NCBI GenBank assembly: GCA_017307275.1
Contig: JAFKFK010000008.1
Coordinates: 62,001-126,000 of the forward strand
Length of the DNA: 64,000 nt
Reading direction: 5' to 3'
From: Alphaproteobacteria bacterium
GTDB taxonomy: Bacteria > Pseudomonadota > Alphaproteobacteria > Reyranellales > Reyranellaceae
Shown piece by piece: positions 1 to 64,000 of the stretch. How positions within the stretch are numbered: position 1 is the stretch's first letter; each line of letters opens with the position of its first letter. The notes under the pieces were generated by a model. It did no database searches, was not told where the DNA came from, and worked only from the letters and a program-made list of their open reading frames with translations. A program made the translations under genes and the position numbers.

Positions 1-552
1 GCCGAGCGATTTCTGCAGCTCGCGAATCTCTCCACGCATGCTGACCCTGAGCCGGGCGTCGAGATTGCTGAGCGGTTCGTCGAACAGCAGCACCTGCGGA
101 CGGATGACCAGCGCGCGGGCAATGGCGACGCGCTGGAGCTGGCCGCCCGAAAGCTGATGCGGCCAGCGCTCGCCGTAACCGGCGAGCTGCACCAAAGCGA
201 GGGCCTCGTCGACGCGACGCGCCACGTCAGCCGCGGCGACGCGACGGGCTTTCAGGCCATAGGCGACATTGCCTGCCACGGTCAGGTTGGGGAACACCGC
301 ATAGTTCTGGAACACCATGCCGATGTCTCGCGTATGCGCCGGCAGCTGGTCGATGCGCTTGGCGCCAAACCGGATCTCGCCGGCATCGAGTTCGCAGAAG
401 CCCGCGATCATGCGCAGCAGGGTGGTCTTGCCGCAGCCAGACGGTCCCAGCAGCGTGAAGAACTCGCCGTCGCCGACGGTGAGGTTCACCCCATCGACGG
501 CGCGGACCGTACCGAACGAGCGGGCGGCGCCCGCGATAACAATGCCGGTCAC
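1..552 (-). CDS. ABC transporter ATP-binding protein, Fe3+/polyamine type (3' end outside window)
   Basis: The first 184 codons read continuously from a GTG at 552 to the window edge. They contain Walker A GPSGCGKTT (about residues 36-44), Q-loop QNY (82-84), signature LSGGQ (134-138) and Walker B VLLFDEP (154-160), and the C-terminal part of the protein is missing. By family this is the cytoplasmic ATPase of a PotA/FbpC-type importer. The start is inferred: the GTG lies 2 bases after the stop of the upstream binding-protein gene, so the two are translationally linked. No permease lies between them, so it is probably further downstream, outside the window. The substrate cannot be read from the ATPase. 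Confidence 0.9.
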   Translation of the reverse strand, partial: MTGIVIAGAARSFGTVRAVDGVNLTVGDGEFFTLLGPSGCGKTTLLRMIAGFCELDAGEIRFGAKRIDQLPAHTRDIGMVFQNYAVFPNLTVAGNVAYGLKARRVAAADVARRVDEALALVQLAGYGERWPHQLSGGQLQRVAIARALVIRPQVLLFDEPLSNLDARLRVSMRGEIRELQKSLG

Positions 553-554
553 GC

Positions 555-1559
555 TCAGCGCGACTCCTGGATCAGGTCCTTGATGCGCTCCAGGGTTTCC
601 TTGCGCTTGTCGGTCCAGGCGTCCTCTTTGTAGTCGAGCATCTTGACCTGCTGGAGCGGCGGCAGGCCGCCGGGCAGGCTCGACAGGTCGAGATCGGTGC
701 GCGTCGGCCGGCGGAAGGTCGCCTTCAGGATCATTTCGCGCACGTCCTTGCGATTGACGAAGTCGACGAACGCCTTGGCCTCTTCGGGATCGGGGCCGTT
801 CTTGATGATGGCAACCCCTTCCATCGAGGCGATGGTGCCGTCGTTGGGGTAGATCGCCTTCACCGGCGCTCCGCCCGACGCCCACATCGGGCCGGCATAT
901 TCGAGCGAGATGCCCAGCGGATACTCGCCGTTGCCGACGCCCTGGAAGACCAGCGACGAGCGGTTCAGCACCTTGAGGTTCTTGAAGAGCACCCCGACCT
1001 TCTTCCAGCCCGCATCGCCGCCGCCCCACAGATCGACCAGCATGGTGACCGTCGCATAGGCCGAACCCGAATTGGCCGGATCGGTAAAGGCGATCTTGCC
1101 CTTCCATTTCGGATCGAGCAGGTCGTTCCAGCCCTTGGGGCCCTGATCGGCCGGCAGGATCTTGGTGTTCTGCAGAATGACCAGCAGATGAAGGTTGTTG
1201 CCGATCCAGAGGTCGGTCGGATCGCGATATTCGACCGGGATGGCATCCTTGTTCTTGGAAACGTAAGGCGCGAACAGGGCTTTGTTGGTTTGCAGCAGCG
1301 AACGGCTGACGCCCCAAACGATGTCACCCAGCGGACGGTCCTTTTCCGCCTGCAGGCGGCGGATCACCACGCCCGATCCGGCGACGACCGGTTCGACGGC
1401 AATGCCGGTTTCCTTGGTGAAGGCGCCGAAGACGAGATCGTTCAGCGTGCTTTCGTTCGATGTGTAGACCACGACCTTCTTCTGCGCCGCAGCAACGCCG
1501 GGCAGCAGAACCGTCAAGATCAATCCAAGTATTGCCAGTGCACGTGCCGCAGCTGTCAT
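555..1559 (-). CDS. ABC transporter substrate-binding protein, Fe3+/phosphonate-like family
   Basis: The protein has 334 residues and a clear Sec signal peptide (hydrophobic stretch about 6-24, cleavage after AAA-Q). The mature N-terminus has VVVYTSNE, typical of AfuA/FbpA-like solute receptors. It would act in the periplasm and deliver ligand to the ABC system whose ATPase follows 2 bases downstream. Family members bind ferric iron, 2-aminoethylphosphonate, thiamine or polyamines. I do not see an obvious pair of C-terminal iron-binding tyrosines, so iron is not assured. The gene faces away from the family-5 binding-protein gene across a 268-base divergent region. Confidence 0.85.
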   Translation of the reverse strand: MTAAARALAILGLILTVLLPGVAAAQKKVVVYTSNESTLNDLVFGAFTKETGIAVEPVVAGSGVVIRRLQAEKDRPLGDIVWGVSRSLLQTNKALFAPYVSKNKDAIPVEYRDPTDLWIGNNLHLLVILQNTKILPADQGPKGWNDLLDPKWKGKIAFTDPANSGSAYATVTMLVDLWGGGDAGWKKVGVLFKNLKVLNRSSLVFQGVGNGEYPLGISLEYAGPMWASGGAPVKAIYPNDGTIASMEGVAIIKNGPDPEEAKAFVDFVNRKDVREMILKATFRRPTRTDLDLSSLPGGLPPLQQVKMLDYKEDAWTDKRKETLERIKDLIQESR

Positions 1560-1827
1560 CCGTCTCTCCCCCAGAACCCCGACTCTTATATTATCGTGCT
1601 GGCAGCAGGAAACGACAAAGGAAGACGGCGCGGACGATCGGCGGCGGCGCTCAGGCGACCGATGGAGTCGTTTGTATGCATTGTTTCTTCAGCTTCTCTG
1701 ATTGCATCCAAAGTGGAAACGAATCGATTGGATGTGCATGAATGAACCTACCGATGGCTCATTGTCGCTGTAAGCTTCTCTGGAAGCTGCGGCGCCGGGC
1801 CCGGCAACGCGCGTAAAGGTCGTGGGA
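1560..1827. promoter_or_regulatory. Divergent intergenic region with an inverted repeat
   Basis: This 268-base region separates two divergently transcribed binding-protein genes and must hold promoters for both. It contains an imperfect inverted repeat, TGCATCCAA at 1703-1711 and TTGGATGTGCA at 1728-1738 (one bulged base), centred between the genes. This is a plausible operator for a dimeric regulator. No regulator gene is adjacent, and I see no convincing gene in this stretch. Confidence 0.35.
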
Positions 1828-3420
1828 ATGCGTTCGAGGGTCGCAATCTGGTGTTTGGCAGTGGCCATCCTCGGCTGGTGCGACTCGGCACTGGCGCAGA
1901 AGAGCGGAGGCGCGCTCCGCATCTTCCATCGCGACAACCCCGCCAGCGCGTCGATCCTCGAAGAGACTGCGGCGTCGACGGTCGTGGCTTTCATGCCCGT
2001 ATTCAACAACCTTGTGATGTTCGATCCCGCGGCGGCACAGAACACGCCGGAGTCCATCATTCCGGATCTCGCGGAGTCCTGGAGCTGGAACGACGACAAG
2101 ACCGAACTCACCTTCAAGCTGCGCAAGGGCGTCACCTGGCACGACGGTTTTCCCTTCACGTCCAGCGATGTCGAGTGCACCTTCAATCTGTGGACCGGCC
2201 GGGCGCGCAACAAGCTGCGCAGCAATCCGCGGGGCGCCTGGTTCGGTAACATCAACTTCGTCCATGCACCCAGCGACTATGAGGTGACGATCCACCTCAA
2301 CCGGCCCCAGCCGGCGCTGCTCAGCATGCTGGCCTCGGGCTTCTCGCCGATCTACCCTTGCCACGTGCCCCTCGCCCAGATGCGCACCAAGCCGATCGGC
2401 ACGGGTCCTTTCAAGCTTGACTCCTTCAGCCAGTTCGACCGCATCCGGCTGGTGCGCAATCCCCGCTACTGGAAAGAGGGACGACCCTTTCTCGACGCCA
2501 TCGAATTCTCCGTCGTCACCAGCCGCTCGACGGCTCTGTTGAGCTTCGTCGCCGGCCGCTACGACATGACCTTCCCCAACGACGTGACGATGGCGCAACT
2601 ACGCGACGTCCGCCGGCAATCGCCCCGCGTCCAGTGTGAGGCGACGGGCATGAACAACAACACCAACCTGATGCTGAACCGCGATGCGCCACCGTTCAAC
2701 AATCCGGACATAAGACGCGCGCTTGCCCTTGCTCTCGACCGCAATGCCTTCATGGAGGCACTTACCGATGCTAGCGGCGCGATTGGCGGCCATCTGCAAC
2801 CGCCGCCCGATGGCTTGTGGGGCATGTCCGCCGAAGCACTGGCCAGCGTGCCGGGCTTCGGAGAGGATATCGAGAAGAACCGCGAGGCTGCCCGTGCCCT
2901 CATGCGCAAGGCGGGCTACGGTCCGGATCGCGCGCTGCCGCTGAAGATCTTCACGCGGGCCATTTCGCTCTACCGCAGCCCGGCCGCCGTGCTGGCCAAC
3001 CAGCTCCAGGAAATCCATATCGACGCGACCCTCGATGTCGTCGAGACCTCGCACTGGTTCACGCGCCTCGAACGGCGCGACTACACGCTCGCACTCGAGA
3101 CGACCGGCAACGCCATCGACGATCCCGACCAGACCTTCTACGAGAACTTCTCCTGCCGCTCGGAGCGCAACTACAACCATTACTGCAATCCCGAAATCGA
3201 GCGCATGTTCGAGACGCAGTCGGCGGAGCTCAATGTCGACAAGCGCCGTCATCTCGCGCAGGAAATCGACGCGAAGTTGCTGACCGATGTGGCCCGGCCA
3301 CCAATCGTGTGGAATCGCGCGGCAACCTGCTGGCAGCCCTACGTCAAGGGCTACGTCCCGCAGGTCAACAGCTCCTACAACGGCTTCCGATTCGAAGACG
3401 TCTGGATCGACCGGCGCTAG
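1828..3420 (+). CDS. ABC transporter substrate-binding protein, family 5 (peptide/opine type)
   Basis: This 530-residue periplasmic solute receptor has a signal peptide (hydrophobic core about 5-22, cleavage after SALA-Q). The SBP_bac_5 fold is visible in [10 protein letters not shown] near residue 110, the family hallmark, and in GTGPFKL near 200. I chose ATG 1828 over the in-frame GTG at 1822 because AAGG at 1816-1819 is 8 bases from the ATG and too close to the GTG. No permeases or ATPases lie beside it, so it is an orphan receptor here. It overlaps the convergent YaiI-like gene by 4 bases. Ligand unknown: peptides, opines, glycosides or nickel are all possible in this family. Confidence 0.88.
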
Positions 3421-3890
3421 CTGCCGGCAGGACCTCGTCGCTTCAATTTCTGAATTGCCTCGTCGAGCGCCGACAGGAAGCGCGACCGGTCTCGCGCAGA
3501 CATCGGCTTCGGGCCGCCTGTCATCTCCCCCATGGCGCGCAGGTTGGACATCAGGTCGCGACTGGCCATCGCCATGCCGATGGAAGACGTCGTGAAAGGC
3601 ACGCCGGTCGAACCGATTACGGCGGCCCCCTTCTTCAGGCTGCGGTCGGCAAGCGGGATGTCCGATGTAATGACGATGTCGTCGGGACCGACGCGTTCGG
3701 CGATCCAGTTGTCGGCGGCATCGAAGCTGTCGCTGACCACGACCAGCTCGATGCGCGGATCGCGCGGCACGTTCATGTAGGAGTTGGCCACGACATAGAC
3801 CTTGAGGCCGTAACGTTCGGCCACCCGATAGATCTCGGTCTTCACCGGGCAGGCATCGGCATCGACGTAAATTGCGGTCGCGAGAGTCAT
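3417..3890 (-). CDS. YaiI/YqxD family protein (DUF188)
   Basis: This 157-residue cytoplasmic protein has the family start signature [10 protein letters not shown] and a conserved SDIPLAD segment. Length matches the usual 150 or so for YaiI/YqxD. The family has a PIN-like fold with conserved aspartates and no settled biochemical role. An upstream in-frame extension of 24 residues exists, but it precedes the conserved domain and lacks family character, so ATG 3890 is preferred. Convergent with, and overlapping by 4 bases, the preceding plus-strand gene. Confidence 0.88.
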
Positions 3891-4000
3891 CGGCCGGTTT
3901 TGCCGCGACCGGTCGGCGCCGTCTACCTGCTCCGGTGTCGAGACCTGAAATGGTCCCGACACCTTGCAAAGGCGCTCAAGAAGACGGGCGAGAGTTGCCT

Positions 4001-4561
4001 TTACTTCGTCTGAGGCGAGATCACGTAGCCGCGCGCGTCCAGGCGATTACCCTGGGCGTCATAGCGGAAACCGAACTCGTCCTTGAAGGCGACGGGATGC
4101 GGGCCGGAGCCAATCTGAGAAGAGGCACCGGCCTCTGCAGACGACGTCATCGGCATCGTCGATCCCCTGTAGACGCTGGCGCCTGCCGCGCCGGACACAT
4201 TAACGCCCGCAGGTCCCATTCGGTCGCCAGGCTGGCGAACCCAATCGTTGCGACCGATCAACGGCCGACCGTGCGGATCGAGCGGTTCGCCGGCAGCCGG
4301 CGCAGAAGTCTGCATGGGCATCGCCGTCGTTGCTGGCGGCGTGGCAGCCATATCGCCGGGTACGGTCGTGGTTGTCATCGACGTCGTAGTCATGCCGACG
4401 CCAACGCCCGTGGCCGGGCCGGGTTGGTCGCCGGGCTGGCGAACCCAGTCATTCCTGCCGAGCAGCGGACGACCATAAGGATCGACGGGATTGGCTGTTT
4501 GCGCGTGAACAGCACCGGCCGAGGCTATCAGCGCCATGGCAAGTAGCGTGCGGTGCATCAT
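4001..4561 (-). CDS. Secreted hypothetical protein with duplicated [10 protein letters not shown] motif
   Basis: The product has 186 residues with a signal peptide (MMHRTLL..., cleavage near VHA-Q). I do not recognise a family. The mature part carries two copies, about 70 residues apart, of a segment reading DP(Y/H)GRPL(L/I)[11 protein letters not shown]. Thr/Met/Ala-rich low-complexity linkers separate them, and the C-terminus contains [18 protein letters not shown]. The start is set by AGGAGG seven bases before ATG 4561. Export to the periplasm is inferred. The motif could be a short structural or binding repeat, with no basis for naming a function. Confidence 0.75.
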
Positions 4562-4637
4562 GGATGGGCCTCCTTGAATTTGGATACCCAGGCAACGCAC
4601 GCCGATGTTGCGGGGTTGCGCCCGCAAAGAACTCGGG

Positions 4638-5744
4638 TCAGCTCAGTACGGCAATTTTCTTTCGTTCAATCAGAGCGAAATCTATGGCCGCACCGAGTCC
4701 GGGACCATTCGGGACATGCACCTGGCCGTCCCGCCCGACCACGATGTCCTGTTCCAGTCCGTATTTCTGTGCCGCGTCGGGCAACAACACTTCGAAGAAT
4801 TCGGTGTTCCGGATCGAGGCGATGACATGGAGGTTCGCGACGTTGTTCAGCGAGTTGCCGCCGTGATGGACCTCGTAGTTCATGCGGAAAGCTTCGGCGA
4901 GATGTGCCGTCTTCACCAGAGTGGTGATGCCGCCCTTCACCGCCACGTCGCCGCGCAGATAGTCGGTCGCCTGCTGCATGATCCATGGTTGATAGGAATC
5001 GAGGCCGGTGATCGGATACTCCGTCGCCAGGATCGGGATCGACAGCTGCTGCTTCAGCTTCACGTAGTTGTAGATGTCCTGGTCCGCGAGCGGGTCCTCG
5101 TACCAATGGAACCCCAGTTCCTGTACGGCGAGGCCGACGCGGACGGCCGCCGGATAGTCGTAGCTCCAGGTCGAGTCGAGCATGATCGTGTAGTCGCCGA
5201 CGGCATTGCGTACGGCTTCGCAGACCTTGATGTCCTCCTTCCAGCGGGTTGGCGGATGGATCTTGTAGGCGGCCCAGCCGTTCTCCTTGAACTGCACGGC
5301 TTCCTCGGCGTAGGCGGTCGGCGAAGGCAGCACGGCGGAGCTGGCATAGGCCGGCACCGATTCGCGATAGGTTCCGAGCAGTCGATGGATCGGCTGCCCC
5401 ATCGCCTTGCCGACAAGGTCCCATAGCGCCACGTCCACAGCCCCGATCGCGCGCACGCCGGCCGAGCGCTGGCGCTTCCAGATTTCCTGATTCAAAAGCT
5501 CGCGCCGCAACGGATCCTTGCCGATCAGCACCGGCTTGAGATGGGTGATCAACCCCTGCCCGTCCGTCGTCGCGGGGTTCATGGCGGAACCGAGGAAGGC
5601 ATGACCTTCGATCCCTTCATCGGTCACGAGGCGCAGCAGGCCGAGTGCGCTCTTGCCGGAGAAACGGCCGGTGTGCGCGCCGTAGGTCGTGGGGGGAATG
5701 TCGTCCCAGGCGAACAGGGTAAGCGTTACATCGGTGATCTTCAT
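4638..5744 (-). CDS. Mandelate racemase/muconate lactonizing enzyme family protein (enolase superfamily)
   Basis: This 368-residue cytoplasmic enzyme is of enolase-superfamily type. Metal ligands are visible as D190 (LDSTW), E216 (YEDP) and E242 (ATEYP). An acid/base Lys161 sits in YKIHP, where the family has KxK, and His293/294 in VHHGG is the second candidate base. Members abstract a proton alpha to a carboxylate, as acid-sugar dehydratases, racemases or cycloisomerases. Its ATG follows directly on the esterase stop (TAAATG), so the two are translationally coupled and may act on the same compound, with the esterase releasing a carboxylate the enolase enzyme then converts. Specific substrate unknown. 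Confidence 0.9.
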   Translation of the reverse strand: MKITDVTLTLFAWDDIPPTTYGAHTGRFSGKSALGLLRLVTDEGIEGHAFLGSAMNPATTDGQGLITHLKPVLIGKDPLRRELLNQEIWKRQRSAGVRAIGAVDVALWDLVGKAMGQPIHRLLGTYRESVPAYASSAVLPSPTAYAEEAVQFKENGWAAYKIHPPTRWKEDIKVCEAVRNAVGDYTIMLDSTWSYDYPAAVRVGLAVQELGFHWYEDPLADQDIYNYVKLKQQLSIPILATEYPITGLDSYQPWIMQQATDYLRGDVAVKGGITTLVKTAHLAEAFRMNYEVHHGGNSLNNVANLHVIASIRNTEFFEVLLPDAAQKYGLEQDIVVGRDGQVHVPNGPGLGAAIDFALIERKKIAVLS

Positions 5745-7280
5745 TTACTTGCTCTCCCAAACCCGTCGTGCTGCCGCATAGGGATCGATGTCGAGGTGGC
5801 AGATCGTGTCGAAAATCATCGTCGTGCGCATGCTCGTGGAGTAAGCGGGCCAGGTCGGCAGTCCGCTGTGGCCGGGATCGCCATTGCGCGCGAAGGCGAT
5901 CCAGGCGCGCCCCATCGCGTCGGCGAGCGGCAGCCGGGCCGGATCGTCGCCGGTCAGCTCCGCCGTCTCGAGGTTGCCGAAGACAAAGGGAATTTCGAGC
6001 GTATGGCAGGAACGCAGCCTGCCGTTCAGCACCGGCGTCTCCCAGGCGAAGAGATAGACGAACACCGGCGCGCCGCCCTGGGCGAGCTTGCGCTCGGCCA
6101 TCAGGAGCGATGGCGCGCGAATGCCCTGGTCGGAAACGATGGCGATGGCGAGTTCGCCCGGCCGTAGCCGTGGCTGGGTCTTGCGGTAGATGCCCACGAT
6201 CTCCGCGGCCCGCTTGCCGAGATAGGGAGTCAGCGCCTCGGGCAGATTCTCGAACGTGGCGTCGGTGATCCAGGGCATATGGCCCAAGAACAAGGTCATC
6301 TCGTCCTTGTTGCTGCCGATCATCAACGGCACATGGGCCGAAGCGAGCGGCGCATGCGGCGCGAAGGGCCCGCCCGGGAAAAGATGGCCGTCGATCACGG
6401 GATTGAAGCCAAGCCGTCGCCGGTCGGCAAAGGCGGCGCGGCTGACGCCCGCCAGCACCTTGACCTGCGCTTCCAGAATCTTTGCTGCCGGCAGGTGCCT
6501 CAACTCGCCCGCCCGGGCGGCATCGAGGCCGAGATGGTCGAGCATCTGGCACGCCGTCTTCGTGCCGTCGTCGCGATCGGCCATCTGCACGGCCGGCCCG
6601 CTCTGCACGATCGCCTTATGGAAGAGACCCTTGGCCGACGGCATGGCCATCAGCACGCTCACCTTCGCGCCACCGCCCGATTCGCCGAAGATGGTGACGT
6701 TGCGCGGATCGCCGCCGAACCGGGCGATATTGTCCCGCACCCACTCGAGGGCCGCCACGATGTCGAGAACCCCGGCGAGGCCGCCGCTGGCGAAGTCGGC
6801 GCCCGCGACATCTTCGAGGTGCAGATAGCCCAACGCCCCCAGACGATGGTTGAACGAAACGACGACGACGTCATCGAGGCGGCAGAGATTGGCGCCGTCG
6901 GACCAGGGTGAAGAACCCGATCCGGTGATGAAGGCGCCGCCATGACACCAGAACAGGACCGGCCGGTGGCTGCCCTGTCGGCCCGATGTCCAGACATTGA
7001 GGTAGAGACAGTCTTCGTCGAGTTTCTGGCGACCGGCGAGGGTGAAGATCCGGAGAAGGTCGTCCGGCAGGGCGAACACGTTGAGGCTCTGCACCGCCAT
7101 GTTGCCGTAGTCATGGGCATCGCGCACACCGGCCCAGGGCGTCGGCTTCTCAGGTGGCCGGAAGCGTCGTTCACCGAGCGGCGGCGCGGCGTACGGAATC
7201 CCCTTGAAGATATCGACACCACGTTCGGCGGTGCCGCGCACGCGGCCGGCCGTCGTCTCAACGATGATTTCAGCGCTCAT
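5745..7280 (-). CDS. Type B carboxylesterase (alpha/beta hydrolase)
   Basis: The protein has 511 residues. The type-B carboxylesterase pattern is clear: an oxyanion-hole HGG (113-115), the nucleophile in GESGGG (Ser201) preceded by DPRNVTIFGES, and EDCLYLNVW (89-97). There is no signal peptide, so a cytoplasmic ester hydrolase is expected. It is the first gene of a two-gene unit with the enolase-superfamily enzyme, with zero bases between. The family covers esters, carbamates and plasticiser-type esters, and the sequence does not decide among them. Confidence 0.92.
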   Translation of the reverse strand: MSAEIIVETTAGRVRGTAERGVDIFKGIPYAAPPLGERRFRPPEKPTPWAGVRDAHDYGNMAVQSLNVFALPDDLLRIFTLAGRQKLDEDCLYLNVWTSGRQGSHRPVLFWCHGGAFITGSGSSPWSDGANLCRLDDVVVVSFNHRLGALGYLHLEDVAGADFASGGLAGVLDIVAALEWVRDNIARFGGDPRNVTIFGESGGGAKVSVLMAMPSAKGLFHKAIVQSGPAVQMADRDDGTKTACQMLDHLGLDAARAGELRHLPAAKILEAQVKVLAGVSRAAFADRRRLGFNPVIDGHLFPGGPFAPHAPLASAHVPLMIGSNKDEMTLFLGHMPWITDATFENLPEALTPYLGKRAAEIVGIYRKTQPRLRPGELAIAIVSDQGIRAPSLLMAERKLAQGGAPVFVYLFAWETPVLNGRLRSCHTLEIPFVFGNLETAELTGDDPARLPLADAMGRAWIAFARNGDPGHSGLPTWPAYSTSMRTTMIFDTICHLDIDPYAAARRVWESK

Positions 7281-7289
7281 GGCACCAGT

Positions 7290-7670
7290 CTAGCGCGAGG
7301 AACGGGATTGTGGCGCGGCTTCATCACCCACAAGGGCGGCGAGCTTCTTGGGCGCCGTGAGCCGATAGCTGCGCCGCACCACCTTTGCCACTTCATCCCA
7401 ATCGGGCTTGCGGTCGAGCCGCATGCCGACCCAGCCCTTGTGCCCGACATAGGGTGGAACGAAGAAGGTCTCGGGATCGGCCCCGACCAGGATCGCCTGA
7501 CTGCCGGGTGCCGCCTTGCACCAGATCGAAATGCGGCCGTCGCCGCGCTTCTCCATAGCGAAAATCTTGTCTCGCACGCGGAACGTCGGATCACCCCATG
7601 CCTCTTTCTCGGTGGCCTCGGGCAAGGCGAGACAAATGGATCGCAGACGGGCTGTCGGCTGAGCGGGCAT
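7290..7670 (-). CDS. MmcQ/YjbR family protein
   Basis: This 126-residue protein has the family layout: LPEATEKEAWGDPTFRV at the N-terminus, a middle VPPYVGHKGWVGMRLD and a C-terminal SYRLTAPKKLAAL. The YjbR/CyaY-like fold is suspected to bind DNA in some members, but its role is not established. A longer frame runs upstream to 7865 across the divergent neighbour, and I start at ATG 7670 because homology-like sequence begins there. Confidence 0.85.
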   Translation of the reverse strand: MPAQPTARLRSICLALPEATEKEAWGDPTFRVRDKIFAMEKRGDGRISIWCKAAPGSQAILVGADPETFFVPPYVGHKGWVGMRLDRKPDWDEVAKVVRRSYRLTAPKKLAALVGDEAAPQSRSSR

Positions 7671-7716
7671 GCGGTCGAGCCTATCATCCGACAGCGGTTG
7701 ACCATAGACTGGCGCC

Positions 7717-8442
7717 ATGTCCGACAAAGCCCGAAGCGAACTTGCCCCGACCGGCGTCCTGCGCGCCGGCATCAATCTCTCCAACTTCCTGCTGGTCACC
7801 GGCCGCACGGAAAAATCCGAGCCGGTCGGCGTGGCGCCTGACATGGCCCGCGAGATCGCCGACAAGCTCGGCGTGCCTGTGATCTACGTTTCCTTCAAAT
7901 CGCCCGGCGAGCTTGCCGATCAGGCCGGCAAGAACGTGTGGGACATCGGCCTGATCGGCGCCGAGCCGCAGCGCGCCGAGAAGATCAGCTTCACCGCGGC
8001 CTATGTCGAGATCGAAGCGACCTACATGGTGCCGGCGGGATCGCCGATCACCTCCATTGCCGACGTCGACAAGAAAGGTGTGCGTATCGCCGTATCGGCG
8101 CGCTCGGCCTACGATCTCTGGCTCGAGAACAACATCCGCAACGCCACCCTGGTCCGCGTGAGCGGCCTCGACGCGGCCTACCAGACGTTCATGAACGATA
8201 AGCTGGACGTCCTGGCAGGGTTGCGGCCGGGCCTCCTCAAGGACGTCGAGAAGGCGCCGGGCCTCAAGATCCTCGACGGCAAGTTCACCGCCGTGCAGCA
8301 GGCCGTCGGCACAGCGAAGCCGAACACGGCAGGTGCCGCCTTCCTCGCAGAGTTCGTCGAGACGGCGAAGAAGTCCGGCCTGGTCGCCAGCTTGATCGAG
8401 CGACACAAGGTAAAGGGCCTCTCGGTCGCCCCGCCCGCCTGA
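7717..8442 (+). CDS. Family-3 (amino-acid type) substrate-binding protein lacking a signal peptide
   Basis: The 241-residue product begins MSDKARSELAPTGVLRAGIN and continues with the family-3 solute-binding fold: PDMAREIADKLGVP, WDIGLIGAEPQRAEKISFT, and a second lobe from about 95. It starts directly in the domain and has no N-terminal hydrophobic segment, so export by Sec is not apparent. No permease or ATPase accompanies it. Either it acts in the cytoplasm as a ligand-binding protein, or the true start is upstream; no extension with signal-peptide character is seen before 7717. Confidence 0.8.
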   Translation: MSDKARSELAPTGVLRAGINLSNFLLVTGRTEKSEPVGVAPDMAREIADKLGVPVIYVSFKSPGELADQAGKNVWDIGLIGAEPQRAEKISFTAAYVEIEATYMVPAGSPITSIADVDKKGVRIAVSARSAYDLWLENNIRNATLVRVSGLDAAYQTFMNDKLDVLAGLRPGLLKDVEKAPGLKILDGKFTAVQQAVGTAKPNTAGAAFLAEFVETAKKSGLVASLIERHKVKGLSVAPPA

Positions 8443-8469
8443 GATTGCTCGCCGAGCCCCGGCCGCCCT

Positions 8470-9162
8470 ATGGAACTCAACGTCAAGACGCTCTACCTGG
8501 TCGGCGGCATCGTCATGACCTGTGGCGCCGGGGCGGCCCTTCTCACCTGGTACCATCACCGCGACGCGCCGGGATTGCGCGCCTGGGCCGCCGCGCTGCT
8601 GTTGAGCAGCCTCGGCGCGCTGATTCTTCGCTTTCCCGACGCCGCGTCCTCGACCTGGATCGTACTGGCCTCCAACGCCGTGATCGTCGCAGGCTTCGGC
8701 ATACTGTGGGTGGGCGTTCGCCAGTTCAACGAAGACGGCCTTAACGTTCGCCGCGCCCTGCTTCTCGTTGCGGCGGTCGTTGTCGCCTACCTCGCGATCT
8801 GTGGCGTTGCCCAATCGGTCGGTGCCGGCCGCAATGCCGCATCGATGCCCTTCTCCCTGTTTCTTGGTCTGCTCTCGAGCGCGGCAGCCTATGAGGTCTG
8901 GCAGGGCCGCCGCCGGGACGGCCTCACGACCCGCCTCCCGACAGCTTTGGCCCTGGCCGGACTTGGCCTGGCACGTCTCGTTCGCGCCGCAACGCTTGCC
9001 CTGCAGTCGGCAGAATGGCTGCCTCCGGGCCAGGTGGCCGAGTTCCATCCCTATACGCTCTACGCCACCATCGTATTCGTGCTGGCGACGACCTACGGGC
9101 TCGTGCTGATGGCCAATGAAAGCGCCGTCCGGCGCGACGCGGAACTCTTCGCCGGCCGCTAG
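8470..9162 (+). CDS. Integral membrane protein resembling the sensor half of GGDEF proteins
   Basis: The product has 230 residues and about six or seven hydrophobic helices (about 7-25, 37-55, 62-83, 95-115, 125-141, 160-178, 203-222). The layout resembles the multi-helix N-terminal module that precedes GGDEF domains in many diguanylate cyclases, but the protein stops right after the last helix and carries no catalytic domain. No second gene supplies one. It converges on the ABC ATPase gene with a 4-base overlap. Function unknown. Confidence 0.75.
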   Translation: MELNVKTLYLVGGIVMTCGAGAALLTWYHHRDAPGLRAWAAALLLSSLGALILRFPDAASSTWIVLASNAVIVAGFGILWVGVRQFNEDGLNVRRALLLVAAVVVAYLAICGVAQSVGAGRNAASMPFSLFLGLLSSAAAYEVWQGRRRDGLTTRLPTALALAGLGLARLVRAATLALQSAEWLPPGQVAEFHPYTLYATIVFVLATTYGLVLMANESAVRRDAELFAGR

Positions 9163-9902
9163 AGCTCGCTGCCGACGAACTGGCGAAACTCCGCCGTCTT
9201 GGGGTTGGCGAACAGCTCCGCCGTCGGGCCGATCTCCCAGACCTTGCCCTTGTGCATGAAGACCACGAGGTCGGCGACGCGGCGCGCGAAGCCCATTTCA
9301 TGCGTTACCGTGATCATGGTCATACCGCGCCGCGCCAGGTCCTCCATCACGCCCAGCACCTCGGCCGTCAGCTCCGGATCGAGGGCCGAGGTGACTTCAT
9401 CGAACAGCATGACCTGCGGCTGTAGGGCCAGCGACCGCGCGATTGCCACACGTTGCTGCTGGCCGCCGGAAAGCTGTTCAGGATAGGCGCCGATCTTGTC
9501 GGTGAGACCGACCAGGCCCAGCACCTCGGCTGCCCGCTTCTTGGCCTCGTCGCGGGACTGCTTCTTCACGAGGGTCAGGGCCAGGGTGATGTTCCGCTCG
9601 ACCGTCAGGTGCGGAAAGAGATTGTAGCTCTGGAAGACCATGCCGACGTCGCGCCGGAGCTGGGCGCGCGCCGCGCTGCCCGGACGGCCGACGGGATGGC
9701 CGCAAACCTCGATATCACCGCCTTGAATGGTTTCGAGACCCGCCACACAGCGCAGCAGCGTGCTCTTGCCGGAGCCACTGCGGCCCACGATCGCCACCGT
9801 CTGGCCGCGCGTGACCTCGAACCCCACGCCGTCGAGCACGCGCAAGGGGCCGAACTCCTTGATGACGTCGCGGACGCGGACGACTGCCTCACCTTCCGGC
9901 AT
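9159..9902 (-). CDS. Polar amino-acid type ABC transporter ATP-binding protein
   Basis: This 247-residue ATPase of the GlnQ/HisP class has Walker A GRSGSGKST, Q-loop QSYNLFP, signature LSGGQQQ and Walker B MLFDEVTSALDPE. In most GlnQ-type proteins the Walker B sequence is DEPTSALDPE, and here P is V, a substitution sometimes seen in this subfamily. ATG 9902 overlaps the end of the permease gene by 14 bases. It is the last gene of the gntR-rpiB-SBP-SBP-permease-permease-ATPase operon. Confidence 0.93.
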   Translation of the reverse strand: MPEGEAVVRVRDVIKEFGPLRVLDGVGFEVTRGQTVAIVGRSGSGKSTLLRCVAGLETIQGGDIEVCGHPVGRPGSAARAQLRRDVGMVFQSYNLFPHLTVERNITLALTLVKKQSRDEAKKRAAEVLGLVGLTDKIGAYPEQLSGGQQQRVAIARSLALQPQVMLFDEVTSALDPELTAEVLGVMEDLARRGMTMITVTHEMGFARRVADLVVFMHKGKVWEIGPTAELFANPKTAEFRQFVGSEL

Positions 9903-10536
9903 TGGCCTTCCTCTCGAGATGGCGGCTCGCCACCGACAGCGGGTAGCAGATGGCAAAATAGATGGCACCGACCACAGCAAAGATCACGAACGGCTCGAAG
10001 GTCGAGTTGTTGACGATCTGGCCGGCGCGCGCGAGTTCGACGAAGCCGATCACCGACGCAAGCGACGTGTTCTTCACGATCTGGACCATGAAGCCCACGG
10101 TCGGCGGCGTGGCGATGCGTACGGCCTGTGGCAGGATCACATAGGCATATTGCTGGACCGGGTTCAGGCCCAGGCAGTCGGAGGCCTCCCACTGCGTCTT
10201 GGGCACCGCCTCGATGCAGCCGCGCCAGATCTCGCCGAGGAAGGCCGCGGCATAGATCGTGAAGGAGATGCCGGCGGCGACCAGCGGATCGAGCTTGTAG
10301 CCCAGGATCCCCAGGCCAAAGTAGGATAGGAACAGCACGATCAGCAGCGGCGTGCCCTGCACGATCTGGATGTAGATGCTCGCCAGGCCGCGCAGCAGCT
10401 TCGACCGCGAGACCCGCATCAGGGCGAGCGGCAAGCCGACCAAGGCACCGCCAACGAAAGCGATCAGCGACAGCAGTACCGTCCAGCGTGCCGCCTCGAC
10501 GAGGTAGAGGATATGGGTGGAGCTGAGCTGGATCAC
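9889..10536 (-). CDS. Polar amino-acid type ABC transporter permease
   Basis: This 215-residue inner-membrane protein of the His/Glu/Gln permease family has the cytoplasmic EAA loop at EASDCLGLNPVQQYAYVILPQ. A longer in-frame form begins at 10590, but I choose GTG 10536 because it overlaps the TGA of the upstream permease in a GTGA junction, typical of coupled translation. It should form a heterodimer with the other permease in the operon. Confidence 0.92.
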   Translation of the reverse strand: MIQLSSTHILYLVEAARWTVLLSLIAFVGGALVGLPLALMRVSRSKLLRGLASIYIQIVQGTPLLIVLFLSYFGLGILGYKLDPLVAAGISFTIYAAAFLGEIWRGCIEAVPKTQWEASDCLGLNPVQQYAYVILPQAVRIATPPTVGFMVQIVKNTSLASVIGFVELARAGQIVNNSTFEPFVIFAVVGAIYFAICYPLSVASRHLERKANAGR

Positions 10537-11216
10537 AGCGGCGTCCCCAGCTTGCGCCGGCGCTCGAACAGCACGAGACCGATCGCCCACAGGGCAAAGC
10601 GATAAAGCGCCGAGAGAGCGAGATAGACCACCGCCACGATCACGTAGACCTCGAAGCTGCGGTATGTGTCGGACTGCACGAGGTTGGCGGTCGCCGTCAG
10701 CTCTTCGGCCGAGATCTGCGAGGTGATCGAGGAGGCCAGCATCAGCAACACGAACTGGCTCGACAGCGCCGGATAGACGCGCTCCATCGCCGGCAGCAGC
10801 ACGACATGCAGGATGGTCTGCAGACGGGTCAGGCCGAGACAGTCGGCGGCTTCGAGCTGCGTGCGCTGGATCGACTGGATGCCGGCCCGCATGATCTCGG
10901 TCGTGTAGGCCCCCATGTTCACGGTCAGCGCCACGATGGCCGAGACCTCGGCGCTGAGCTTCAGCCCGAGGCTTGAGAGGCCGAAATAGACGATGAAGAT
11001 CTGGATCAGGAGCGGCGTGTTGCGGATCGCCTCGACATAGACACCGACGATCCGGCGCAACACCGGCCCGCCATAGACGCGGGCCAGGGCGCAGACCGTC
11101 CCCACCAGAAAGCCGAGCGCAATCGACGCCACGGTGAGCTGGATCGTCAGCCAGGCGCCGGCCACGAAATCGGGCCAGCGCTCCGCCAGGAACTCGAAGT
11201 CGAACTTATACGACAT
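10533..11216 (-). CDS. Polar amino-acid type ABC transporter permease
   Basis: The product has 227 residues and about five membrane helices, with the family loop LEAADCLGLTRLQTILHVVLLPA. It pairs with the second permease immediately downstream (GTGA overlap) and follows the second binding-protein gene by 19 bases. Despite the family name, such transporters also carry opines, sugar acids and other small carboxylates, and the presence of rpiB in this operon makes a sugar-derived substrate worth considering. Confidence 0.93.
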   Translation of the reverse strand: MSYKFDFEFLAERWPDFVAGAWLTIQLTVASIALGFLVGTVCALARVYGGPVLRRIVGVYVEAIRNTPLLIQIFIVYFGLSSLGLKLSAEVSAIVALTVNMGAYTTEIMRAGIQSIQRTQLEAADCLGLTRLQTILHVVLLPAMERVYPALSSQFVLLMLASSITSQISAEELTATANLVQSDTYRSFEVYVIVAVVYLALSALYRFALWAIGLVLFERRRKLGTPL

Positions 11217-11235
11217 GACTCAGCCGCATCGGCGG

Positions 11236-12039
11236 TCAGCCACCGGCCTTGAGGAGCATCGCCGGGTCGATGTCGACGCCGTGATAGGTCTTGTAGATGG
11301 CCAAGAGCTTGCCGTTCTGCAGGTTGGTTCGCACCCAGTTGTTCACCCACTCGAGCAGCCGCGGTTCGCCTTTGCGCATGCCGATGGCGAGATAGTTGGT
11401 CTGCATGGTGATCTTGGATTCGAGCGTGCGCGCCGGGTTCTTCTTGCTGATGGCCGGCAACAGCGAGCGCGCCGTGGCCAGGACGTCGACCTGCCCCGAA
11501 GCAAAGGCCAGCGCCATGGTCGCATCGTCCTCGTAACGCACCAGTTGCGCGCCCTTGGCCTGCCGCGTCAGGTCGGTGTCCTGCGTCGTGCCGCGGACGA
11601 CCGCGACTTTCTTGCCGTCGAGATCGGACATCTGCTTGATCGCGTCCGACTTCATGCCGGCCACGACCGATGGATGGTCGGCGTAGGGAATCGAGAAGTC
11701 GACCACCTTGGCACGCTCCGGCGTAATCGACAGGGTCGAGACCACGAGGTCGGCCTTGTTGGTCTGCAGGAACGGGATGCGCGTCGGGCCCGTCGTGGTC
11801 ACGATCTCGAGCTCGACGCCGAGATCTTTGGCCAGCAGCCGCGCCAGGTCGACGTCGGACCCGGTAGGCTGCATCTTGTCGTCGGTCATGCCGAAGGGCG
11901 GGATCGCGAGATCGATCGCGATCCGTACCTTGCCCGCCTTCTTGATGTCGTCGAGCGTATCGGCCTGCGCCGGCAGGGCGAACAGGACCGCCGCAAAAGC
12001 TACGCCCAGGAGCGAGCGCAGCACCGTACCGGTCTTCAT
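11236..12039 (-). CDS. Family-3 substrate-binding protein (second of a tandem pair)
   Basis: The product has 267 residues and a signal peptide (core about 9-21, cleavage after QA-D). The family-3 fold is plain: KVRIAIDLAIPPFGMTDD, then LQTNKADLVVSTLSITPERAKVVDF. It is a close paralogue of the gene just upstream (12054-12845), sharing long blocks such as MTDDKMQPTGSD and STLSITPERAKV. Both feed, presumably, the single permease pair that follows. The arrangement suggests a recent tandem duplication that widened ligand range. Confidence 0.93.
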   Translation of the reverse strand: MKTGTVLRSLLGVAFAAVLFALPAQADTLDDIKKAGKVRIAIDLAIPPFGMTDDKMQPTGSDVDLARLLAKDLGVELEIVTTTGPTRIPFLQTNKADLVVSTLSITPERAKVVDFSIPYADHPSVVAGMKSDAIKQMSDLDGKKVAVVRGTTQDTDLTRQAKGAQLVRYEDDATMALAFASGQVDVLATARSLLPAISKKNPARTLESKITMQTNYLAIGMRKGEPRLLEWVNNWVRTNLQNGKLLAIYKTYHGVDIDPAMLLKAGG

Positions 12040-12053
12040 GGAAGAACCTGCTG

Positions 12054-12845
12054 TTACTGGTTCAGGATGACGTCAGGCAGGCCGTTGCCGTGGTACTTCT
12101 TGTAGATCGCGTCCAGCTTGCCGTTCTTGAGGTTGGTCTCGATCCACTTGTTCACTTCTTCGAGCAACCGCTTCTCGTCCTTCTTGACGCCGACGGCGAG
12201 CTTGAAGGTGTCGAGCACGAACTTCACCTCGACCTGACGCGCCGGGTTCTTCTTGTCGATCGGGGCGACCAGCAATTCGGCCGTCGAGAAGATATCGACC
12301 TGGCCCGACAGGAAGGCCTGCGCCTCGGTCGCATCGTCCTCGTAACGCACCAGCTTCATGCCCTTGGGGCCTTCCTTGGTGAGCTGCGTGTCGTGGGTGG
12401 TGCCGCGCACGGTGCCGACGGTCTTGCCGTCGAGATCGGCCATGCTCTTCACGTTCACGCTCTTGGGCGCGGCGATGACCGTGCGCAGCACGGCATAGCC
12501 CTTCGAGAAGTCGATGACCTTGGCGCGCTCCGGCGTGATCGACAGGGTCGAGATCACGAGGTCGGCCTTGCCGGTCTGCAGCGACGGAATACGCGAGGCG
12601 CCGGTGGTCGGCACATGCTCGAATTCGAGACCCCAATCCTTGGCCAGCAGCTTCGCCGTCTCGATGTCGGAGCCAGTCGGCTGCATCTTGTCGTCGGTCA
12701 TGCCATAGGGCGGCACGCCGAGGTCGACGGCGATGCGGATCTTCTTGGCCTTGCGGATATCGTCGAGCGCGTCGGCATGCGCCACCGCGTTCACCCCCAT
12801 GATCGCCACCGCAGCAAGCGCCACGGCCACAAACATCCTCTTCAT
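12054..12845 (-). CDS. Family-3 substrate-binding protein (first of a tandem pair)
   Basis: The product has 263 residues and a signal peptide ending VAHA-D. Start ATG 12845 is preceded by GGAGG at good spacing; a longer frame upstream overlaps rpiB and is not used. It aligns with the next gene over its full length but differs most in the second lobe (GYAVLRTVIAAPKS against PYADHPSVVAGMKS), where ligand contacts usually lie. It lies 41 bases after rpiB, in the same operon. Confidence 0.93.
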   Translation of the reverse strand: MKRMFVAVALAAVAIMGVNAVAHADALDDIRKAKKIRIAVDLGVPPYGMTDDKMQPTGSDIETAKLLAKDWGLEFEHVPTTGASRIPSLQTGKADLVISTLSITPERAKVIDFSKGYAVLRTVIAAPKSVNVKSMADLDGKTVGTVRGTTHDTQLTKEGPKGMKLVRYEDDATEAQAFLSGQVDIFSTAELLVAPIDKKNPARQVEVKFVLDTFKLAVGVKKDEKRLLEEVNKWIETNLKNGKLDAIYKKYHGNGLPDVILNQ

Positions 12846-12886
12846 CGTTTCCTCCGTTTTGATTTCGTTACTTGTTTTCCTGAACC

Positions 12887-13333
12887 CTACCGGCCGGCAT
12901 CCATGTCGGCGAGCTTGGCCACACGACGCCGGAACTCCTCTGCCGTCGAGAATCTTGCATCGAGGTAGGCTGCGATCAGGTCCTTGGCGAGCCAGGGACC
13001 GACGATCTGCGCGCCAATGCACATGACGTTGACGTCGTCATGCTCGACGCATTGATGGGCCGAATGCACGTCGTGGCAAACCGCCGCGCGAATGCCTTTC
13101 ATCTTGTTGGCACCGATAGAGGCGCCGACGCCGGTGCCGCAAACCATCAGGCCGCGCTCGGCCCGGCCGGAGGTAATCGCCTCGGCCACCTTGCGGGCGA
13201 CGTCCGGAAAATCGACCGGGTTGGGATCGTAGGAACCGACATCCTCGACCTCGTGGCCGCGCTCGCGCAGGAAGGCGAGCAGCTCCGCCTTCATCGGGAA
13301 GCCTGCGTGGTCCGATCCGACGACGATTTTCAT
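12887..13333 (-). CDS. rpiB: RpiB/LacAB-family sugar-phosphate isomerase
   Basis: The 148-residue protein begins MKIVVGSDHAGF, with the catalytic-cysteine motif CGTGVGASIGANK (Cys about 65) and the H-D-V-H-SAHQ region, all hallmarks of ribose-5-phosphate isomerase B. It would interconvert aldose and ketose phosphates. Because it is cotranscribed with a FadR-type regulator (4-base overlap) and an importer, a catabolic role on the imported substrate is more likely than housekeeping pentose phosphate metabolism. RpiB relatives are known that act on tetrose phosphates or allose 6-phosphate. Confidence 0.92.
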   Translation of the reverse strand: MKIVVGSDHAGFPMKAELLAFLRERGHEVEDVGSYDPNPVDFPDVARKVAEAITSGRAERGLMVCGTGVGASIGANKMKGIRAAVCHDVHSAHQCVEHDDVNVMCIGAQIVGPWLAKDLIAAYLDARFSTAEEFRRRVAKLADMDAGR

Positions 13334-14079
13334 GAAGCCTTTCCTTGTCCTTGGTACGTGGAGATCAGGTTCTTGCGACGAAGCTCGTCGCCGATGGCGA
13401 AGTGCGCGCGCAAACGGCGTTCGGCCTCGTCGGGATCGCGTTGCGCCAAAGCCAGGAACACCTGGCGGTGCGCTTCGACCAGGCCCGAGGTGATGGCGGG
13501 CTCGCGGAACGTGTCGCGGCGGCGCTCGACGTGGCTGCGCATCAGGAGCGGCGAGATCGCTTCGTAGATCTTCATCAGCGCGCTGCTGCCACTGGCTCGC
13601 ACGATGGCCAGATGAAAGGCGTAGTCCGCCCCGCCGCCGGTTTCGGGATCGTCGAGTGAATCGACCAGGGTATCGAGCAGCGCAGCGATTGCCTGCAGGT
13701 CGCGTTCGCTCGCCCTCAGGCAGGCAAGCCGGATGGCCTGGCATTCGATGGCGATACGGGCCTGCAGCACGTCGTCCAGAATGTTGGGTTCGGGCGCGAG
13801 GCAGAGGGTGAGAGCCTGACCCAGCACCGAAGCATCGGCCGACCGCACGTAGGCGCCGCGGCCATGGCGAATATCGAGCAGACCCAGCATGGCCAGCGAC
13901 CGTAGGGCCTCGCGCAGCACCGGGCGGCTGACGCCCAATGCCAGGGCCAGCTCGCGTTCGCCCAGCAGCCGATCACCCGCCTTCAGTTCCCCCGACAACA
14001 ACCGATCGCGGAAGAACGTGAAGACACGATCAGCGCCGCTGGGGTTCTCCTCGGTGTCCTGGCGGACGATATCGAGCAT
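13330..14079 (-). CDS. FadR-subfamily GntR transcriptional regulator
   Basis: The product has 249 residues. An N-terminal winged helix-turn-helix (about 15-80, with RLLGERELALALGVSRPVLREAL) is followed by an all-helical FCD effector domain (about 95-225). The FCD metal/ligand residues appear as D and H in ADYAFHLAIV, with later histidines in SHVERR and EAHRQ. It is the first gene of the operon with rpiB and the ABC transporter. The TGGTCTGACCA palindrome 20 bases upstream is very likely its own operator. Confidence 0.92.
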   Translation of the reverse strand: MLDIVRQDTEENPSGADRVFTFFRDRLLSGELKAGDRLLGERELALALGVSRPVLREALRSLAMLGLLDIRHGRGAYVRSADASVLGQALTLCLAPEPNILDDVLQARIAIECQAIRLACLRASERDLQAIAALLDTLVDSLDDPETGGGADYAFHLAIVRASGSSALMKIYEAISPLLMRSHVERRRDTFREPAITSGLVEAHRQVFLALAQRDPDEAERRLRAHFAIGDELRRKNLISTYQGQGKAS

Positions 14080-14087
14080 CTGAGCCT

Positions 14088-14109
14088 TGGTCAGTCCGTG
14101 GTCTGACCA
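14088..14109. promoter_or_regulatory. Putative FadR-type operator upstream of the gntR-rpiB-ABC operon
   Basis: TGGTCTGACCA at 14099-14109 is a perfect palindrome about one odd base and matches the TGGT-N3-ACCA core recognised by FadR-subfamily GntR proteins. A further TGGTC half-site lies at 14088-14092, exactly 11 bases (one helical turn) away. The cluster lies just upstream of the regulator start at 14079, fitting autoregulation. Binding by this regulator is inference. Confidence 0.65.
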
Positions 14110-14161
14110 CTTTAGGCAGGCTCCTTAGCTGCTGGCAACCGCCCGTCTGAAAGAAGTCAGG

Positions 14162-15481
14162 CTAGGGCGTGCCGGGCGTCAGGCACTGCGCGCTGATTGC
14201 CGCCTTGGCGATCTCGACAAACCGCTCAAGCGGACAGGCATGCAGGTGCGACTGCGCCTTGCAGGCCGGCAGTTCGACGGTCTTCATGCCCGGCGGATCG
14301 CGATAATCGAGCCGCTTGCGGTTGCGCATCTCGTCGAGCGTCTGGGCATAGTAGGCGATGCGCACGTAGCGCTGGTTGCCGGTGCGAAACAGTTCGAAGG
14401 CCAGCGCGCCACCGGGGGAGGCCTCGCCCGGAAGAAATCCCTGCACCTGCCAGGTGAGGTCGAGCAAGGCGGCCACGTTGTAGATGTTGGTCTCGTGACC
14501 GACGAACAGCCCGAAGCGGACGGGCTGACCAACCGGCAAGGCGCCGGGGAACTTGTGTCCGCTCTCCAGGGTGACCGCGATCTGGTTCAGCATGTTCGAG
14601 CCATGCTGGCGCGCGATCTCGGGCGTCTTCTCGGTAAGGTCCATGCTGAGCAGGTGCAGCGTCAGCAGTTCCTGAAGTGATGCGTCGCTCGCCAGCCGGC
14701 CCCAGGCGACCTGATCCTTCGGCAGGCCTTCCGCCGCCTGCATGAGAAAGGCCTCCGACGCCGTCGAGCCCAGCCCGAACGGCCCCTTGAACCAGGTCCG
14801 GCCGTTCGCGTTGGTCTCGATCGTGGTGGGCTTGCCGGCCTCGCCGCAGGTTCCGCCGCCGGCCGCCGTAGCTGTCGTGCCGTTGGGGCAGAGCACCGAC
14901 TGCATCATGCGAAGCGGCCCGGCATTGTCGTGCTCCACCGACGCGAAGCTGCCACCGATGCGCGCCAGGATCGTCTTGCGCCTTGCTGCCGGGTCCATGG
15001 GACAGGAGGCCGAGGGCAGCGGATGGAACAGCGGGTCGGGGACATCGAAGTTGGCCTGGTTGCGCAAGGCGAGGTTACCGCAGCGCGGATACATGCCGGC
15101 CAGCAGCGCCGCGCCGCTGGCGCGTGTGCGCTGGTCGGTATCGGTCCAGGCAGCAACGGTACCGGCGGCCGGGCAATCATCGGCCTGCACGAGACCGCGA
15201 GCGCCATAGAGCAGACGGTAGTAACCGCCCATCAGGCGCATCAACTCCTCGCCGCGCGGCGACAGGAAGCCCGGCGCCACCGGCCAGCTCGGCCAGGCCG
15301 TCGCGGCAAGCTTGTCGAGTTCGGCATTCGTCTGCGTCGGCGATCGCACACCATGACGGCTGAGCAGGATGGCGCGCTCGATCTGCCAGCCCGGCGGCGT
15401 CGGTTCGAGCTGCGCTGCAGCCGGCATCAAGCCCGCCAGCAGCGAGGCAACGACGGTGGCAAGGAAAACACGGACGTTCAT
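14162..15481 (-). CDS. Histidine acid phosphatase (AppA/phytase-like)
   Basis: This 439-residue secreted enzyme has a signal peptide ending AAA-Q. The phosphohistidine motif is RHGVRSP (42-48) and the proton-donor region is GHETN near residue 332, where the family usually has HD/HE. Family enzymes hydrolyse phosphomonoesters such as glucose 1-phosphate or phytate in the periplasm by a phosphohistidine intermediate. ATG 15481 was chosen because the signal peptide begins there; the 39-residue upstream extension is not credible. It is a single gene, divergent from the small protein at 15587. Confidence 0.9.
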   Translation of the reverse strand: MNVRVFLATVVASLLAGLMPAAAQLEPTPPGWQIERAILLSRHGVRSPTQTNAELDKLAATAWPSWPVAPGFLSPRGEELMRLMGGYYRLLYGARGLVQADDCPAAGTVAAWTDTDQRTRASGAALLAGMYPRCGNLALRNQANFDVPDPLFHPLPSASCPMDPAARRKTILARIGGSFASVEHDNAGPLRMMQSVLCPNGTTATAAGGGTCGEAGKPTTIETNANGRTWFKGPFGLGSTASEAFLMQAAEGLPKDQVAWGRLASDASLQELLTLHLLSMDLTEKTPEIARQHGSNMLNQIAVTLESGHKFPGALPVGQPVRFGLFVGHETNIYNVAALLDLTWQVQGFLPGEASPGGALAFELFRTGNQRYVRIAYYAQTLDEMRNRKRLDYRDPPGMKTVELPACKAQSHLHACPLERFVEIAKAAISAQCLTPGTP

Positions 15482-15586
15482 GAAGCTCTCCCCCGAGGAC
15501 GGCAAATATGCCGTCCCTCGCGACCGGCCGCCACGCATTCCGTTGCCCACCGCGGAAGGATAGAGTGGCGAAAAGGGAAGCCGCCC

Positions 15587-15967
15587 ATGCCCGTGCACTG
15601 GACGATCTCACATGCCAACCGGCTGGTCGTGGCCGTCACCAAGGACGAGGTGACCGTGTCCGACATCGAGAAGTATTTCGCCGGGATGACCGCCGATGGC
15701 GCGATGGCCTACCGCAAGATTTTCGAGATCACCCATACGCCGACGGCATTGAGCGAGGAGAACCTCCGCGCCCTTGGCCAGCGGGTGGTGCTCTATGCCC
15801 AGCATGGCCAGATCGGCCCGGTGGCAATCGTCGCCGCCTCCGACGAAAGCTTTGCCCAGGCCCAAACCTTTGCTGCCGCCGCAACGGCGCGCCGGCCGCT
15901 CGCCATTTTTCGGGAACTGCACGCGGCACGACACTGGCTCGACGCCCAGCCGTTGCCCGAGGACTGA
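15587..15967 (+). CDS. Small protein, SpoIIAA/STAS-like
   Basis: The product has 126 residues and no signal peptide. The pattern of an N-terminal beta segment (VHWTISHANRLVVAVTKDEVTV), then helices carrying YRKIFEIT and a final IFRELHAARHWL, resembles short SpoIIAA-like/STAS proteins that are common in alphaproteobacteria. I infer this from pattern only. GGGAAG lies upstream of ATG 15587. No obvious functional partner. Confidence 0.7.
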   Translation: MPVHWTISHANRLVVAVTKDEVTVSDIEKYFAGMTADGAMAYRKIFEITHTPTALSEENLRALGQRVVLYAQHGQIGPVAIVAASDESFAQAQTFAAAATARRPLAIFRELHAARHWLDAQPLPED

Positions 15968-15982
15968 TCCTCACAGCCACGA

Positions 15983-16000
15983 GGCCGCGCTCTTGCGGCC
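15983..16000. terminator. Short GC hairpin after the STAS-like gene
   Basis: GGCCGC and GCGGCC form a perfect 6-bp stem around a 6-base loop, 16 bases after the stop at 15967. No U-run follows, so intrinsic termination is doubtful; it could be a weak terminator or have no role. Confidence 0.3.
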
Positions 16001-16023
16001 ACATTCGGGGATAAGGTGGCGGC

Positions 16024-17880
16024 ATGCCCGCGCCTTCAGCCGCCACTTCCACGTCCTTCAAGCAGCGCGTCGGCGCCTTGCGCAACCTGCGGCCTTTCCT
16101 CGCCATGGTATGGCGGACCAGCCCGCAGCTTACCGCCCTATCGATCGCGCTGCGCACGTTGCGCGCCTTGCTGCCGGTCGCGACCCTCTTCGTCGGCAAG
16201 CTCATCATCGACGACGTCGTGCGGCTGGTGCAGCTTCCCGACAAGCCCGCCACGCTTCAGCAGTGGCTGGATAGCGGCCATCTCAACGAGCTGGGGCTGC
16301 TGCTGCTCGCCGAGTTCGCCATCGCCGTTCTGGCCGACGTGCTGGGTCGCGTCGTTTCCCTGGTCGATAGCCTGCTGGCCGAGCGCGTCACCAATGCCTC
16401 CAGCGTGCGGCTCATGGCGCATGCCGCAACGCTGGACCTCGAGGATTTCGAGGATGCCGGCTTCCAGGATCAGCTCGAACGCGCCCGCCGTCAGACCAGC
16501 GGCCGCATGACCCTGATGAGCCAGCTCTTCGGCCAGGCACAGGACCTCGTCACCGTGGCCAGCCTCGCCGCCGGCCTCATCGTCTTCGCGCCCTGGCTGA
16601 TCGTGCTGCTGCTGGTGGCCCTTGTGCCGGCCTTCCTCGGCGAAGCGCATTTCAATGCCCAGAGCTACACGCTCGATTTTGGCCGGACACCGGAGCGGCG
16701 CGAACTCGACTATGTTCGCCAGACCGCGGCGAGCGTGGAGACGGCCAAGGAAGTGAAGATCTTTGGCCTCCACGGCTTCCTGATCGATCGCTATCAACGA
16801 CTGGCGGCGGCTTTCTATTCAGCCAATCGCCGGCTGGCCCTGCGCCGCGCCGCCTGGGGCGGCCTGTTCACCACCATCGGCACGGTCGCCTACTACCTAG
16901 CCTACGCCTATATCGCGTGGCGCACCCTGACCGGCGAATTCTCCGTCGGCGACCTCACCTTCCTCGCCGGCTCGTTCCGCCGCCTGCGCACCTTGCTCGA
17001 GCAGTTTTTGCAGGGCTTCTCGTCGGTCGCCGGACAGGCCCTCTATCTCGACGATCTCTTCTCCTTCTTCGAGGTGCGGCCGGAGATTCTCTCTCCCAAG
17101 AATCCCCTGCCGTTCCCGCGGCCGATCAAGCACGGCTTCGTCTTCGAAGGTGTCGGCTTCGCCTATCCCGGCGCCGACCGGTGGGCCGTGCGCCATCTCT
17201 CTTTCACGCTGAAGGCCGGTGAAGTCGTCGCCCTGGTCGGTGAGAATGGTGCGGGCAAAACGACCCTCGTAAAGCTGCTGACGCGACTCTACGATCCCAA
17301 CGAAGGCCGCATCCTGCTCGACGGGCACGACCTTCGCGCCTACGACCTCGGCGAGCTGCGCGGCAGCATCGGCGTCATCTTCCAGGATTTCGTGCGCTAC
17401 AACCTCACCGCCCGCGACAATATCGCGGTCGGCCGCATCGACGCGCGCCGCGATCAGGACCGCATCGAGCAGGCGGCGGAACGCAGCCAGGCGAACGAGG
17501 TCGTCGCCCGTCTCCCGGGCAAATACGATCAGATGATCGGCAAGCGTTTCAAAAATGGCGTCGAGCTGTCCGGCGGCGAATGGCAGAAACTGGCAATCGC
17601 CCGCGCCTACATGCGCGAGGCCGAGGTACTGATCCTCGACGAGCCCACGGCCGCGCTCGATGCGCGTGCCGAGTTCGAAGTCTTCCAGCGCTTCAAGGAA
17701 TTGAGCCAGGGCAAGACGGCAGTGCTGATCTCGCACCGTTTTTCCAGCGTCCGCATGGCCGACCGCATCCTCGTCCTTGCCGACGGCAAGGTCGAGGCGC
17801 AGGGCACGCACGACGAGCTGGTGGCCCAAGAGGGCCGCTACGCCGAGCTCTTCGAGCTGCAGGCTGCCGGATACCGGTAG
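16024..17880 (+). CDS. ABC exporter-type fused permease/ATPase
   Basis: The 618-residue half-transporter has an N-terminal membrane domain of about six helices (to about residue 330). The C-terminal ATPase domain has Walker A GENGAGKTT (about 406), Q-loop QDF, signature LSGGEWQKLAIARA (about 515) and Walker B VLILDEPTAALDA (about 535). It would work as a homodimer in the inner membrane exporting lipid, peptide or drug-like substrates. SGGEWQK in place of SGGQ is typical of a subgroup of bacterial multidrug/peptide exporters. No accessory genes are beside it. Confidence 0.9.
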   Translation: MPAPSAATSTSFKQRVGALRNLRPFLAMVWRTSPQLTALSIALRTLRALLPVATLFVGKLIIDDVVRLVQLPDKPATLQQWLDSGHLNELGLLLLAEFAIAVLADVLGRVVSLVDSLLAERVTNASSVRLMAHAATLDLEDFEDAGFQDQLERARRQTSGRMTLMSQLFGQAQDLVTVASLAAGLIVFAPWLIVLLLVALVPAFLGEAHFNAQSYTLDFGRTPERRELDYVRQTAASVETAKEVKIFGLHGFLIDRYQRLAAAFYSANRRLALRRAAWGGLFTTIGTVAYYLAYAYIAWRTLTGEFSVGDLTFLAGSFRRLRTLLEQFLQGFSSVAGQALYLDDLFSFFEVRPEILSPKNPLPFPRPIKHGFVFEGVGFAYPGADRWAVRHLSFTLKAGEVVALVGENGAGKTTLVKLLTRLYDPNEGRILLDGHDLRAYDLGELRGSIGVIFQDFVRYNLTARDNIAVGRIDARRDQDRIEQAAERSQANEVVARLPGKYDQMIGKRFKNGVELSGGEWQKLAIARAYMREAEVLILDEPTAALDARAEFEVFQRFKELSQGKTAVLISHRFSSVRMADRILVLADGKVEAQGTHDELVAQEGRYAELFELQAAGYR

Positions 17881-17881
17881 C

Positions 17882-18307
17882 CTATTTCGTCAACGTCTTC
17901 GTGAGCGTGATCTCGGCGTTCAGCACCTTGGAAACGGGGCAGCCCTTCTCGGCGGCTTCGGCCAGCTTGTCGAAAGTCGCCTGATCCAGACCTGGCACAT
18001 CTGCCACCAGCGTGAGTGCAGACTTGCTGATCTTGAAGCCAGCCCCTTCCTGGTCGAGCGAGACGGCGGCCTCGGTCGACAGCGAGGTTGGCGTGAAGCC
18101 TGCCGTCTGGAGCTGGAAGGCAAGCGCCATGGTGAAGCAGCCGGCATGGGCGGCGGCGATCAGCTCCTCGGGATTGGTGCCCTTTTCGCCCTGGAAGCGG
18201 GTCTTGAAGGAGTAGGCCGTCTTGGAGAGCACGCCGGAATCGGTGGTGAGGTCGCCGTTGCCGTCCTTGCCGGTGCCGCGCCATTCGGCATGTGCCTTGC
18301 GAATCAT
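17882..18307 (-). CDS. osmC: OsmC-family peroxiredoxin
   Basis: The product has 141 residues. The two redox cysteines are in HAGCFTMAL and in EKGCPVSKVL, and NPEELIAAAHAGC is the classic OsmC signature. It would reduce organic hydroperoxides in the cytoplasm. An ATG four codons earlier (18319) is possible, but GGAG sits six bases before ATG 18307. The gene converges on the ABC exporter gene with one base between. Confidence 0.92.
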   Translation of the reverse strand: MIRKAHAEWRGTGKDGNGDLTTDSGVLSKTAYSFKTRFQGEKGTNPEELIAAAHAGCFTMALAFQLQTAGFTPTSLSTEAAVSLDQEGAGFKISKSALTLVADVPGLDQATFDKLAEAAEKGCPVSKVLNAEITLTKTLTK

Positions 18308-18420
18308 GATCGTCTCCATAATTGGTCGTTTGCCGGCGCAGCCTGCACCGGCTCTGTGACAGCGTCGATTCGTTCTTTGGTCGATGCTAGGGTCTCCCTA
18401 TTCAAAGCGGGGAGAATTTC

Positions 18421-19344
18421 ATGCGTGCGGTTTGGCGGGCGTTCCTGGGAGCGCTGCTCGTGGTTTGTATGGCGGCGACGGCGTCGGCACAGAACGGGCT
18501 GGAGCGCTTCGAAAAGGACATCAAGCCTCAACTCGAACTCAAGAAATTCACCTATGCCGACGCGCGGCCGCTCGGCACGTCGGGTTTCATCCTGAATAAC
18601 GTCGTAGCAGTCGTGCCGGCCAGCGAAGCGACCAACGACAAGGAAACCACGGTCAAGATCGAGAAACTCACGGTCGACGAACTCGACTTCGATCGCCTGA
18701 AGAAGAGCTCCAAAGACGACGCGTCACCGCGCTTTGCCAAGCTCAAGATCGAAGGCATGACGGGCGACGACGAGCTCTTCTCCTCGCTCGAGCCTTACGG
18801 CGTGCCACGAGTGCCCGTCGACATCGCTCTGGACTATCGCATCGACCCCGCAGCGAAGGTGCTGACGGTAAACACGCTGGAGATCAACCTGCGCGGCCAG
18901 GCAAAAATCAATCTGGCGCTGGTCATGGATGGAATCAGCGACAAGAGCGACATGGGCAGTGCCAAGGACGACGGCCGCCTGCGCACGGCATCGCTCACGC
19001 TCGACGACAAGGAGCTGCTGGGCAAGCTGGTGCCCGCCTTCGCGAAGGAGGAAGGCGCGACGGCGGCAGAACTGGTGGGCGGCGCTCTGGATGCATTGGC
19101 CGGCTTCGCCCAGATGCAGACTGGCGAGACGCTGAAAGCGCTCGATGCCGTCTCCTCGTTCCTGCTCGACTGGAAGGCACCTAAGGGACCGCTGGTCCTG
19201 GGACTGAAGCCTACCAAGACCGCAGGGCTCGACGATCTCGACAAGATCGCCGTGCCGGACGCGCTCAGCACCATCTTCGGCTTCACCGCGACCTATCCCG
19301 CAACGCGGGCCGGGGCGGCGAAGGCCGGCTCAAAGGAGAAGTAA
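18421..19344 (+). CDS. Secreted hypothetical protein
   Basis: The product has 307 residues and a clear signal peptide (cleavage after ASA-Q). I do not recognise a family. The mature protein alternates charged beta-like segments (VKIEKLTVDELDFDRLKK, ARFKLKIEGM-like) and a helical half rich in Leu/Ala, reminiscent of DUF-type proteins that bind lipids or envelope components. One base separates it from the following Bug-type receptor gene, so the two are cotranscribed. Confidence 0.75.
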   Translation: MRAVWRAFLGALLVVCMAATASAQNGLERFEKDIKPQLELKKFTYADARPLGTSGFILNNVVAVVPASEATNDKETTVKIEKLTVDELDFDRLKKSSKDDASPRFAKLKIEGMTGDDELFSSLEPYGVPRVPVDIALDYRIDPAAKVLTVNTLEINLRGQAKINLALVMDGISDKSDMGSAKDDGRLRTASLTLDDKELLGKLVPAFAKEEGATAAELVGGALDALAGFAQMQTGETLKALDAVSSFLLDWKAPKGPLVLGLKPTKTAGLDDLDKIAVPDALSTIFGFTATYPATRAGAAKAGSKEK

Positions 19345-19345
19345 C

Positions 19346-20320
19346 GTGCAGCGCCGCGCTCTGATCGCCGGTACGGCCCTGCTGCCGCTGGCGTTCGGCG
19401 CCGCGGCGCAGGACACCTTCCCTTCCCGGCCGATCCAGATGATCGTGCCCTTCCCACCCGGCGGCGTCGCCGACATCACCGGCCGGCCGACGGCTCATGT
19501 GATGGGCAAGCTCCTCAAGCAGTCCGTCGTGGTGCAGAACAGGCCGGGAGCCGGCGGTTCGGTCGGCGCCGCACTGGCCGCACGCTCGGCGCCGGACGGC
19601 TACACCATCCTGATGGCGCTTTCTTCGATCTCCGTGCTGCCGGTGGCCGATCGCCTGCAAGGCCGCACGCCCGCCTACGAACTAGACCAGCTTGCGCCCA
19701 TCGCTTTGATCAGCGCCGATCCTACGGTGCTCGTCGTGCGCGAAGACGGCCCCTACAAGACGCTGAAGGATCTTGTCGACGCCGCGAAGGCCCGGCCTGG
19801 AACGATCAATTACGGCTCGTCCGGCGTCTACGGCACCTTGCACGTCGCGATGGAGATCTTCGCGAGCGCCGCCGGCATCAAGCTGTTCCATATCCCCTAT
19901 CAAGGCGGTGGCCCTGCCGTGGCGGCACTTCTCGGTGGCCAGATCGACGCGCTCGCCTCGGGGCCGTCTGCCGCAATCGGCCAGATCAAGGCGGGAAAGA
20001 TGCGCGCCCTCGCCGTCTGGGGCGACAAGCGGCTCGCGTCGCTGCCGGACGTGCCCAGCATGAAAGAACTGGGCTACAACGCCACCTTCTACATCTGGTC
20101 GGGTCTGTTCGCGCCGGCCGCCACGCCGCAGCCTGTCATGGCCGTGCTGCGCGACGCGGTTCGGCGCACCGTCGCGGACCCGGAGTTCAAGGACGCGATG
20201 GCCAAGGTCGAAACGCCGATCGCTTATCTCGACGCTTCAGAGTTCAAAATTTTCCTGGACCGTGATTCTCAAAGACTTCGGATCGCTGTCGAACGCATCG
20301 GGAAAGTGCCGGAAAACTAG
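19346..20320 (+). CDS. Tripartite tricarboxylate transporter receptor (Bug family)
   Basis: The product has 324 residues and starts at GTG 19346 with AAGGAGAA just upstream. The signal peptide has an RR-containing N-region (MQRRALIAG, cleavage near AAA-Q). Bug hallmarks are PFPPGGVADITGR, QNRPGAGGSVGA, INYGSSGVYGTLH and HIPYQGGGPAV. Such periplasmic receptors bind carboxylates or amides for TctAB permeases. No TctA/TctB is present in the window; orphan receptors are usual for this expanded family. Ligand unknown. Confidence 0.92.
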   Translation: MQRRALIAGTALLPLAFGAAAQDTFPSRPIQMIVPFPPGGVADITGRPTAHVMGKLLKQSVVVQNRPGAGGSVGAALAARSAPDGYTILMALSSISVLPVADRLQGRTPAYELDQLAPIALISADPTVLVVREDGPYKTLKDLVDAAKARPGTINYGSSGVYGTLHVAMEIFASAAGIKLFHIPYQGGGPAVAALLGGQIDALASGPSAAIGQIKAGKMRALAVWGDKRLASLPDVPSMKELGYNATFYIWSGLFAPAATPQPVMAVLRDAVRRTVADPEFKDAMAKVETPIAYLDASEFKIFLDRDSQRLRIAVERIGKVPEN

Positions 20321-20411
20321 AAAAGGCCGAGTGCGCAACCGTGCTCCGCCACGGGGCGTTTTCTCCATAGCGGCGCCATTCTGGCCGCCGCGGCGAACAT
20401 GGAGAAACGCC

Positions 20412-20570
20412 ATGAACGACCCTAACAAGCACAATCCTTCCCAGCAGCAGGACCGTGAGCGCCAGCAGCGTGAACAGGTCCAGCGCGAGCAGCAGCAGCG
20501 GCAGAACCAGAAGCCCAATCAGAAGCCGGGACAGCCGCCGCAGCAGCATCCGGATGACAAGGACAAGTAA
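20412..20570 (+). CDS. Small glutamine-rich, highly charged protein
   Basis: A 52-residue frame starts at ATG 20412 with GGAG eight bases upstream. It is almost entirely Gln, Arg, Asn, Pro, Lys and Asp and ends HPDDKDK. No hydrophobic residues of note, so intrinsic disorder is expected. I do not recognise it. Its reality is supported by the ribosome site and compact stop, but codon-repeat sequence of this kind can give chance frames. Confidence 0.5.
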   Translation: MNDPNKHNPSQQQDRERQQREQVQREQQQRQNQKPNQKPGQPPQQHPDDKDK

Positions 20571-20757
20571 TCCGGCACCGCCACGGGAGGTCCCGCCCGT
20601 GCCGCCGGCGCCCGGCAAGGTGGATCCAATTCCACCGGAGATGCCGGTGCCCGGCGTGCCGGAGCCGGAGGATGCACCTCCACCGGTACCCCATCCGCCA
20701 GGACCGCCGACGCCGGCGGCCTGGCGGATTTCTTCTACTCCTTCACCGCGCCGGTGA
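20554..20757 (+). CDS. Small proline-rich ORF overlapping the Gln-rich ORF
   Basis: A 67-residue frame from ATG 20554 overlaps the Gln-rich gene by 17 bases in another frame and the convergent permease gene by 23 bases. Residues 8-52 are a run of PP and PxP units broken by V, G, E and D (for example PPREVPPVPPAPGK), a pattern seen in short disordered proteins of alphaproteobacteria. There is no separate ribosome site, so reading would depend on coupling. It could also be a chance frame. Confidence 0.35.
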   Translation: MTRTSNPAPPREVPPVPPAPGKVDPIPPEMPVPGVPEPEDAPPPVPHPPGPPTPAAWRISSTPSPRR

Positions 20758-21640
20758 GAGAGGAGACGTAGTAGTCGACAAAGAACGAATAGAAGATCGC
20801 GACCGGCAGTGAGCCCAGCAGCGAGCCTGCCATCAGCGCTCCCCACTGATATACGTCGCCCGACACCAGCTCCGTCAGGATTGCCACCGGAACAGTCTTC
20901 TTCTCGCCGCTCTGGATGAAGGCCAGCGAGTAGATGAACTCGTTCCAGGAGAGCGTGAAGGAGAAGATGCCGGCCGAGATCAGGCCCGGCACCGCCAGCG
21001 GCAAGGTGATGCGCCGCAGGATCTGCAGGCGCGTCGCACCGTCGATCAGCGCGCACTCTTCCAGCTCATAGGGAATCGACTTGAAGTAGCCGATCAACAG
21101 CCAGGTGCAGAACGGCACCAGGAAGGTGGGATAGGTCAGGATCAACGCGAACGGCGTGTCGAACAGGCCGAGCTGATAGACCGTGGTCGCCAGCGGAATG
21201 AACAGGATCGACGGCGGCACGAGATAGGCGAGATAGATGCCGAGGCCGACATACTGACTGCCCTTGAAGCGCAGACGCTGGATGGCATAGGCCGCCAGCA
21301 CGCTCGACAGCAACGACAGGAAGGTCGCGCAGACCGCCACGAGCATCGTGGTCATCAGCCACCGCGGATAGGCCGTCTCGAACAGGAGCTTGTAGATATG
21401 GTCGAGTGTCGGGCTATCGATCAGGAACGGATTGTAGCGTTTGTAATCGTAGAGCTCGGCGTTCGGTTTGAACGACGTGATCGTCATCCAATAGAACGGA
21501 AAGAGCAGGATGATGACGAAGCACGCGAGCGGCACATAGATCGTCACCATGCGCCGGGCGCGGCTGTCCCACGCCATCTTCTCCGGGGCTACCGTGGCGT
21601 TCGACGGAGTCTCGGGCTGGTTGGCAGTGGCGTCAGTCAT
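20735..21640 (-). CDS. Carbohydrate ABC transporter permease (MalG type)
   Basis: This 301-residue protein has six helices. The EAA loop is EECALIDGATRLQILRRITLP, and SFTLSWNEFIYSL near the C-terminus is typical of sugar permeases. It overlaps the partner permease gene by 8 bases. It closely resembles the permease at 45602-46453 in the second carbohydrate operon of this window, especially TYPTFL(V/I)PFCTWL and the EAA region, so the two systems are related. Confidence 0.93.
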   Translation of the reverse strand: MTDATANQPETPSNATVAPEKMAWDSRARRMVTIYVPLACFVIILLFPFYWMTITSFKPNAELYDYKRYNPFLIDSPTLDHIYKLLFETAYPRWLMTTMLVAVCATFLSLLSSVLAAYAIQRLRFKGSQYVGLGIYLAYLVPPSILFIPLATTVYQLGLFDTPFALILTYPTFLVPFCTWLLIGYFKSIPYELEECALIDGATRLQILRRITLPLAVPGLISAGIFSFTLSWNEFIYSLAFIQSGEKKTVPVAILTELVSGDVYQWGALMAGSLLGSLPVAIFYSFFVDYYVSSLTGAVKE

Positions 21641-22589
21641 TGGCCTCTCCCTGCTGCCACTTGCGACGGGCCAGCGCGAAATAGCTGAACAGCGTGGCGA
21701 ACACGAGGAACGGGATCATCGCCACGGCGATGGCCGCGCCCTCGCCCAGCTCGCCACCGGCGATGCCGCGCTGGAAGGCGAGTGTCGCCATGAGATGGGT
21801 CGAGTTCACCGGACCGCCACGCGTGATCGCGTAGACGAGCTGGAAGTCGGTGAAGGTGAAGATGATCGAGAAGGTCATCACGATCGCGAGGATCGGCAGC
21901 AGCAACGGGAAGGTGATGTAGCGGAACCGCTGCCAGGCCGAGGAGCCGTCGAGCAATGCGGCCTCGTAGAGCGAAGGCGAGATGGTCTGCAGGCCAGCCA
22001 GCAGCGAGATCGCCACGAAAGGAATGCCGCGCCAGATGTTGGCGGCAATCAGCGACCAGCGTGCAGGCCAGGTCGAACCCAGGAAGTCGAAATAGGTGGT
22101 GCGCACCCCCATCACATCGACCGCAAGATAAGAGAGGATCGAGAACTGCGGATCGTAGATCCACCAGAAGGCGATGGCCGAGAGCACCGTCGGCACGATC
22201 CAGGGCAGCAGGATGATGGCGCGCAGCAGGCTCTTCATCGGCAGGTGGTTGTTCAGCAGCAGCGCCAGCCAGAGTCCCAGCGCGAACTTTCCGAAGGTCG
22301 CCACGGCCGTATAGAAGACACTGTAGAACACCGCTTTCCAGAAGAGCGGGTCCTCCAGCAGATACTCGAAGTTCTCCCAGCCGACCCATTGGCCCGCGCG
22401 CCCGATCTTTGTGTCGGTGAAGGCAAGCCAGACGCCAAGGCCCAGCGGATAGGTGAGGAAAACCGTCAGCAACCCGCCGGCGGGTAGCAGGCAGAGGAAG
22501 ATCAGGAACGCCTTGTTGTCGAACAGCCGGCCGAGCCAAGTCGGTTGCGGCCGTGTACGCGTCCATTCGGTCAGGGTGGCGACGGTCAT
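21633..22589 (-). CDS. Carbohydrate ABC transporter permease (MalF/UgpA type)
   Basis: The product has 318 residues, starting at ATG 22589; a 19-residue upstream extension reads through the spacer and is dropped. Six to seven membrane helices and the EAA loop YEAALLDGSSAWQRFRYITFP are visible. It forms the heterodimeric channel with the following permease. Gene order in the operon is ATPase, receptor, permease, permease. Confidence 0.93.
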   Translation of the reverse strand: MTVATLTEWTRTRPQPTWLGRLFDNKAFLIFLCLLPAGGLLTVFLTYPLGLGVWLAFTDTKIGRAGQWVGWENFEYLLEDPLFWKAVFYSVFYTAVATFGKFALGLWLALLLNNHLPMKSLLRAIILLPWIVPTVLSAIAFWWIYDPQFSILSYLAVDVMGVRTTYFDFLGSTWPARWSLIAANIWRGIPFVAISLLAGLQTISPSLYEAALLDGSSAWQRFRYITFPLLLPILAIVMTFSIIFTFTDFQLVYAITRGGPVNSTHLMATLAFQRGIAGGELGEGAAIAVAMIPFLVFATLFSYFALARRKWQQGEAND

Positions 22590-22652
22590 CGTGTCTCCGG
22601 AACTCGGGCAGAGGACGCGGCCGGGGCAGGCCCGGCCGCGCTTCATTCCTCC

Positions 22653-23981
22653 TTAGCGGTAGTAGCGGCGCGCGCGGCGCTCTGCTTCCTTGGCTGCATC
22701 GGCCGGAGTCGCCTGGCCCGAGGCCACCGCGGCGCACATCTGCACCAGGATATACTCGGCCGCGACCGTGCCGGCCGCCTGGGTGATCGGCCCCTTGTAG
22801 CCGCTCCAGAACGGGTTGTTCATGCCTTCGCGGTAGACGGCGAGCTTGGGATCGCTGTCCCACACCTTGCTCTTGCCGTAAGCGGCGAGCGGGTGCGACC
22901 AGTAGCCGAGGCAGCCGGTCAGCCACGGGTCATACTGCTCGGACTCCATCATGTATTGCATGTAGGCCTTGGCGGCGTTCGGGAACTTCGAATGCTTGAA
23001 CACCATGCCGTTCAGGATCAGCGCCGACTGCGGCGGCTTGCCCACGACGCCCGGAGGCAGCGGCGCGTGGTCGGTGTCGTCGGCGATCGCCTTGGTGGCC
23101 GGGTCGTTCTTCAACGCGAAGTACATCGACACGCCGTTGGCCGTCAGGAACAGCTCGTTCGCCGCGAAGGCGCGGTTGTTGCTGACGTCGCCCCAGGCGA
23201 GCGTGCCCGGCACGAAGGTCGGGTAGAGTTCCTTCAAGTAGTTGAGGGCCGCCACCGTCTCCTTGCTGTTGATCGAGACCTTGCCTTCCTCGTCAACGAG
23301 GAAGCCGCCATGGCTCCAGACCAGCCAGTTGGCGAAACCGTTGCCGTCGCCGACCGCGTTGCCCAACGCGAAGCCCGCCGGCTTGTTGTTCTTCTTGAGC
23401 GCCTGACAGAGCTTCAGGAAGTTGGCGTGATCGCCCGGAACCTTGTCGAAGCCGGCGTCCTTGACGGCCGACTGGCGATAGACGATCGGGCCGGTCGAGC
23501 CGCCGAACGGCAGGCCGATCCAGTTGTTGGTCTTGGCCTTCTTGCCGTACTTTTCGCCAAGGAACATCCAGCCGCCGTACTTCTTGCCGAGATACTCGGC
23601 GACGTCGGTGACCTCGAGCAGCTTGTCGGAGTAGATGTGCGGGTCCTCGGCCCAGCCCAGCACGATGTCGGGCCCGGCGCCGGTGTTGGCCGACACCGCG
23701 GTCTGCTGGCGGATGTCTTCCCAGCCGACGAAGTCGACGCGGACCTCGACGCCCTTTTCCTTGGCAAATTTGGCGGTGTTGGCGCGGAAGATCACTTCAT
23801 CGGGTTCGACGAAACGCGCCGGGCGCAGGATGCGCAGCGATGCCCCTTTCTCGATGTCGAGCTTGGGCGGCGTCGCGGCCGCCGTCGGGATGCTCTGGCC
23901 GTTGGCCGAGCGGGCCATCGCCATTGCTGCCGCGGCAGCGCCGAGAATAACGGCTTCGCGCCGCTTTATGATGAACACCAT
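22653..23981 (-). CDS. Carbohydrate ABC transporter substrate-binding protein (family 1)
   Basis: The 442-residue receptor has AGGAGGA eight bases before ATG 23981. The N-terminal region carries KRREAVILGAAAAAMAMA and resembles a weak twin-arginine or a Sec signal, with mature protein from about residue 28. The family-1 fold shows in VDFVGWEDIRQQ, GAGPDIVLGWAEDPHIY and WIGLPFGGSTGPIVYR. It is followed by its two permeases and preceded by its ATPase, making a complete importer. The sugar or glycerol-phosphate-like ligand cannot be named. Confidence 0.93.
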   Translation of the reverse strand: MVFIIKRREAVILGAAAAAMAMARSANGQSIPTAAATPPKLDIEKGASLRILRPARFVEPDEVIFRANTAKFAKEKGVEVRVDFVGWEDIRQQTAVSANTGAGPDIVLGWAEDPHIYSDKLLEVTDVAEYLGKKYGGWMFLGEKYGKKAKTNNWIGLPFGGSTGPIVYRQSAVKDAGFDKVPGDHANFLKLCQALKKNNKPAGFALGNAVGDGNGFANWLVWSHGGFLVDEEGKVSINSKETVAALNYLKELYPTFVPGTLAWGDVSNNRAFAANELFLTANGVSMYFALKNDPATKAIADDTDHAPLPPGVVGKPPQSALILNGMVFKHSKFPNAAKAYMQYMMESEQYDPWLTGCLGYWSHPLAAYGKSKVWDSDPKLAVYREGMNNPFWSGYKGPITQAAGTVAAEYILVQMCAAVASGQATPADAAKEAERRARRYYR

Positions 23982-24029
23982 TGTCGTTTCCTCCTGATTG
24001 CCTTGCTTTGCTTGTTTTCTTCCCCGATC

Positions 24030-25082
<1,053 letters not shown>

Positions 25083-25294
25083 CTTTCCTCCACGCCGGGC
25101 GGTGATACCGCCTTGTACTTGTACAACTGCCGGCTCTTGCGACCGGTCTGGCGCCGCGGATCATATGCAATGCGCATGTAACGCGCGAGCGCATACTGAG
25201 AGATCAGTGACTTAGTCACCCATAGCCGCTTGTCGAAAGTACGAGCCGCATTCAGGATGGATTGTTGCAACCTGAGTTCGGGGGAGTTTTCACG
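25083..25294. promoter_or_regulatory. Divergent regulatory region with two palindromes
   Basis: This 212-base gap lies between the carbohydrate ABC operon (minus) and the doxX gene (plus). TTGTACTTGTACAA at 25113-25126 is a perfect 6+6 inverted repeat with a 2-base spacer, of the type bound by GntR-like repressors, 31 bases from the ATPase start. GTGACTTAGTCAC at 25207-25219 is a second perfect 5+5 repeat nearer doxX. No regulator gene is adjacent; the first is the better candidate for an operator of the ABC operon. Confidence 0.5.
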
Positions 25295-25693
25295 ATGAAT
25301 TTCGACGCGCTTGCCGCCTCCTGGGCACCGCGACTGTTGAGTATCCTGCGCATCATGACGGGCTTGCTGCTGCTGCAGCACGGCACGGCCAAGCTGTTCA
25401 AGATCCCGGTCATTCCGATGTTCGCCAACCTCAGCGTCACCTCGCTGCCTGGCATTGCCGGCGTCCTGGAGCTGGTGGGCGGCGTTCTTATCATCCTTGG
25501 CCTGTTCACCCGTTCGACGGCCTTCATTCTCTCGGGCATGACGGCAGTGGCCTATTTCATCGCGCACGCGCCCAAGGGCTTCTATCCGATCCTCAACGGC
25601 GGCGAGCTGGCGGCGCTCTATTGCTTCGTGTTCCTCTATATCGCGGCGGCGGGCCCGGGCCCCTGGAGCATCGACGCCGGCCGCAAGAAGTAA
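25295..25693 (+). CDS. DoxX family membrane protein
   Basis: The product has 132 residues and four membrane helices. The hallmark RIMTGLLLLQHGTAKLF lies near the N-terminus, followed by GVLELVGGVLIILGLFTR. GGGGGAG precedes ATG 25295. DoxX proteins are inner-membrane proteins, often linked to oxidative stress or to thiosulfate/quinone chemistry, but most members lack a proven role. It stands upstream of the Bug-Lin0512 operon with about 100 bases between. Confidence 0.9.
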   Translation: MNFDALAASWAPRLLSILRIMTGLLLLQHGTAKLFKIPVIPMFANLSVTSLPGIAGVLELVGGVLIILGLFTRSTAFILSGMTAVAYFIAHAPKGFYPILNGGELAALYCFVFLYIAAAGPGPWSIDAGRKK

Positions 25694-25794
25694 CGCTTAA
25701 CGCGCTTTCACCAAGCCTGTATGGAACGTCGGACGGCTGCCTCGCGGCAGCCGTTTCGCTGTGCACAAATGCGTACCGTGTGGGAGGAAGCGCC

Positions 25795-26778
25795 GTGTCC
25801 AAGCCAGTCATCGTCAATCGTCGTCGTTTTGCCGTTCTTGCCGGCGCCGCCACGTTGGCCGCGCCGATGATCGCGCGCGGTCAGGCACGCTGGAAGCCCG
25901 AGAAGCCGATCACGATCTACAACCCCTTCGCAGCCGGTGGCGTGACCGACGTGCATGTCCGCCTGCTGGGCGAGACGGTCACCAAGATTCTGGGCCAGCA
26001 GGTCATCGTCGATATCAAAGCAGGCGCAGCAGGCACCCTGGCGCCGGCGATGCTGCTCAACGCCAAGCCCGACGGCCAGACGCTGGCCATCATGTCCATC
26101 AACAGCCTGCGCTATCCCCACTACCAGCAGACCAATTGGGATCCGCTGAAGGACTTCACATACATCACCGGCCTGTCGGGCTACACGATGGGCATCGTCG
26201 TGAAGTCGACCTCGCCCTGGCAGACGCTCGAGGACATGATCGCCGCCGGCAAGAAGGAGCCGGACAAGTACAACTACGGCACCAGCGGCGTCGGCGGCAC
26301 CGGCCAGCTCATGATGATCGAAGTCGAGCAGGCGACCGGCACCCGGTACACGCACATCCCCTACAAGGGCGGCGCGGAGTGGATGCAGGCGCTGCTCAGC
26401 GACCAGGTGCACTTCCTGTCCGACGCCGCGCAATGGGCGCCGTTCGTCGACGACGGCAAGTGCCGCATCCTCGCGATGGCCACCGAGAAGCGTATTCCCC
26501 GCTACAAGGATACGCCGACGCTGATCGAGCGCGGCATCAACGTCGTGGGCCAGAGCCCGTACGGCCTTGTCGGCCCCAAGGGCATGCCGCCGGAGATCGT
26601 CGATGCGATCTACCAGGCCTTCAAGCAGGCGTCGGCCGAGCCGAAGGTGACGGAGTATCTCGCCAAGTTCATCCAGGTTCCCTGGGACAAGAACCCGGCC
26701 GAGTACCGCGCTTTCGCCGAGAAGTATTTCGTCGACGTGAAGCCGTTGCTGATCAAGGCAGGCCTCGCCAAGTCCTAA
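25795..26778 (+). CDS. Tripartite tricarboxylate transporter receptor (Bug family)
   Basis: The product has 327 residues. GTG 25795 is chosen because GGAGGAAG sits four bases before it and the signal peptide (MSKPVIVNRRRFAVLAG..., with RRRF twin-arginine character) begins there. Bug hallmarks are YNPFAAGGVTDVHVR, NYGTSGVGGTGQL and HIPYKGGAEWMQ. It heads an operon with two Lin0512 proteins and a GST-like protein, which suggests it captures the substrate this operon degrades. No TctAB is nearby. Confidence 0.92.
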   Translation: MSKPVIVNRRRFAVLAGAATLAAPMIARGQARWKPEKPITIYNPFAAGGVTDVHVRLLGETVTKILGQQVIVDIKAGAAGTLAPAMLLNAKPDGQTLAIMSINSLRYPHYQQTNWDPLKDFTYITGLSGYTMGIVVKSTSPWQTLEDMIAAGKKEPDKYNYGTSGVGGTGQLMMIEVEQATGTRYTHIPYKGGAEWMQALLSDQVHFLSDAAQWAPFVDDGKCRILAMATEKRIPRYKDTPTLIERGINVVGQSPYGLVGPKGMPPEIVDAIYQAFKQASAEPKVTEYLAKFIQVPWDKNPAEYRAFAEKYFVDVKPLLIKAGLAKS

Positions 26779-26805
26779 GGGACAACAAGTCGTAAGGAGA
26801 ACGCC

Positions 26806-27144
26806 ATGGCGCTGAAGAAGGTGGCTCTCGAGATCGGTATGGGTACCGACATACGCGGCGGCGACTACACCAAGGCCGCCGTGCGGGCGCTGCGCGATGC
26901 GCTGTGGCACAACTCGCTCACCGTCGCCACGGCGCTGGGCAAGTCGAGCGACGACATGCAAGTCGAAGTCCTGATCGGGGTGCCGAAGCCCGATCAGGTC
27001 GATACCAAGGAAGTGCTGGCGGTGCTGCCGCACGGCACCGGCACGGTGAAGGTCGTCGAAGGCGGCCTCGAGATTCCCAACGAGGCCGGCACGGACAAGA
27101 CGGTGATCGCCCAGGCGGCGGCCATCGTCCGGCTGGACCTGTAG
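26806..27144 (+). CDS. Lin0512 family protein (first copy)
   Basis: The product has 112 residues. Motifs are LEIGMGTDIRGGDYTKAAVRALRDALWHNSL and a C-terminal LPHGTGTVKVVEGGLEIPN, both diagnostic of the Lin0512 family of unknown function. No signal peptide or membrane segment. It is followed after 14 bases by a second copy and they share the whole layout (GGDYTKAA, LPHG..TVKVV.GGL). The pair probably forms a heteromer. Confidence 0.92.
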   Translation: MALKKVALEIGMGTDIRGGDYTKAAVRALRDALWHNSLTVATALGKSSDDMQVEVLIGVPKPDQVDTKEVLAVLPHGTGTVKVVEGGLEIPNEAGTDKTVIAQAAAIVRLDL

Positions 27145-27158
27145 GCGGAGGCAGCACC

Positions 27159-27503
27159 ATGGCGGCGAAACGCGTCATCCTCGAACTCGGCACCGGCAAC
27201 GACCTGCACGGCGGCGACTACACCAAGGCCGCCCTGCGCGCGGTGCAGGATGCCCTGCATCACTCCTCGCTGGCGATGATCCGGACGCTCAAGATCAATC
27301 CCAAGACCGACATGTTCGTCGACGTCACGATAGGCGTGCAGCAACCGGAGAAGGTCGATGCCGAAAAGGTGCGTGCTTCGTTACCGCACGGCATCGTCAC
27401 GGTGAAGGTGGTCAAGGGCGGCCTGGACATTGCCGATCCCGACCACAACGATCCTGCCGTGATCGCCAGCGCCGCGGTCGCTGTCAGGCTGGAGTTGCCC
27501 TGA
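27159..27503 (+). CDS. Lin0512 family protein (second copy)
   Basis: The product has 114 residues. It matches the neighbouring Lin0512 protein along its length: LELGTGNDLHGGDYTKAALRAVQDALHHSSL and LPHGIVTVKVVKGGLDI. The histidine-rich HxxS stretch after helix one is preserved as in the first copy, consistent with a conserved site. Function unknown; GGAGG at 27148 precedes the start. Cotranscribed with the Bug receptor and GST. Confidence 0.92.
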   Translation: MAAKRVILELGTGNDLHGGDYTKAALRAVQDALHHSSLAMIRTLKINPKTDMFVDVTIGVQQPEKVDAEKVRASLPHGIVTVKVVKGGLDIADPDHNDPAVIASAAVAVRLELP

Positions 27504-27522
27504 ACCTTCGGGAGATGGTGCC

Positions 27523-28308
27523 ATGCTGCTCTACGAGCATCCGCTTTCCTCCTACGCCCAGAAAGTGAAGATCGCCCTGCGCGAGAAGGGCCTCGACTTC
27601 AAGGTCGAGACCCCCGCGGCGCTCGGCAGCGGCAACGCCGGAGGCGCATTCGCCGCCGCCAGCCCACGCAACGAAGTGCCGACGCTCATCGACGGCGAAG
27701 CGCGCATCTTCGACTCCACGATCATCCTCGAATATCTGGAAGACAAATACCCATCGCCCCCGCTCCTGCCGCGCGATCCCGTGGCGCGGGCAAACGCCCG
27801 CATGATCGAGGATGTCTGCGATACGCTCTATGAAGCCGTGAACTGGGGTTTGAGCGAAATCCGCTGGTTCAAGCGGGCCGAAGGCGAACAGGCGGAAAAG
27901 ATGAAGGCAACGGCAGCGCGCCAGACGGCCGAGTTGCAGGCCTGGCTGACCGACCGGCTCGGCGGGTCGCCGTGGTTCAATGGCAACGCTTTCGGCTGGG
28001 CCGACCTCAGCGTGGCGCCCTATCTCAATCGCTCGTTCTTCTACGGATTGGGCACGCCGGCCGGTTCACCACTGGCACAATGGCGAGATCGCCTCTGCCT
28101 CAGGCCCTCCGTCGCCGCGACGTTCGGGGAGTTCGAAGCAGCGGCAGCCGGCATGGCGACCGCGGCCGAACGGCTCGCGTCGGGCGCGATCCGACGCGAG
28201 TATCGCGATCACCGTCTGGAATGGATGATGAAGTCGGGCGGCGTGCAGGTCGTTCTCGACGGTCTCGCCAAGAACAATATCCGGTTCACCTGGCCCCTCG
28301 GGAACTAG
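27523..28308 (+). CDS. Glutathione S-transferase family protein
   Basis: The product has 261 residues, longer than the usual 200-220. The N-terminal thioredoxin-like domain shows YEHPLSSYAQKVKIALREKGL and the glutathione-site EVPTLIDGEARIFDSTIILEYLE. An all-helical C-terminal domain follows, with an extra C-terminal tail (RREYRDHRLEWMMKSGG). Such enzymes may isomerise or dehalogenate the substrate in catabolic operons. Here it is the last gene of the Bug-Lin0512-Lin0512 operon (19-base spacing). Confidence 0.9.
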   Translation: MLLYEHPLSSYAQKVKIALREKGLDFKVETPAALGSGNAGGAFAAASPRNEVPTLIDGEARIFDSTIILEYLEDKYPSPPLLPRDPVARANARMIEDVCDTLYEAVNWGLSEIRWFKRAEGEQAEKMKATAARQTAELQAWLTDRLGGSPWFNGNAFGWADLSVAPYLNRSFFYGLGTPAGSPLAQWRDRLCLRPSVAATFGEFEAAAAGMATAAERLASGAIRREYRDHRLEWMMKSGGVQVVLDGLAKNNIRFTWPLGN

Positions 28309-28335
28309 CGCCCCCTAAAGCGAAAACTTCGCCAA

Positions 28336-28560
28336 TTAGCTCTGGGCCCGACGGCCCATGAAGAGCAACCCGACACCGGCCACCACGGCGATCACGCCGG
28401 CAACGGTCGGAATCGGAATGGTCCGCTGCTCGTCGGCGGTAACCTTGAGCGGCCCGGCATCGACGATCGTCTTACGCTCGGTGAACGAGATGTTGTCGAT
28501 CGCCAGACCAGCGATGCCGATCGCAATCAGCATGACTCCGAAGATTGTCAGCGGCTTCAT
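28336..28560 (-). CDS. Small two-helix membrane protein
   Basis: The 74-residue frame starts at ATG 28560 with GGGAG upstream. Two hydrophobic segments (about 5-20 and 48-65) flank a polar segment (SFTERKTIVDAGPLKVTADEQRTIP). It resembles short membrane proteins that follow the DUF3185 pattern in proteobacteria. Role unknown. It is the terminal gene of the minus-strand cluster, after the UGSC-like gene. Confidence 0.7.
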   Translation of the reverse strand: MKPLTIFGVMLIAIGIAGLAIDNISFTERKTIVDAGPLKVTADEQRTIPIPTVAGVIAVVAGVGLLFMGRRAQS

Positions 28561-28636
28561 GCCCTGAACTCCCTTTCCTTGCAGGTAACCGAGGCAACGC
28601 ATCGTGCTGCCCAAGGTTGCTTGCAAGGACGGTCGT

Positions 28637-29161
28637 TCAGGACTTGAGCAGCATGCTCTTGCCCTGCTCGATGGCGGTACGTGCCATCGCGCGCAGTTCG
28701 TCGTCGGTGGCGCTGCTGACCGGATGGCCGATCTCGGCGAAACGATAACCCGGCATGCCCAACACGCCGCTCATCATCTCGGCCGCACTGGCGAACCGCG
28801 TCGTCATCACACTGAAGGCGGGAACTTGAAGTCGTTCAGCAGTTACAGAGTCGTGCAGACTGCACGATGAACAGCTTCCTCAATCTCCAAGGCCTGAGAC
28901 AACGGCATCCCAGCCTTTGATCTCCGCCACGATATGAGCGTCGGCCGGCGCGCTGTAGTTCGACTTGGTGCGGCTCACGACCTTCGCCACGCCGTACTCT
29001 TCGCGCAGAATCTGGTCCAGGTGCTTGAAGAAGCCCTTGGTGCCTTCCTTGCCGTTGGAAATGAAACCCACGGTCTTGCCCTGGAGCGTGTCGAGACGCG
29101 GCGCGAGCTGGCCGAGCGGAGCAGCCGTTCCGGGCGTGGGATCGAGAACGCGGAAGGTCAT
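28637..29161 (-). CDS. UGSC-family selenoprotein (candidate), UGA read as selenocysteine at codon 94
   Basis: One reading frame runs from ATG 29161 to TGA 28637-28639 (174 residues) and is interrupted only by TGA at 28880-28882, codon 94. The surrounding protein reads GLGD-U-GSCSSCSLHD, the invariant U-G-S-C motif that names this selenoprotein family. Downstream residues continue in good coding style (PAFSVMTTRFASAAEM ... ARTAIEQGKSMLLKS). A normal caller would stop at 93 residues. U94, C97 and C100 form UxxCxxC, a redox or metal-binding arrangement. A perfect hairpin follows the UGA at SECIS distance. The protein has no signal peptide or membrane segment. It follows the unknown 351-residue gene by 25 bases; a redox role is inferred. 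Confidence 0.85.
28838..28876 (-). promoter_or_regulatory. Putative bacterial SECIS element
   Basis: Counting from the base after UGA 28880, the transcript folds as a perfect 7-bp stem UCGUGCA/UGCACGA (+13 to +29) with apical loop GUC at +20 to +22. An outer stem continues as GUU/AAC and AGC/GCU (+4 to +42). Bacterial SECIS elements need a small loop, with G among its first bases, about 16-37 nt after UGA, which this satisfies. The core is 28851-28867. It lies within the coding sequence, as in other bacterial selenoprotein genes. Confidence 0.75.
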
Positions 29162-29186
29162 GAACAATCCTCTACTACTATCTTTG

Positions 29187-30242
29187 TCACTTCTTGGGTG
29201 GTTCGCAATCGACGCAAACACCCAGGGGCAAGGTTACGGCATGGCTCTTGTTCCCGAGCCACGGCGGGATGACCGCACCGAATCCTCCAGCAGGTCCGCC
29301 TGCTGCGACGACCAGGAGCTGGTCGGCTGATTCCATGGCCGGGTAAACACTGTCGCCCCGGTCGCGCACGACGGCGCCCTTGCCGACTTCGGCCCACTCG
29401 CGGCGATGGATACGGGCACGCTCATGGACGAAACCGGCGATGTCGCTCTTGGTCCAGCCCGCGGCCTGCAGATGCTCCCGCAACTGCTTGGGAATGATCA
29501 GCGCGTAGTTGCCGGGATGGATCGAGTAATGCCGCAGGTTGGCGCGCATCTCGGCAGCGAAGGTCTCGAGAATTTCCTCGGGCTTGGTCGTCCACTCGTT
29601 CATGAGCTGACGCGGCGCGCCGGCTGCCATCACCGTTACGGAGGACGCGCCCTTCGGCACACCGCGCTGCTCGGCGAGCGGCAGCCAGGTCGTGTCCTCC
29701 TCGTCCTCGGCGACGCAGTAGGAGAACTTGCCGGGATGACCGAGCGTCGAACGGTCGATCGCCCCCGGCCGCACATCCATCAGGTTGATCAGGCAGAGCC
29801 GGACGGCTCGTCCGATCACCGCCGTCGCGCGATCGGAATTGCCCAGCGCATTGAAAGTGCCACCCGCCCCCAGTTCGAGCCGGATCGGGCCGTTCAGCAC
29901 GATCAGTACAGCGCAGCCGCCCGTGCTCGCCGTGGCGCCGTGCATCAGGAATTCCTCCTGCATCATGGCCATCCAGGCGGTCACGACGACCGGGAAATGC
30001 ATGGGCAGGCAACCGGCCATCACGGCATTGATCGCAAGCTTCTCGGCGGTAATGGCAAGCCCGCGCACCGGCTCGATGCCGATGAGCTGGTCCGGCGGCA
30101 TCATCACCCATTCGAGGCAGGCTTCGACCGCCTCGCGCGTCGGCGGCACGATAGGCAGTCCATCGGTCCAGCCGTTGGAGTGATAAAGCTCCTGAACGGC
30201 CGAGATGCTATCGGCATCGTAAGTGCGCGAGGCGAGTTGCAC
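29187..30242 (-). CDS. Conserved protein of unknown function, partner of the UGSC protein
   Basis: The product has 351 residues and no signal peptide. Motifs are GWTDGLPIVPPT near residue 25-35, a Gly/Ala-rich central domain (GGCAVLIVLNGPIRLELGAGG) and a C-terminal CVDCEPPKK, giving a CxxC. WTDGLPIVPPT-type proteins recur beside, or fused to, UGSC domains in my recollection, so the two may be one functional unit. It directly precedes the UGSC gene by 25 bases. Enzymatic function is not assignable from sequence. Confidence 0.7.
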   Translation of the reverse strand: MQLASRTYDADSISAVQELYHSNGWTDGLPIVPPTREAVEACLEWVMMPPDQLIGIEPVRGLAITAEKLAINAVMAGCLPMHFPVVVTAWMAMMQEEFLMHGATASTGGCAVLIVLNGPIRLELGAGGTFNALGNSDRATAVIGRAVRLCLINLMDVRPGAIDRSTLGHPGKFSYCVAEDEEDTTWLPLAEQRGVPKGASSVTVMAAGAPRQLMNEWTTKPEEILETFAAEMRANLRHYSIHPGNYALIIPKQLREHLQAAGWTKSDIAGFVHERARIHRREWAEVGKGAVVRDRGDSVYPAMESADQLLVVAAGGPAGGFGAVIPPWLGNKSHAVTLPLGVCVDCEPPKK

Positions 30243-30325
30243 GGGAAATCCTCCATGGCCAGCATAGTCGCTGGACGCGCTATGCCAAGATCAAGCTGAT
30301 AGACAGGATTGTTGCAGTAAACGCA

Positions 30326-31240
30326 TCAATCGGTTCGTGCCCATTCGCGTCGCAGGAAGGCGAGCAGGCCGGACGCCGCCGGAGTCGGCTCCCGCTCCCG
30401 CAGGGCGATCAAGCCAAGGCGATGGATGAGCCGGGGTTCGCTGAGCGGCACCGCCCGCAGGCCCCGTGCCAGCGGGCCCCGCGTGGTGCCTCGCGGCACG
30501 AGGCCGACGCCTACTCCCGCTCCCACGAAGGCAAGCATGGTCGCGAGCTGGGTGACGACGACCATCTGGCGCAGCGGCACACCGACCGTCGCCGCCGCGG
30601 CGTCGATGGTACGGCGGGTGCGCGAACCTGTCGGCAGGGCCACGATCGTCTCGCTGGCAAGATCGGCCAGGCTGACCTTGTGCCGGCCGGCCAACTTGTG
30701 ACGCGCCGGCATGACGGCGCAGAAGGTCTCGCGTCCGAGCGCCGTGCCGACGGCGAAATCCGGCAGCTCATCGACATAACCGATGCCGAAATCGGAGACG
30801 CCGCTGCGGACATCTTCGAGCACTGTCGCATGCACGCCCTCGCGGATGTGGATCTCGACGCCCGGCCGGTCGGCGCGGTAGGCCGCGACGATCGACGGCA
30901 ACGCGCCGCCGGCCACCGACATGATGGTCGAGAGTACGACCAGGCCGCGTCGTTCCTCCGCGACCTCGCGAACGCTCTGCACCGTGATGCCGAGATCGTT
31001 CAACATGCGCTCGGCGACCGCCGCAAACTCGCGGCCCGCCGCCGTGATCTGGACGCGCCGTGTACTGCGGTCGAACAGGCGCACACCGAGCGCCGCCTCC
31101 AGCCGCTTGATTGCCCGCGTCAGCGTGGGTTGCGACAGGCGCAGCCGGGCCGCCGCAGCAACGAAGCTGCCATACTCGGCGAGAGCCAGAACGGCCTCGA
31201 GCTGACGGGCACTGATGTCTGGAAGAGTGGCCCGCTGCAT
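30326..31240 (-). CDS. LysR-family transcriptional regulator
   Basis: The 304-residue protein starts at ATG 31240, five bases after the LLM gene. It has an N-terminal winged HTH (about 8-67, FVAAAARLRLSQPTLTRAIKRLE) and a C-terminal periplasmic-binding-like effector domain. The sequence upstream of 31240 belongs to the LLM gene in another frame. Unusually for a LysR gene it is co-directional with and inside its likely target cluster (LLM oxygenase upstream, unknown and UGSC genes 83 bases downstream). Confidence 0.92.
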   Translation of the reverse strand: MQRATLPDISARQLEAVLALAEYGSFVAAAARLRLSQPTLTRAIKRLEAALGVRLFDRSTRRVQITAAGREFAAVAERMLNDLGITVQSVREVAEERRGLVVLSTIMSVAGGALPSIVAAYRADRPGVEIHIREGVHATVLEDVRSGVSDFGIGYVDELPDFAVGTALGRETFCAVMPARHKLAGRHKVSLADLASETIVALPTGSRTRRTIDAAAATVGVPLRQMVVVTQLATMLAFVGAGVGVGLVPRGTTRGPLARGLRAVPLSEPRLIHRLGLIALREREPTPAASGLLAFLRREWARTD

Positions 31241-31245
31241 CAGCC

Positions 31246-32334
31246 TCAGGCCGCCAGCATGCGCTCGCGATTGCGCTCTCGCAGGATCGGCATGACCCAC
31301 TTGCCGAAGCGCTCCGCCTCCTCGTCGTGCAAGTAGCCCGACAGGCAGAAGGAGTGGCAGCCGAGGTCGATGAACTTCTGCAGCGTATCGGCGCACTGCT
31401 CGGGATCACCGACGATGGCAATGCCTGCGCCGGGCCTGACCTGGGTGATGCCGGTCCACAGATGCGGCTCGATCGTCTCGCCAATCGCCGCCAGCTCGCG
31501 CACCCGACGGTTGGCCTCCGACGTCGCAAAATGCTGCTTCACGAACTGCTTCTGGCCTTCGCTCGCATGTTCGACCAGCCCATGGGCAAACTCCCAGGCT
31601 TCCTTCTCCGTCGGTCGGCAGACGATCTGCAGGCGCATGCCGAAGCCGATCTCGTTCTCGCGGCCGTGATGGGCCGCCATCGACTTGATCTCGGCCATGT
31701 TGGCGCGGATGCGATCGTAGGTGTCGCCCCAGAACAGGTGGACATCGGAATGCTTGGCCGAAATCTCCCAGGCCTGCTTGGAGCCACCGCCGAGATAGAA
31801 CTTCGGATAGGGTTTCTGGAGCGGGTAGGGCCGAATCTGCGCGCCCTTCAATTGATAGAACTTGCCATCGAAATGCACCGGGCCGCGCGTGGTCCACAGC
31901 GCCTTCAGGATCGAGACCTCCTCGTCCATGATCTCGTAGCGCTCTTCCTTGCCCCACTTGATGCCCTCGGCGGCATTCTCGGTCTCGCTCTGGCCTGCGA
32001 TCAGGTTGATGCAAATGCGGCCGCCCGAAAGCTGATCGAAGGTGGTGATCATCTTGGCCAGCAGCACCGGATTGATGTAGCTCGGCCGCGCCGCCACCAG
32101 CATGCGCATCGACTTGGAGCGCGCCACCATCATGGCGCTGGCGATCCAGGCCTCCCAGCAGGCCGTCTGCACCGGGACCAGCATGTATTCGAAGCCGGCG
32201 GCCTCGGCGGCATCCACGATCTTGTCGAACAGCGGCATCGACGGCGCCACCTGCGCGCTGGCCAGCCCATAGGCCGTGGTGTCGCCTGCGGTCGGCAGGA
32301 ACCAGCCGAACTCCAGACGCTTCTCTCCACTCAT
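31246..32334 (-). CDS. LLM-class flavin-dependent monooxygenase (SsuD-like)
   Basis: The product has 362 residues. Signature pieces are LEFGWFLPTAGDT, the RPSYINPVLLAKMITTFDQLSGGRICINLIAG region and GVPCHSFCLSGY-like C-terminus, as in alkanesulfonate/nitrilotriacetate monooxygenases. It would use reduced FMN from a separate reductase to oxygenate a sulfonate or related substrate; no flavin reductase is in the window. First gene of the cluster with LysR and, further on, the UGSC selenoprotein. GGGAGAGAAGCG precedes ATG 32334. Confidence 0.9.
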   Translation of the reverse strand: MSGEKRLEFGWFLPTAGDTTAYGLASAQVAPSMPLFDKIVDAAEAAGFEYMLVPVQTACWEAWIASAMMVARSKSMRMLVAARPSYINPVLLAKMITTFDQLSGGRICINLIAGQSETENAAEGIKWGKEERYEIMDEEVSILKALWTTRGPVHFDGKFYQLKGAQIRPYPLQKPYPKFYLGGGSKQAWEISAKHSDVHLFWGDTYDRIRANMAEIKSMAAHHGRENEIGFGMRLQIVCRPTEKEAWEFAHGLVEHASEGQKQFVKQHFATSEANRRVRELAAIGETIEPHLWTGITQVRPGAGIAIVGDPEQCADTLQKFIDLGCHSFCLSGYLHDEEAERFGKWVMPILRERNRERMLAA

Positions 32335-32347
32335 CGCTTCTCTCCCA

Positions 32348-32398
32348 TCATTCCGAATCGATACCGGCCGCCTTGACCAGAATCGCCCATTCTTCTTT
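32348..32398 (-). pseudogene. Possible remnant of a Bug-type receptor C-terminus
   Basis: Just upstream of the LLM gene a 16-codon stretch between two stops reads KEEWAILVKAAGIDSE. This closely resembles the C-terminal tail of Bug-family receptors (xxxWxxxVKxAGI). A TGA directly before it and no recognisable receptor sequence beyond suggest a decayed fragment. The match is short and might be chance. Confidence 0.3.
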
Positions 32399-32587
32399 TC
32401 ACCGCATCGGCCGACCTGCGCGCCAAGGCCAGTCGATGCGAGCGCGAGCGAGGCCGGAGCGGCGCGTCAGGTAAAGGACATGGCTGCATTTAAGCAAGCG
32501 CAGGACAGAATGCGCAATTCGCTCTGGTGACGGCGTTCCGAAATCGGCACGATCCGTTCCTTGTGCTCTAGGGGGAGACATCGAGGG

Positions 32588-34201
32588 ATGCTGCAACACG
32601 GCAAACGTCCGACAATCGCATCGCGGCACGGCATGGTCGCCGCCGCCCATCCGCTGGCCGCCGCCGCCGGAGCGCGCATCCTGTCGAACGGCGGCAATGC
32701 CTTCGATGCGGCGGTCGCCACCGCGGCAGCATTGAACGTCGTGGAACCCTACATGTCCGGACTGGCCGGCCGCGGCGTCGCGACCTGCTACATCGCCAAG
32801 GAGAAGCGCGTCCGCACGCTCGACTTCGTCGGACAGATCTCCAAGAACTTCCCGATCGACAAGCTCAGCGACCGCAGCCAGCTCCAGCGCGGCGCCGTTG
32901 CGGTTGGTGCGCCGGGCAATCTCGCGGGCTGGTGCGAACTCAACAAGGCGCACGGCAAAAAGAAGCTGCCGGAACTGTTTGCCCCCGCGATTGCTATCGC
33001 GCGCGATGGCTTCCAGCTCATCGAATTCAACCTCGAGGAAATCCAGGGCGTAGCCGGCGAGCTTGCGGGCTACAAGGCGCTGCATCCCGAGTGGTCGCGC
33101 GTTTACACCGCCGGCGCCGGCACGGTGAAGCCGGGCTTCGTCCTGAAGCAGCCCGACCTCGCCCGCACCCTGGAAGCGCTGGCCACCGAAGGCCCCGGCC
33201 TCCTCTACGGCGGCGCACTCGGACAGAAGATCCTCGACCGGCTGACCGAACTCGGCGGCTGCATGGTCATGGACGACATCATGGCGGCCAAGGCAACGTG
33301 GCGCGATCCCGTGGCCGTCACCTATCGCGACCGCACCGTGCACGTGCCGCCGCCGCCCTGCGAGGGCTTCCAGTTCCTGCTGACCCTGCGCATCCTCGAT
33401 GGCTTCGACCTCGCCAAGATGAAGCGCAATTCGACAGAGCATCTCGACACGGTGCTGCGCGCCATCCGCCTGGCCGCCGGCGTGCGCATCGCGACCGGCA
33501 TTCCGGCGCCGCAGAAGCTCGCGGAAATCCTCTCCGACAGCCACGTCGAAAGCCTGCGCGCCCGCGTCCGCGACGGCAAACCGGTGATCGGACCGACCGA
33601 GCAGTGGACGCCCTCCAACGAACCCGTGTCAGCCGTCGACGAAAGCCATACGACGTCGTTCTCCGTGGCCGACAACGAAGGCAACCTCATCTGCCTGACG
33701 CAGAGCCTTGGCAGCGTCTTCGGCTCGGGAGTCGTGGTCCCCGGAACCGGCCTCTGCCTCAACAACTTCCTCTATTGGGCCGACGTCAATCCGAAGAGCC
33801 CGAACCGCGTGAAGCCGGGCGAACAATTGCCGATGTGCATGGCGCCCTCGATTTCGATCAAGGACGGAAATCCCGTCCTGGCGCTGGGCACGCCGGGCAG
33901 CTACGGCATCCTCCAGACCCAAGCTCAGGCGATGGTCCAGTACGTCGACTTCGGCCTGCCGCTGCAGCAGGCGATCGAAGCCCCGCGCGGCCGCCTGACA
34001 GACGGTGCCGACGTGTTGCTGGAGTCGCGGTTGCCGGCCGACATACATGCCGACCTGCGCAAGCTCGGCCACAACGTCACGACAGGTCCAGATTGGACCA
34101 TGAAGGTCGGCGGCATGCAGGGCGTGGCCGTCGATCCCGAGACCGGCATGTTCACCGGCGGCTGCGACCCGCGGCGCGACGGTTACTGCGTCCCAGCCTG
34201 A
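32588..34201 (+). CDS. Gamma-glutamyltransferase-like Ntn hydrolase
   Basis: The product has 537 residues. ILSNGGNAFDAAVATAAALNVVEPYMSG near the N-terminus and the autoprocessing site HTTSFSVADNEGNL are typical; Thr355 is the expected nucleophile after self-cleavage. No signal peptide is visible, so unlike secreted Ggt it is probably cytoplasmic. Bacterial homologues of this type also act as acylases or amide hydrolases in catabolic clusters. GGGGGAGA precedes ATG 32588. It converges on the oligopeptide receptor gene at 34211. Confidence 0.88.
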   Translation: MLQHGKRPTIASRHGMVAAAHPLAAAAGARILSNGGNAFDAAVATAAALNVVEPYMSGLAGRGVATCYIAKEKRVRTLDFVGQISKNFPIDKLSDRSQLQRGAVAVGAPGNLAGWCELNKAHGKKKLPELFAPAIAIARDGFQLIEFNLEEIQGVAGELAGYKALHPEWSRVYTAGAGTVKPGFVLKQPDLARTLEALATEGPGLLYGGALGQKILDRLTELGGCMVMDDIMAAKATWRDPVAVTYRDRTVHVPPPPCEGFQFLLTLRILDGFDLAKMKRNSTEHLDTVLRAIRLAAGVRIATGIPAPQKLAEILSDSHVESLRARVRDGKPVIGPTEQWTPSNEPVSAVDESHTTSFSVADNEGNLICLTQSLGSVFGSGVVVPGTGLCLNNFLYWADVNPKSPNRVKPGEQLPMCMAPSISIKDGNPVLALGTPGSYGILQTQAQAMVQYVDFGLPLQQAIEAPRGRLTDGADVLLESRLPADIHADLRKLGHNVTTGPDWTMKVGGMQGVAVDPETGMFTGGCDPRRDGYCVPA

Positions 34202-34210
34202 CGCGTACGC

Positions 34211-35803
34211 TCAGCGGGCCGTCTTCTCCATGTTCCAGAAGACGGTCGCGGCGGGCGTGGCAAGAATGCCATGGACCTTGGTGCTGTAGGCGCCAATGTT
34301 GAACCACTCCCCCAGCGGAAAATACATTCCCGCTCTCACGGCGAGCGCCTGAATTTCTGCGGCGATCGCCTTGCGCTTGGCAGGGTCTTGCTCGCGCGCA
34401 AAGCGGTCGCGAAGTTCTTCCATCGTCTTGTCGCACGGCCAGCCGCCCGTGGCCTTGTCACACGCGGCATTGAGGAACGCCGAGACCACGGGATCGACAA
34501 CGTCGAGCGCGCCCCAGCTTGCCGTCACCAGGTTCCAGCCGCGCTGATCCGGTGGATCACGGCGCACGAAGCGGCTGATCTGGGTCTGCCAGTCCATCGA
34601 CTGCATATCGACCTTGAAGCCCGCGCGTTCGAGCTGTGCCTTCGCAACCGGCGCCAACCGGGCGATGGCAGGAATGTCCGTGGCGTGCAGCAACACGATG
34701 GGCTCGCCCTTGTAGCCGGCCTCCGCCAGCAGTTCCCTGGCCTTGGCGACATTGCCCTCCAGGCGTCCCGCCATGCCTTCGTCGCTGGCCAGCGGCGTGC
34801 CACAGACGAAGTAGGATTTGCAGACCCGATAGAAGCGCGGGTCACCGATGGCCGCGACAACGAAGTCGGGCTGGTTCACGAGATACCCCAGCGCCTCGCG
34901 CACCTTGGGATTGTCGAAGGGCGGATGCAGCCAGTTCGGCCGCAGGCTGAACTGGTTGGGAAGAGTGCTGCGCACGATGGCGAGCGACTTGTCGCCCTCG
35001 ACCAGCGGCAGCAGGTCGACGGAGATTAGTTCGACGGCGTCGACCTCGCCCGCCTGCAGGGCGCTCACGGCCGTCTGCGGATCGGCAATGGCGACCCATT
35101 CGACCCGATCCAGCTTGGCGACCTTGCCGCCAGCGAAGTTGCTGGGCGGTTCCGGCCGCGGCTTGTAGGCCTCGTTCTTGACGTAGACCGTCCTCTCACC
35201 GGGCTTCCATTCGTCGGCCTTGAACTTGAAGGGCCCGGAGCCGACCGACTCCGTGATCTGCTGGTTGCCGGGCGTCTTGGCGAGCCGCTCAGGCATCATG
35301 AAAGGCACGACGCCACCGGGCTTGGCCAGCGACTCCAGGACAAAGGCATAGGGCCCCGAGAGCGTCAGCCGGATGGTGCGAGGATCGACGGCGACCAGCT
35401 CCTTGAGATTGGCCAGCAGCTTCTGACCCATCGTATCGCGCGGCATCCAGCGATTGAGCGATGCCACGCAATCGGCGGCCGTCACCGGTGTGCCGTCATG
35501 CCAGGTGAGGCCTTCGCGCAGCGTGAAGGTATATTCCAGGCCGTCCGGGCTGACCGTGTGGCGTTCGACCATCTGCGGCTGAGGCTTGAGGTCGGCGTCG
35601 ACGCTGAACAGCGTGTCGTAGACGAGATAGCCGTGCGTGCGGCTGATCTGGATCGACGACCAGACCGGATCGACGATCTTGAGGTCCGAGGACATGACGA
35701 TCCTGAGCGTGCTCTCGGCCCGCCCTTCGTCCGGCAAGGCCAAGGCACCCAAGGCGATCACGCACAGCCCCGCCTTCGTCCACTTTATCGACCGTTCGAT
35801 CAC
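34211..35803 (-). CDS. ABC transporter substrate-binding protein, family 5
   Basis: The 530-residue receptor has a signal peptide in KWTKAGLCVIALGALALP and cleavage near GRA-E. LREGLTWHDG and TESVGSGPFKFK are family-5 marks. GTG 35803 is chosen because AAGGAGAGG precedes it. It has no adjacent transporter genes of its own; the divergent dipeptide-type system starts 144 bases away, and it may serve as an alternative receptor for that system. Ligand unknown. Confidence 0.88.
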   Translation of the reverse strand: MIERSIKWTKAGLCVIALGALALPDEGRAESTLRIVMSSDLKIVDPVWSSIQISRTHGYLVYDTLFSVDADLKPQPQMVERHTVSPDGLEYTFTLREGLTWHDGTPVTAADCVASLNRWMPRDTMGQKLLANLKELVAVDPRTIRLTLSGPYAFVLESLAKPGGVVPFMMPERLAKTPGNQQITESVGSGPFKFKADEWKPGERTVYVKNEAYKPRPEPPSNFAGGKVAKLDRVEWVAIADPQTAVSALQAGEVDAVELISVDLLPLVEGDKSLAIVRSTLPNQFSLRPNWLHPPFDNPKVREALGYLVNQPDFVVAAIGDPRFYRVCKSYFVCGTPLASDEGMAGRLEGNVAKARELLAEAGYKGEPIVLLHATDIPAIARLAPVAKAQLERAGFKVDMQSMDWQTQISRFVRRDPPDQRGWNLVTASWGALDVVDPVVSAFLNAACDKATGGWPCDKTMEELRDRFAREQDPAKRKAIAAEIQALAVRAGMYFPLGEWFNIGAYSTKVHGILATPAATVFWNMEKTAR

Positions 35804-35947
35804 GCCTTGGCCTCTCCTTTGCAAGTCTCCGTTCTAGCATGGCTGGCCCGCGATCGGTGTCCCCAACGTGGACCGACGCGTTCGCCTCTTGCGACATGGG
35901 GCGTGCGGTGATCAGATCGCCCCAACGAGAAGCGAAGGGATGGAATT

Positions 35948-37543
35948 ATGAAATCTTGGAGTTGGCTGGCAGGAGCGGCGCTGGCCGTCCTCGCGTTCGG
36001 TACCGCGGAGGCGCAGGAAACGCCGCGCAAGGGTGGCGTGCTCCGGATGACGGCGCCCTATGCCGCGAGCTTCGGCAGCCTCGATCCCCATGTGACGCCC
36101 CGCGCCCAGGACGACATCGTCAACAAGGCGATCCATCGCACGCTCTACAACTGGGACACCAAAGAGGGAAAGCTGGTCCTCGAACTGGCGAAGTCGGTGT
36201 CCGTCTCGGCCGACGGCCTCACCTATACCTACAAGCTGCGTGACGACGCCCTCTTCCATAACGGCCGCAAGATGACGGCCGACGACATCATCTGGTCATT
36301 CACCCGCATCATGGACGGCAGCAAAGGCTATCCCGCCGCCCGCTACGTCCGCGTGATCAAGGGCGCCGTCGATGTCGAGAAGGGCCAGGCCAAGGAAATC
36401 TCCGGCCTGAAGAAGATCGACGACTTCACCCTCGAAATGACGATCACCGATCGCGTCGACCCGGGTTACTATTTCTTCGCCGGTTCGACCGCCATCCTGC
36501 CCAAGGAAGAGGTCGAGAAGGGCAATTTTGCCTCCAATCCGGTCGGCCTCGGCCCCTTCAAGTTCAAGGAACACATTCCCGGCTCGCGCGTCAGCACCGA
36601 GCGCTTCGACAAGTTCTACAAGGCCGGGAAGCCCTACCTCGACCGGGTCGACGTTATGATCATGGCCGAAGCCGCCGCGCGCGACGTTGCCTTCCGCAAC
36701 AAGGAGATCGATACGTCGATCCTGGGCCCTGCGCAGTACGTCGCCTATCGCGCCGATCCGCAGCTCTCCAAGGGCATCCTCGAAGTGGCGGAGATGTTCA
36801 CGCGCTCGATGCACATCAACCTGTCCTCGATCAAGCCGTTCCAGGACAAGCGCGTGCGTCAGGCGATCAACTACGCGATCGACTCCAACCTGATCATCTC
36901 GCGCCTGGTGAAGGACAAGGCCTATCGCGCGACGAGCTGGCTGCCGCCCTCGGCCGCCGCCTTCGACAAGACGATGAAGGCCTATCCGTTCGACCCCGAG
37001 AAGGCCAAGAAGCTGCTGGCCGAAGCGGGTTATCCCAACGGCTTCGAGTTCGAGTGGACGACCAGTCAGAACGAGAGCTGGGGTCTGCCGATCGTCGAAG
37101 CGGTGATCCCGATGCTGGCCAAGGTCGGCATCAAGGCCAAGCCCAAGCTGGTCGAGGTCACGGTACTGACCGAGCTGCTGATGAAGGGCGAACACCAGTC
37201 GCTGATCGCGTCGAGCCTCACTGGCCCTGATTCGCTGGCGACCCTGCGCTGCTACTACTCCAAGACGCCGCGCACGGCTTGCAACTACACCGGTTTCAAC
37301 AATCCGGAGTTCGACAAGCTGCTCGACGACGCCGCCCAGGAAGGCGACATGGCCAAGCGCGAGGAACTGCTGAAGAAGGCCAACAACCTGCTCTACGAAG
37401 AAGCGCCGGTTTGGTTCTTCAACTACAACAAGGCCGTGCTGGCCTATCAGCCGTGGGTGCATGGCCTGCAGGCCAACCCGACCGAGATCACGCACCAGTA
37501 TCCTGAAGACATCTGGGTCGACGCCAAGTCGCCCGCCAAGTAG
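35948..37543 (+). CDS. ABC transporter substrate-binding protein, family 5 (operon receptor)
   Basis: The product has 531 residues with a signal peptide (MKSWSWLAGAALAVLAFGTAEAQ). Marks are LRDDALFHNGRKMTADDIIWSF and ASNPVGLGPFKFKEH. It is the first gene of a five-gene importer: receptor, DppB- and DppC-like permeases, and two ATPases. A strong hairpin follows its stop, which would keep receptor transcript in excess. Periplasmic; ligand among peptides, opines or related. Confidence 0.92.
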   Translation: MKSWSWLAGAALAVLAFGTAEAQETPRKGGVLRMTAPYAASFGSLDPHVTPRAQDDIVNKAIHRTLYNWDTKEGKLVLELAKSVSVSADGLTYTYKLRDDALFHNGRKMTADDIIWSFTRIMDGSKGYPAARYVRVIKGAVDVEKGQAKEISGLKKIDDFTLEMTITDRVDPGYYFFAGSTAILPKEEVEKGNFASNPVGLGPFKFKEHIPGSRVSTERFDKFYKAGKPYLDRVDVMIMAEAAARDVAFRNKEIDTSILGPAQYVAYRADPQLSKGILEVAEMFTRSMHINLSSIKPFQDKRVRQAINYAIDSNLIISRLVKDKAYRATSWLPPSAAAFDKTMKAYPFDPEKAKKLLAEAGYPNGFEFEWTTSQNESWGLPIVEAVIPMLAKVGIKAKPKLVEVTVLTELLMKGEHQSLIASSLTGPDSLATLRCYYSKTPRTACNYTGFNNPEFDKLLDDAAQEGDMAKREELLKKANNLLYEEAPVWFFNYNKAVLAYQPWVHGLQANPTEITHQYPEDIWVDAKSPAK

Positions 37544-37558
37544 CGACATGAGTTAGCA

Positions 37559-37622
37559 AAGGCCCCTCCCGCCGCTCGTGATGACAGCATCGATGTCATT
37601 ACGAGCCTTGGGGAGGGACCTT
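37559..37622. repeat. REP-like hairpin between receptor and permease genes
   Basis: A long inverted repeat starts 15 bases after the receptor stop: AAGGCCCCTCCC at 37559-37570 pairs with GGGAGGGACCTT at 37611-37622 (one mismatch). An inner arm at 37574-37586 (CTCGTGATGACA) pairs with 37594-37605 around a 7-base loop. A T-rich stretch TTTATTCT follows. It resembles a transcription attenuator or mRNA-stabilising REP element placed so that the receptor is expressed above the membrane genes. Confidence 0.7.
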
Positions 37623-37648
37623 TATTCTCTCTATTTGAATAGTCGGTA

Positions 37649-38584
37649 ATGTTACTCGTTCTCGGCCGCCGCCTCGCCAACGTCATCCCGACGCTGCTTG
37701 CTGTCATCGCCCTCGTCTTCCTGTTGTTCTCCGTCCTGCCGGGCAGCTTCATCTCCGGCATGAACGAGGATGGCCGCTCGACCATCGACCCTGCCGTGAT
37801 GGAACGCATGCGCAAGGAGATGGGCCTCGACGATCCTCTGCTCGAGCGTTTCGGCAAATACGTCGCCGCTACCGTTACGGGCGATCTCGGCACGTCTTTC
37901 CGCACGCGCGAACCCGTGACCAAGATGCTGAGCAATCGCATCTGGCCGTCGCTGAAGCTGGTCCTCGCCGCCATGACCTTCGCGATCGCGGTCGGCGTCA
38001 CGCTGGGGTTCCTGGCCGCCCTCAGGCCCGGAAGCTGGATCGACACGGCCTCGATGGTCGGCGCCATTTCAGGCCTGTCGCTGTCGCAGTTCTGGTTCGG
38101 CCTGATGCTGATGTACCTGTTCGCCCTGAAGCTCCAATGGCTACCGAGCTTCGGCTACGGTGACGGCGGGCTGCGCCACCTTATATTGCCGGCAATCGCG
38201 CTGGGAGTGGGGCCGATGGCGCTGCTGGCCCGCACGACACGCGCCGCCGTGCTCGACGTGCTGAACGCCGACTTTGTCAGGACCGCCCGCAGCAAGGGCA
38301 TGAGCGAGCGCCGTGTCGTCGAATGGCACGTGCTGCGCAATGCCCTCGTCCTGGTCATCACCATCGTCGGCCTGCAGTTCGGCTCGCTGATGGGCCAGGC
38401 CGTGGTCGTCGAAAAGCTGTTCGCCTGGCCGGGAGTCGGCTCGCTGATGGTCGACTCCGTGTTCCAGCGCGACATGCCGACGGTCCAGGGCTGTATCCTG
38501 ATGATCGTGCTGTTCTTTCTCGCCATCAACACACTGGTCGATCTCGCCTATGTCGTGATCGATCCCCGGATCCGCTATCAATGA
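37649..38584 (+). CDS. Dipeptide/oligopeptide ABC transporter permease (DppB type)
   Basis: The product has 311 residues and about six helices. LGRRLANVIPTLLAVIALVFLLF opens the protein and the EAA loop is TARSKGMSERRVVEWHVLRNA. It follows the REP-like hairpin by 26 bases and overlaps the next permease by ATGA. Heterodimer with the DppC-like gene. Confidence 0.94.
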   Translation: MLLVLGRRLANVIPTLLAVIALVFLLFSVLPGSFISGMNEDGRSTIDPAVMERMRKEMGLDDPLLERFGKYVAATVTGDLGTSFRTREPVTKMLSNRIWPSLKLVLAAMTFAIAVGVTLGFLAALRPGSWIDTASMVGAISGLSLSQFWFGLMLMYLFALKLQWLPSFGYGDGGLRHLILPAIALGVGPMALLARTTRAAVLDVLNADFVRTARSKGMSERRVVEWHVLRNALVLVITIVGLQFGSLMGQAVVVEKLFAWPGVGSLMVDSVFQRDMPTVQGCILMIVLFFLAINTLVDLAYVVIDPRIRYQ

Positions 38585-39435
38585 GCACCGCGATCAAATT
38601 GCCCCGCCTCAGGCTAAAAGGCGGAACGTCCCTCTGGATCGGCGGCGGCCTGGTCGCGACGGCCGTCATGGCGGCGGTCCTGGCGCCGTGGATTGCCCTC
38701 ACCGACCCGGTGATGGACGCCAATCTGATGAATGCCGAAATCCCGCCGGGCCTCGAATATCCGTTCGGCACGGATGCACAGGGCCGCGATATCTACTCGC
38801 GCATCGTCTACGGCGCCCGCATCTCGCTGAGCGTCGGCATCATCAGCCAGATTTGCAACAGCCTGATCGGTGTCACCCTGGGCCTCACGGCCGGCTACTG
38901 GGGCGGCTGGTGGGATGACCTGGTAAGCGGCCTTACCAACCTGATGCTGGCGATTCCTTCGCTGGTCTTCGCGCTCGCCATCATGGCGATCCTCGGTCCC
39001 GGCCTCGTGAGCTTGGTGATCGCACTCGGCCTCACGAGCTGGTCCTACTCCTGTCGCATCGCCCGAGCCCAAGTCCTGTCGCTCAAGAGCCAGGGCTACG
39101 TCCAGGCGGCACGCATCCTGGGCTATGGCGACCTGCGCATCATGTTCACGCAGGTTCTGCCCAACATCCTGGGACCGCTGATCGTGATCGCCACGCTCGG
39201 CATGGGTGGCGCCATTCTGTCCGAGGCGGCGCTGTCATTCCTCGGCCTCGGCATCCGCCCCCCCTTCCCGAGCTGGGGCAGCATGCTCTCCGAGGCGCGC
39301 GACCAGATCACGACGGCACCCTGGCTCTCGGTGTTCCCGGGGCTCGCCATCTTCTTCACCGTGCTCGGCCTCAACCTGCTGGGCGATGGCCTGCGCGACA
39401 TTCTCGATCCGCAATCGACCACGAGGCGGGCATGA
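38581..39435 (+). CDS. Dipeptide/oligopeptide ABC transporter permease (DppC type)
   Basis: The product has 284 residues. ATG 38581 overlaps the stop of the first permease (ATGA). FGTDAQGRDIYSRIVYGARISLSVG is the DppC hallmark, and the EAA loop is VQAARILGYGDLRIMFTQVLPN. About five or six helices. It ends in an ATGA overlap with the first ATPase. Confidence 0.94.
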   Translation: MSTAIKLPRLRLKGGTSLWIGGGLVATAVMAAVLAPWIALTDPVMDANLMNAEIPPGLEYPFGTDAQGRDIYSRIVYGARISLSVGIISQICNSLIGVTLGLTAGYWGGWWDDLVSGLTNLMLAIPSLVFALAIMAILGPGLVSLVIALGLTSWSYSCRIARAQVLSLKSQGYVQAARILGYGDLRIMFTQVLPNILGPLIVIATLGMGGAILSEAALSFLGLGIRPPFPSWGSMLSEARDQITTAPWLSVFPGLAIFFTVLGLNLLGDGLRDILDPQSTTRRA

Positions 39436-40409
39436 CTGGCCCCCTTCTCAAGGTCGACAATCTACGCATCTCCCTCGCGGGTGATGGCGCCACCTACAGC
39501 GCCGTCGAGAACGTCTCATTCGAGATCGGCCGCGGCGAAGCCTTCGGGCTCGTCGGCGAATCGGGCTGCGGCAAGAGTATCACGGCGCTGGCTGTCATGG
39601 GTCTGCTGCGGCGGCCGTTGTCATTGGGCGGTGGCCGCATCGTACTCGACGGCAAGGAAATCCAGGATGCCTCGGCCGCCGAGATGCGGCGCCTGCGCGG
39701 CAAGCGCATCGCCATGATCTTCCAGGAGCCGATGACGGCCCTCAATCCGCTGTCGCCGGTCGGAAAACAAATCGCCGAGATGTTCGTGCTGCACGAGGGC
39801 ATGGGCTGGAACGAGGCCATGGACCGCGCCGAGGATGCGCTGCGTCAGGTGCGCGTGCCCTCGCCGGAGCGGCGAATCAAGGACTACCCGCATCAGCTTT
39901 CGGGCGGCATGCGGCAGCGCGTGATGATCGCCATCGCATTGGCCTGCGGCCCCGACCTGCTGGTCGCCGACGAACCGACCACGGCCCTCGACGTCACGGT
40001 GCAGGCCGAGATCATCGACCTGATGGCCGAACTCTGCGCCGCCAAGGGTACCGCGATCCTGATGATCAGCCACGATCTCGGTCTGGTCGCCAACATGTGC
40101 AAGCGAGTGGCCGTGATGTACGCCGGCCGAATCGTCGAGAGCCAGGCGGCAGAAGCCATTTTCGCCACGCCGAGCCACCCCTATACGCGCGGCCTGGTCG
40201 ACTCCCTGCCGCGGCTCGGCGAACGCTCCAAGCGTGGGCGCCAGCGGCTGCGCGAAATTTCCGGCGTGGTGCCCTCGATTGCCGCCTATCCGGCGGGCTG
40301 CCGCTTCAACCCACGCTGCCCGTCTGTCACCGAGGTCTGCCGCGAAGTAGTGCCCGAGGCGACTCCGCTGCCGGCCGAAGGTCTTGTCAGGTGCCATCAC
40401 CATGGCTGA
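39432..40409 (+). CDS. Dipeptide ABC transporter ATP-binding protein (DppD type)
   Basis: The product has 325 residues. Walker A GESGCGKS, signature LSGGMRQRVMIA and Walker B LLVADEPTTALDVT are present. The C-terminal oligopeptide domain contains the cysteine cluster CRFNPRCPSVTEVC. By homology to DppD/OppD a Fe-S cluster may be bound there. Starts in ATGA overlap with the permease gene. Confidence 0.94.
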   Translation: MTGPLLKVDNLRISLAGDGATYSAVENVSFEIGRGEAFGLVGESGCGKSITALAVMGLLRRPLSLGGGRIVLDGKEIQDASAAEMRRLRGKRIAMIFQEPMTALNPLSPVGKQIAEMFVLHEGMGWNEAMDRAEDALRQVRVPSPERRIKDYPHQLSGGMRQRVMIAIALACGPDLLVADEPTTALDVTVQAEIIDLMAELCAAKGTAILMISHDLGLVANMCKRVAVMYAGRIVESQAAEAIFATPSHPYTRGLVDSLPRLGERSKRGRQRLREISGVVPSIAAYPAGCRFNPRCPSVTEVCREVVPEATPLPAEGLVRCHHHG

Positions 40410-41379
40410 GCCGCTGCTTTCCCTCGACGACCTCGCGGTCCACTTCAAGATCGGCAACGCTTTGGGCGGCGGCATCAAGACTCTGAAAGCCGTGGATGGT
40501 GTCACTCTCGATGTGAAGCCCGGCGAATGCCTGGGATTGGTGGGCGAATCGGGTTGCGGCAAGTCCACCCTGGCGCTCGCCATCATGGGCCTGCTGCCAC
40601 CGACCCGCGGCACGATCGGTGTCGACGGCCAGGAGATTTCCGGCAGCAAGGCACCGGACCGCATGAGGATGGCGCGCACGGTGCAGATGGTCTTCCAGGA
40701 CCCCTATGCCTCGCTCAATCCGCGCCAGACGGTGCGTCGCACCTTGGCCGATCCGTTGCGCCTGCATGGCGTCCGCGACAAGGCCGAGGTCGAAGCGCGC
40801 GTCATGGACATGATGGCCAAGGTCGGCCTCAGGCCCGAACAGGCGGATCGCTACCCTCACGAATTTTCCGGCGGCCAGCGTCAGCGCATCGGTATCGCCC
40901 GTGCCCTGATCCTGAAGCCCAAGCTCGTGCTCTGCGACGAGCCGGTCTCGGCGCTCGACGTGTCGATCCGGGCGCAGATCATCAACTTGCTGCTTGAGCT
41001 CAAAGACGAGCTGGGGCTTGCCTATATCATGATCAGCCACGACCTCGGCGTGGTCGAGCATGTCAGCGACCGCGTCGCGGTGATGTATCTCGGCCGCATC
41101 GTCGAGCAGGGCGGCTGGCAGGAGATATTCGAGAATCCGCGCCACCCCTATACGCGCGCCCTGATCGCCGCGATCCCCGACCCTTTCCACCGCGCCGCCA
41201 TCAGCGCCAAGGCCAAGGCACGCGGCGAGATCGCCAGCGCCCTCAACCCGCCGCCGGGTTGCCACTTCCACCCGCGTTGCCCGCTGAAGGCCGACATCTG
41301 CGTGTCGCAGGACCCCGTTCTTGCCGCCGTCGCCGAGGGCCATCGCGCGGCTTGCCATTTTCGAGATCGCGTGAGTTGA
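40402..41379 (+). CDS. Dipeptide ABC transporter ATP-binding protein (DppF type)
   Basis: The product has 325 residues with ATG 40402 inside the end of the DppD-like gene (8-base overlap). Walker A GESGCGKST, signature FSGGQRQRIGIARA and Walker B VLCDEPVSALDVS are present. The C-terminal cysteine region CHFHPRCPLKADIC matches the first ATPase. Second ATPase of the heterodimeric pair. Confidence 0.94.
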   Translation: MAEPLLSLDDLAVHFKIGNALGGGIKTLKAVDGVTLDVKPGECLGLVGESGCGKSTLALAIMGLLPPTRGTIGVDGQEISGSKAPDRMRMARTVQMVFQDPYASLNPRQTVRRTLADPLRLHGVRDKAEVEARVMDMMAKVGLRPEQADRYPHEFSGGQRQRIGIARALILKPKLVLCDEPVSALDVSIRAQIINLLLELKDELGLAYIMISHDLGVVEHVSDRVAVMYLGRIVEQGGWQEIFENPRHPYTRALIAAIPDPFHRAAISAKAKARGEIASALNPPPGCHFHPRCPLKADICVSQDPVLAAVAEGHRAACHFRDRVS

Positions 41380-41394
41380 TGGGGTAGCAGCCCC

Positions 41395-42609
41395 ATGAAA
41401 GCCTCAGACGTCGACCGCATCACCAACTGGATCGTCCGCCGCGGCCTCGAAGGTGCGCAGGAGTCGGACCTGCTGCGCGAGTTCTGCGAGAAGTGCAACG
41501 AGGCGGACCTGCCGGTTACGCGGGCGCTCGTCGTCATCGACACGCTGCATCCCGTGCACGAAGGCACCGTCTTCCGCTGGCGCAACGACGATGTCGAGGA
41601 GAAGGCCGCCACCACCTACGGCCGCACGACTGAAGGTGCCGCGGCAGAGTCCTGGCACCGCAGTCCCTTCTATCATCTGCTGCAGACCGGCGGCGAGGAA
41701 CTGCGTCGCCGCATCGGCTTTGGCGAGCCCGCCGACTTTTCCATCATCCAGGAGATGAAGGAGCTAGGCCACACGGACTACATCGTCTTCGTGTACCGCT
41801 TCGCAACAGACGCCACGATCGGCGAGATGGACTGCGTCTATTCAGGCTGGTCGACGCGCAATCCGGGTGGCTTCAGCGACGCGTGCATCGAAGCGCTTCG
41901 CCTGCTCGTGCCGGCGCTCGGACTCGCCATCAAGAGCGCGGCTCTGGCCAACGTCGCCCACACACTGGTCGAAACCTATCTCGGCCGCGACGCGGGGAGA
42001 CGCGTACTGGCAGGCCGCACTCAACGCGGTGTCGCCGACCGCATCGAGGCCGCCCTCTGGTTCTCCGACCTGCGCGGCTACACGACCATTACCGACACCG
42101 CGCCGCCGGGCGAGATCATTCCGCTACTGAACGACTATGCCGAAGCGGTCATCACTGCGATCCACGAAGCTGGTGGAGATGTGCTGAAACTGATCGGCGA
42201 CGGCACGCTGGCGCTGTTCCGTGGCGACGATCCGGCCGAGGCGTGCCGGCGTGCGCTGATGGCTGAAGAGAATCTGCGGGCGCGAATTAAGGAGCTTAAC
42301 GAGAAGCGCCAGGCGGAGGAACGGCCCGTGACATCGGTCTACATCGGCCTGCATGTCGGGGAGGTGTTCTACGGCAACGTCGGCAGCGTCGACCGGCTCG
42401 ACTTCACCGTGGTAGGCCCCGCCGTCAACGAGACCAGCCGCATCGCCTCGATGTGCCGCTCCGTCGACCGGCCGGTACTGGTCTCCTCTGCCTTTGCCAC
42501 CTCCCTGTCGGCGCGCGAGCGCGCCGGACTCGTTTCCGTCGGCCGCTTCGCACTACGCGGCGTCGGCCGCGCCCAGGAACTGTTCACCCTCGATCCGGAA
42601 CTGATCTAG
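41395..42609 (+). CDS. Class III adenylate/guanylate cyclase
   Basis: The product has 404 residues. The catalytic domain (about 205-375) carries FSDLRGYT with the first metal Asp, then [11 protein letters not shown] with the second. [17 protein letters not shown] provides transition-state residues (N and R). The N-terminal half (1-200) has no recognised domain and no membrane helix, so a soluble sensor region is likely. It starts 15 bases after the last ABC ATPase gene and is probably cotranscribed with the importer, an unusual link. Confidence 0.9.
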
Positions 42610-42621
42610 CCGTTCGTATAG

Positions 42622-42649
42622 TTGTTCCAGACGTCGGGCCTGATACTTT
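42622..42649 (+). promoter_or_regulatory. Possible promoter for dps
   Basis: TTGTTC (42622-42627) and TACTTT (42644-42649) with 16 bases between resemble a sigma-70 -35/-10 pair, 29 bases before the Dps start at 42678. The match is approximate. Confidence 0.3.
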
Positions 42650-42677
42650 TCAGACCTCACAACTTCTGGAGCAGCCC

Positions 42678-43160
42678 ATGGCAAAGACGCCCGCAATTTC
42701 GATCGGCATCAAGGAAGCAGACCGCAAGAAAATCGCCGAGGGACTGAGCCACCTGCTGGCCGACACCTACACGCTCTATCTCACGACCCACAATTTCCAT
42801 TGGAACGTGACCGGGCCGATGTTCACGTCGCTCCACACCATGTTCATGACCCAGTACACCGAGCTCTGGAACGCCGTGGACCCGATCGCCGAGCGCATCC
42901 GGTCCCTGGGCTATCCGGCCCCCGGCTCCTACGGTCAGTTCGGCAAGCTGAGCTCGCTCGCCGATGCGCCGGCCAAGCCGCCGAAGGCGCTCGACATGGT
43001 CCGCATCCTGGTGGACGGCCACGAAGCCGTGGCGCGCACGGCCCGCGAGGTCTTCCCCCTGGCCGACAAGGCCAGCGACGAGCCGACTGCCGACCTGCTC
43101 ACGCAGCGCCTGACGGTGCACGAACAGTCGGCGTGGATGCTGCGTTCGCTACTTGAGTAG
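42678..43160 (+). CDS. dps: Dps-type DNA-binding ferritin
   Basis: The product has 160 residues. [26 protein letters not shown] contains the ferroxidase His and acidic ligands shared between subunits in Dps dodecamers. The typical Dps helix pattern follows, ending in [12 protein letters not shown]. It stores iron and protects DNA. It begins 68 bases after the cyclase. Confidence 0.92.
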
Positions 43161-43290
43161 CAATCGCACAGCGAATCCAACTATCGCTGGTAAAAATTCC
43201 GTATGCCGGCTTGCGCCCCCTCCTCCCAGGTGCCTACGATGACGGCAACAACGAAGCCGTCCAACGAGGCGGCAGTCCTGGGAGGACAAC

Positions 43291-44616
43291 ATGGCCAAGA
43301 CCAAGCGTCGTAGCGTGCTTAAGCTTGCCGGCGGCACGGCCGCCGTGTCGTTGGGTGGCCTGGCGGGAATTCTCGCCACGGGCCGCACTCCCGCGTACGC
43401 GCAGCAGAAGACGGTCCACTGGCTGAAGTGGGTCGACTTCGTCCCGGCCACCGACCAGCTCTTCCGCAAGGAAATGATGCCGGAAGCCGAGAAGGCACTG
43501 GGCATCAAGGTCAACCTCGAGACGGTGAACGGTAACGATCTGCAACCGCGTGTAACCGCGGGCATCCAGTCCGGCGCCGGGCCTGACCTGATCATGTCGT
43601 TCAACAACCAGACCTATCTCTACGCCAACAGCGTCGTCGATCTCACGGAGATCGCCGAAGCGGTCGCCAAGAGAGAAGGCGGTCTGTTCCCCTATGCCCG
43701 GTCGATCTGCAGCGACGGCAAGATGTTCATGGGCATGCCCTGGGCCGTGATCGGCGGCATGATCGCCTATCGCAAGTCGTGGCTCGAAGAGGCCGGCTAC
43801 ACCAAGTTTCCCGACACCTGGGAAGCCTATCGCGACGCCGCCAAGAAGCTGAAGGCCAAGGGTCGGCCGATGGGCCAGACGCTCGGCCATACGTTCGGCG
43901 ACGCGCCGGGCTTCACCTATCCCTACATGTGGTCGTGGGGCGGCAAGGAAGTCGAGGCCGACGGCAAGACCGTCGTCATCAACTCCAAGGGTACGATCGA
44001 CTCGGTCAAGTTCATGCAAGGCCTGTGGAAGGACGGCATGGACGAAGGCGGCCTTGCCTGGGACGACACCAACAACAATCGCGCATTCCTGTCGCAGACC
44101 ATCTCCGCGACGTTGAACGGCGCCTCGATTTACATCGAAACCCTGCGCAAGCCCGATCAGTACAAGACCGAGAAGGGCCTGCCGATGAACAAGGACATCC
44201 TGCACGCGCCCCTGCCCAAGGGTCCGGCGGGGCAGTTCGGCTTCCATCTGCTGCAGTCGAACATGCTGATGAAGTACTCGAAGAACCAGGATGCGGCGAA
44301 GGAGTTCCTGAAGTGGCTCCACACCGAAGCCAACTACGCGAAGTTCTTCAACTCGCAGAAGGGCTTTGCCACGCCGTGCACGGTGAAGTGGGAGTCCGAC
44401 AAGCTGTGGGATGAAGATCCCGTGATGACTCCCTACAAGGTCGCCGCCCGTCTCGGCCAGGCTCCGGGCTTCAGTGGCCCCCCCAATGCCAAGGCGGCGG
44501 AGGGCCTGTCGAAGTACATCATCACCGACATGTACGCCAAGGCCGTGCAGGGCATGCCGGCCGAGGACTCTGTGAAGTGGGCCGAGGCCGAACTCAAGAA
44601 GATCTACTCGGCGTGA
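43291..44616 (+). CDS. Carbohydrate ABC transporter substrate-binding protein (family 1)
   Basis: The product has 441 residues. The N-terminus MAKTKRRSVLKLAGG carries a twin-arginine-like motif (KRRSVLK) before a hydrophobic segment and cleavage near AYA-Q, so export by Tat is possible. The receptor fold has GAGPDLIMSFNNQTYLY and WGGKEVEADGKTVVI. It begins a receptor-permease-permease-ATPase operon related to the one at 20735-25082. Confidence 0.93.
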   Translation: MAKTKRRSVLKLAGGTAAVSLGGLAGILATGRTPAYAQQKTVHWLKWVDFVPATDQLFRKEMMPEAEKALGIKVNLETVNGNDLQPRVTAGIQSGAGPDLIMSFNNQTYLYANSVVDLTEIAEAVAKREGGLFPYARSICSDGKMFMGMPWAVIGGMIAYRKSWLEEAGYTKFPDTWEAYRDAAKKLKAKGRPMGQTLGHTFGDAPGFTYPYMWSWGGKEVEADGKTVVINSKGTIDSVKFMQGLWKDGMDEGGLAWDDTNNNRAFLSQTISATLNGASIYIETLRKPDQYKTEKGLPMNKDILHAPLPKGPAGQFGFHLLQSNMLMKYSKNQDAAKEFLKWLHTEANYAKFFNSQKGFATPCTVKWESDKLWDEDPVMTPYKVAARLGQAPGFSGPPNAKAAEGLSKYIITDMYAKAVQGMPAEDSVKWAEAELKKIYSA

Positions 44617-44658
44617 GGCCCATAGCGACGTTCGCGTAGTCCAACCGGTGGGTGGATC

Positions 44659-45585
44659 ATGGCGGTGACCGCAGTTTCGGGCTCGGTAGCCCGACCAATC
44701 CCGCGACTGCGGCGCATGGAGGACGAGCGCTGGCTCGCCTTCGCGCTGCTCGTGCCAACGGCCGTGCTGCTCGGCCTGTTCATCGCCTATCCCTTCGTCG
44801 AGGGCGTGCTGTTGTCGCTCAACAGCACGCGCGTCGGCATCAAGGGCGAGTTCGTCGGCCTCAAGAACTTCGACAAGGTCTGGAACGACAGCATCTTCCG
44901 GACGTCGGTCTGGAACACCTTCTGGTACACGGGCGTCACGACCGTGTTCAAGCTGGCGCTTGGCCTGTGGCTGGCGATCCTGCTCAACCGCCACTTCAGA
45001 GGCAAAGCGCTGGTCCGCGCCTTCATCCTGCTGCCCTTCATCATTCCCACGGTGCTGTCGACTTTCGCCTGGAAATGGATGTTCGACCCCACCTTCAGCG
45101 TCATCAACTGGACGCTGTTCCAGCTCGGCTTCATCACGCAGCGCATCAACTGGCTGGGTGATCCCGATCTCGCGATGACGTCGATCATCATCGTCAACGT
45201 CTGGCGCGGCGTGCCGTTCTTCGCCATCAGCCTGCTGGCCGGCCTGCAGACGATCAGTCCCGAACTGCAGGAAGCTGCCGCCATCGATGGCGCCCGGCCC
45301 TGGCAGCGATTCTGGCACGTCACCTGGCCCCTGCTGCTGCCCGTCACCATGGTGGTGGTGCTGTTCTCGGTGATCCAGACCTTCGCCGACTTCCAGCTCG
45401 TCTATGTGATGACCGGCGGCGGCCCGGCCAATGCGACTCACCTCTTCGCAACCTATGCTTACCAGCTTGGTATCGGCACCGGCCTGCTCTCGGAGGGGGC
45501 AGCGGTATCGCTCGCCATGTTCCCCTTCCTGTTCCTGATCGTGGTGGTGCAGCTCCTCTACATCCGTCGCGTCGAAACCCGATGA
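44659..45585 (+). CDS. Carbohydrate ABC transporter permease (MalF/UgpA type)
   Basis: The product has 308 residues and about six helices. The EAA loop is QEAAAIDGARPWQRFWHVTWP. The spacer from the receptor stop is 42 bases. Pairs with the next gene. Confidence 0.94.
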   Translation: MAVTAVSGSVARPIPRLRRMEDERWLAFALLVPTAVLLGLFIAYPFVEGVLLSLNSTRVGIKGEFVGLKNFDKVWNDSIFRTSVWNTFWYTGVTTVFKLALGLWLAILLNRHFRGKALVRAFILLPFIIPTVLSTFAWKWMFDPTFSVINWTLFQLGFITQRINWLGDPDLAMTSIIIVNVWRGVPFFAISLLAGLQTISPELQEAAAIDGARPWQRFWHVTWPLLLPVTMVVVLFSVIQTFADFQLVYVMTGGGPANATHLFATYAYQLGIGTGLLSEGAAVSLAMFPFLFLIVVVQLLYIRRVETR

Positions 45586-45601
45586 GCTGGGAGTTTCCGT
45601 A

Positions 45602-46453
45602 ATGATCGAAGGCGCAGCCTGGCGGAAGTGGGTCTTCTACAACATCCCGCTCATTCTCTTCGTGTTCGTCCTGCTCTTCCCGTTCTACTGGATGATCATC
45701 ACGACATTCCGTCCGGACGGCGAGCTGTACCGGCCGTGGAATGCAGCGAACTACCAGCCGTTCTGGACCAACAATCCGACCTTGGATCACATTCTCTACC
45801 TGTTCGAGGAAACCTCGTTCGGGCGCTGGATGCTGAACACCATGTTCATCGCTGCGGTATCGACGGTAATCTCGCTGTTCTGCGGCGTGCTCGCGGGCTA
45901 CGCGCTGGCCCGCCTCAACTTTCCCTTCGCCGGCGGGCTCGGCACGGTGATCTTCGTCACCTACCTGGTACCGCAGACGCTGCTCTTCATCCCGCTGGCC
46001 GAGATCATCCGCAACTTCCAGCTCGGCGATACGCCGTGGTCGCTGATCCTCACCTATCCGACCTTCCTGATTCCCTTCTGTACCTGGCTGATGATGGGTT
46101 ACTTCAAGGCCATTCCGAAGGAACTCGAAGAATGCGCCCGCATCGACGGCGCCTCGCGCTGGAAGGCGATGGTCTACATCATCCTGCCGGTGGCGGTGCC
46201 AGGTATCCTGTCGGCCGGCATCTTCGCGTTCACCCTCTCCTGGAACGAGTTCATCTACGCCCTCGTCTTCCTGTCCTCGCCCGACCAGAAAACCGTGCCC
46301 GTTGGCGTCACGTCGGAGCTGATCCGCGGCGACGTCTTCTTCTGGGGGCCTCTGATGGCCGGCGCGCTGCTGGGCTCGATCCCGGTGGCGATCGTCTACT
46401 CCTTCTTCGTCGAACACTACGTTTCGGGCCTCACCGGCTCGGTCAAGGGTTGA
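45602..46453 (+). CDS. Carbohydrate ABC transporter permease (MalG type)
   Basis: The product has 283 residues. The EAA loop is EECARIDGASRWKAMVYIILP and the C-terminal helix region FTLSWNEFIYALVF. Strong similarity to 20735-21640 over TYPTFLIPFCTWL and the EAA region shows the two sugar operons are paralogous. It starts 16 bases after the first permease. Confidence 0.94.
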   Translation: MIEGAAWRKWVFYNIPLILFVFVLLFPFYWMIITTFRPDGELYRPWNAANYQPFWTNNPTLDHILYLFEETSFGRWMLNTMFIAAVSTVISLFCGVLAGYALARLNFPFAGGLGTVIFVTYLVPQTLLFIPLAEIIRNFQLGDTPWSLILTYPTFLIPFCTWLMMGYFKAIPKELEECARIDGASRWKAMVYIILPVAVPGILSAGIFAFTLSWNEFIYALVFLSSPDQKTVPVGVTSELIRGDVFFWGPLMAGALLGSIPVAIVYSFFVEHYVSGLTGSVKG

Positions 46454-46472
46454 AGCCCGGGGATTTGGAACC

Positions 46473-47567
<1,095 letters not shown>

Positions 47568-47568
47568 G

Positions 47569-48414
47569 CTACTTGGCCGGCCCGGCCCAGCTCTCGAGGA
47601 CGTCCCGCTTGGCCTTGCGCTGTTCCTCGCGCGACTTCTTGAAGTCGTGGCCGTAGGGCGCCGTGTCGAACGAACCGTATGTCGGATTGGCGATCATCAA
47701 CCACTGCTTGCCCCAGTAGGCCATGTCGGCCTCGTAGGCTTTGAGGCGGTCGGCCTCGCTGCTGCGGTAGCGATCGTCGAAGTCGCCGAAATTGTCACCG
47801 ATGTTCAGCAACACACGATAATCCTTGGTCACCTCGGCGCGGCGCGTGCTCTTGGCGCTGCCCCAGCCCGGCTTCTCGTTCTGCATCAGGAACGTGTCGA
47901 CGTTGCCGCCCAAGGGGAAGCCAAGCTTCTGCATGTTCTCGCGCGTATCCTTCTCCGTCTCCGCCGCACGATTGGTGATGTAGAAGATCTTCACGCCCTT
48001 GGAGTCGGCATACTTCACGAACTCCAGCGCACCCGGAACCGCGGTCGAAATTTGCGCAGCGCAGAACTCGTTCCAGGTCTTGGTGCTGAACGTCTGATCG
48101 CTCTTCATCAGCCAGACTTGGTACTTCGAGTTGTCGAGCAACGTCTCGTCGATATCCAGGATGACCGCCGGCGGTAGCGCCTGATAGTTGCCGGTCTGCT
48201 CCGCTGGTGCCGCCGTCCAGCCCTTGTCGGCCAGTGCCTCGTCGAGGCGGATGCGCGCCAGCGCGAAGACGGTCAGTGCATTGGCCTTGTATTCCACGGA
48301 CCGCTGCGTCCAGAGCGCCGCCAGCAGCAGGTCGCTGGCGTCCTGGGCTCGCGCAGAGACACCGGATAAAGCCACCAGAACGGCGCCGAGCGCCAGGCTC
48401 GTTCTTGCGATCAT
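47569..48414 (-). CDS. Secreted HAD-family acid phosphatase (class C/5'-nucleotidase-like)
   Basis: The product has 281 residues and a signal peptide (cleavage after ARA-Q). The HAD catalytic aspartates are D87 and D89 in LDIDETLLDN, with FYITNR as motif II and NIGDNFGDFDD as the metal-binding motif. The domain plan follows class C non-specific acid phosphatases such as e(P4), which hydrolyse nucleoside monophosphates in the envelope. It is the last gene of the nucleoside operon (4-base overlap with add), a position that fits releasing nucleosides outside for the importer. Confidence 0.88.
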   Translation of the reverse strand: MIARTSLALGAVLVALSGVSARAQDASDLLLAALWTQRSVEYKANALTVFALARIRLDEALADKGWTAAPAEQTGNYQALPPAVILDIDETLLDNSKYQVWLMKSDQTFSTKTWNEFCAAQISTAVPGALEFVKYADSKGVKIFYITNRAAETEKDTRENMQKLGFPLGGNVDTFLMQNEKPGWGSAKSTRRAEVTKDYRVLLNIGDNFGDFDDRYRSSEADRLKAYEADMAYWGKQWLMIANPTYGSFDTAPYGHDFKKSREEQRKAKRDVLESWAGPAK

Positions 48415-49385
48415 GGCAACACCTTCTCCAGCAATCTGCGCTTGGTATCGGCATCGACGAAGGATGCCTCGATCGTCCGGCGTGCGATCCCGCGCAGTTC
48501 CGTCTCGCTCAGCCCGGCCATATCGTATTCCGTGCCGAGCGTGGTGTGAAAGAACGGCGGATCGTCAGAATTCAGCGTGACCGGAACGCCAGCCTCGATC
48601 AGCCGGTGCAGCGGATGCGCCTCCCGATTTGCATAGAGGCCCAGCGCCACGTTGCTGCCAGGACAGACTTCGAGGACGATGCCGCGTCGTGCCAGTTCCG
48701 CCATCAGGGCCGGATCCTCGGCCGAGCGCACGCCATGGCCGATGCGCGTCACGGGCAGGTCGCGAATTGCCGCCCAGACGCTTTCCGGCCCCACCACCTC
48801 GCCGGCATGGACAGTACAGCCATAGCCCTTCTCATGGACGAGGCGATAGGCCGGCGCAAAGTCGATTGGGCTGAACCGCGCTTCGTCTCCTCCCATGCCG
48901 AAGCCGACGACATAGGGATGCGGTTCGGCAACCATTGCCCTTGCCATGGCAAGAGCGCGATCCGGCCCGAGGTGGCGAATACAGATAATGATGATACGAC
49001 CGACGATGCCGAACTCGCGGCCGGCCCGGTCGATACCGTCAGCAAGCGCTGCAAGCCACGCGACATAGGAAATGCCAAGCGCCGCCGGCCGCTCGGGCGA
49101 GCAGAACATCTCGACATAGACCGCACCATCGCGCGCCGCCGAGGCGAGGTAGGAATAGATCACGTCTCCAAAATCGCGAGGTGTCTTGAGGGCGGTACAC
49201 ACGCGATCGTAGGAGTCGAGAAAGCTCAGAAAGTCCTTCCAGGCATAGTGACCCTTGGCGTCGAACAGTTTGGCCGGCAGCGAAAGCCCGTTGCGCCCGG
49301 CCAGTTCGCGCGCGAGTGCCGGCGGGATCGAGCCTTCGAGATGGCAGTGGATTTCGGCCTTGGGGATCTGAATCTTGGTCGTCAC
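48411..49385 (-). CDS. add: Adenosine deaminase
   Basis: The product has 324 residues. Zinc ligands are visible in IHCHLEGSIPP, HAGEVVGPESVW is the substrate/acid site, RIGHGVRSAEDP and CPGSNVALG follow, and SDDPPFF carries the catalytic Asp pair. It would convert adenosine or deoxyadenosine to inosine. Coupled by 4-base overlaps to genes on both sides. Confidence 0.93.
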   Translation of the reverse strand: MTTKIQIPKAEIHCHLEGSIPPALARELAGRNGLSLPAKLFDAKGHYAWKDFLSFLDSYDRVCTALKTPRDFGDVIYSYLASAARDGAVYVEMFCSPERPAALGISYVAWLAALADGIDRAGREFGIVGRIIIICIRHLGPDRALAMARAMVAEPHPYVVGFGMGGDEARFSPIDFAPAYRLVHEKGYGCTVHAGEVVGPESVWAAIRDLPVTRIGHGVRSAEDPALMAELARRGIVLEVCPGSNVALGLYANREAHPLHRLIEAGVPVTLNSDDPPFFHTTLGTEYDMAGLSETELRGIARRTIEASFVDADTKRRLLEKVLP

Positions 49386-50194
49386 GTGAAGCCTCGAAGC
49401 GGCAACCCAGGCCGTTGTAGCCAGTTGTCGGGCAGATAATCGGCACGAGCATCGACGATGTGCAAGGCATACGCGTGGCGTTGCCGTGAAGAACGATTAG
49501 GAGCGCTGGCGTGTGGCAGCAGCCCATGCAGCACCACCAGCGTCCCGCGCCTTGCCTCCAGGGCCACAGGTTCGATGCCGGGCCACGGCGTCGGATCAAG
49601 CACCTCGGTTACCATTTCGTTCCCGACTTGCCGGAATCGCTGCCGCAGCGGCCCACGATGAGCGCCGGGCAAGGCCATCAGGCAACCATTGTCCCGGTCG
49701 GCATCGTCGAGGGCGAGCCAGAAGCCGGTGACGGTCGACGGTTGCGTGTGGAGATAGGTCGCGTCCTGGTGCCAGCCGACTTCGGCGCCGATCCGCGGCT
49801 GTTTGAAGAGATACATCGACTGCAACAGCAGCGGCTCCTCGAAACCCAGGATTCTGGCCAAAGCCGCAAATTGCGGCCGGCGGGAGATGCGGTCGAACAC
49901 CGGATCGAGATCGTGCAAGGCATGGCCGATCTTGTTCAGGGCCAGCGACACGGGCTGGTCGGTTGCTCCCTCCTCGAAGAAGAAATGGATCGCCTGGCCG
50001 GATTCCCGAAAGTAGCGGTCTCGCGCATGCCCCTGGTCGCGTGCCGAGAAGACGGTCCGCACAGGCCCTGGATCGAACCTCGCCACCAGTTCCGCGGCTC
50101 GCGTCTGCAAAGAATCGCAATCCGATTGGGAAACAAAATCCTCGAGCACGAGAAAGCCGTCCCGCACATAGGCGTCGAGGTCGACCGCCCTCAC
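49382..50194 (-). CDS. PhyH-type Fe(II)/2-oxoglutarate dioxygenase in the nucleoside operon
   Basis: The product has 270 residues, the family's usual length. Iron ligands are H142 and D144 ([10 protein letters not shown]) and probably H228 ([11 protein letters not shown]), with R239 as 2-oxoglutarate anchor. It therefore should hydroxylate a small molecule. Sitting between deoA and add with ATGA-type overlaps on both sides, its substrate is most likely a nucleoside or base; fungal pyrimidine-nucleoside 2'-hydroxylases and thymine hydroxylases are precedent for the chemistry. Function not established. Confidence 0.85.
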
Positions 50195-51510
50195 GCCACG
50201 CGCTCCATCAGGACGGACTTGGGCGCAGGTGCATTCTCGCCAATTCGGATCGCCCGTCGCACGTCGGCAATTGCCTGATCGGCCGCTTCGTCGGTTGCGG
50301 CGTGGACAATACAGAGCGGACTACCCGCCCGGACGTGCGTTCCGACGTCGACCACCTCGGTGAGACCAACGGAAGGATCGATGGCATCGTCGGCATGGGT
50401 TCGGCCGCCGCCCAGACTCACGACCGCAATGCCGACATCGCGGGCATTCATGCCGGTGACAAAGCCCGTCTGCTCGGCCGAGCAGGCCCGAATCACCGGC
50501 GCCAGCGACAGGTATCGACCGGGATGCTCGAGGAAATCGGTCGGTCCGCCCAGCGCCGCGACCATCCGGCCGAATGTCTCGGCCGCGCGGCCATCGGCGA
50601 GCACTGCTTCCGCATGGGCCCGACCGGCCGCAGCATCGGGCGCCAGCTTGCCGAGCGCCAGCATTTCGCCGGCCAAGGCCATCGTCACCTCGTGCAACCG
50701 GGGCTCGCGCGTTCCCTCGCCTGTGAGGTAGGCCACCGTCTCGGCAACTTCGAGGGCATTGCCGACATCGCGGCCCAGCACGCGATCCATGTCGGTGATC
50801 AGCGCCACCGTCGGCAGGCCGGCCTGGTTGGCCACCGCGACGAGGCTTTCGGCGAGGTCGCGCGCCATTTCCTCGGTGTCGCAGAAGGCACCGGAGCCGC
50901 ACTTCACGTCCATCACCAGCCCGACGAGCCCTTCGGCGATCTTCTTCGACAGGATCGAGCTCACCAGCAATGGGATCGACTCGACACTGCCCGTCACATC
51001 ACGCGTGGCGTAGAGCCGCCGGTCGGCCGGCGCCAGATCGTCGGTCTGGCCGATCACGGCACAGCCAACCTCGCGTACGACCTTGCGGAAGGTGGCAATG
51101 TCAGGCTGCACATTGTAGCCAGAGATCGACGCGAGCTTGTCCAGGGTGCCGCCGGTATGGCCGAGGCCGCGACCGGAGATCATCGGCACGAAGGCGCCGC
51201 AGGCCGCCACGATGGGCGCCAGCATCAGGCTCACCTTGTCGCCGACACCGCCGCTCGAATGCTTGTCGAGAACCGGCCCCGGCAGATCGAGATCCGCCCA
51301 ATCGAGCATGAGGCCGGACCGGGCCAGCCCCAATGTGAGCGCAACCCGCTCGGGCGTCGTCATGCCGCGAAAGAAGACTGTCATCGCGAAGGCCGCGACT
51401 TGGCCCTCACTCAGATTGCCATCATGAATGCCACGCACGATGAAGCCGATTTCCTCGGCGGAGAGTTCGTGGCCGTCGCGTTTACGACGAATGATCTCCT
51501 GGGGGAGCAT
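50191..51510 (-). CDS. deoA: Thymidine phosphorylase
   Basis: The product has 439 residues. The phosphate-binding signature is [17 protein letters not shown], followed by [15 protein letters not shown]. The three-domain pyrimidine nucleoside phosphorylase plan is complete. It cleaves thymidine (and deoxyuridine) with phosphate to base and deoxyribose 1-phosphate. It follows punA by 5 bases. Whether it is strictly thymidine-specific cannot be told. Confidence 0.93.
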
Positions 51511-51515
51511 GGCGT

Positions 51516-52307
51516 CTAGCCGTAATGCTCCAGGAAAGTGCGCAGCAATCGGCGGACGTTGACAGACGCGGCACCGGCCACGGCAAGCGTCTGCTCGTGG
51601 CCAAGCACGCCTGGCACAAGACCGGCGGCATAGTTGGTCATCAGCGACAAGGCCACGACCTTGAGGCCGGCATGGCGCGCCAGGATCGTCTCGGGGGCCG
51701 TAGACATGCCCACCGCATCGGCACCCAGCACGCGGGCAGCACGAATTTCCGCAGGCGTCTCGAAACTCGGCCCACTGAAGAAGATGTAAACGCCGTCATG
51801 GCAGGTCACGTTGGCCTCGCGAGCCGCCGCCAGCAGCTTCTTGAGCAGGGCCGGGTCGTACGCATCGACCATATCGACGAAGCGGCTGTCGCCCGGGCCG
51901 ATGCCGAACAGCGGATTGATGCCGGCGAAATTGATGTGGTCGCTGATCGCCATTACCGAACCGGGAGGCATGTCGAGCCGCAAACTGCCCGCGGCATTGG
52001 TCTGCAACAGCGTTTCGCAGCCCAGATCCGCAACGGCACGGATCGCGCCCCTCATTTCGTCGACCTTGCCGTTCTCATAATAATGCGCCCGGCCCTGCAG
52101 GACGGCGACCGGTGTCGGCCCGACATGGCCCAGGACCAGCCGGCCGGCGTGGCTGCCGACTGTGGTCTGCGGGAACCCCGGCAGGTCGGCGTAAGGAAGG
52201 ACAGCAACCTGCTCGACGTCCTCGACGAAGCTGCCCAGGCCAGACCCAAGGATTACCGCGACTTTCGGTTTGAAGCCGGGAGCAGCGCGCGTGATGGCGT
52301 CGGTCAT
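51516..52307 (-). CDS. punA: Purine nucleoside phosphorylase
   Basis: The product has 263 residues. ATG 52307 overlaps the end of cdd by 4 bases; a longer upstream frame lies in cdd and is dropped. Marks of the trimeric PNP class are [39 protein letters not shown] and [28 protein letters not shown]. Phosphorolyses inosine and guanosine. Confidence 0.94.
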
Positions 52308-52699
52308 GGCTGGGCGATGTGATGCGGACCGAACGACATCGGCAGGAGCTGGCCCAAAGTCACCGTGCGATGCAGCCCGTCCGGGCCGCAGAGGTGGATC
52401 AGCGTGTCGTCGGTCGCGAACTCGCGCAGCTTCTGGCGACAGCCTCCGCAGGGCGTGATGGTCTCGGGCCCCGGGCCCATCACAACACATTCCAGAATGC
52501 GCTTGTGGCCTGCCGCGACGAGGGCCGAAATCGCGCCTGCCTCGGCGCAGACCCCTTGCGGGTAGGCGGCGTTCTCGACATTGCAGCCGCCATGGATCGA
52601 GCCGTCTTCGGCACGCAGCGCGGCGCCGACATGGAACTTCGAGTAGGGCGCATGGGCATGAAGCATCATGCGTTGTGCGACATGGAGCAGATCGTCCAC
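52304..52699 (-). CDS. cdd: Cytidine deaminase
   Basis: The product has 131 residues. HAPYSKFHVGAAL, NVENAAYPQGVCAEAGA and PCGGCRQKLREF supply the zinc cysteines (C..CGGC) and the catalytic Glu of the tetrameric class. In most homologues CAER precedes the acidic residue, and here it is CAEA. Start is taken at GTG 52699, after AGGAG and one base beyond the permease gene; no ATG is nearby. Deaminates cytidine and deoxycytidine to uridine forms. Confidence 0.92.
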   Translation of the reverse strand: MDDLLHVAQRMMLHAHAPYSKFHVGAALRAEDGSIHGGCNVENAAYPQGVCAEAGAISALVAAGHKRILECVVMGPGPETITPCGGCRQKLREFATDDTLIHLCGPDGLHRTVTLGQLLPMSFGPHHIAQP

Positions 52700-52700
52700 C

Positions 52701-53621
52701 TCAATGCTCCTTCTCGTAGGGCACGCCGGCTGCCTTGGGCGCCACGGCGTTGCCAATAAAGCCCGCCAACAGAAACAGAGTGAGAAGATAGGGCAAGGCC
52801 TGGATCAGTTGCACTGGAACTTCGCCAATGCCAGGCACCTTCACACCTTGCAGCCGGATGGCGACGGCATCGAGGAGGCCGAAGACCAGGCAGGCGCCGA
52901 AAGCCGGAAACGGCCGCCACTTGCCGAAGATAATGGCAGCCAGTGCAATGAACCCCTGCCCCGCCGTCATGTCGCGGCTGAAGCCGGCATTTTGGGCAAT
53001 CGAGAGATAGGCGCCGGCGAGGCCCGAGAACAGGCCGCACAGGAGGACGGCGCGGTACCGCAGCCAGGCAACGGAGACGCCGGCCGCATCGACCGCCAGC
53101 GGCATCTCGCCGACGGCGCGCAGCCGCAGGCCAAAACGCGTGCGTGCGATCAGCCACCAGGTGAACGGCACCGACAGCAGCGCTACGTAGACCAGCACAT
53201 TGTCGCCAGCCACCGGGAAGAAGATCGGCTTCAACCGCTCACCATCGTTCAACGGTGGCGTCTGGCCACCGCGCGCAAACCAGGCTGTGCCCAACACCAC
53301 GGTCAGGCCCGCTGCCAGAATGTTGAGGGCAATGCCGCTCACCACCTGGTTGCCGCGATGGGTGATGCAGGCAAAGCCGTGCAGCAACGCCAGTGCCTCC
53401 GCCGCAACGATCGCGGCGACGACGCCCGCCCACGCCGAACCGGTGAGCGATGCCGTCGCGGCCGCGAAGAAGGCCGCCATCAACATCTTGCCTTCGAGCC
53501 CGACATCGATGATGCCGCTCTTCTCCGAGAACAGCCCGCCCATGGCGCAGAGCACCAGGGGCGTTGCCACGCGCAAGGTGGCCGCGAGGGTCAAGGTGAC
53601 GAAGGTGAGCGTTTCTTCCAT
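52701..53621 (-). CDS. Nucleoside ABC transporter permease (NupQ/YufQ type)
   Basis: The product has 306 residues and about eight to ten hydrophobic segments. VALCAMGGLFSEKSGIIDVGLEGKML and RLRAVGEMPLAVDAAGVSVAWLRYRAVL are BMP-type permease marks. Three bases from the other permease. With the BMP receptor this makes a nucleoside importer by class; the ligand is inferred from the adjoining salvage genes. Confidence 0.92.
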   Translation of the reverse strand: MEETLTFVTLTLAATLRVATPLVLCAMGGLFSEKSGIIDVGLEGKMLMAAFFAAATASLTGSAWAGVVAAIVAAEALALLHGFACITHRGNQVVSGIALNILAAGLTVVLGTAWFARGGQTPPLNDGERLKPIFFPVAGDNVLVYVALLSVPFTWWLIARTRFGLRLRAVGEMPLAVDAAGVSVAWLRYRAVLLCGLFSGLAGAYLSIAQNAGFSRDMTAGQGFIALAAIIFGKWRPFPAFGACLVFGLLDAVAIRLQGVKVPGIGEVPVQLIQALPYLLTLFLLAGFIGNAVAPKAAGVPYEKEH

Positions 53622-53624
53622 CGC

Positions 53625-54737
53625 TCAGCCTCGGCGCCCGAACAGCGCCTGCAGCCAGGGCCGCGGCAGATGGGCCAGGGCCCCGCAGAACAGGATGACC
53701 AGCCCCTGGATCACCACGACCATCTCTCGTGTCATGGCAGGGATTTCGAAGGAGAGTTCGGCCCCGCCCTGTTGCAGGGCGCCGAACAGGAGGGCTGCCA
53801 GCACGATGCCCAACGGATGGCTACGCCCCATCAACGCCACGGCGATGCCCGCGAAGCCGTAGCCGGCGGGAAAGTCGAGCACGATGCGATGATGGACACC
53901 CAGCAGCTCGTTGACCGCGACGCCGCCTGCCAGAGCGCCGGACAGACACATGGCCAGCATGGTCATGCGCCGGATGCTGGTGCCGGCATAGATCGCCGCC
54001 TCGGCATTGTGGCCCATGGTGCGCAGTGCGTAGCCCCAGCTCGTGCGCCACAGGAAGATCCAGACGGCAACGCTGCTGAGCAGAGCCAGGACGAAGGCGA
54101 GATTGAGCGCCGACGGCGCCACGGCAATGCCGATCGACTTCAGCACCGCCTGCATCGACGGCAGCGATGCCGATTCGGCGAAACCGCGGCTCTGCGCCGT
54201 CATCGAGCCCGGCGCGATCAGCACGTTCACCATCAGGTAGACCATCAGCGCCGAGGCGACGAAGTTGAACATGATGGTCGTGATGACGATGTGGCTGCCC
54301 CGCCAGGCCTGCATCCAGGCCGGCACCGCAGCCCAGGCCGCCCCGAACGCCGCTGCGGCGAGGATGGCGAGCACGATCACCAGCGGCCCCGGCAGGTAGC
54401 GGTCGAGCGCCAGAACGGCGAGGCCGCAGCCCAGCCCGCCTATATAGGCCTGGCCCTCGCCGCCGATGTTGAACAGGCCGGCGTGGAAGGCCACGGCCAC
54501 AGCAAGACCTGTGAAGATGAAGTTGGTAGCGTAGTAGAGCGTGTAGCCGATCGACTCCGATGAGCCAAAGGCCCCCACCAGCAGAAGCTTCAGCGCATGA
54601 AAGGAATCGACACCGATAGTGCGCGCGATGATGCCGACTACCAGGAAGGCCAGCGCAACATTGACCAGCGGCAGCACCGCGATCTCGACCCAGCGCGGCA
54701 ACGGTCGACGAACCGACCTCGGAGCGACGAGACTCAT
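53625..54737 (-). CDS. Nucleoside ABC transporter permease (NupP/YufP type)
   Basis: The product has 370 residues and many helices. GLFNIGGEGQAYIGGLG and RTMGHNAEAAIYAGTSIRRMTMLAM are conserved in this family. It overlaps the ATPase stop by 4 bases. Partner of the following permease. Confidence 0.92.
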   Translation of the reverse strand: MSLVAPRSVRRPLPRWVEIAVLPLVNVALAFLVVGIIARTIGVDSFHALKLLLVGAFGSSESIGYTLYYATNFIFTGLAVAVAFHAGLFNIGGEGQAYIGGLGCGLAVLALDRYLPGPLVIVLAILAAAAFGAAWAAVPAWMQAWRGSHIVITTIMFNFVASALMVYLMVNVLIAPGSMTAQSRGFAESASLPSMQAVLKSIGIAVAPSALNLAFVLALLSSVAVWIFLWRTSWGYALRTMGHNAEAAIYAGTSIRRMTMLAMCLSGALAGGVAVNELLGVHHRIVLDFPAGYGFAGIAVALMGRSHPLGIVLAALLFGALQQGGAELSFEIPAMTREMVVVIQGLVILFCGALAHLPRPWLQALFGRRG

Positions 54738-56263
54738 GCGTCGGCCATCATGCGTCCAAGCACTCGCTCATCGGCTTGATCCGCCGCAACCTCGCCGATG
54801 ATCCGCCCGCCCGACATCACCAGGATGCGATCGGCCAGCGACAGGATCTCCTCTAGTTCCACCGACACGACCAGGATGGCGCAACCTACATCCCGGCTCT
54901 TCACCAGCTCGCGATGGATGAACTCGATGGCACCGATATCGACGCCGCGCGTCGGCTGCCCCACCAGCAGCACCTTGGGAAGGCGCGACATCTCGCGCGC
55001 CAGGATCAGCTTCTGCTGATTGCCGCCGGAAAAATGCGAGGAGCGCAGTCCCGGCGTCTGTGGCCGCACATCGAAGCGCCGCATCAGCTCGGCGCAATGC
55101 TTGTCCACGGCCGGCACGTCGAGAAGGTGGTTACGGCAGTATGGCGGCTGGTCCTGATAGCCCAGGATCGACGTTTCCGAGGCCTCGAAAGCCGCGACTA
55201 GCCCCTGCCGCAGGCGATCCTCCGGAACATGGGCAAGGCCGAGCGCGCGCATTTCCGCCGGATCGATGGGATGCGCCGGATCGATCACCCGGCCGCAGAC
55301 TTCCAGCTGGCCCGCGGTCGGCGGCCGGATGCCGGACAGGACTTGCAGCAGCTCCGTCTGGCCATTGCCTGAGACGCCGGCAATGCCGACGATCTCACCG
55401 GCGCGCAGCTCAAGGTCGACGCCGTTGAGCAGGCGCACACCGCGGCGGTCGACCAGCGAGAGGTCGCGCGCTGCCAACATTGTCTGTCCGTGCACGGCCG
55501 GCGCCTTGTCGAGATCCAGCCGGATCTTGCGGCCGACCATCAGCTCCGCCAGTTCGCCGGTGCTGGTTTCGGTCGTGCGTCTCTCGGCAACGACGGCGCC
55601 CTGGCGCATGACGATCACTCGATCCGCAACGGCCATGATCTCGCGCAGCTTGTGGGTGATCAGCACCACCGTGACACCGCGGGCGCGCAGGCTCTTCAGA
55701 ATCTCGAACAGCCGGTCGGTTTCCTGCGGCGTCAGCACGGCGCTGGGCTCGTCCAGGATCAGCATGCGCGCGCCACGGAACAGGACCTTCAGGATCTCGA
55801 CTCGCTGTTGCTCGCCCACCGACAGATCGGCAATGCGCGCATCGGGATCGACAGTGAGGCCGTACTCCTGGCCGAGCCGCGTCAGCTCGGCACGCGCCGC
55901 GGCAAAGCCTCCGGCCAACAACGGCCCGCCCTCGGCGCCCAGCACCAGGTTCTCCAGGACGGTAAAGGTGTCGACCAGCATGAAGTGCTGGTGGACCATG
56001 CCGATGCCATGGGCGATGGCGTCGCGCGGGCTGGCCATGTCGACGGGGCGATCGTCGATCAGGATCTGACCGGCGTCGGCGCGATAGAGCCCATAGAGGA
56101 TGCTCATCAAGGTCGACTTGCCGGCGCCGTTCTCCCCGACAATGCCGGTGATGCTGCCGCGTGGGATGGCAAGCGAGACACCGCGCACGGCGTGCACGGC
56201 GCCGAACGACTTGTCTATGCCTCTAAGTTCGATGGCTGCAGCAGCGGCCGTCAGCGATTGCAC
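54734..56263 (-). CDS. Nucleoside/simple-sugar ABC transporter ATPase with two cassettes
   Basis: The product has 509 residues in two ABC cassettes. The first has GENGAGKSTLMS, then LSVGEQQRVEIL; the second has a degenerate A-loop GVSGNGQTELLQ and FSGGNQQKLILARE. This is the plan of RbsA/NupA-type importer ATPases, in which one cassette is inactive. ATG 56263 overlaps the BMP gene end by 13 bases. Confidence 0.93.
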   Translation of the reverse strand: MQSLTAAAAAIELRGIDKSFGAVHAVRGVSLAIPRGSITGIVGENGAGKSTLMSILYGLYRADAGQILIDDRPVDMASPRDAIAHGIGMVHQHFMLVDTFTVLENLVLGAEGGPLLAGGFAAARAELTRLGQEYGLTVDPDARIADLSVGEQQRVEILKVLFRGARMLILDEPSAVLTPQETDRLFEILKSLRARGVTVVLITHKLREIMAVADRVIVMRQGAVVAERRTTETSTGELAELMVGRKIRLDLDKAPAVHGQTMLAARDLSLVDRRGVRLLNGVDLELRAGEIVGIAGVSGNGQTELLQVLSGIRPPTAGQLEVCGRVIDPAHPIDPAEMRALGLAHVPEDRLRQGLVAAFEASETSILGYQDQPPYCRNHLLDVPAVDKHCAELMRRFDVRPQTPGLRSSHFSGGNQQKLILAREMSRLPKVLLVGQPTRGVDIGAIEFIHRELVKSRDVGCAILVVSVELEEILSLADRILVMSGGRIIGEVAADQADERVLGRMMADA

Positions 56264-57267
56264 GAATTGTTGCTCATATAGTCGTGCACGACGATCTTGC
56301 CCGAAATGATGTCGGCTTTGGCGGCCTCGACCTTGGCCTTCATTTCCGGCGTCACGAGCTTCTCATTATCCTTGTCGAGCGCCCAGTCGACGCCGCCTTC
56401 CTTGAGGCCCAGCACCTGCGTGCCACCCTTCCACTGGTGATCCATGGCTGCCTTAAAGCTCTCGTAGGTCGCGACATCGACGCGCTTCAGCATCGAGGTC
56501 AGCATGTTGCCGGGATGCAGATGGTTCTGATTGGAATCAACACCGATGCCGAGCTTGCCGCGATCCTTGGTCGCCTGAAGGATGCCGAGCCCGGTGCTGC
56601 CGGCGGCGGCATAGACGACGTCGACACCGCGATCGATCTGGCCACGCGCGAGTTCGGCACCTCGGCCGGGATCGTTCCACGCGGCGGGAGTCGTGCCCGT
56701 CATGTTCGTGATCAGCTCGGCGTTGGGATTGGCATACTTGATGCCCTGTTCGAAGCCGCACTGAAAACGCCGCACCAGTGGAATGTCCATGCCGCCCACG
56801 AAGCCGATCTTGCCGGTCTTGGAGGCGAGCGCCGCCAGCACGCCGACCAGAAACGAGCCTTCCTGTTCGCGGAACACGACAGACTGCACGTTGGGCAGGT
56901 TCACCACGCTGTCGATGATCGTGAAGTGGATATTGGGAAACTCCTTGGCGACCTTCTCCAGCGCCACAGCCTGGGCAAATCCGACGGCGATGATGGGATC
57001 CTGGCCACGCTGGGCGAAACGGCGCAGCGCCTGCTCGAACTGCGTCTCGTTGCTGGGCTCGAACTCGGCAACAGCGATGCCGGTATCCTTCTTGAAGCGT
57101 TCCGCCCCCTGCCAAACGCCTTCATTGAAGGATTTGTCGAACTTGCCTCCCGTGCTGAAGACAATGGCGGGCTTGATCGTGGCCTGGGTCTGCGCCTGTG
57201 CAGGCGCGAATAATCCCAGGCAAACGACGGCAAAGACCGCAATCAGCGGTCCGACCCAGCGTTTCAT
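56251..57267 (-). CDS. BMP-family (PnrA/BmpA-like) nucleoside-binding protein
   Basis: The product has 338 residues. ATG 57267 begins a signal peptide ending AQA-Q; the extra upstream frame is dropped. VFSTGGKFDKSFNEGVWQGAERF and KIGFVGGMDIPLVRRFQCGFEQGIKY are BMP family marks. BMP proteins bind purine nucleosides or riboflavin-type ligands. First gene of the importer-salvage operon; 72 bases separate it from the amidohydrolase gene. Confidence 0.93.
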   Translation of the reverse strand: MKRWVGPLIAVFAVVCLGLFAPAQAQTQATIKPAIVFSTGGKFDKSFNEGVWQGAERFKKDTGIAVAEFEPSNETQFEQALRRFAQRGQDPIIAVGFAQAVALEKVAKEFPNIHFTIIDSVVNLPNVQSVVFREQEGSFLVGVLAALASKTGKIGFVGGMDIPLVRRFQCGFEQGIKYANPNAELITNMTGTTPAAWNDPGRGAELARGQIDRGVDVVYAAAGSTGLGILQATKDRGKLGIGVDSNQNHLHPGNMLTSMLKRVDVATYESFKAAMDHQWKGGTQVLGLKEGGVDWALDKDNEKLVTPEMKAKVEAAKADIISGKIVVHDYMSNNSCNR

Positions 57268-57339
57268 AATGGCTCCCTTGTTCTGGACCGATCTTGGACT
57301 GCGGCGCGCGCCGGGTCTAGGCACGGCTCCGCAGTACGA

Positions 57340-58839
57340 TCAGCCCGGAACGACGAACCCGTACCTCAGGTTCGAGGGGTCACGACCTGCGCGCTCATAG
57401 TGCGACTTGATGGCCGCGAAGCGATCATCGCGCCACGCCGCCTTCTTGATGTCGTAACGGTACATCTTCGCCGAATTCTCACCGAAGATGGCCCGCTTCA
57501 CCGGCCCGTCGGCGGCGCCGAGCGGCGCATAGCCAAACTTCTTCTGCATGTCCTCGGGGATTTCGAGCCGGCGCAGGGCCTCGATCTGCCACTGTGGCGC
57601 CCCTGTCCAAACTGCATCGGTGCCCCATACGACGTGATCGGCCCCCAGGCCCTTCACCAGCATGCCCATCAGCGCCGCACACAGACGCGGCTCAGTCACC
57701 GTGGTCTGGGCAAAGATCTGGCCAAGATCGGCATAGACGTTGCTGACGCCGTACTTGGCCGGGATCTCGGCAAGATCGCTGGTCCATTCGACCCGGCCGG
57801 TCTTCTCGAACTGTTCGTAGCCACCCGCTGCAGCACCCGGTGCGCCAGTCCAGCGGAAGGCCGAGTGATAGACGACGAAGCGGATCTGCGGCCAGTCTTT
57901 GGCTGCCTTGCCCACATCATCGACGGTCGCGTAGGGCGTCAGATGCGGCCAGCGTTGCGCAACCGAAGGCGGATAGAGGCCTTTGTGCACGCAGACGATG
58001 TCGTAACCCGCCTTCACGATCTTCTCGTAGAAGGGATAGACGAGCTTCTCGTCGTCCATGCGCCAGGGATGGCGCGCCAAATCCTTGTTGGTGTTGTCGC
58101 CGACCGTATAGCCCTTCCACGAGTCCGGCTTGAGCGTGGCGATGCACTTGTCCACCTCGTCCATCCAGCCGTCGTAGCCCGGCGTGAAGATCGCGTGTGA
58201 CAGGAGACGCTTGGAGCCGGCTTCGCGATTCACTTTCTCGCGGGCGTCAGCTTTCATCTCGTTGGTCAGGAACCAGTCGCGCGGTTCCTCCGATGCCGAG
58301 CCGCTGATCAGCGCGACCTTGGTGTCGCTGTCGAGATAGATCTCCTTGAACCAGTTGGGATACTTGAGGTCGTCGATGGTCTGCGGCTTGCCGACCAACC
58401 CTGGATTCCAGCCGGCCTTACCGACGGCCTCGCGACCGCGCACGAACCCTGCGAGCCGCGTGTCGTCGCGCAGGAAGTGCGTGTGCACATCCATGACGAA
58501 CTGATCCTTGAGACCGTCGGCGCGCACCTGCGCGAGATCGACGCTTTTGGCTTCGGCTGGTGCCGCGCCATAGAGCGGCCCGTAGACCTCGTTCATGGCG
58601 ACGAAGGCCGTCGCCATGCCGGCGGCGGTCTGAAAGAAACGCCGCCGCGACAGGCCGTTGCGACGGCCGTAGTCGTCGCCCAGCTCGTTCATACGAGCTT
58701 CGACCTGCTTCTGTCGGTCCGTCCGGGCGATCGGCAGAAATTCGTCGCTCGACACGACCTGGGTCGGCACCGGTGTCGTGCCGCCGGCCAGGCTGGCGGG
58801 CGCAAGCTGGCTGCGTTCTTCGTCGCTCAACAGGCCCAT
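57340..58839 (-). CDS. Amidohydrolase-family protein with internal twin-arginine motif
   Basis: The product has 499 residues. The metal site starts MDVHTHF (116-122); later AHRF-like histidines and WGTDAVWTG are typical of amidohydrolase-2 enzymes that hydrolyse or decarboxylate cyclic substrates. A Tat-like SRRRFFQTAAGMATAFVA (64-81) lies after a long polar N-terminus rather than at the start. A start at Met50 (58692) would put it near the beginning, yet the first 50 residues look conserved-like. It ends 72 bases from the BMP gene. Confidence 0.85.
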   Translation of the reverse strand: MGLLSDEERSQLAPASLAGGTTPVPTQVVSSDEFLPIARTDRQKQVEARMNELGDDYGRRNGLSRRRFFQTAAGMATAFVAMNEVYGPLYGAAPAEAKSVDLAQVRADGLKDQFVMDVHTHFLRDDTRLAGFVRGREAVGKAGWNPGLVGKPQTIDDLKYPNWFKEIYLDSDTKVALISGSASEEPRDWFLTNEMKADAREKVNREAGSKRLLSHAIFTPGYDGWMDEVDKCIATLKPDSWKGYTVGDNTNKDLARHPWRMDDEKLVYPFYEKIVKAGYDIVCVHKGLYPPSVAQRWPHLTPYATVDDVGKAAKDWPQIRFVVYHSAFRWTGAPGAAAGGYEQFEKTGRVEWTSDLAEIPAKYGVSNVYADLGQIFAQTTVTEPRLCAALMGMLVKGLGADHVVWGTDAVWTGAPQWQIEALRRLEIPEDMQKKFGYAPLGAADGPVKRAIFGENSAKMYRYDIKKAAWRDDRFAAIKSHYERAGRDPSNLRYGFVVPG

Positions 58840-58889
58840 GGCAATCCTCGAAGCTACAGGGAAGAGTTGGCGTCCGACGCGAGCCTACT

Positions 58890-60341
58890 TCACCCTTGGT
58901 CTGGTGGCACGGTCCCCGGCTTGGGGTCGATCGGCAGCAGCCGGTCCAGACCGACGAGCTTTTCGTAGAGGGCCCCGGCCTGCAACAGCGCCGCCTCGCC
59001 GCGCGGCTTGCCAACGAGCTGCAGCCCGACCGGCCGGCCGTACTGATCGAAGCCACAAGGCACGGCCAGCGCCGGACTGCCGGTCACGGTGATGGCCGAA
59101 TTCAACGTCGAGCCCGCCATGTAGTTCTCGAGCTTCTTGCCGGCGATGGTCGCAGGCGCCCGCAGATTGACGTCGAAAGCGGCCGTCGGAGCTCCCGGGG
59201 TCACGAACAGGTCGTATGTCTGGAAGAACGCATTCATGCGTCGATAGAGAGCCGCGCGTTCGCGCTCCGCCCAGGCCAGCCGGCTCGCCGTCTGCTTCAG
59301 GCCAAGCTCTGTATTCCAGATGATGTCCGGTTTGATCAGCTCGCGATGCTGTTCGATTTGCTGCTCGCGATCGACGACGAACTGCTGGCTGCGCAGCGCC
59401 ATGAACACCTCGTCGACCGGCCCGAAGTCAGGCGACACTTCCTCGACGGTGCAGCCCAGCTCCTCGAAGCGGCGCGCCATCCTGGTGCAGATCTCGCGGA
59501 TCTCGCGGTCGAGTTCGAACCTGCCACCGAAGTCGGCACTGAAGGCGACCCGCTTCGGCGCTACGGGATTGGCGACCGCGGCGCTGAACGAAACGGCCGG
59601 CGCATCGAAGGTCATGGCGTCCTGCGGACAGAAACCGGCCATCGTATCGAGGAACAGCGCGAGGTCGGGCACGTTGCGTGCCATCGGCCCCTGCACCGAC
59701 TGCGGCGAATAAAGATTGTTCGAAGTGCCGCGCGTCACGCGGCCGGCCGACGGCCGCAGCCCCACGGTGGAGCAATAAGTGCCGGGACGCCGCAGCGAGC
59801 CGCCATGGTCGGAACCGTGCGCCAGCCAGACCTCGCCGGCCGCGACCGAAACCGACCCACCGCCCGTCGAGCCACCACAGGTCAGCGATGTGTTCCAGGG
59901 ATTGCGCGTGCGGCCGAAAACTTCGTTGAAGGTGCTGCCACCCGCACCGAACTCCGGCGTATTCGACTTCGCGACGACAATGCCGCCTTTGCGCTCGATC
60001 CGTTCGACCAGCGGATGTGACTTGGCCGGGACATGGTTGGCGAAGATCGGTGAACCGTAGGTGGTGCGCACACCGGCGACATCAGTGAGGTCCTTGATCG
60101 ACACCGGCAGGCCCGCAAGCCAGCCCGCCTCGCCGTCGGCCTCGTTGGCCTTACCGGCCATGATCCGCTTGGCATGATCGCGGGCGCGATCGAGGCAGAG
60201 CGTCGGCAGCGCATTCAGCGCCGGCTCGACGTCGGAGATGCGCTGCGCCGAGGAATCGATCAGATCGAGCGGCGTGATCTCCTTCTTTTTCAGTCGGCTC
60301 ACGGCCTCGACAGCACTCAAACGCCACAGTTCGCTACTCAT
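58890..60341 (-). CDS. Amidase-signature family amidase
   Basis: The product has 483 residues, usual length. The Ser-cisSer-Lys triad is visible as Lys83 (SIKDL), cis-Ser158 (GGSTGGG) and nucleophile Ser182 (DHGGS). The residue after the cis-serine is Thr where most family members have Ser. Hydrolyses carboxamides to acid and ammonia. With the nitrile hydratase genes upstream it would complete nitrile-to-acid conversion. 139 bases separate it from the NHase accessory gene. Confidence 0.92.
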   Translation of the reverse strand: MSSELWRLSAVEAVSRLKKKEITPLDLIDSSAQRISDVEPALNALPTLCLDRARDHAKRIMAGKANEADGEAGWLAGLPVSIKDLTDVAGVRTTYGSPIFANHVPAKSHPLVERIERKGGIVVAKSNTPEFGAGGSTFNEVFGRTRNPWNTSLTCGGSTGGGSVSVAAGEVWLAHGSDHGGSLRRPGTYCSTVGLRPSAGRVTRGTSNNLYSPQSVQGPMARNVPDLALFLDTMAGFCPQDAMTFDAPAVSFSAAVANPVAPKRVAFSADFGGRFELDREIREICTRMARRFEELGCTVEEVSPDFGPVDEVFMALRSQQFVVDREQQIEQHRELIKPDIIWNTELGLKQTASRLAWAERERAALYRRMNAFFQTYDLFVTPGAPTAAFDVNLRAPATIAGKKLENYMAGSTLNSAITVTGSPALAVPCGFDQYGRPVGLQLVGKPRGEAALLQAGALYEKLVGLDRLLPIDPKPGTVPPDQG

Positions 60342-60480
60342 AGTGTTCCTCCTCGGCCGCCGAGTGTGCCAGCACCGACCGAACGCTGTCTGCCATCCAT
60401 ATCCGGCAAACCCGATTAGTTGCCTTGATTGTTCTGCATACGAAAGGGACTGCCCTTCGCATCACCGGACGCCCGGCTGG

Positions 60481-60831
60481 CTAGGAGCTAACCTGCTTCA
60501 GTTCTACGGGGTGTCCATGTGGCGTGGTGCGATAGGCTTCTGCCCAAGCATGAGCCCGCGCATCGAGCGCATGCGATTCGGTCAGAGATTTCGAGATGCA
60601 CAGACGTTCGAGCGCGGCGAGCCAATGGGTGTAATAGGACGAGCCGTCGTCGGACGGCGCTTCCCGCAACACGGCCGATAGAGCCTGCACCCACTCGGCC
60701 CACGTGAAGTGACCGGCCTCGCAGAGCTTCAACGTGAGCGCGAAGGCCTGCGCCTGCCAAGGTTCGGCGAAGATCGGGCCGTCGGCATCGATCGGGAGGC
60801 CAGGCAGCGCCGCGACCCGCTCACGCTGCAT
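60481..60831 (-). CDS. Nitrile hydratase accessory protein
   Basis: The product has 116 residues, starting at ATG 60831, which overlaps the beta gene end by 11 bases. Pattern VAALPGLPIDADGPIFAEPWQAQAFALTLKLCEAGHFTWAEWVQALS resembles the beta-subunit N-terminal half, as in P14K/NhlE-type activators that load the cobalt into the alpha subunit by subunit swapping. Stop at 60481. Confidence 0.88.
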   Translation of the reverse strand: MQRERVAALPGLPIDADGPIFAEPWQAQAFALTLKLCEAGHFTWAEWVQALSAVLREAPSDDGSSYYTHWLAALERLCISKSLTESHALDARAHAWAEAYRTTPHGHPVELKQVSS

Positions 60832-61480
60832 CGAGATAGTCCTCCCACAGGTCGAGATGGACCGTATCCGATGCATGGGCACCCTCGCCCCACAGCTCGC
60901 GCGCCGCAAAACGCACCGTGTAGAGATACTGCGGGTTCTCACCTTCGAAGCGGGAGTTGGAATCGGGAAAGACGTGAGCGCCGTGATGGCACTCGATCAC
61001 GCCCTGCCGCCCGCGCACATAGCGAGGCAGCCGCGTGTGACCGATCGGATTGATGTTGCGCGCCCGGACAGTGGCGCCATTGACAAAGCGGGGCTTGGCC
61101 GAGGTCTGGCGCAAGGTCGGACCACCGGCGGCGATTGCCACTGGCACCTTGTCCGCTGTCAGGGGCGGCGTGGCGACGGGCACTGCCGGGTCGCGCCGTC
61201 CTGTCTCCAGTTCCTGCGGCGTGATGAGGCCGGCATCGAGCATCAGCCTGATGGAGGACGCAAACCACTTCTCGTAGTAGGTCATGCGCAGGTAGTCGGC
61301 CGGCGGCAGCCGCTCGATGCTGTGGCGGCCCGCATCGATGTTCCAGCGCCGCCAGGCGCCCGCAGCGCGCCGCAGTGCCAGTACGCGCCCTTCCCATGGT
61401 GCGTGGAAGACGGGCTCGCCAGCTTCGGCCTCGACGGGCCCGAAACCGTGCATGCCGCCCATATCGTGCACGCCGTTCAT
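60821..61480 (-). CDS. nthB: Nitrile hydratase beta subunit
   Basis: The product has 219 residues, starting at ATG 61480. [17 protein letters not shown] is the family start and [22 protein letters not shown] the conserved C-terminal block. Hydrates nitriles to amides with the alpha subunit. Overlaps alpha by 4 bases and the accessory gene by 11. Confidence 0.94.
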
Positions 61481-62136
61481 GCGCCCTCCTTCGCGGCCGG
61501 GCCCGCCACCTTGGCAACCCCAACCATCGCATCGCGCGTCACCAGCGTCGCCAGCGCCTCGGCATCCATGCCGTCGGTACCGGCAGGCCGCTCGGGCAGG
61601 ACCAGATAGCGAATCTCGGCAGTCGAATCCCAGACGCGAACCGCAACATCGTCCGCCACGGCGACGCCGAATTCGCTCAGGACACGGCGAGGCTCGATCA
61701 CCGCGCGCGAGCGATAGGCCGACGATTTGTACCAGACCGGCGGCAGCCCGAGCACCGGCCACGGATAGCAGGAGCACAGGGTGCAGACGACGAGGTTGTG
61801 GACCTCGGGCGTGTTTTCGACGACCACCATGTGCTCGCCTTGCGCGCCGGTGTAGCCCATCTCGGCGATGGCAGCGGTCGCATCGCCCATCAAGCGGGCC
61901 TTGTAGTCGGGGTCGGTCCAGGCCCGGGCGACGATGCGGGCGCCATTGCGCGGGCCGATCTTGTTCTCGTAGGTGTCGACGATCGCATCCAGCGCGGCGG
62001 GATCGACAAGGCCCTTCTCGATCAGGAGCGATTCCAGCGCCTTTACCCGCAGCGCCGTATCCGACGGTACGTCCTGCCCATGATCGTGCCCATGATCATG
62101 GCTGTGATCGTGGTCATGTTCGTGATCGTGGCTCAT
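61477..62136 (-). CDS. nthA: Nitrile hydratase alpha subunit, cobalt type, with His-rich N-terminus
   Basis: The product has 219 residues. The metal claw is VCTLCSC (Cys118, 121, 123); Thr between the first cysteines and [11 protein letters not shown] mark the cobalt type rather than the iron type. In active enzymes two of these cysteines are oxidised. The first 20 residues hold nine histidines alternating with Asp/Glu/Ser/Gly, a metal-binding tail uncommon in described alpha subunits. Start at ATG 62136, 24 bases after the MFS gene. Confidence 0.94.
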
Positions 62137-62160
62137 GGCAACTCCTCGGGATGCGGAAGC

Positions 62161-63384
62161 CTACACCGGCACCGCCGCGCCTGTCCGCCGCCGTTGGGCG
62201 AAATAGAGAATTCCCAACAGCATCAGGTTCAGCAGATTGAAGGCGAGCGCCGCCTGGAAGGCCGACTGGTAGGAGAGCGTGGCGTCAAAGATCGTGCCAC
62301 CCAGCCAACCGCCTGCCGCCATGCCGGCCATGGCGAACAGCATCACCACACCCAACCGCCAGCCCGCAATCGTCGGCCCATAGAGGAACCGCAGGTTCAG
62401 GGCATAGCCCTGCACGATGGCGATGAACGGAATGCCGTGCAGCAACGACAGGGCGTAGATGCTCGTGATGTCGCGGGCATAGAGGAAGCCGACCAGAGAG
62501 CCGATCTGGATCACCGAGCAAAGCAGGCTGACGGGCAGCGGCCCGATGCGGTCTGCCAGGCGCGCCATCACGAAGGTGGCAACGATGGCCGAGAGCAGGA
62601 CCAGCGAGACCGCCTCCGTGCCGCGCGCCGCCGGATAGCCGAGGTCACCGCAGAAGGCCACCATATGGACGAAGGGAATGGCCATGGCCGCACAGCAGCA
62701 GAAGCCGGCGGCCGACAGCAGGGTCATGATCGCCGACGAGGGCAACGGCAGGGGCACCTTTTCCTCACGTCGGCGACCACCGGGCCCGCGCAGGATCGGC
62801 GCCGGCCGCACATAGAGCGCGCCCAGCAGCAACAGGATTCCGGCCGACAGGCCGTAGACCACCAGCGTGTCGCGCCAGCCGATCTCGGGCAGCAGCAGGC
62901 GGTAGATCTGCGGCCACACCGACCCCGCAATGGCGGGGCCCACGGAGATGATGGCGACGGCGATGTTGCGGCGCTTGTCGAACCAACCCTGGACGTTGTT
63001 CATCGCCGGCGTGAAGGTGCCGGCATTGCCGAAGAAACCCAGCAGGACCGCATAGCCCGCGTAGAGCGCCATCTCGCCGCCGCGCGAGGCGGCGAAGCCA
63101 CCGATGGCAATCGAGATGCCGGCGATCACCAGCGGCACCCGCGGGCTGGTGCGGTCCGCCAGCCACCCCATGAAGACGCCGCCCACGCCCATGCCGAAGA
63201 AGCCTACCATGTAGGCAAAGGACGGCACGGCGCGCTGGTCGCCGAAATCGGCGGCCATCTCCTTCAACCCGACCATCGGCAGATAGATGCCGCCGCCGCC
63301 CAACGCGATGCAGAACATCGACACCAGCGCCAAACGCCAGGCGTATGGCCCGTCGATGCCCGACCGGTTGGGCATTGTGCTCAC
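62161..63384 (-). CDS. MFS transporter
   Basis: The product has 407 residues and about 12 helices. FMGWLADRTSPR after helix 2 is the major-facilitator signature, and PVPNVQGWFDKRRN lies in the middle loop. It may carry the nitrile, amide or sulfated compound handled by the neighbouring enzymes. It overlaps the sulfatase gene by 4 bases. Substrate unknown. Confidence 0.92.
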   Translation of the reverse strand: MSTMPNRSGIDGPYAWRLALVSMFCIALGGGGIYLPMVGLKEMAADFGDQRAVPSFAYMVGFFGMGVGGVFMGWLADRTSPRVPLVIAGISIAIGGFAASRGGEMALYAGYAVLLGFFGNAGTFTPAMNNVQGWFDKRRNIAVAIISVGPAIAGSVWPQIYRLLLPEIGWRDTLVVYGLSAGILLLLGALYVRPAPILRGPGGRRREEKVPLPLPSSAIMTLLSAAGFCCCAAMAIPFVHMVAFCGDLGYPAARGTEAVSLVLLSAIVATFVMARLADRIGPLPVSLLCSVIQIGSLVGFLYARDITSIYALSLLHGIPFIAIVQGYALNLRFLYGPTIAGWRLGVVMLFAMAGMAAGGWLGGTIFDATLSYQSAFQAALAFNLLNLMLLGILYFAQRRRTGAAVPV

Positions 63385-64000
63385 TCGCGTGCCAGCGCCG
63401 CCGTCGCCGCTGCCACCTGGTCGAGCGCCTGGTCGTCGTCCATCAGCACGGTCACCTTGCGTAGCTTGCCGGTGAAGGCGAACGGCGCTTCGTAGTGCGA
63501 GACCGGGCTGGAGCGGTCGCGGCCGATATCGAGGCCCGACCAGGAGATGAAGCTCACGAAGCCGTTCTGGGTATCGAAGCCGCCGGCCGGCTCGCCATCG
63601 ATCAGCAGGGTCGCGAGGTTACGGCCCTGATTGCGCCGCATGCGCACGCCGAGCTGCCGGTTGCCCGCCGGCACCGGCCGGTCGGAAACGATCAGGTGGT
63701 GCTCGCCGCCGATGTTCATGTCGTAGGTCAGGCGGCCATCCTTCAGGTAGAGCGAATAGCCGGTCGTGGCGTCGCCGTGTGCGATCAGCACGCCCTCAGT
63801 GGTCGGACCGTCGACATGCGCGTCGGCCTCGATCGTGTAGGTGCGGTTGCGCACGTCAGGCGCCACGTCCGTCGGCACATGCCCCATGCCGGCATGGAAG
63901 ACGAAGCGGTTGCGCGGCCCGTGGAAGCGCTTGGCGTTGTCGGCGAAGCGCGGCGCAAAGCGGTCGTCGAGCGGCAGCACTTTGCTGCGCTCGGCCTGCC
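63381..64000 (-). CDS. Arylsulfatase C-terminal region (5' end outside window)
   Basis: The frame is open to the window edge. It has VLPLDDRFAPR, FHAGMGHVPTDVAPDVRNR, GYSLYLKDGRLTYDMN and ASPFAFTGKLRKVTVLM, which correspond to the C-terminal, concanavalin-like domain of bacterial arylsulfatases. The catalytic part with the formylglycine site is upstream, outside the window. A short GTG-started reading within (63980) is not the true start. Confidence 0.8.
   Translation of the reverse strand, partial: QAERSKVLPLDDRFAPRFADNAKRFHGPRNRFVFHAGMGHVPTDVAPDVRNRTYTIEADAHVDGPTTEGVLIAHGDATTGYSLYLKDGRLTYDMNIGGEHHLIVSDRPVPAGNRQLGVRMRRNQGRNLATLLIDGEPAGGFDTQNGFVSFISWSGLDIGRDRSSPVSHYEAPFAFTGKLRKVTVLMDDDQALDQVAAATAALARE

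Follow-up and report, generated by a model that had tools for sequence, protein, structure and literature searches.

An in-frame UGA in a UGSC-family gene of Reyranellaceae, the conserved hairpin behind it and a co-occurring partner gene

Introduction

A UGSC-family gene of an alphaproteobacterium of the family Reyranellaceae carries an in-frame UGA, and this codon is probably decoded as selenocysteine (Sec) by the selenium machinery of the same genome, helped by a hairpin that directly follows it. The protein would be the selenium subunit of a two-protein reductase whose other member, U1, is encoded directly upstream. We give this reading, which draws on sequence comparison, a probability of about 0.7. 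The gene lies in a 64,000-nucleotide stretch of DNA, called the window throughout. A sequence-only reading of the window had proposed that the gene is a selenoprotein split by normal annotation. Its observation is confirmed and its interpretation is supported, and those of its proposed tests that were run (sel genes, Sec or Cys in homologues, the hairpin core and the family) came out favourable. The link to U1 was absent from that reading and is added here.

The UGSC selenoprotein family has been described before (PMC2398784), and excerpts from six sources list it as such (PMC2398784, PMC13188914, PMC9312934, PMC7539508, PMC9402790, PMC5029168). Two of these excerpts place it among the abundant selenoprotein families of ocean-survey metagenomes (PMC2398784, PMC9402790). 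Neither a function of UGSC nor a likeness to selenoprotein B is given in the excerpts from the six sources. A literature search that combined Reyranella with selenocysteine returned nothing related, as judged by titles and the opening lines of abstracts. Gene callers that end a gene at the in-frame TGA miss the second half of UGSC genes. A consistent partner gene, whose relatives number in the thousands and have no model, supplies two definite proteins for purification and assay.

The UGSC gene and its in-frame UGA

Two features define the gene:

28637..29161, minus strand, UGSC-family (seleno)protein gene of 174 codons, one of them UGA, and a stop; PF24696
28880..28882, minus strand, in-frame UGA, residue 94, predicted Sec of the UGSC (UxxCxxC) motif

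The minus-strand frame from 29161 to 28637 is open except for one TGA at 28882-28880. Its 174 codons span 29161 to 28640 and are followed by a TGA stop at 28639-28637. The window sequence and its translation thus bear out the TGA with an open frame on both sides, its D-TGA-GSCSSCSLHD context and the 174-residue product ending at 28637, all of which the sequence-only reading had described. With the UGA read through, the motif around residue 94 is DUGSCSSCSLHD, in which the Sec codon is followed by GSC. An ordinary listing of open reading frames splits the gene into pieces of 113 and 57 amino acids.

The family assignment, also made from the sequence at the outset, was upheld by profile searches. 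The Pfam model of UGSC (PF24696) matches the read-through protein at 157.6 bits, far above the cut-off of 25, and covers profile positions 2-170 of 172. The equivalog model NF041046 reaches 116.8 bits with Cys substituted for Sec, slightly below its cut-off of 125. This shortfall lowers the equivalog claim only, and the score against PF24696 places the protein in the family. Its resemblance to the family as known from these two models and from the excerpted description (PMC2398784) comprises a nearly whole-length match, the DUGSC motif and a Sec codon or Cys at the key position.

Carrier genomes and selenocysteine machinery

The window belongs to a 5.3-Mb genome that is 92% complete. The closest named relatives of its UGSC protein are from Reyranella, with 97% identity to a Reyranella MAG and 95% to R. 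massiliensis 521. UGSC was found in all 75 genomes searched within the family, in 28 of 289 genomes sampled from the class and in 5 of 398 sampled from the phylum. The genome of the window holds four UGSC copies, each with one in-frame TGA.

The sequence-only reading had called for a search of the genome for selA, selB, selC and selD, and all four were found above curated cut-offs. The tRNA-Sec gene selC scores 75.4 bits against a cut-off of 47 and has the anticodon TCA; selB scores 457.2 bits and selA 555.8 bits. These three genes lie together within 5 kb on one contig (C29), and selD (287 bits) lies on another (C30). A second match above the tRNA-Sec cut-off (L002) is a tRNA-Ser and was rejected.

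Sec codon or Cys at the motif position

A TGA occupies the motif codon in each of the 80 named-genome loci kept, the best of 435 confirmed. Among the UGSC matches in the 28 class genomes, 73 of 74 hold one TGA, counted per match and not placed at the motif; the one in genome G318 holds none. A search of protein collections found 3762 UGSC relatives, and the 120 matches listed consist of 117 new ones together with P0002, P0003 and P0004. The Sec position is Cys in all 117 new uninterrupted homologues among these 120 of 3762, and it is Cys in P0002, Arg in P0003 and Trp in P0004. Since such a collection is inherently made of uninterrupted proteins, the 117 homologues prove that Cys forms exist and do not measure how frequent Sec is. 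One Cys form (L189) comes from a genome. The expectation that homologues would carry Sec or Cys at this position thus agrees with the kept loci and with the new homologues listed.

The sequence-only reading also held that homologues ending at residue 93 would count against it. Such endings seem to be real for many database entries, which are about 95-105 amino acids long and cover 53% of the UGSC query; P0005 and P0009 terminate at 'GD', the point at which the TGA halts a gene caller. These fragments and the split frame of the ordinary listing are what could be expected if the gene were broken, with the TGA as a genuine stop, a decayed codon or a sequencing error. Against a broken gene stand the presence of the Sec machinery, the conserved hairpin described below, the conservation of the protein beyond the TGA in homologues and the recurrence of TGA at the same codon in the best 80 of 435 loci. 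Because of this recurrence a chance TGA at the motif is very unlikely, as had been argued from the window, and we regard a broken gene as extremely improbable. In a separate locus (L199), the motif of a UGSC-like gene has Cys and a TGA follows 30 codons later, which may reflect decay, error or a moved Sec.

A conserved hairpin downstream of the UGA

The hairpin core is a single feature:

28851..28867, minus strand, SECIS-like hairpin core, 7-bp stem with loop GUC

The stem (TCGTGCA/TGCACGA) is perfect over 7 bp and the loop GTC starts at base 20 after the TGA, exactly as the sequence-only reading had it. An outer stem of six pairs had also been proposed. The single-sequence fold does contain eight pairs outside the core, but the consensus fold of 92 sequences retains five pairs, all in the core, so that the proposed outer stem lacks support from conservation.

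The SECIS element of Escherichia coli fdhF has a bulged U in its upper stem and GU in its loop. The fdhF element and the window hairpin are both stem-loops directly after the UGA, with GU in the loop and equal spacing. The window hairpin differs in that it is without the bulged U and, in its pure 7-bp form, has a 3-nt loop, unlike the fdhF element.

Conservation was measured on 108 distinct sites and on 92 distinct 45-mers. The latter represent 92 of 93 references, with L218 omitted because it repeats the window's own site. The site pattern required Cys at the fourth position, C or W (or A, in the 92-sequence set) at the seventh and then HD, and hence neither set comprises all sites. The loop begins with GT in 108 of 108 sites. 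With standard pairing, all seven pairs form in 94 sites and the first six in 100. Across the 92 sequences, 98.0% of stem cells pair, compared with 96.9% in shuffles, none of which (0/500) is as high; slid registers of the stem pair at 1.4-56.5%.

Could the UGA be read through while the hairpin merely follows from the conserved protein motif and is no SECIS element? The stem falls mostly within codons of a motif that hardly varies, three of the seven pairs are invariant in the 92 sequences, and the folding energy of the single sequence is ordinary (z -1.16; 28 of 200 shuffles are as stable or more so). The codon usage points the other way. Wherever Ser is encoded over the loop (102 sites), its codon is AGT, and the remaining 6 sites have Cys TGT, whereas AGT makes up just 2 of the 96 Ser codons in seven window genes. 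Paired changes also argue against a by-product. With the T of TGA counted as base 0, the 17-29 pair is GC in 83 of the 108 sites, GU in 19 and AU in 6, and never AC; the changes from G-C to A-U are paired and synonymous. The 20-26 pair is CG in 106 sites and GC in two, L085 (one of the four copies of the window's own genome) and L190. These two read UGSCSSWSFHD, with Trp for Cys and Phe for Leu; the swap keeps the base pair at the cost of two changed residues, and RNA pairing may thus have shaped the protein there. Double changes involve two pairs and 6 of 644 cells, and since 14 of 500 shuffles also reach two pairs, the covariation is modest. Three Cys homologues, a small sample, keep 5, 3 and 5 of the seven pairs. 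We judge it quite improbable that the hairpin is a mere by-product of the protein motif.

The partner gene U1

The gene directly upstream of UGSC is referred to as U1:

29187..30242, minus strand, U1, 351-aa partner protein without a credible Pfam or NCBIfam match, directly upstream of UGSC

A scan of 27 U1 members against Pfam and NCBIfam gave no credible match (best E 0.064 and 0.042), and a fold search with U1 gave no clear match. The family is large, with at least 6810 database proteins at E <= 0.001 among the 7998 best candidates scored. In an alignment of 7 of the 120 listed U1 proteins with 20 window and locus rows (A2, which omits the second U1 of L194 and the U1 of L206), Cys78 and Cys176 are present in all 27 members. 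A C-terminal Cys pair is present in 18 of the 27 and missing in 9.

U1 lies within 300 bp upstream of UGSC on the same strand in 74 of the 80 named-genome loci, and 2.2-6.7 kb upstream in four others (L160, L161, L163 and L165). It was not found in two loci, in which the available stretch ends 1 and 702 bases from UGSC. U1 also adjoins UGSC in 15 further loci, which include the orthologue L207 and a repeat of L143 (L203) but are mostly of divergent paralogues. It is downstream of UGSC in L194, L199 and L200, and both L194 and L200 have two U1 copies.

Among the 289 class genomes, UGSC and U1 occur in the same 28 and both are missing from the other 261, an agreement of 289/289 obtained with a U1 profile that was built mostly from UGSC-adjacent genes and could miss distant U1s. 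The co-occurrence has p of about 1.5e-39 if the genomes are independent, and kinship among genomes makes this value too small. A fused form exists: in P0131, from a single metagenome contig of 1812 bases, the second half of a UGSC domain and U1 share one reading frame. A fusion of UGSC with a domain called Unknown_1 is reported in the excerpted family description (PMC2398784), and U1 is probably this Unknown_1; in the window, unlike in that fusion, the partner is a separate upstream gene. The identical genome distribution and the adjacency indicate that UGSC and U1 likely work together, perhaps as a reductase.

Elsewhere in the window's own genome (G000), two pieces of a U1-like gene, one with a TAG, lie at 94801-95205 of contig C20, a contig without a UGSC match, and are perhaps a remnant.

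Predicted fold and likeness to selenoprotein B

The predicted model of UGSC, made from 29 sequences with Cys for Sec, has a pLDDT of 90.1 and consists of alternating strands and helices. Residue 94 sits in this model between strand 86-92 and helix 95-110. Receiver, TIR, lumazine-synthase and GTPase domains head its structural matches, which are of Rossmann and flavodoxin type. These matches are general, and a designed protein ranks second among them.

The describers of the family expected a thioredoxin-like fold and proposed a thioredoxin-like role, according to the excerpt (PMC2398784). Together with the UxxC motif, this would fit a UGSC protein that acts alone as a Sec-containing thioredoxin-like thiol oxidoreductase and has U1 as a mere genomic neighbour. 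We consider such a lone role unlikely: the agreement of UGSC and U1 in presence or absence across every class genome sampled and the joining of both in P0131 speak against it, and the predicted strand and helix alternation with its Rossmann- and flavodoxin-type matches may do so too.

Selenoprotein B (GrdB, GrdF, GrdH and PrdB; PF07355) shares with UGSC a UxxC-type motif that holds Sec or Cys. In glycine and proline reductases, selenoprotein B acts together with partner subunits. By analogy, UGSC may work as selenoprotein B does, as a selenolate subunit with a partner that holds the substrate or electrons.

Some UGSC members weakly match selenoprotein B models, far below the curated cut-offs. 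In a set of 71 chosen members (alignment A4, comprising 50 of the 117 new homologues, P0002 and 20 window and locus rows), matches at E <= 0.1 were found to PrdB in 39, GrdB in 38, CheD in 30, GrdF in 25 and GrdH in 2. PrdB and GrdB are thus the most frequent models after UGSC itself. The best E of the reductase models is 7.6e-4, and that of CheD, an unrelated family, is 0.0063. The window's own UGSC protein had no match to the GrdB, GrdF, GrdH or PrdB models at E <= 0.1. PF07355 gave no match at E <= 1 among 29 UGSC members and none in the window's own genome, and a PDB sequence search with one PF07355-type protein gave no match.

Profile-profile comparison of UGSC with selenoprotein B brought the Sec motifs into register, with probabilities of 3.2% and 1% in two runs. 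The PF07355-type set omits L167, and the 3.2% comparison also omits L170 and L175 (A5, 17 of 20 loci). A profile score of 21.5 compares with a mean of 14.4 and a maximum of 21.0 in 100 column shuffles, with 17.4 and 16.3 for reversed controls and with 20.4 for U1 as a control against the selenoprotein B profile; in the 21.5 run the aligned stretch fell after the Sec motif. The Cys form L189 aligns with GrdH over residues 67-110 against 326-369, so that, by arithmetic, Cys 88 corresponds to about model position 347. A like calculation from its own match locates the Sec of the PrdB-like L182 at about 341-350. Because the profile likeness is weak, the window gene is filed as UGSC and not as selenoprotein B.

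PF07355 (GrdB/PrdB-like) has matches in 30 of the 289 class genomes. Nineteen PF07355-type genes from the range L166-L185 were examined, and an in-frame TGA lies in UPxC in 16 of them and in UPLD in L177.

Proposed mechanism

In the reading that we favour, the products of selA, selB, selC and selD of the window's own genome would decode the UGA as Sec, aided by the hairpin just downstream. SelB would bind the hairpin and Sec would be inserted at residue 94. The UGSC and U1 proteins would then form a complex, in which the Sec selenolate, placed between a beta strand and a helix in the predicted model, would attack or reduce a substrate and the Cys three residues on would resolve the Sec. U1 would supply the substrate pocket or electrons, comparable to the subunits that partner selenoprotein B in glycine and proline reductases.

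A broader suggestion, which we put forward only tentatively, is that the UGSC-U1 pair represents a new class of selenium-dependent two-protein reductase in free-living proteobacteria. It would be distant kin of selenoprotein B, and several parallel copies in each genome, such as the four of UGSC here, would serve different substrates.

Genomic neighbourhood

Several genes recur around the UGSC-U1 pair. A neighbour was counted as a relative at 50% identity or more across the 80 named-genome loci, many of which are cut by contig ends:

28336..28560, minus strand, small membrane protein gene, downstream of UGSC; relative in 48/80 loci
30326..31243, minus strand, LysR-type regulator, upstream of U1; relative in 39/80 loci
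31246..32334, minus strand, LLM-class monooxygenase; relative in 49/80 loci
26806-27144 and 27150-27503, plus strand, two adjacent Lin0512-family genes; relatives in 51 and 52/80 loci

The LLM monooxygenase resembles alkanesulfonate monooxygenase at 284.4 bits, below the cut-off of 518.2. It is uncertain whether the small membrane protein gene is linked to the UGSC-U1 module, and the same is true of the LysR-type regulator. The recurrent neighbours hint at one pathway and not at its substrate. In a locus from another genus of the same family (L195), the UGSC-U1 pair has only about 30-37% identity and is again flanked by LLM, gamma-glutamyltransferase and Lin0512 genes.
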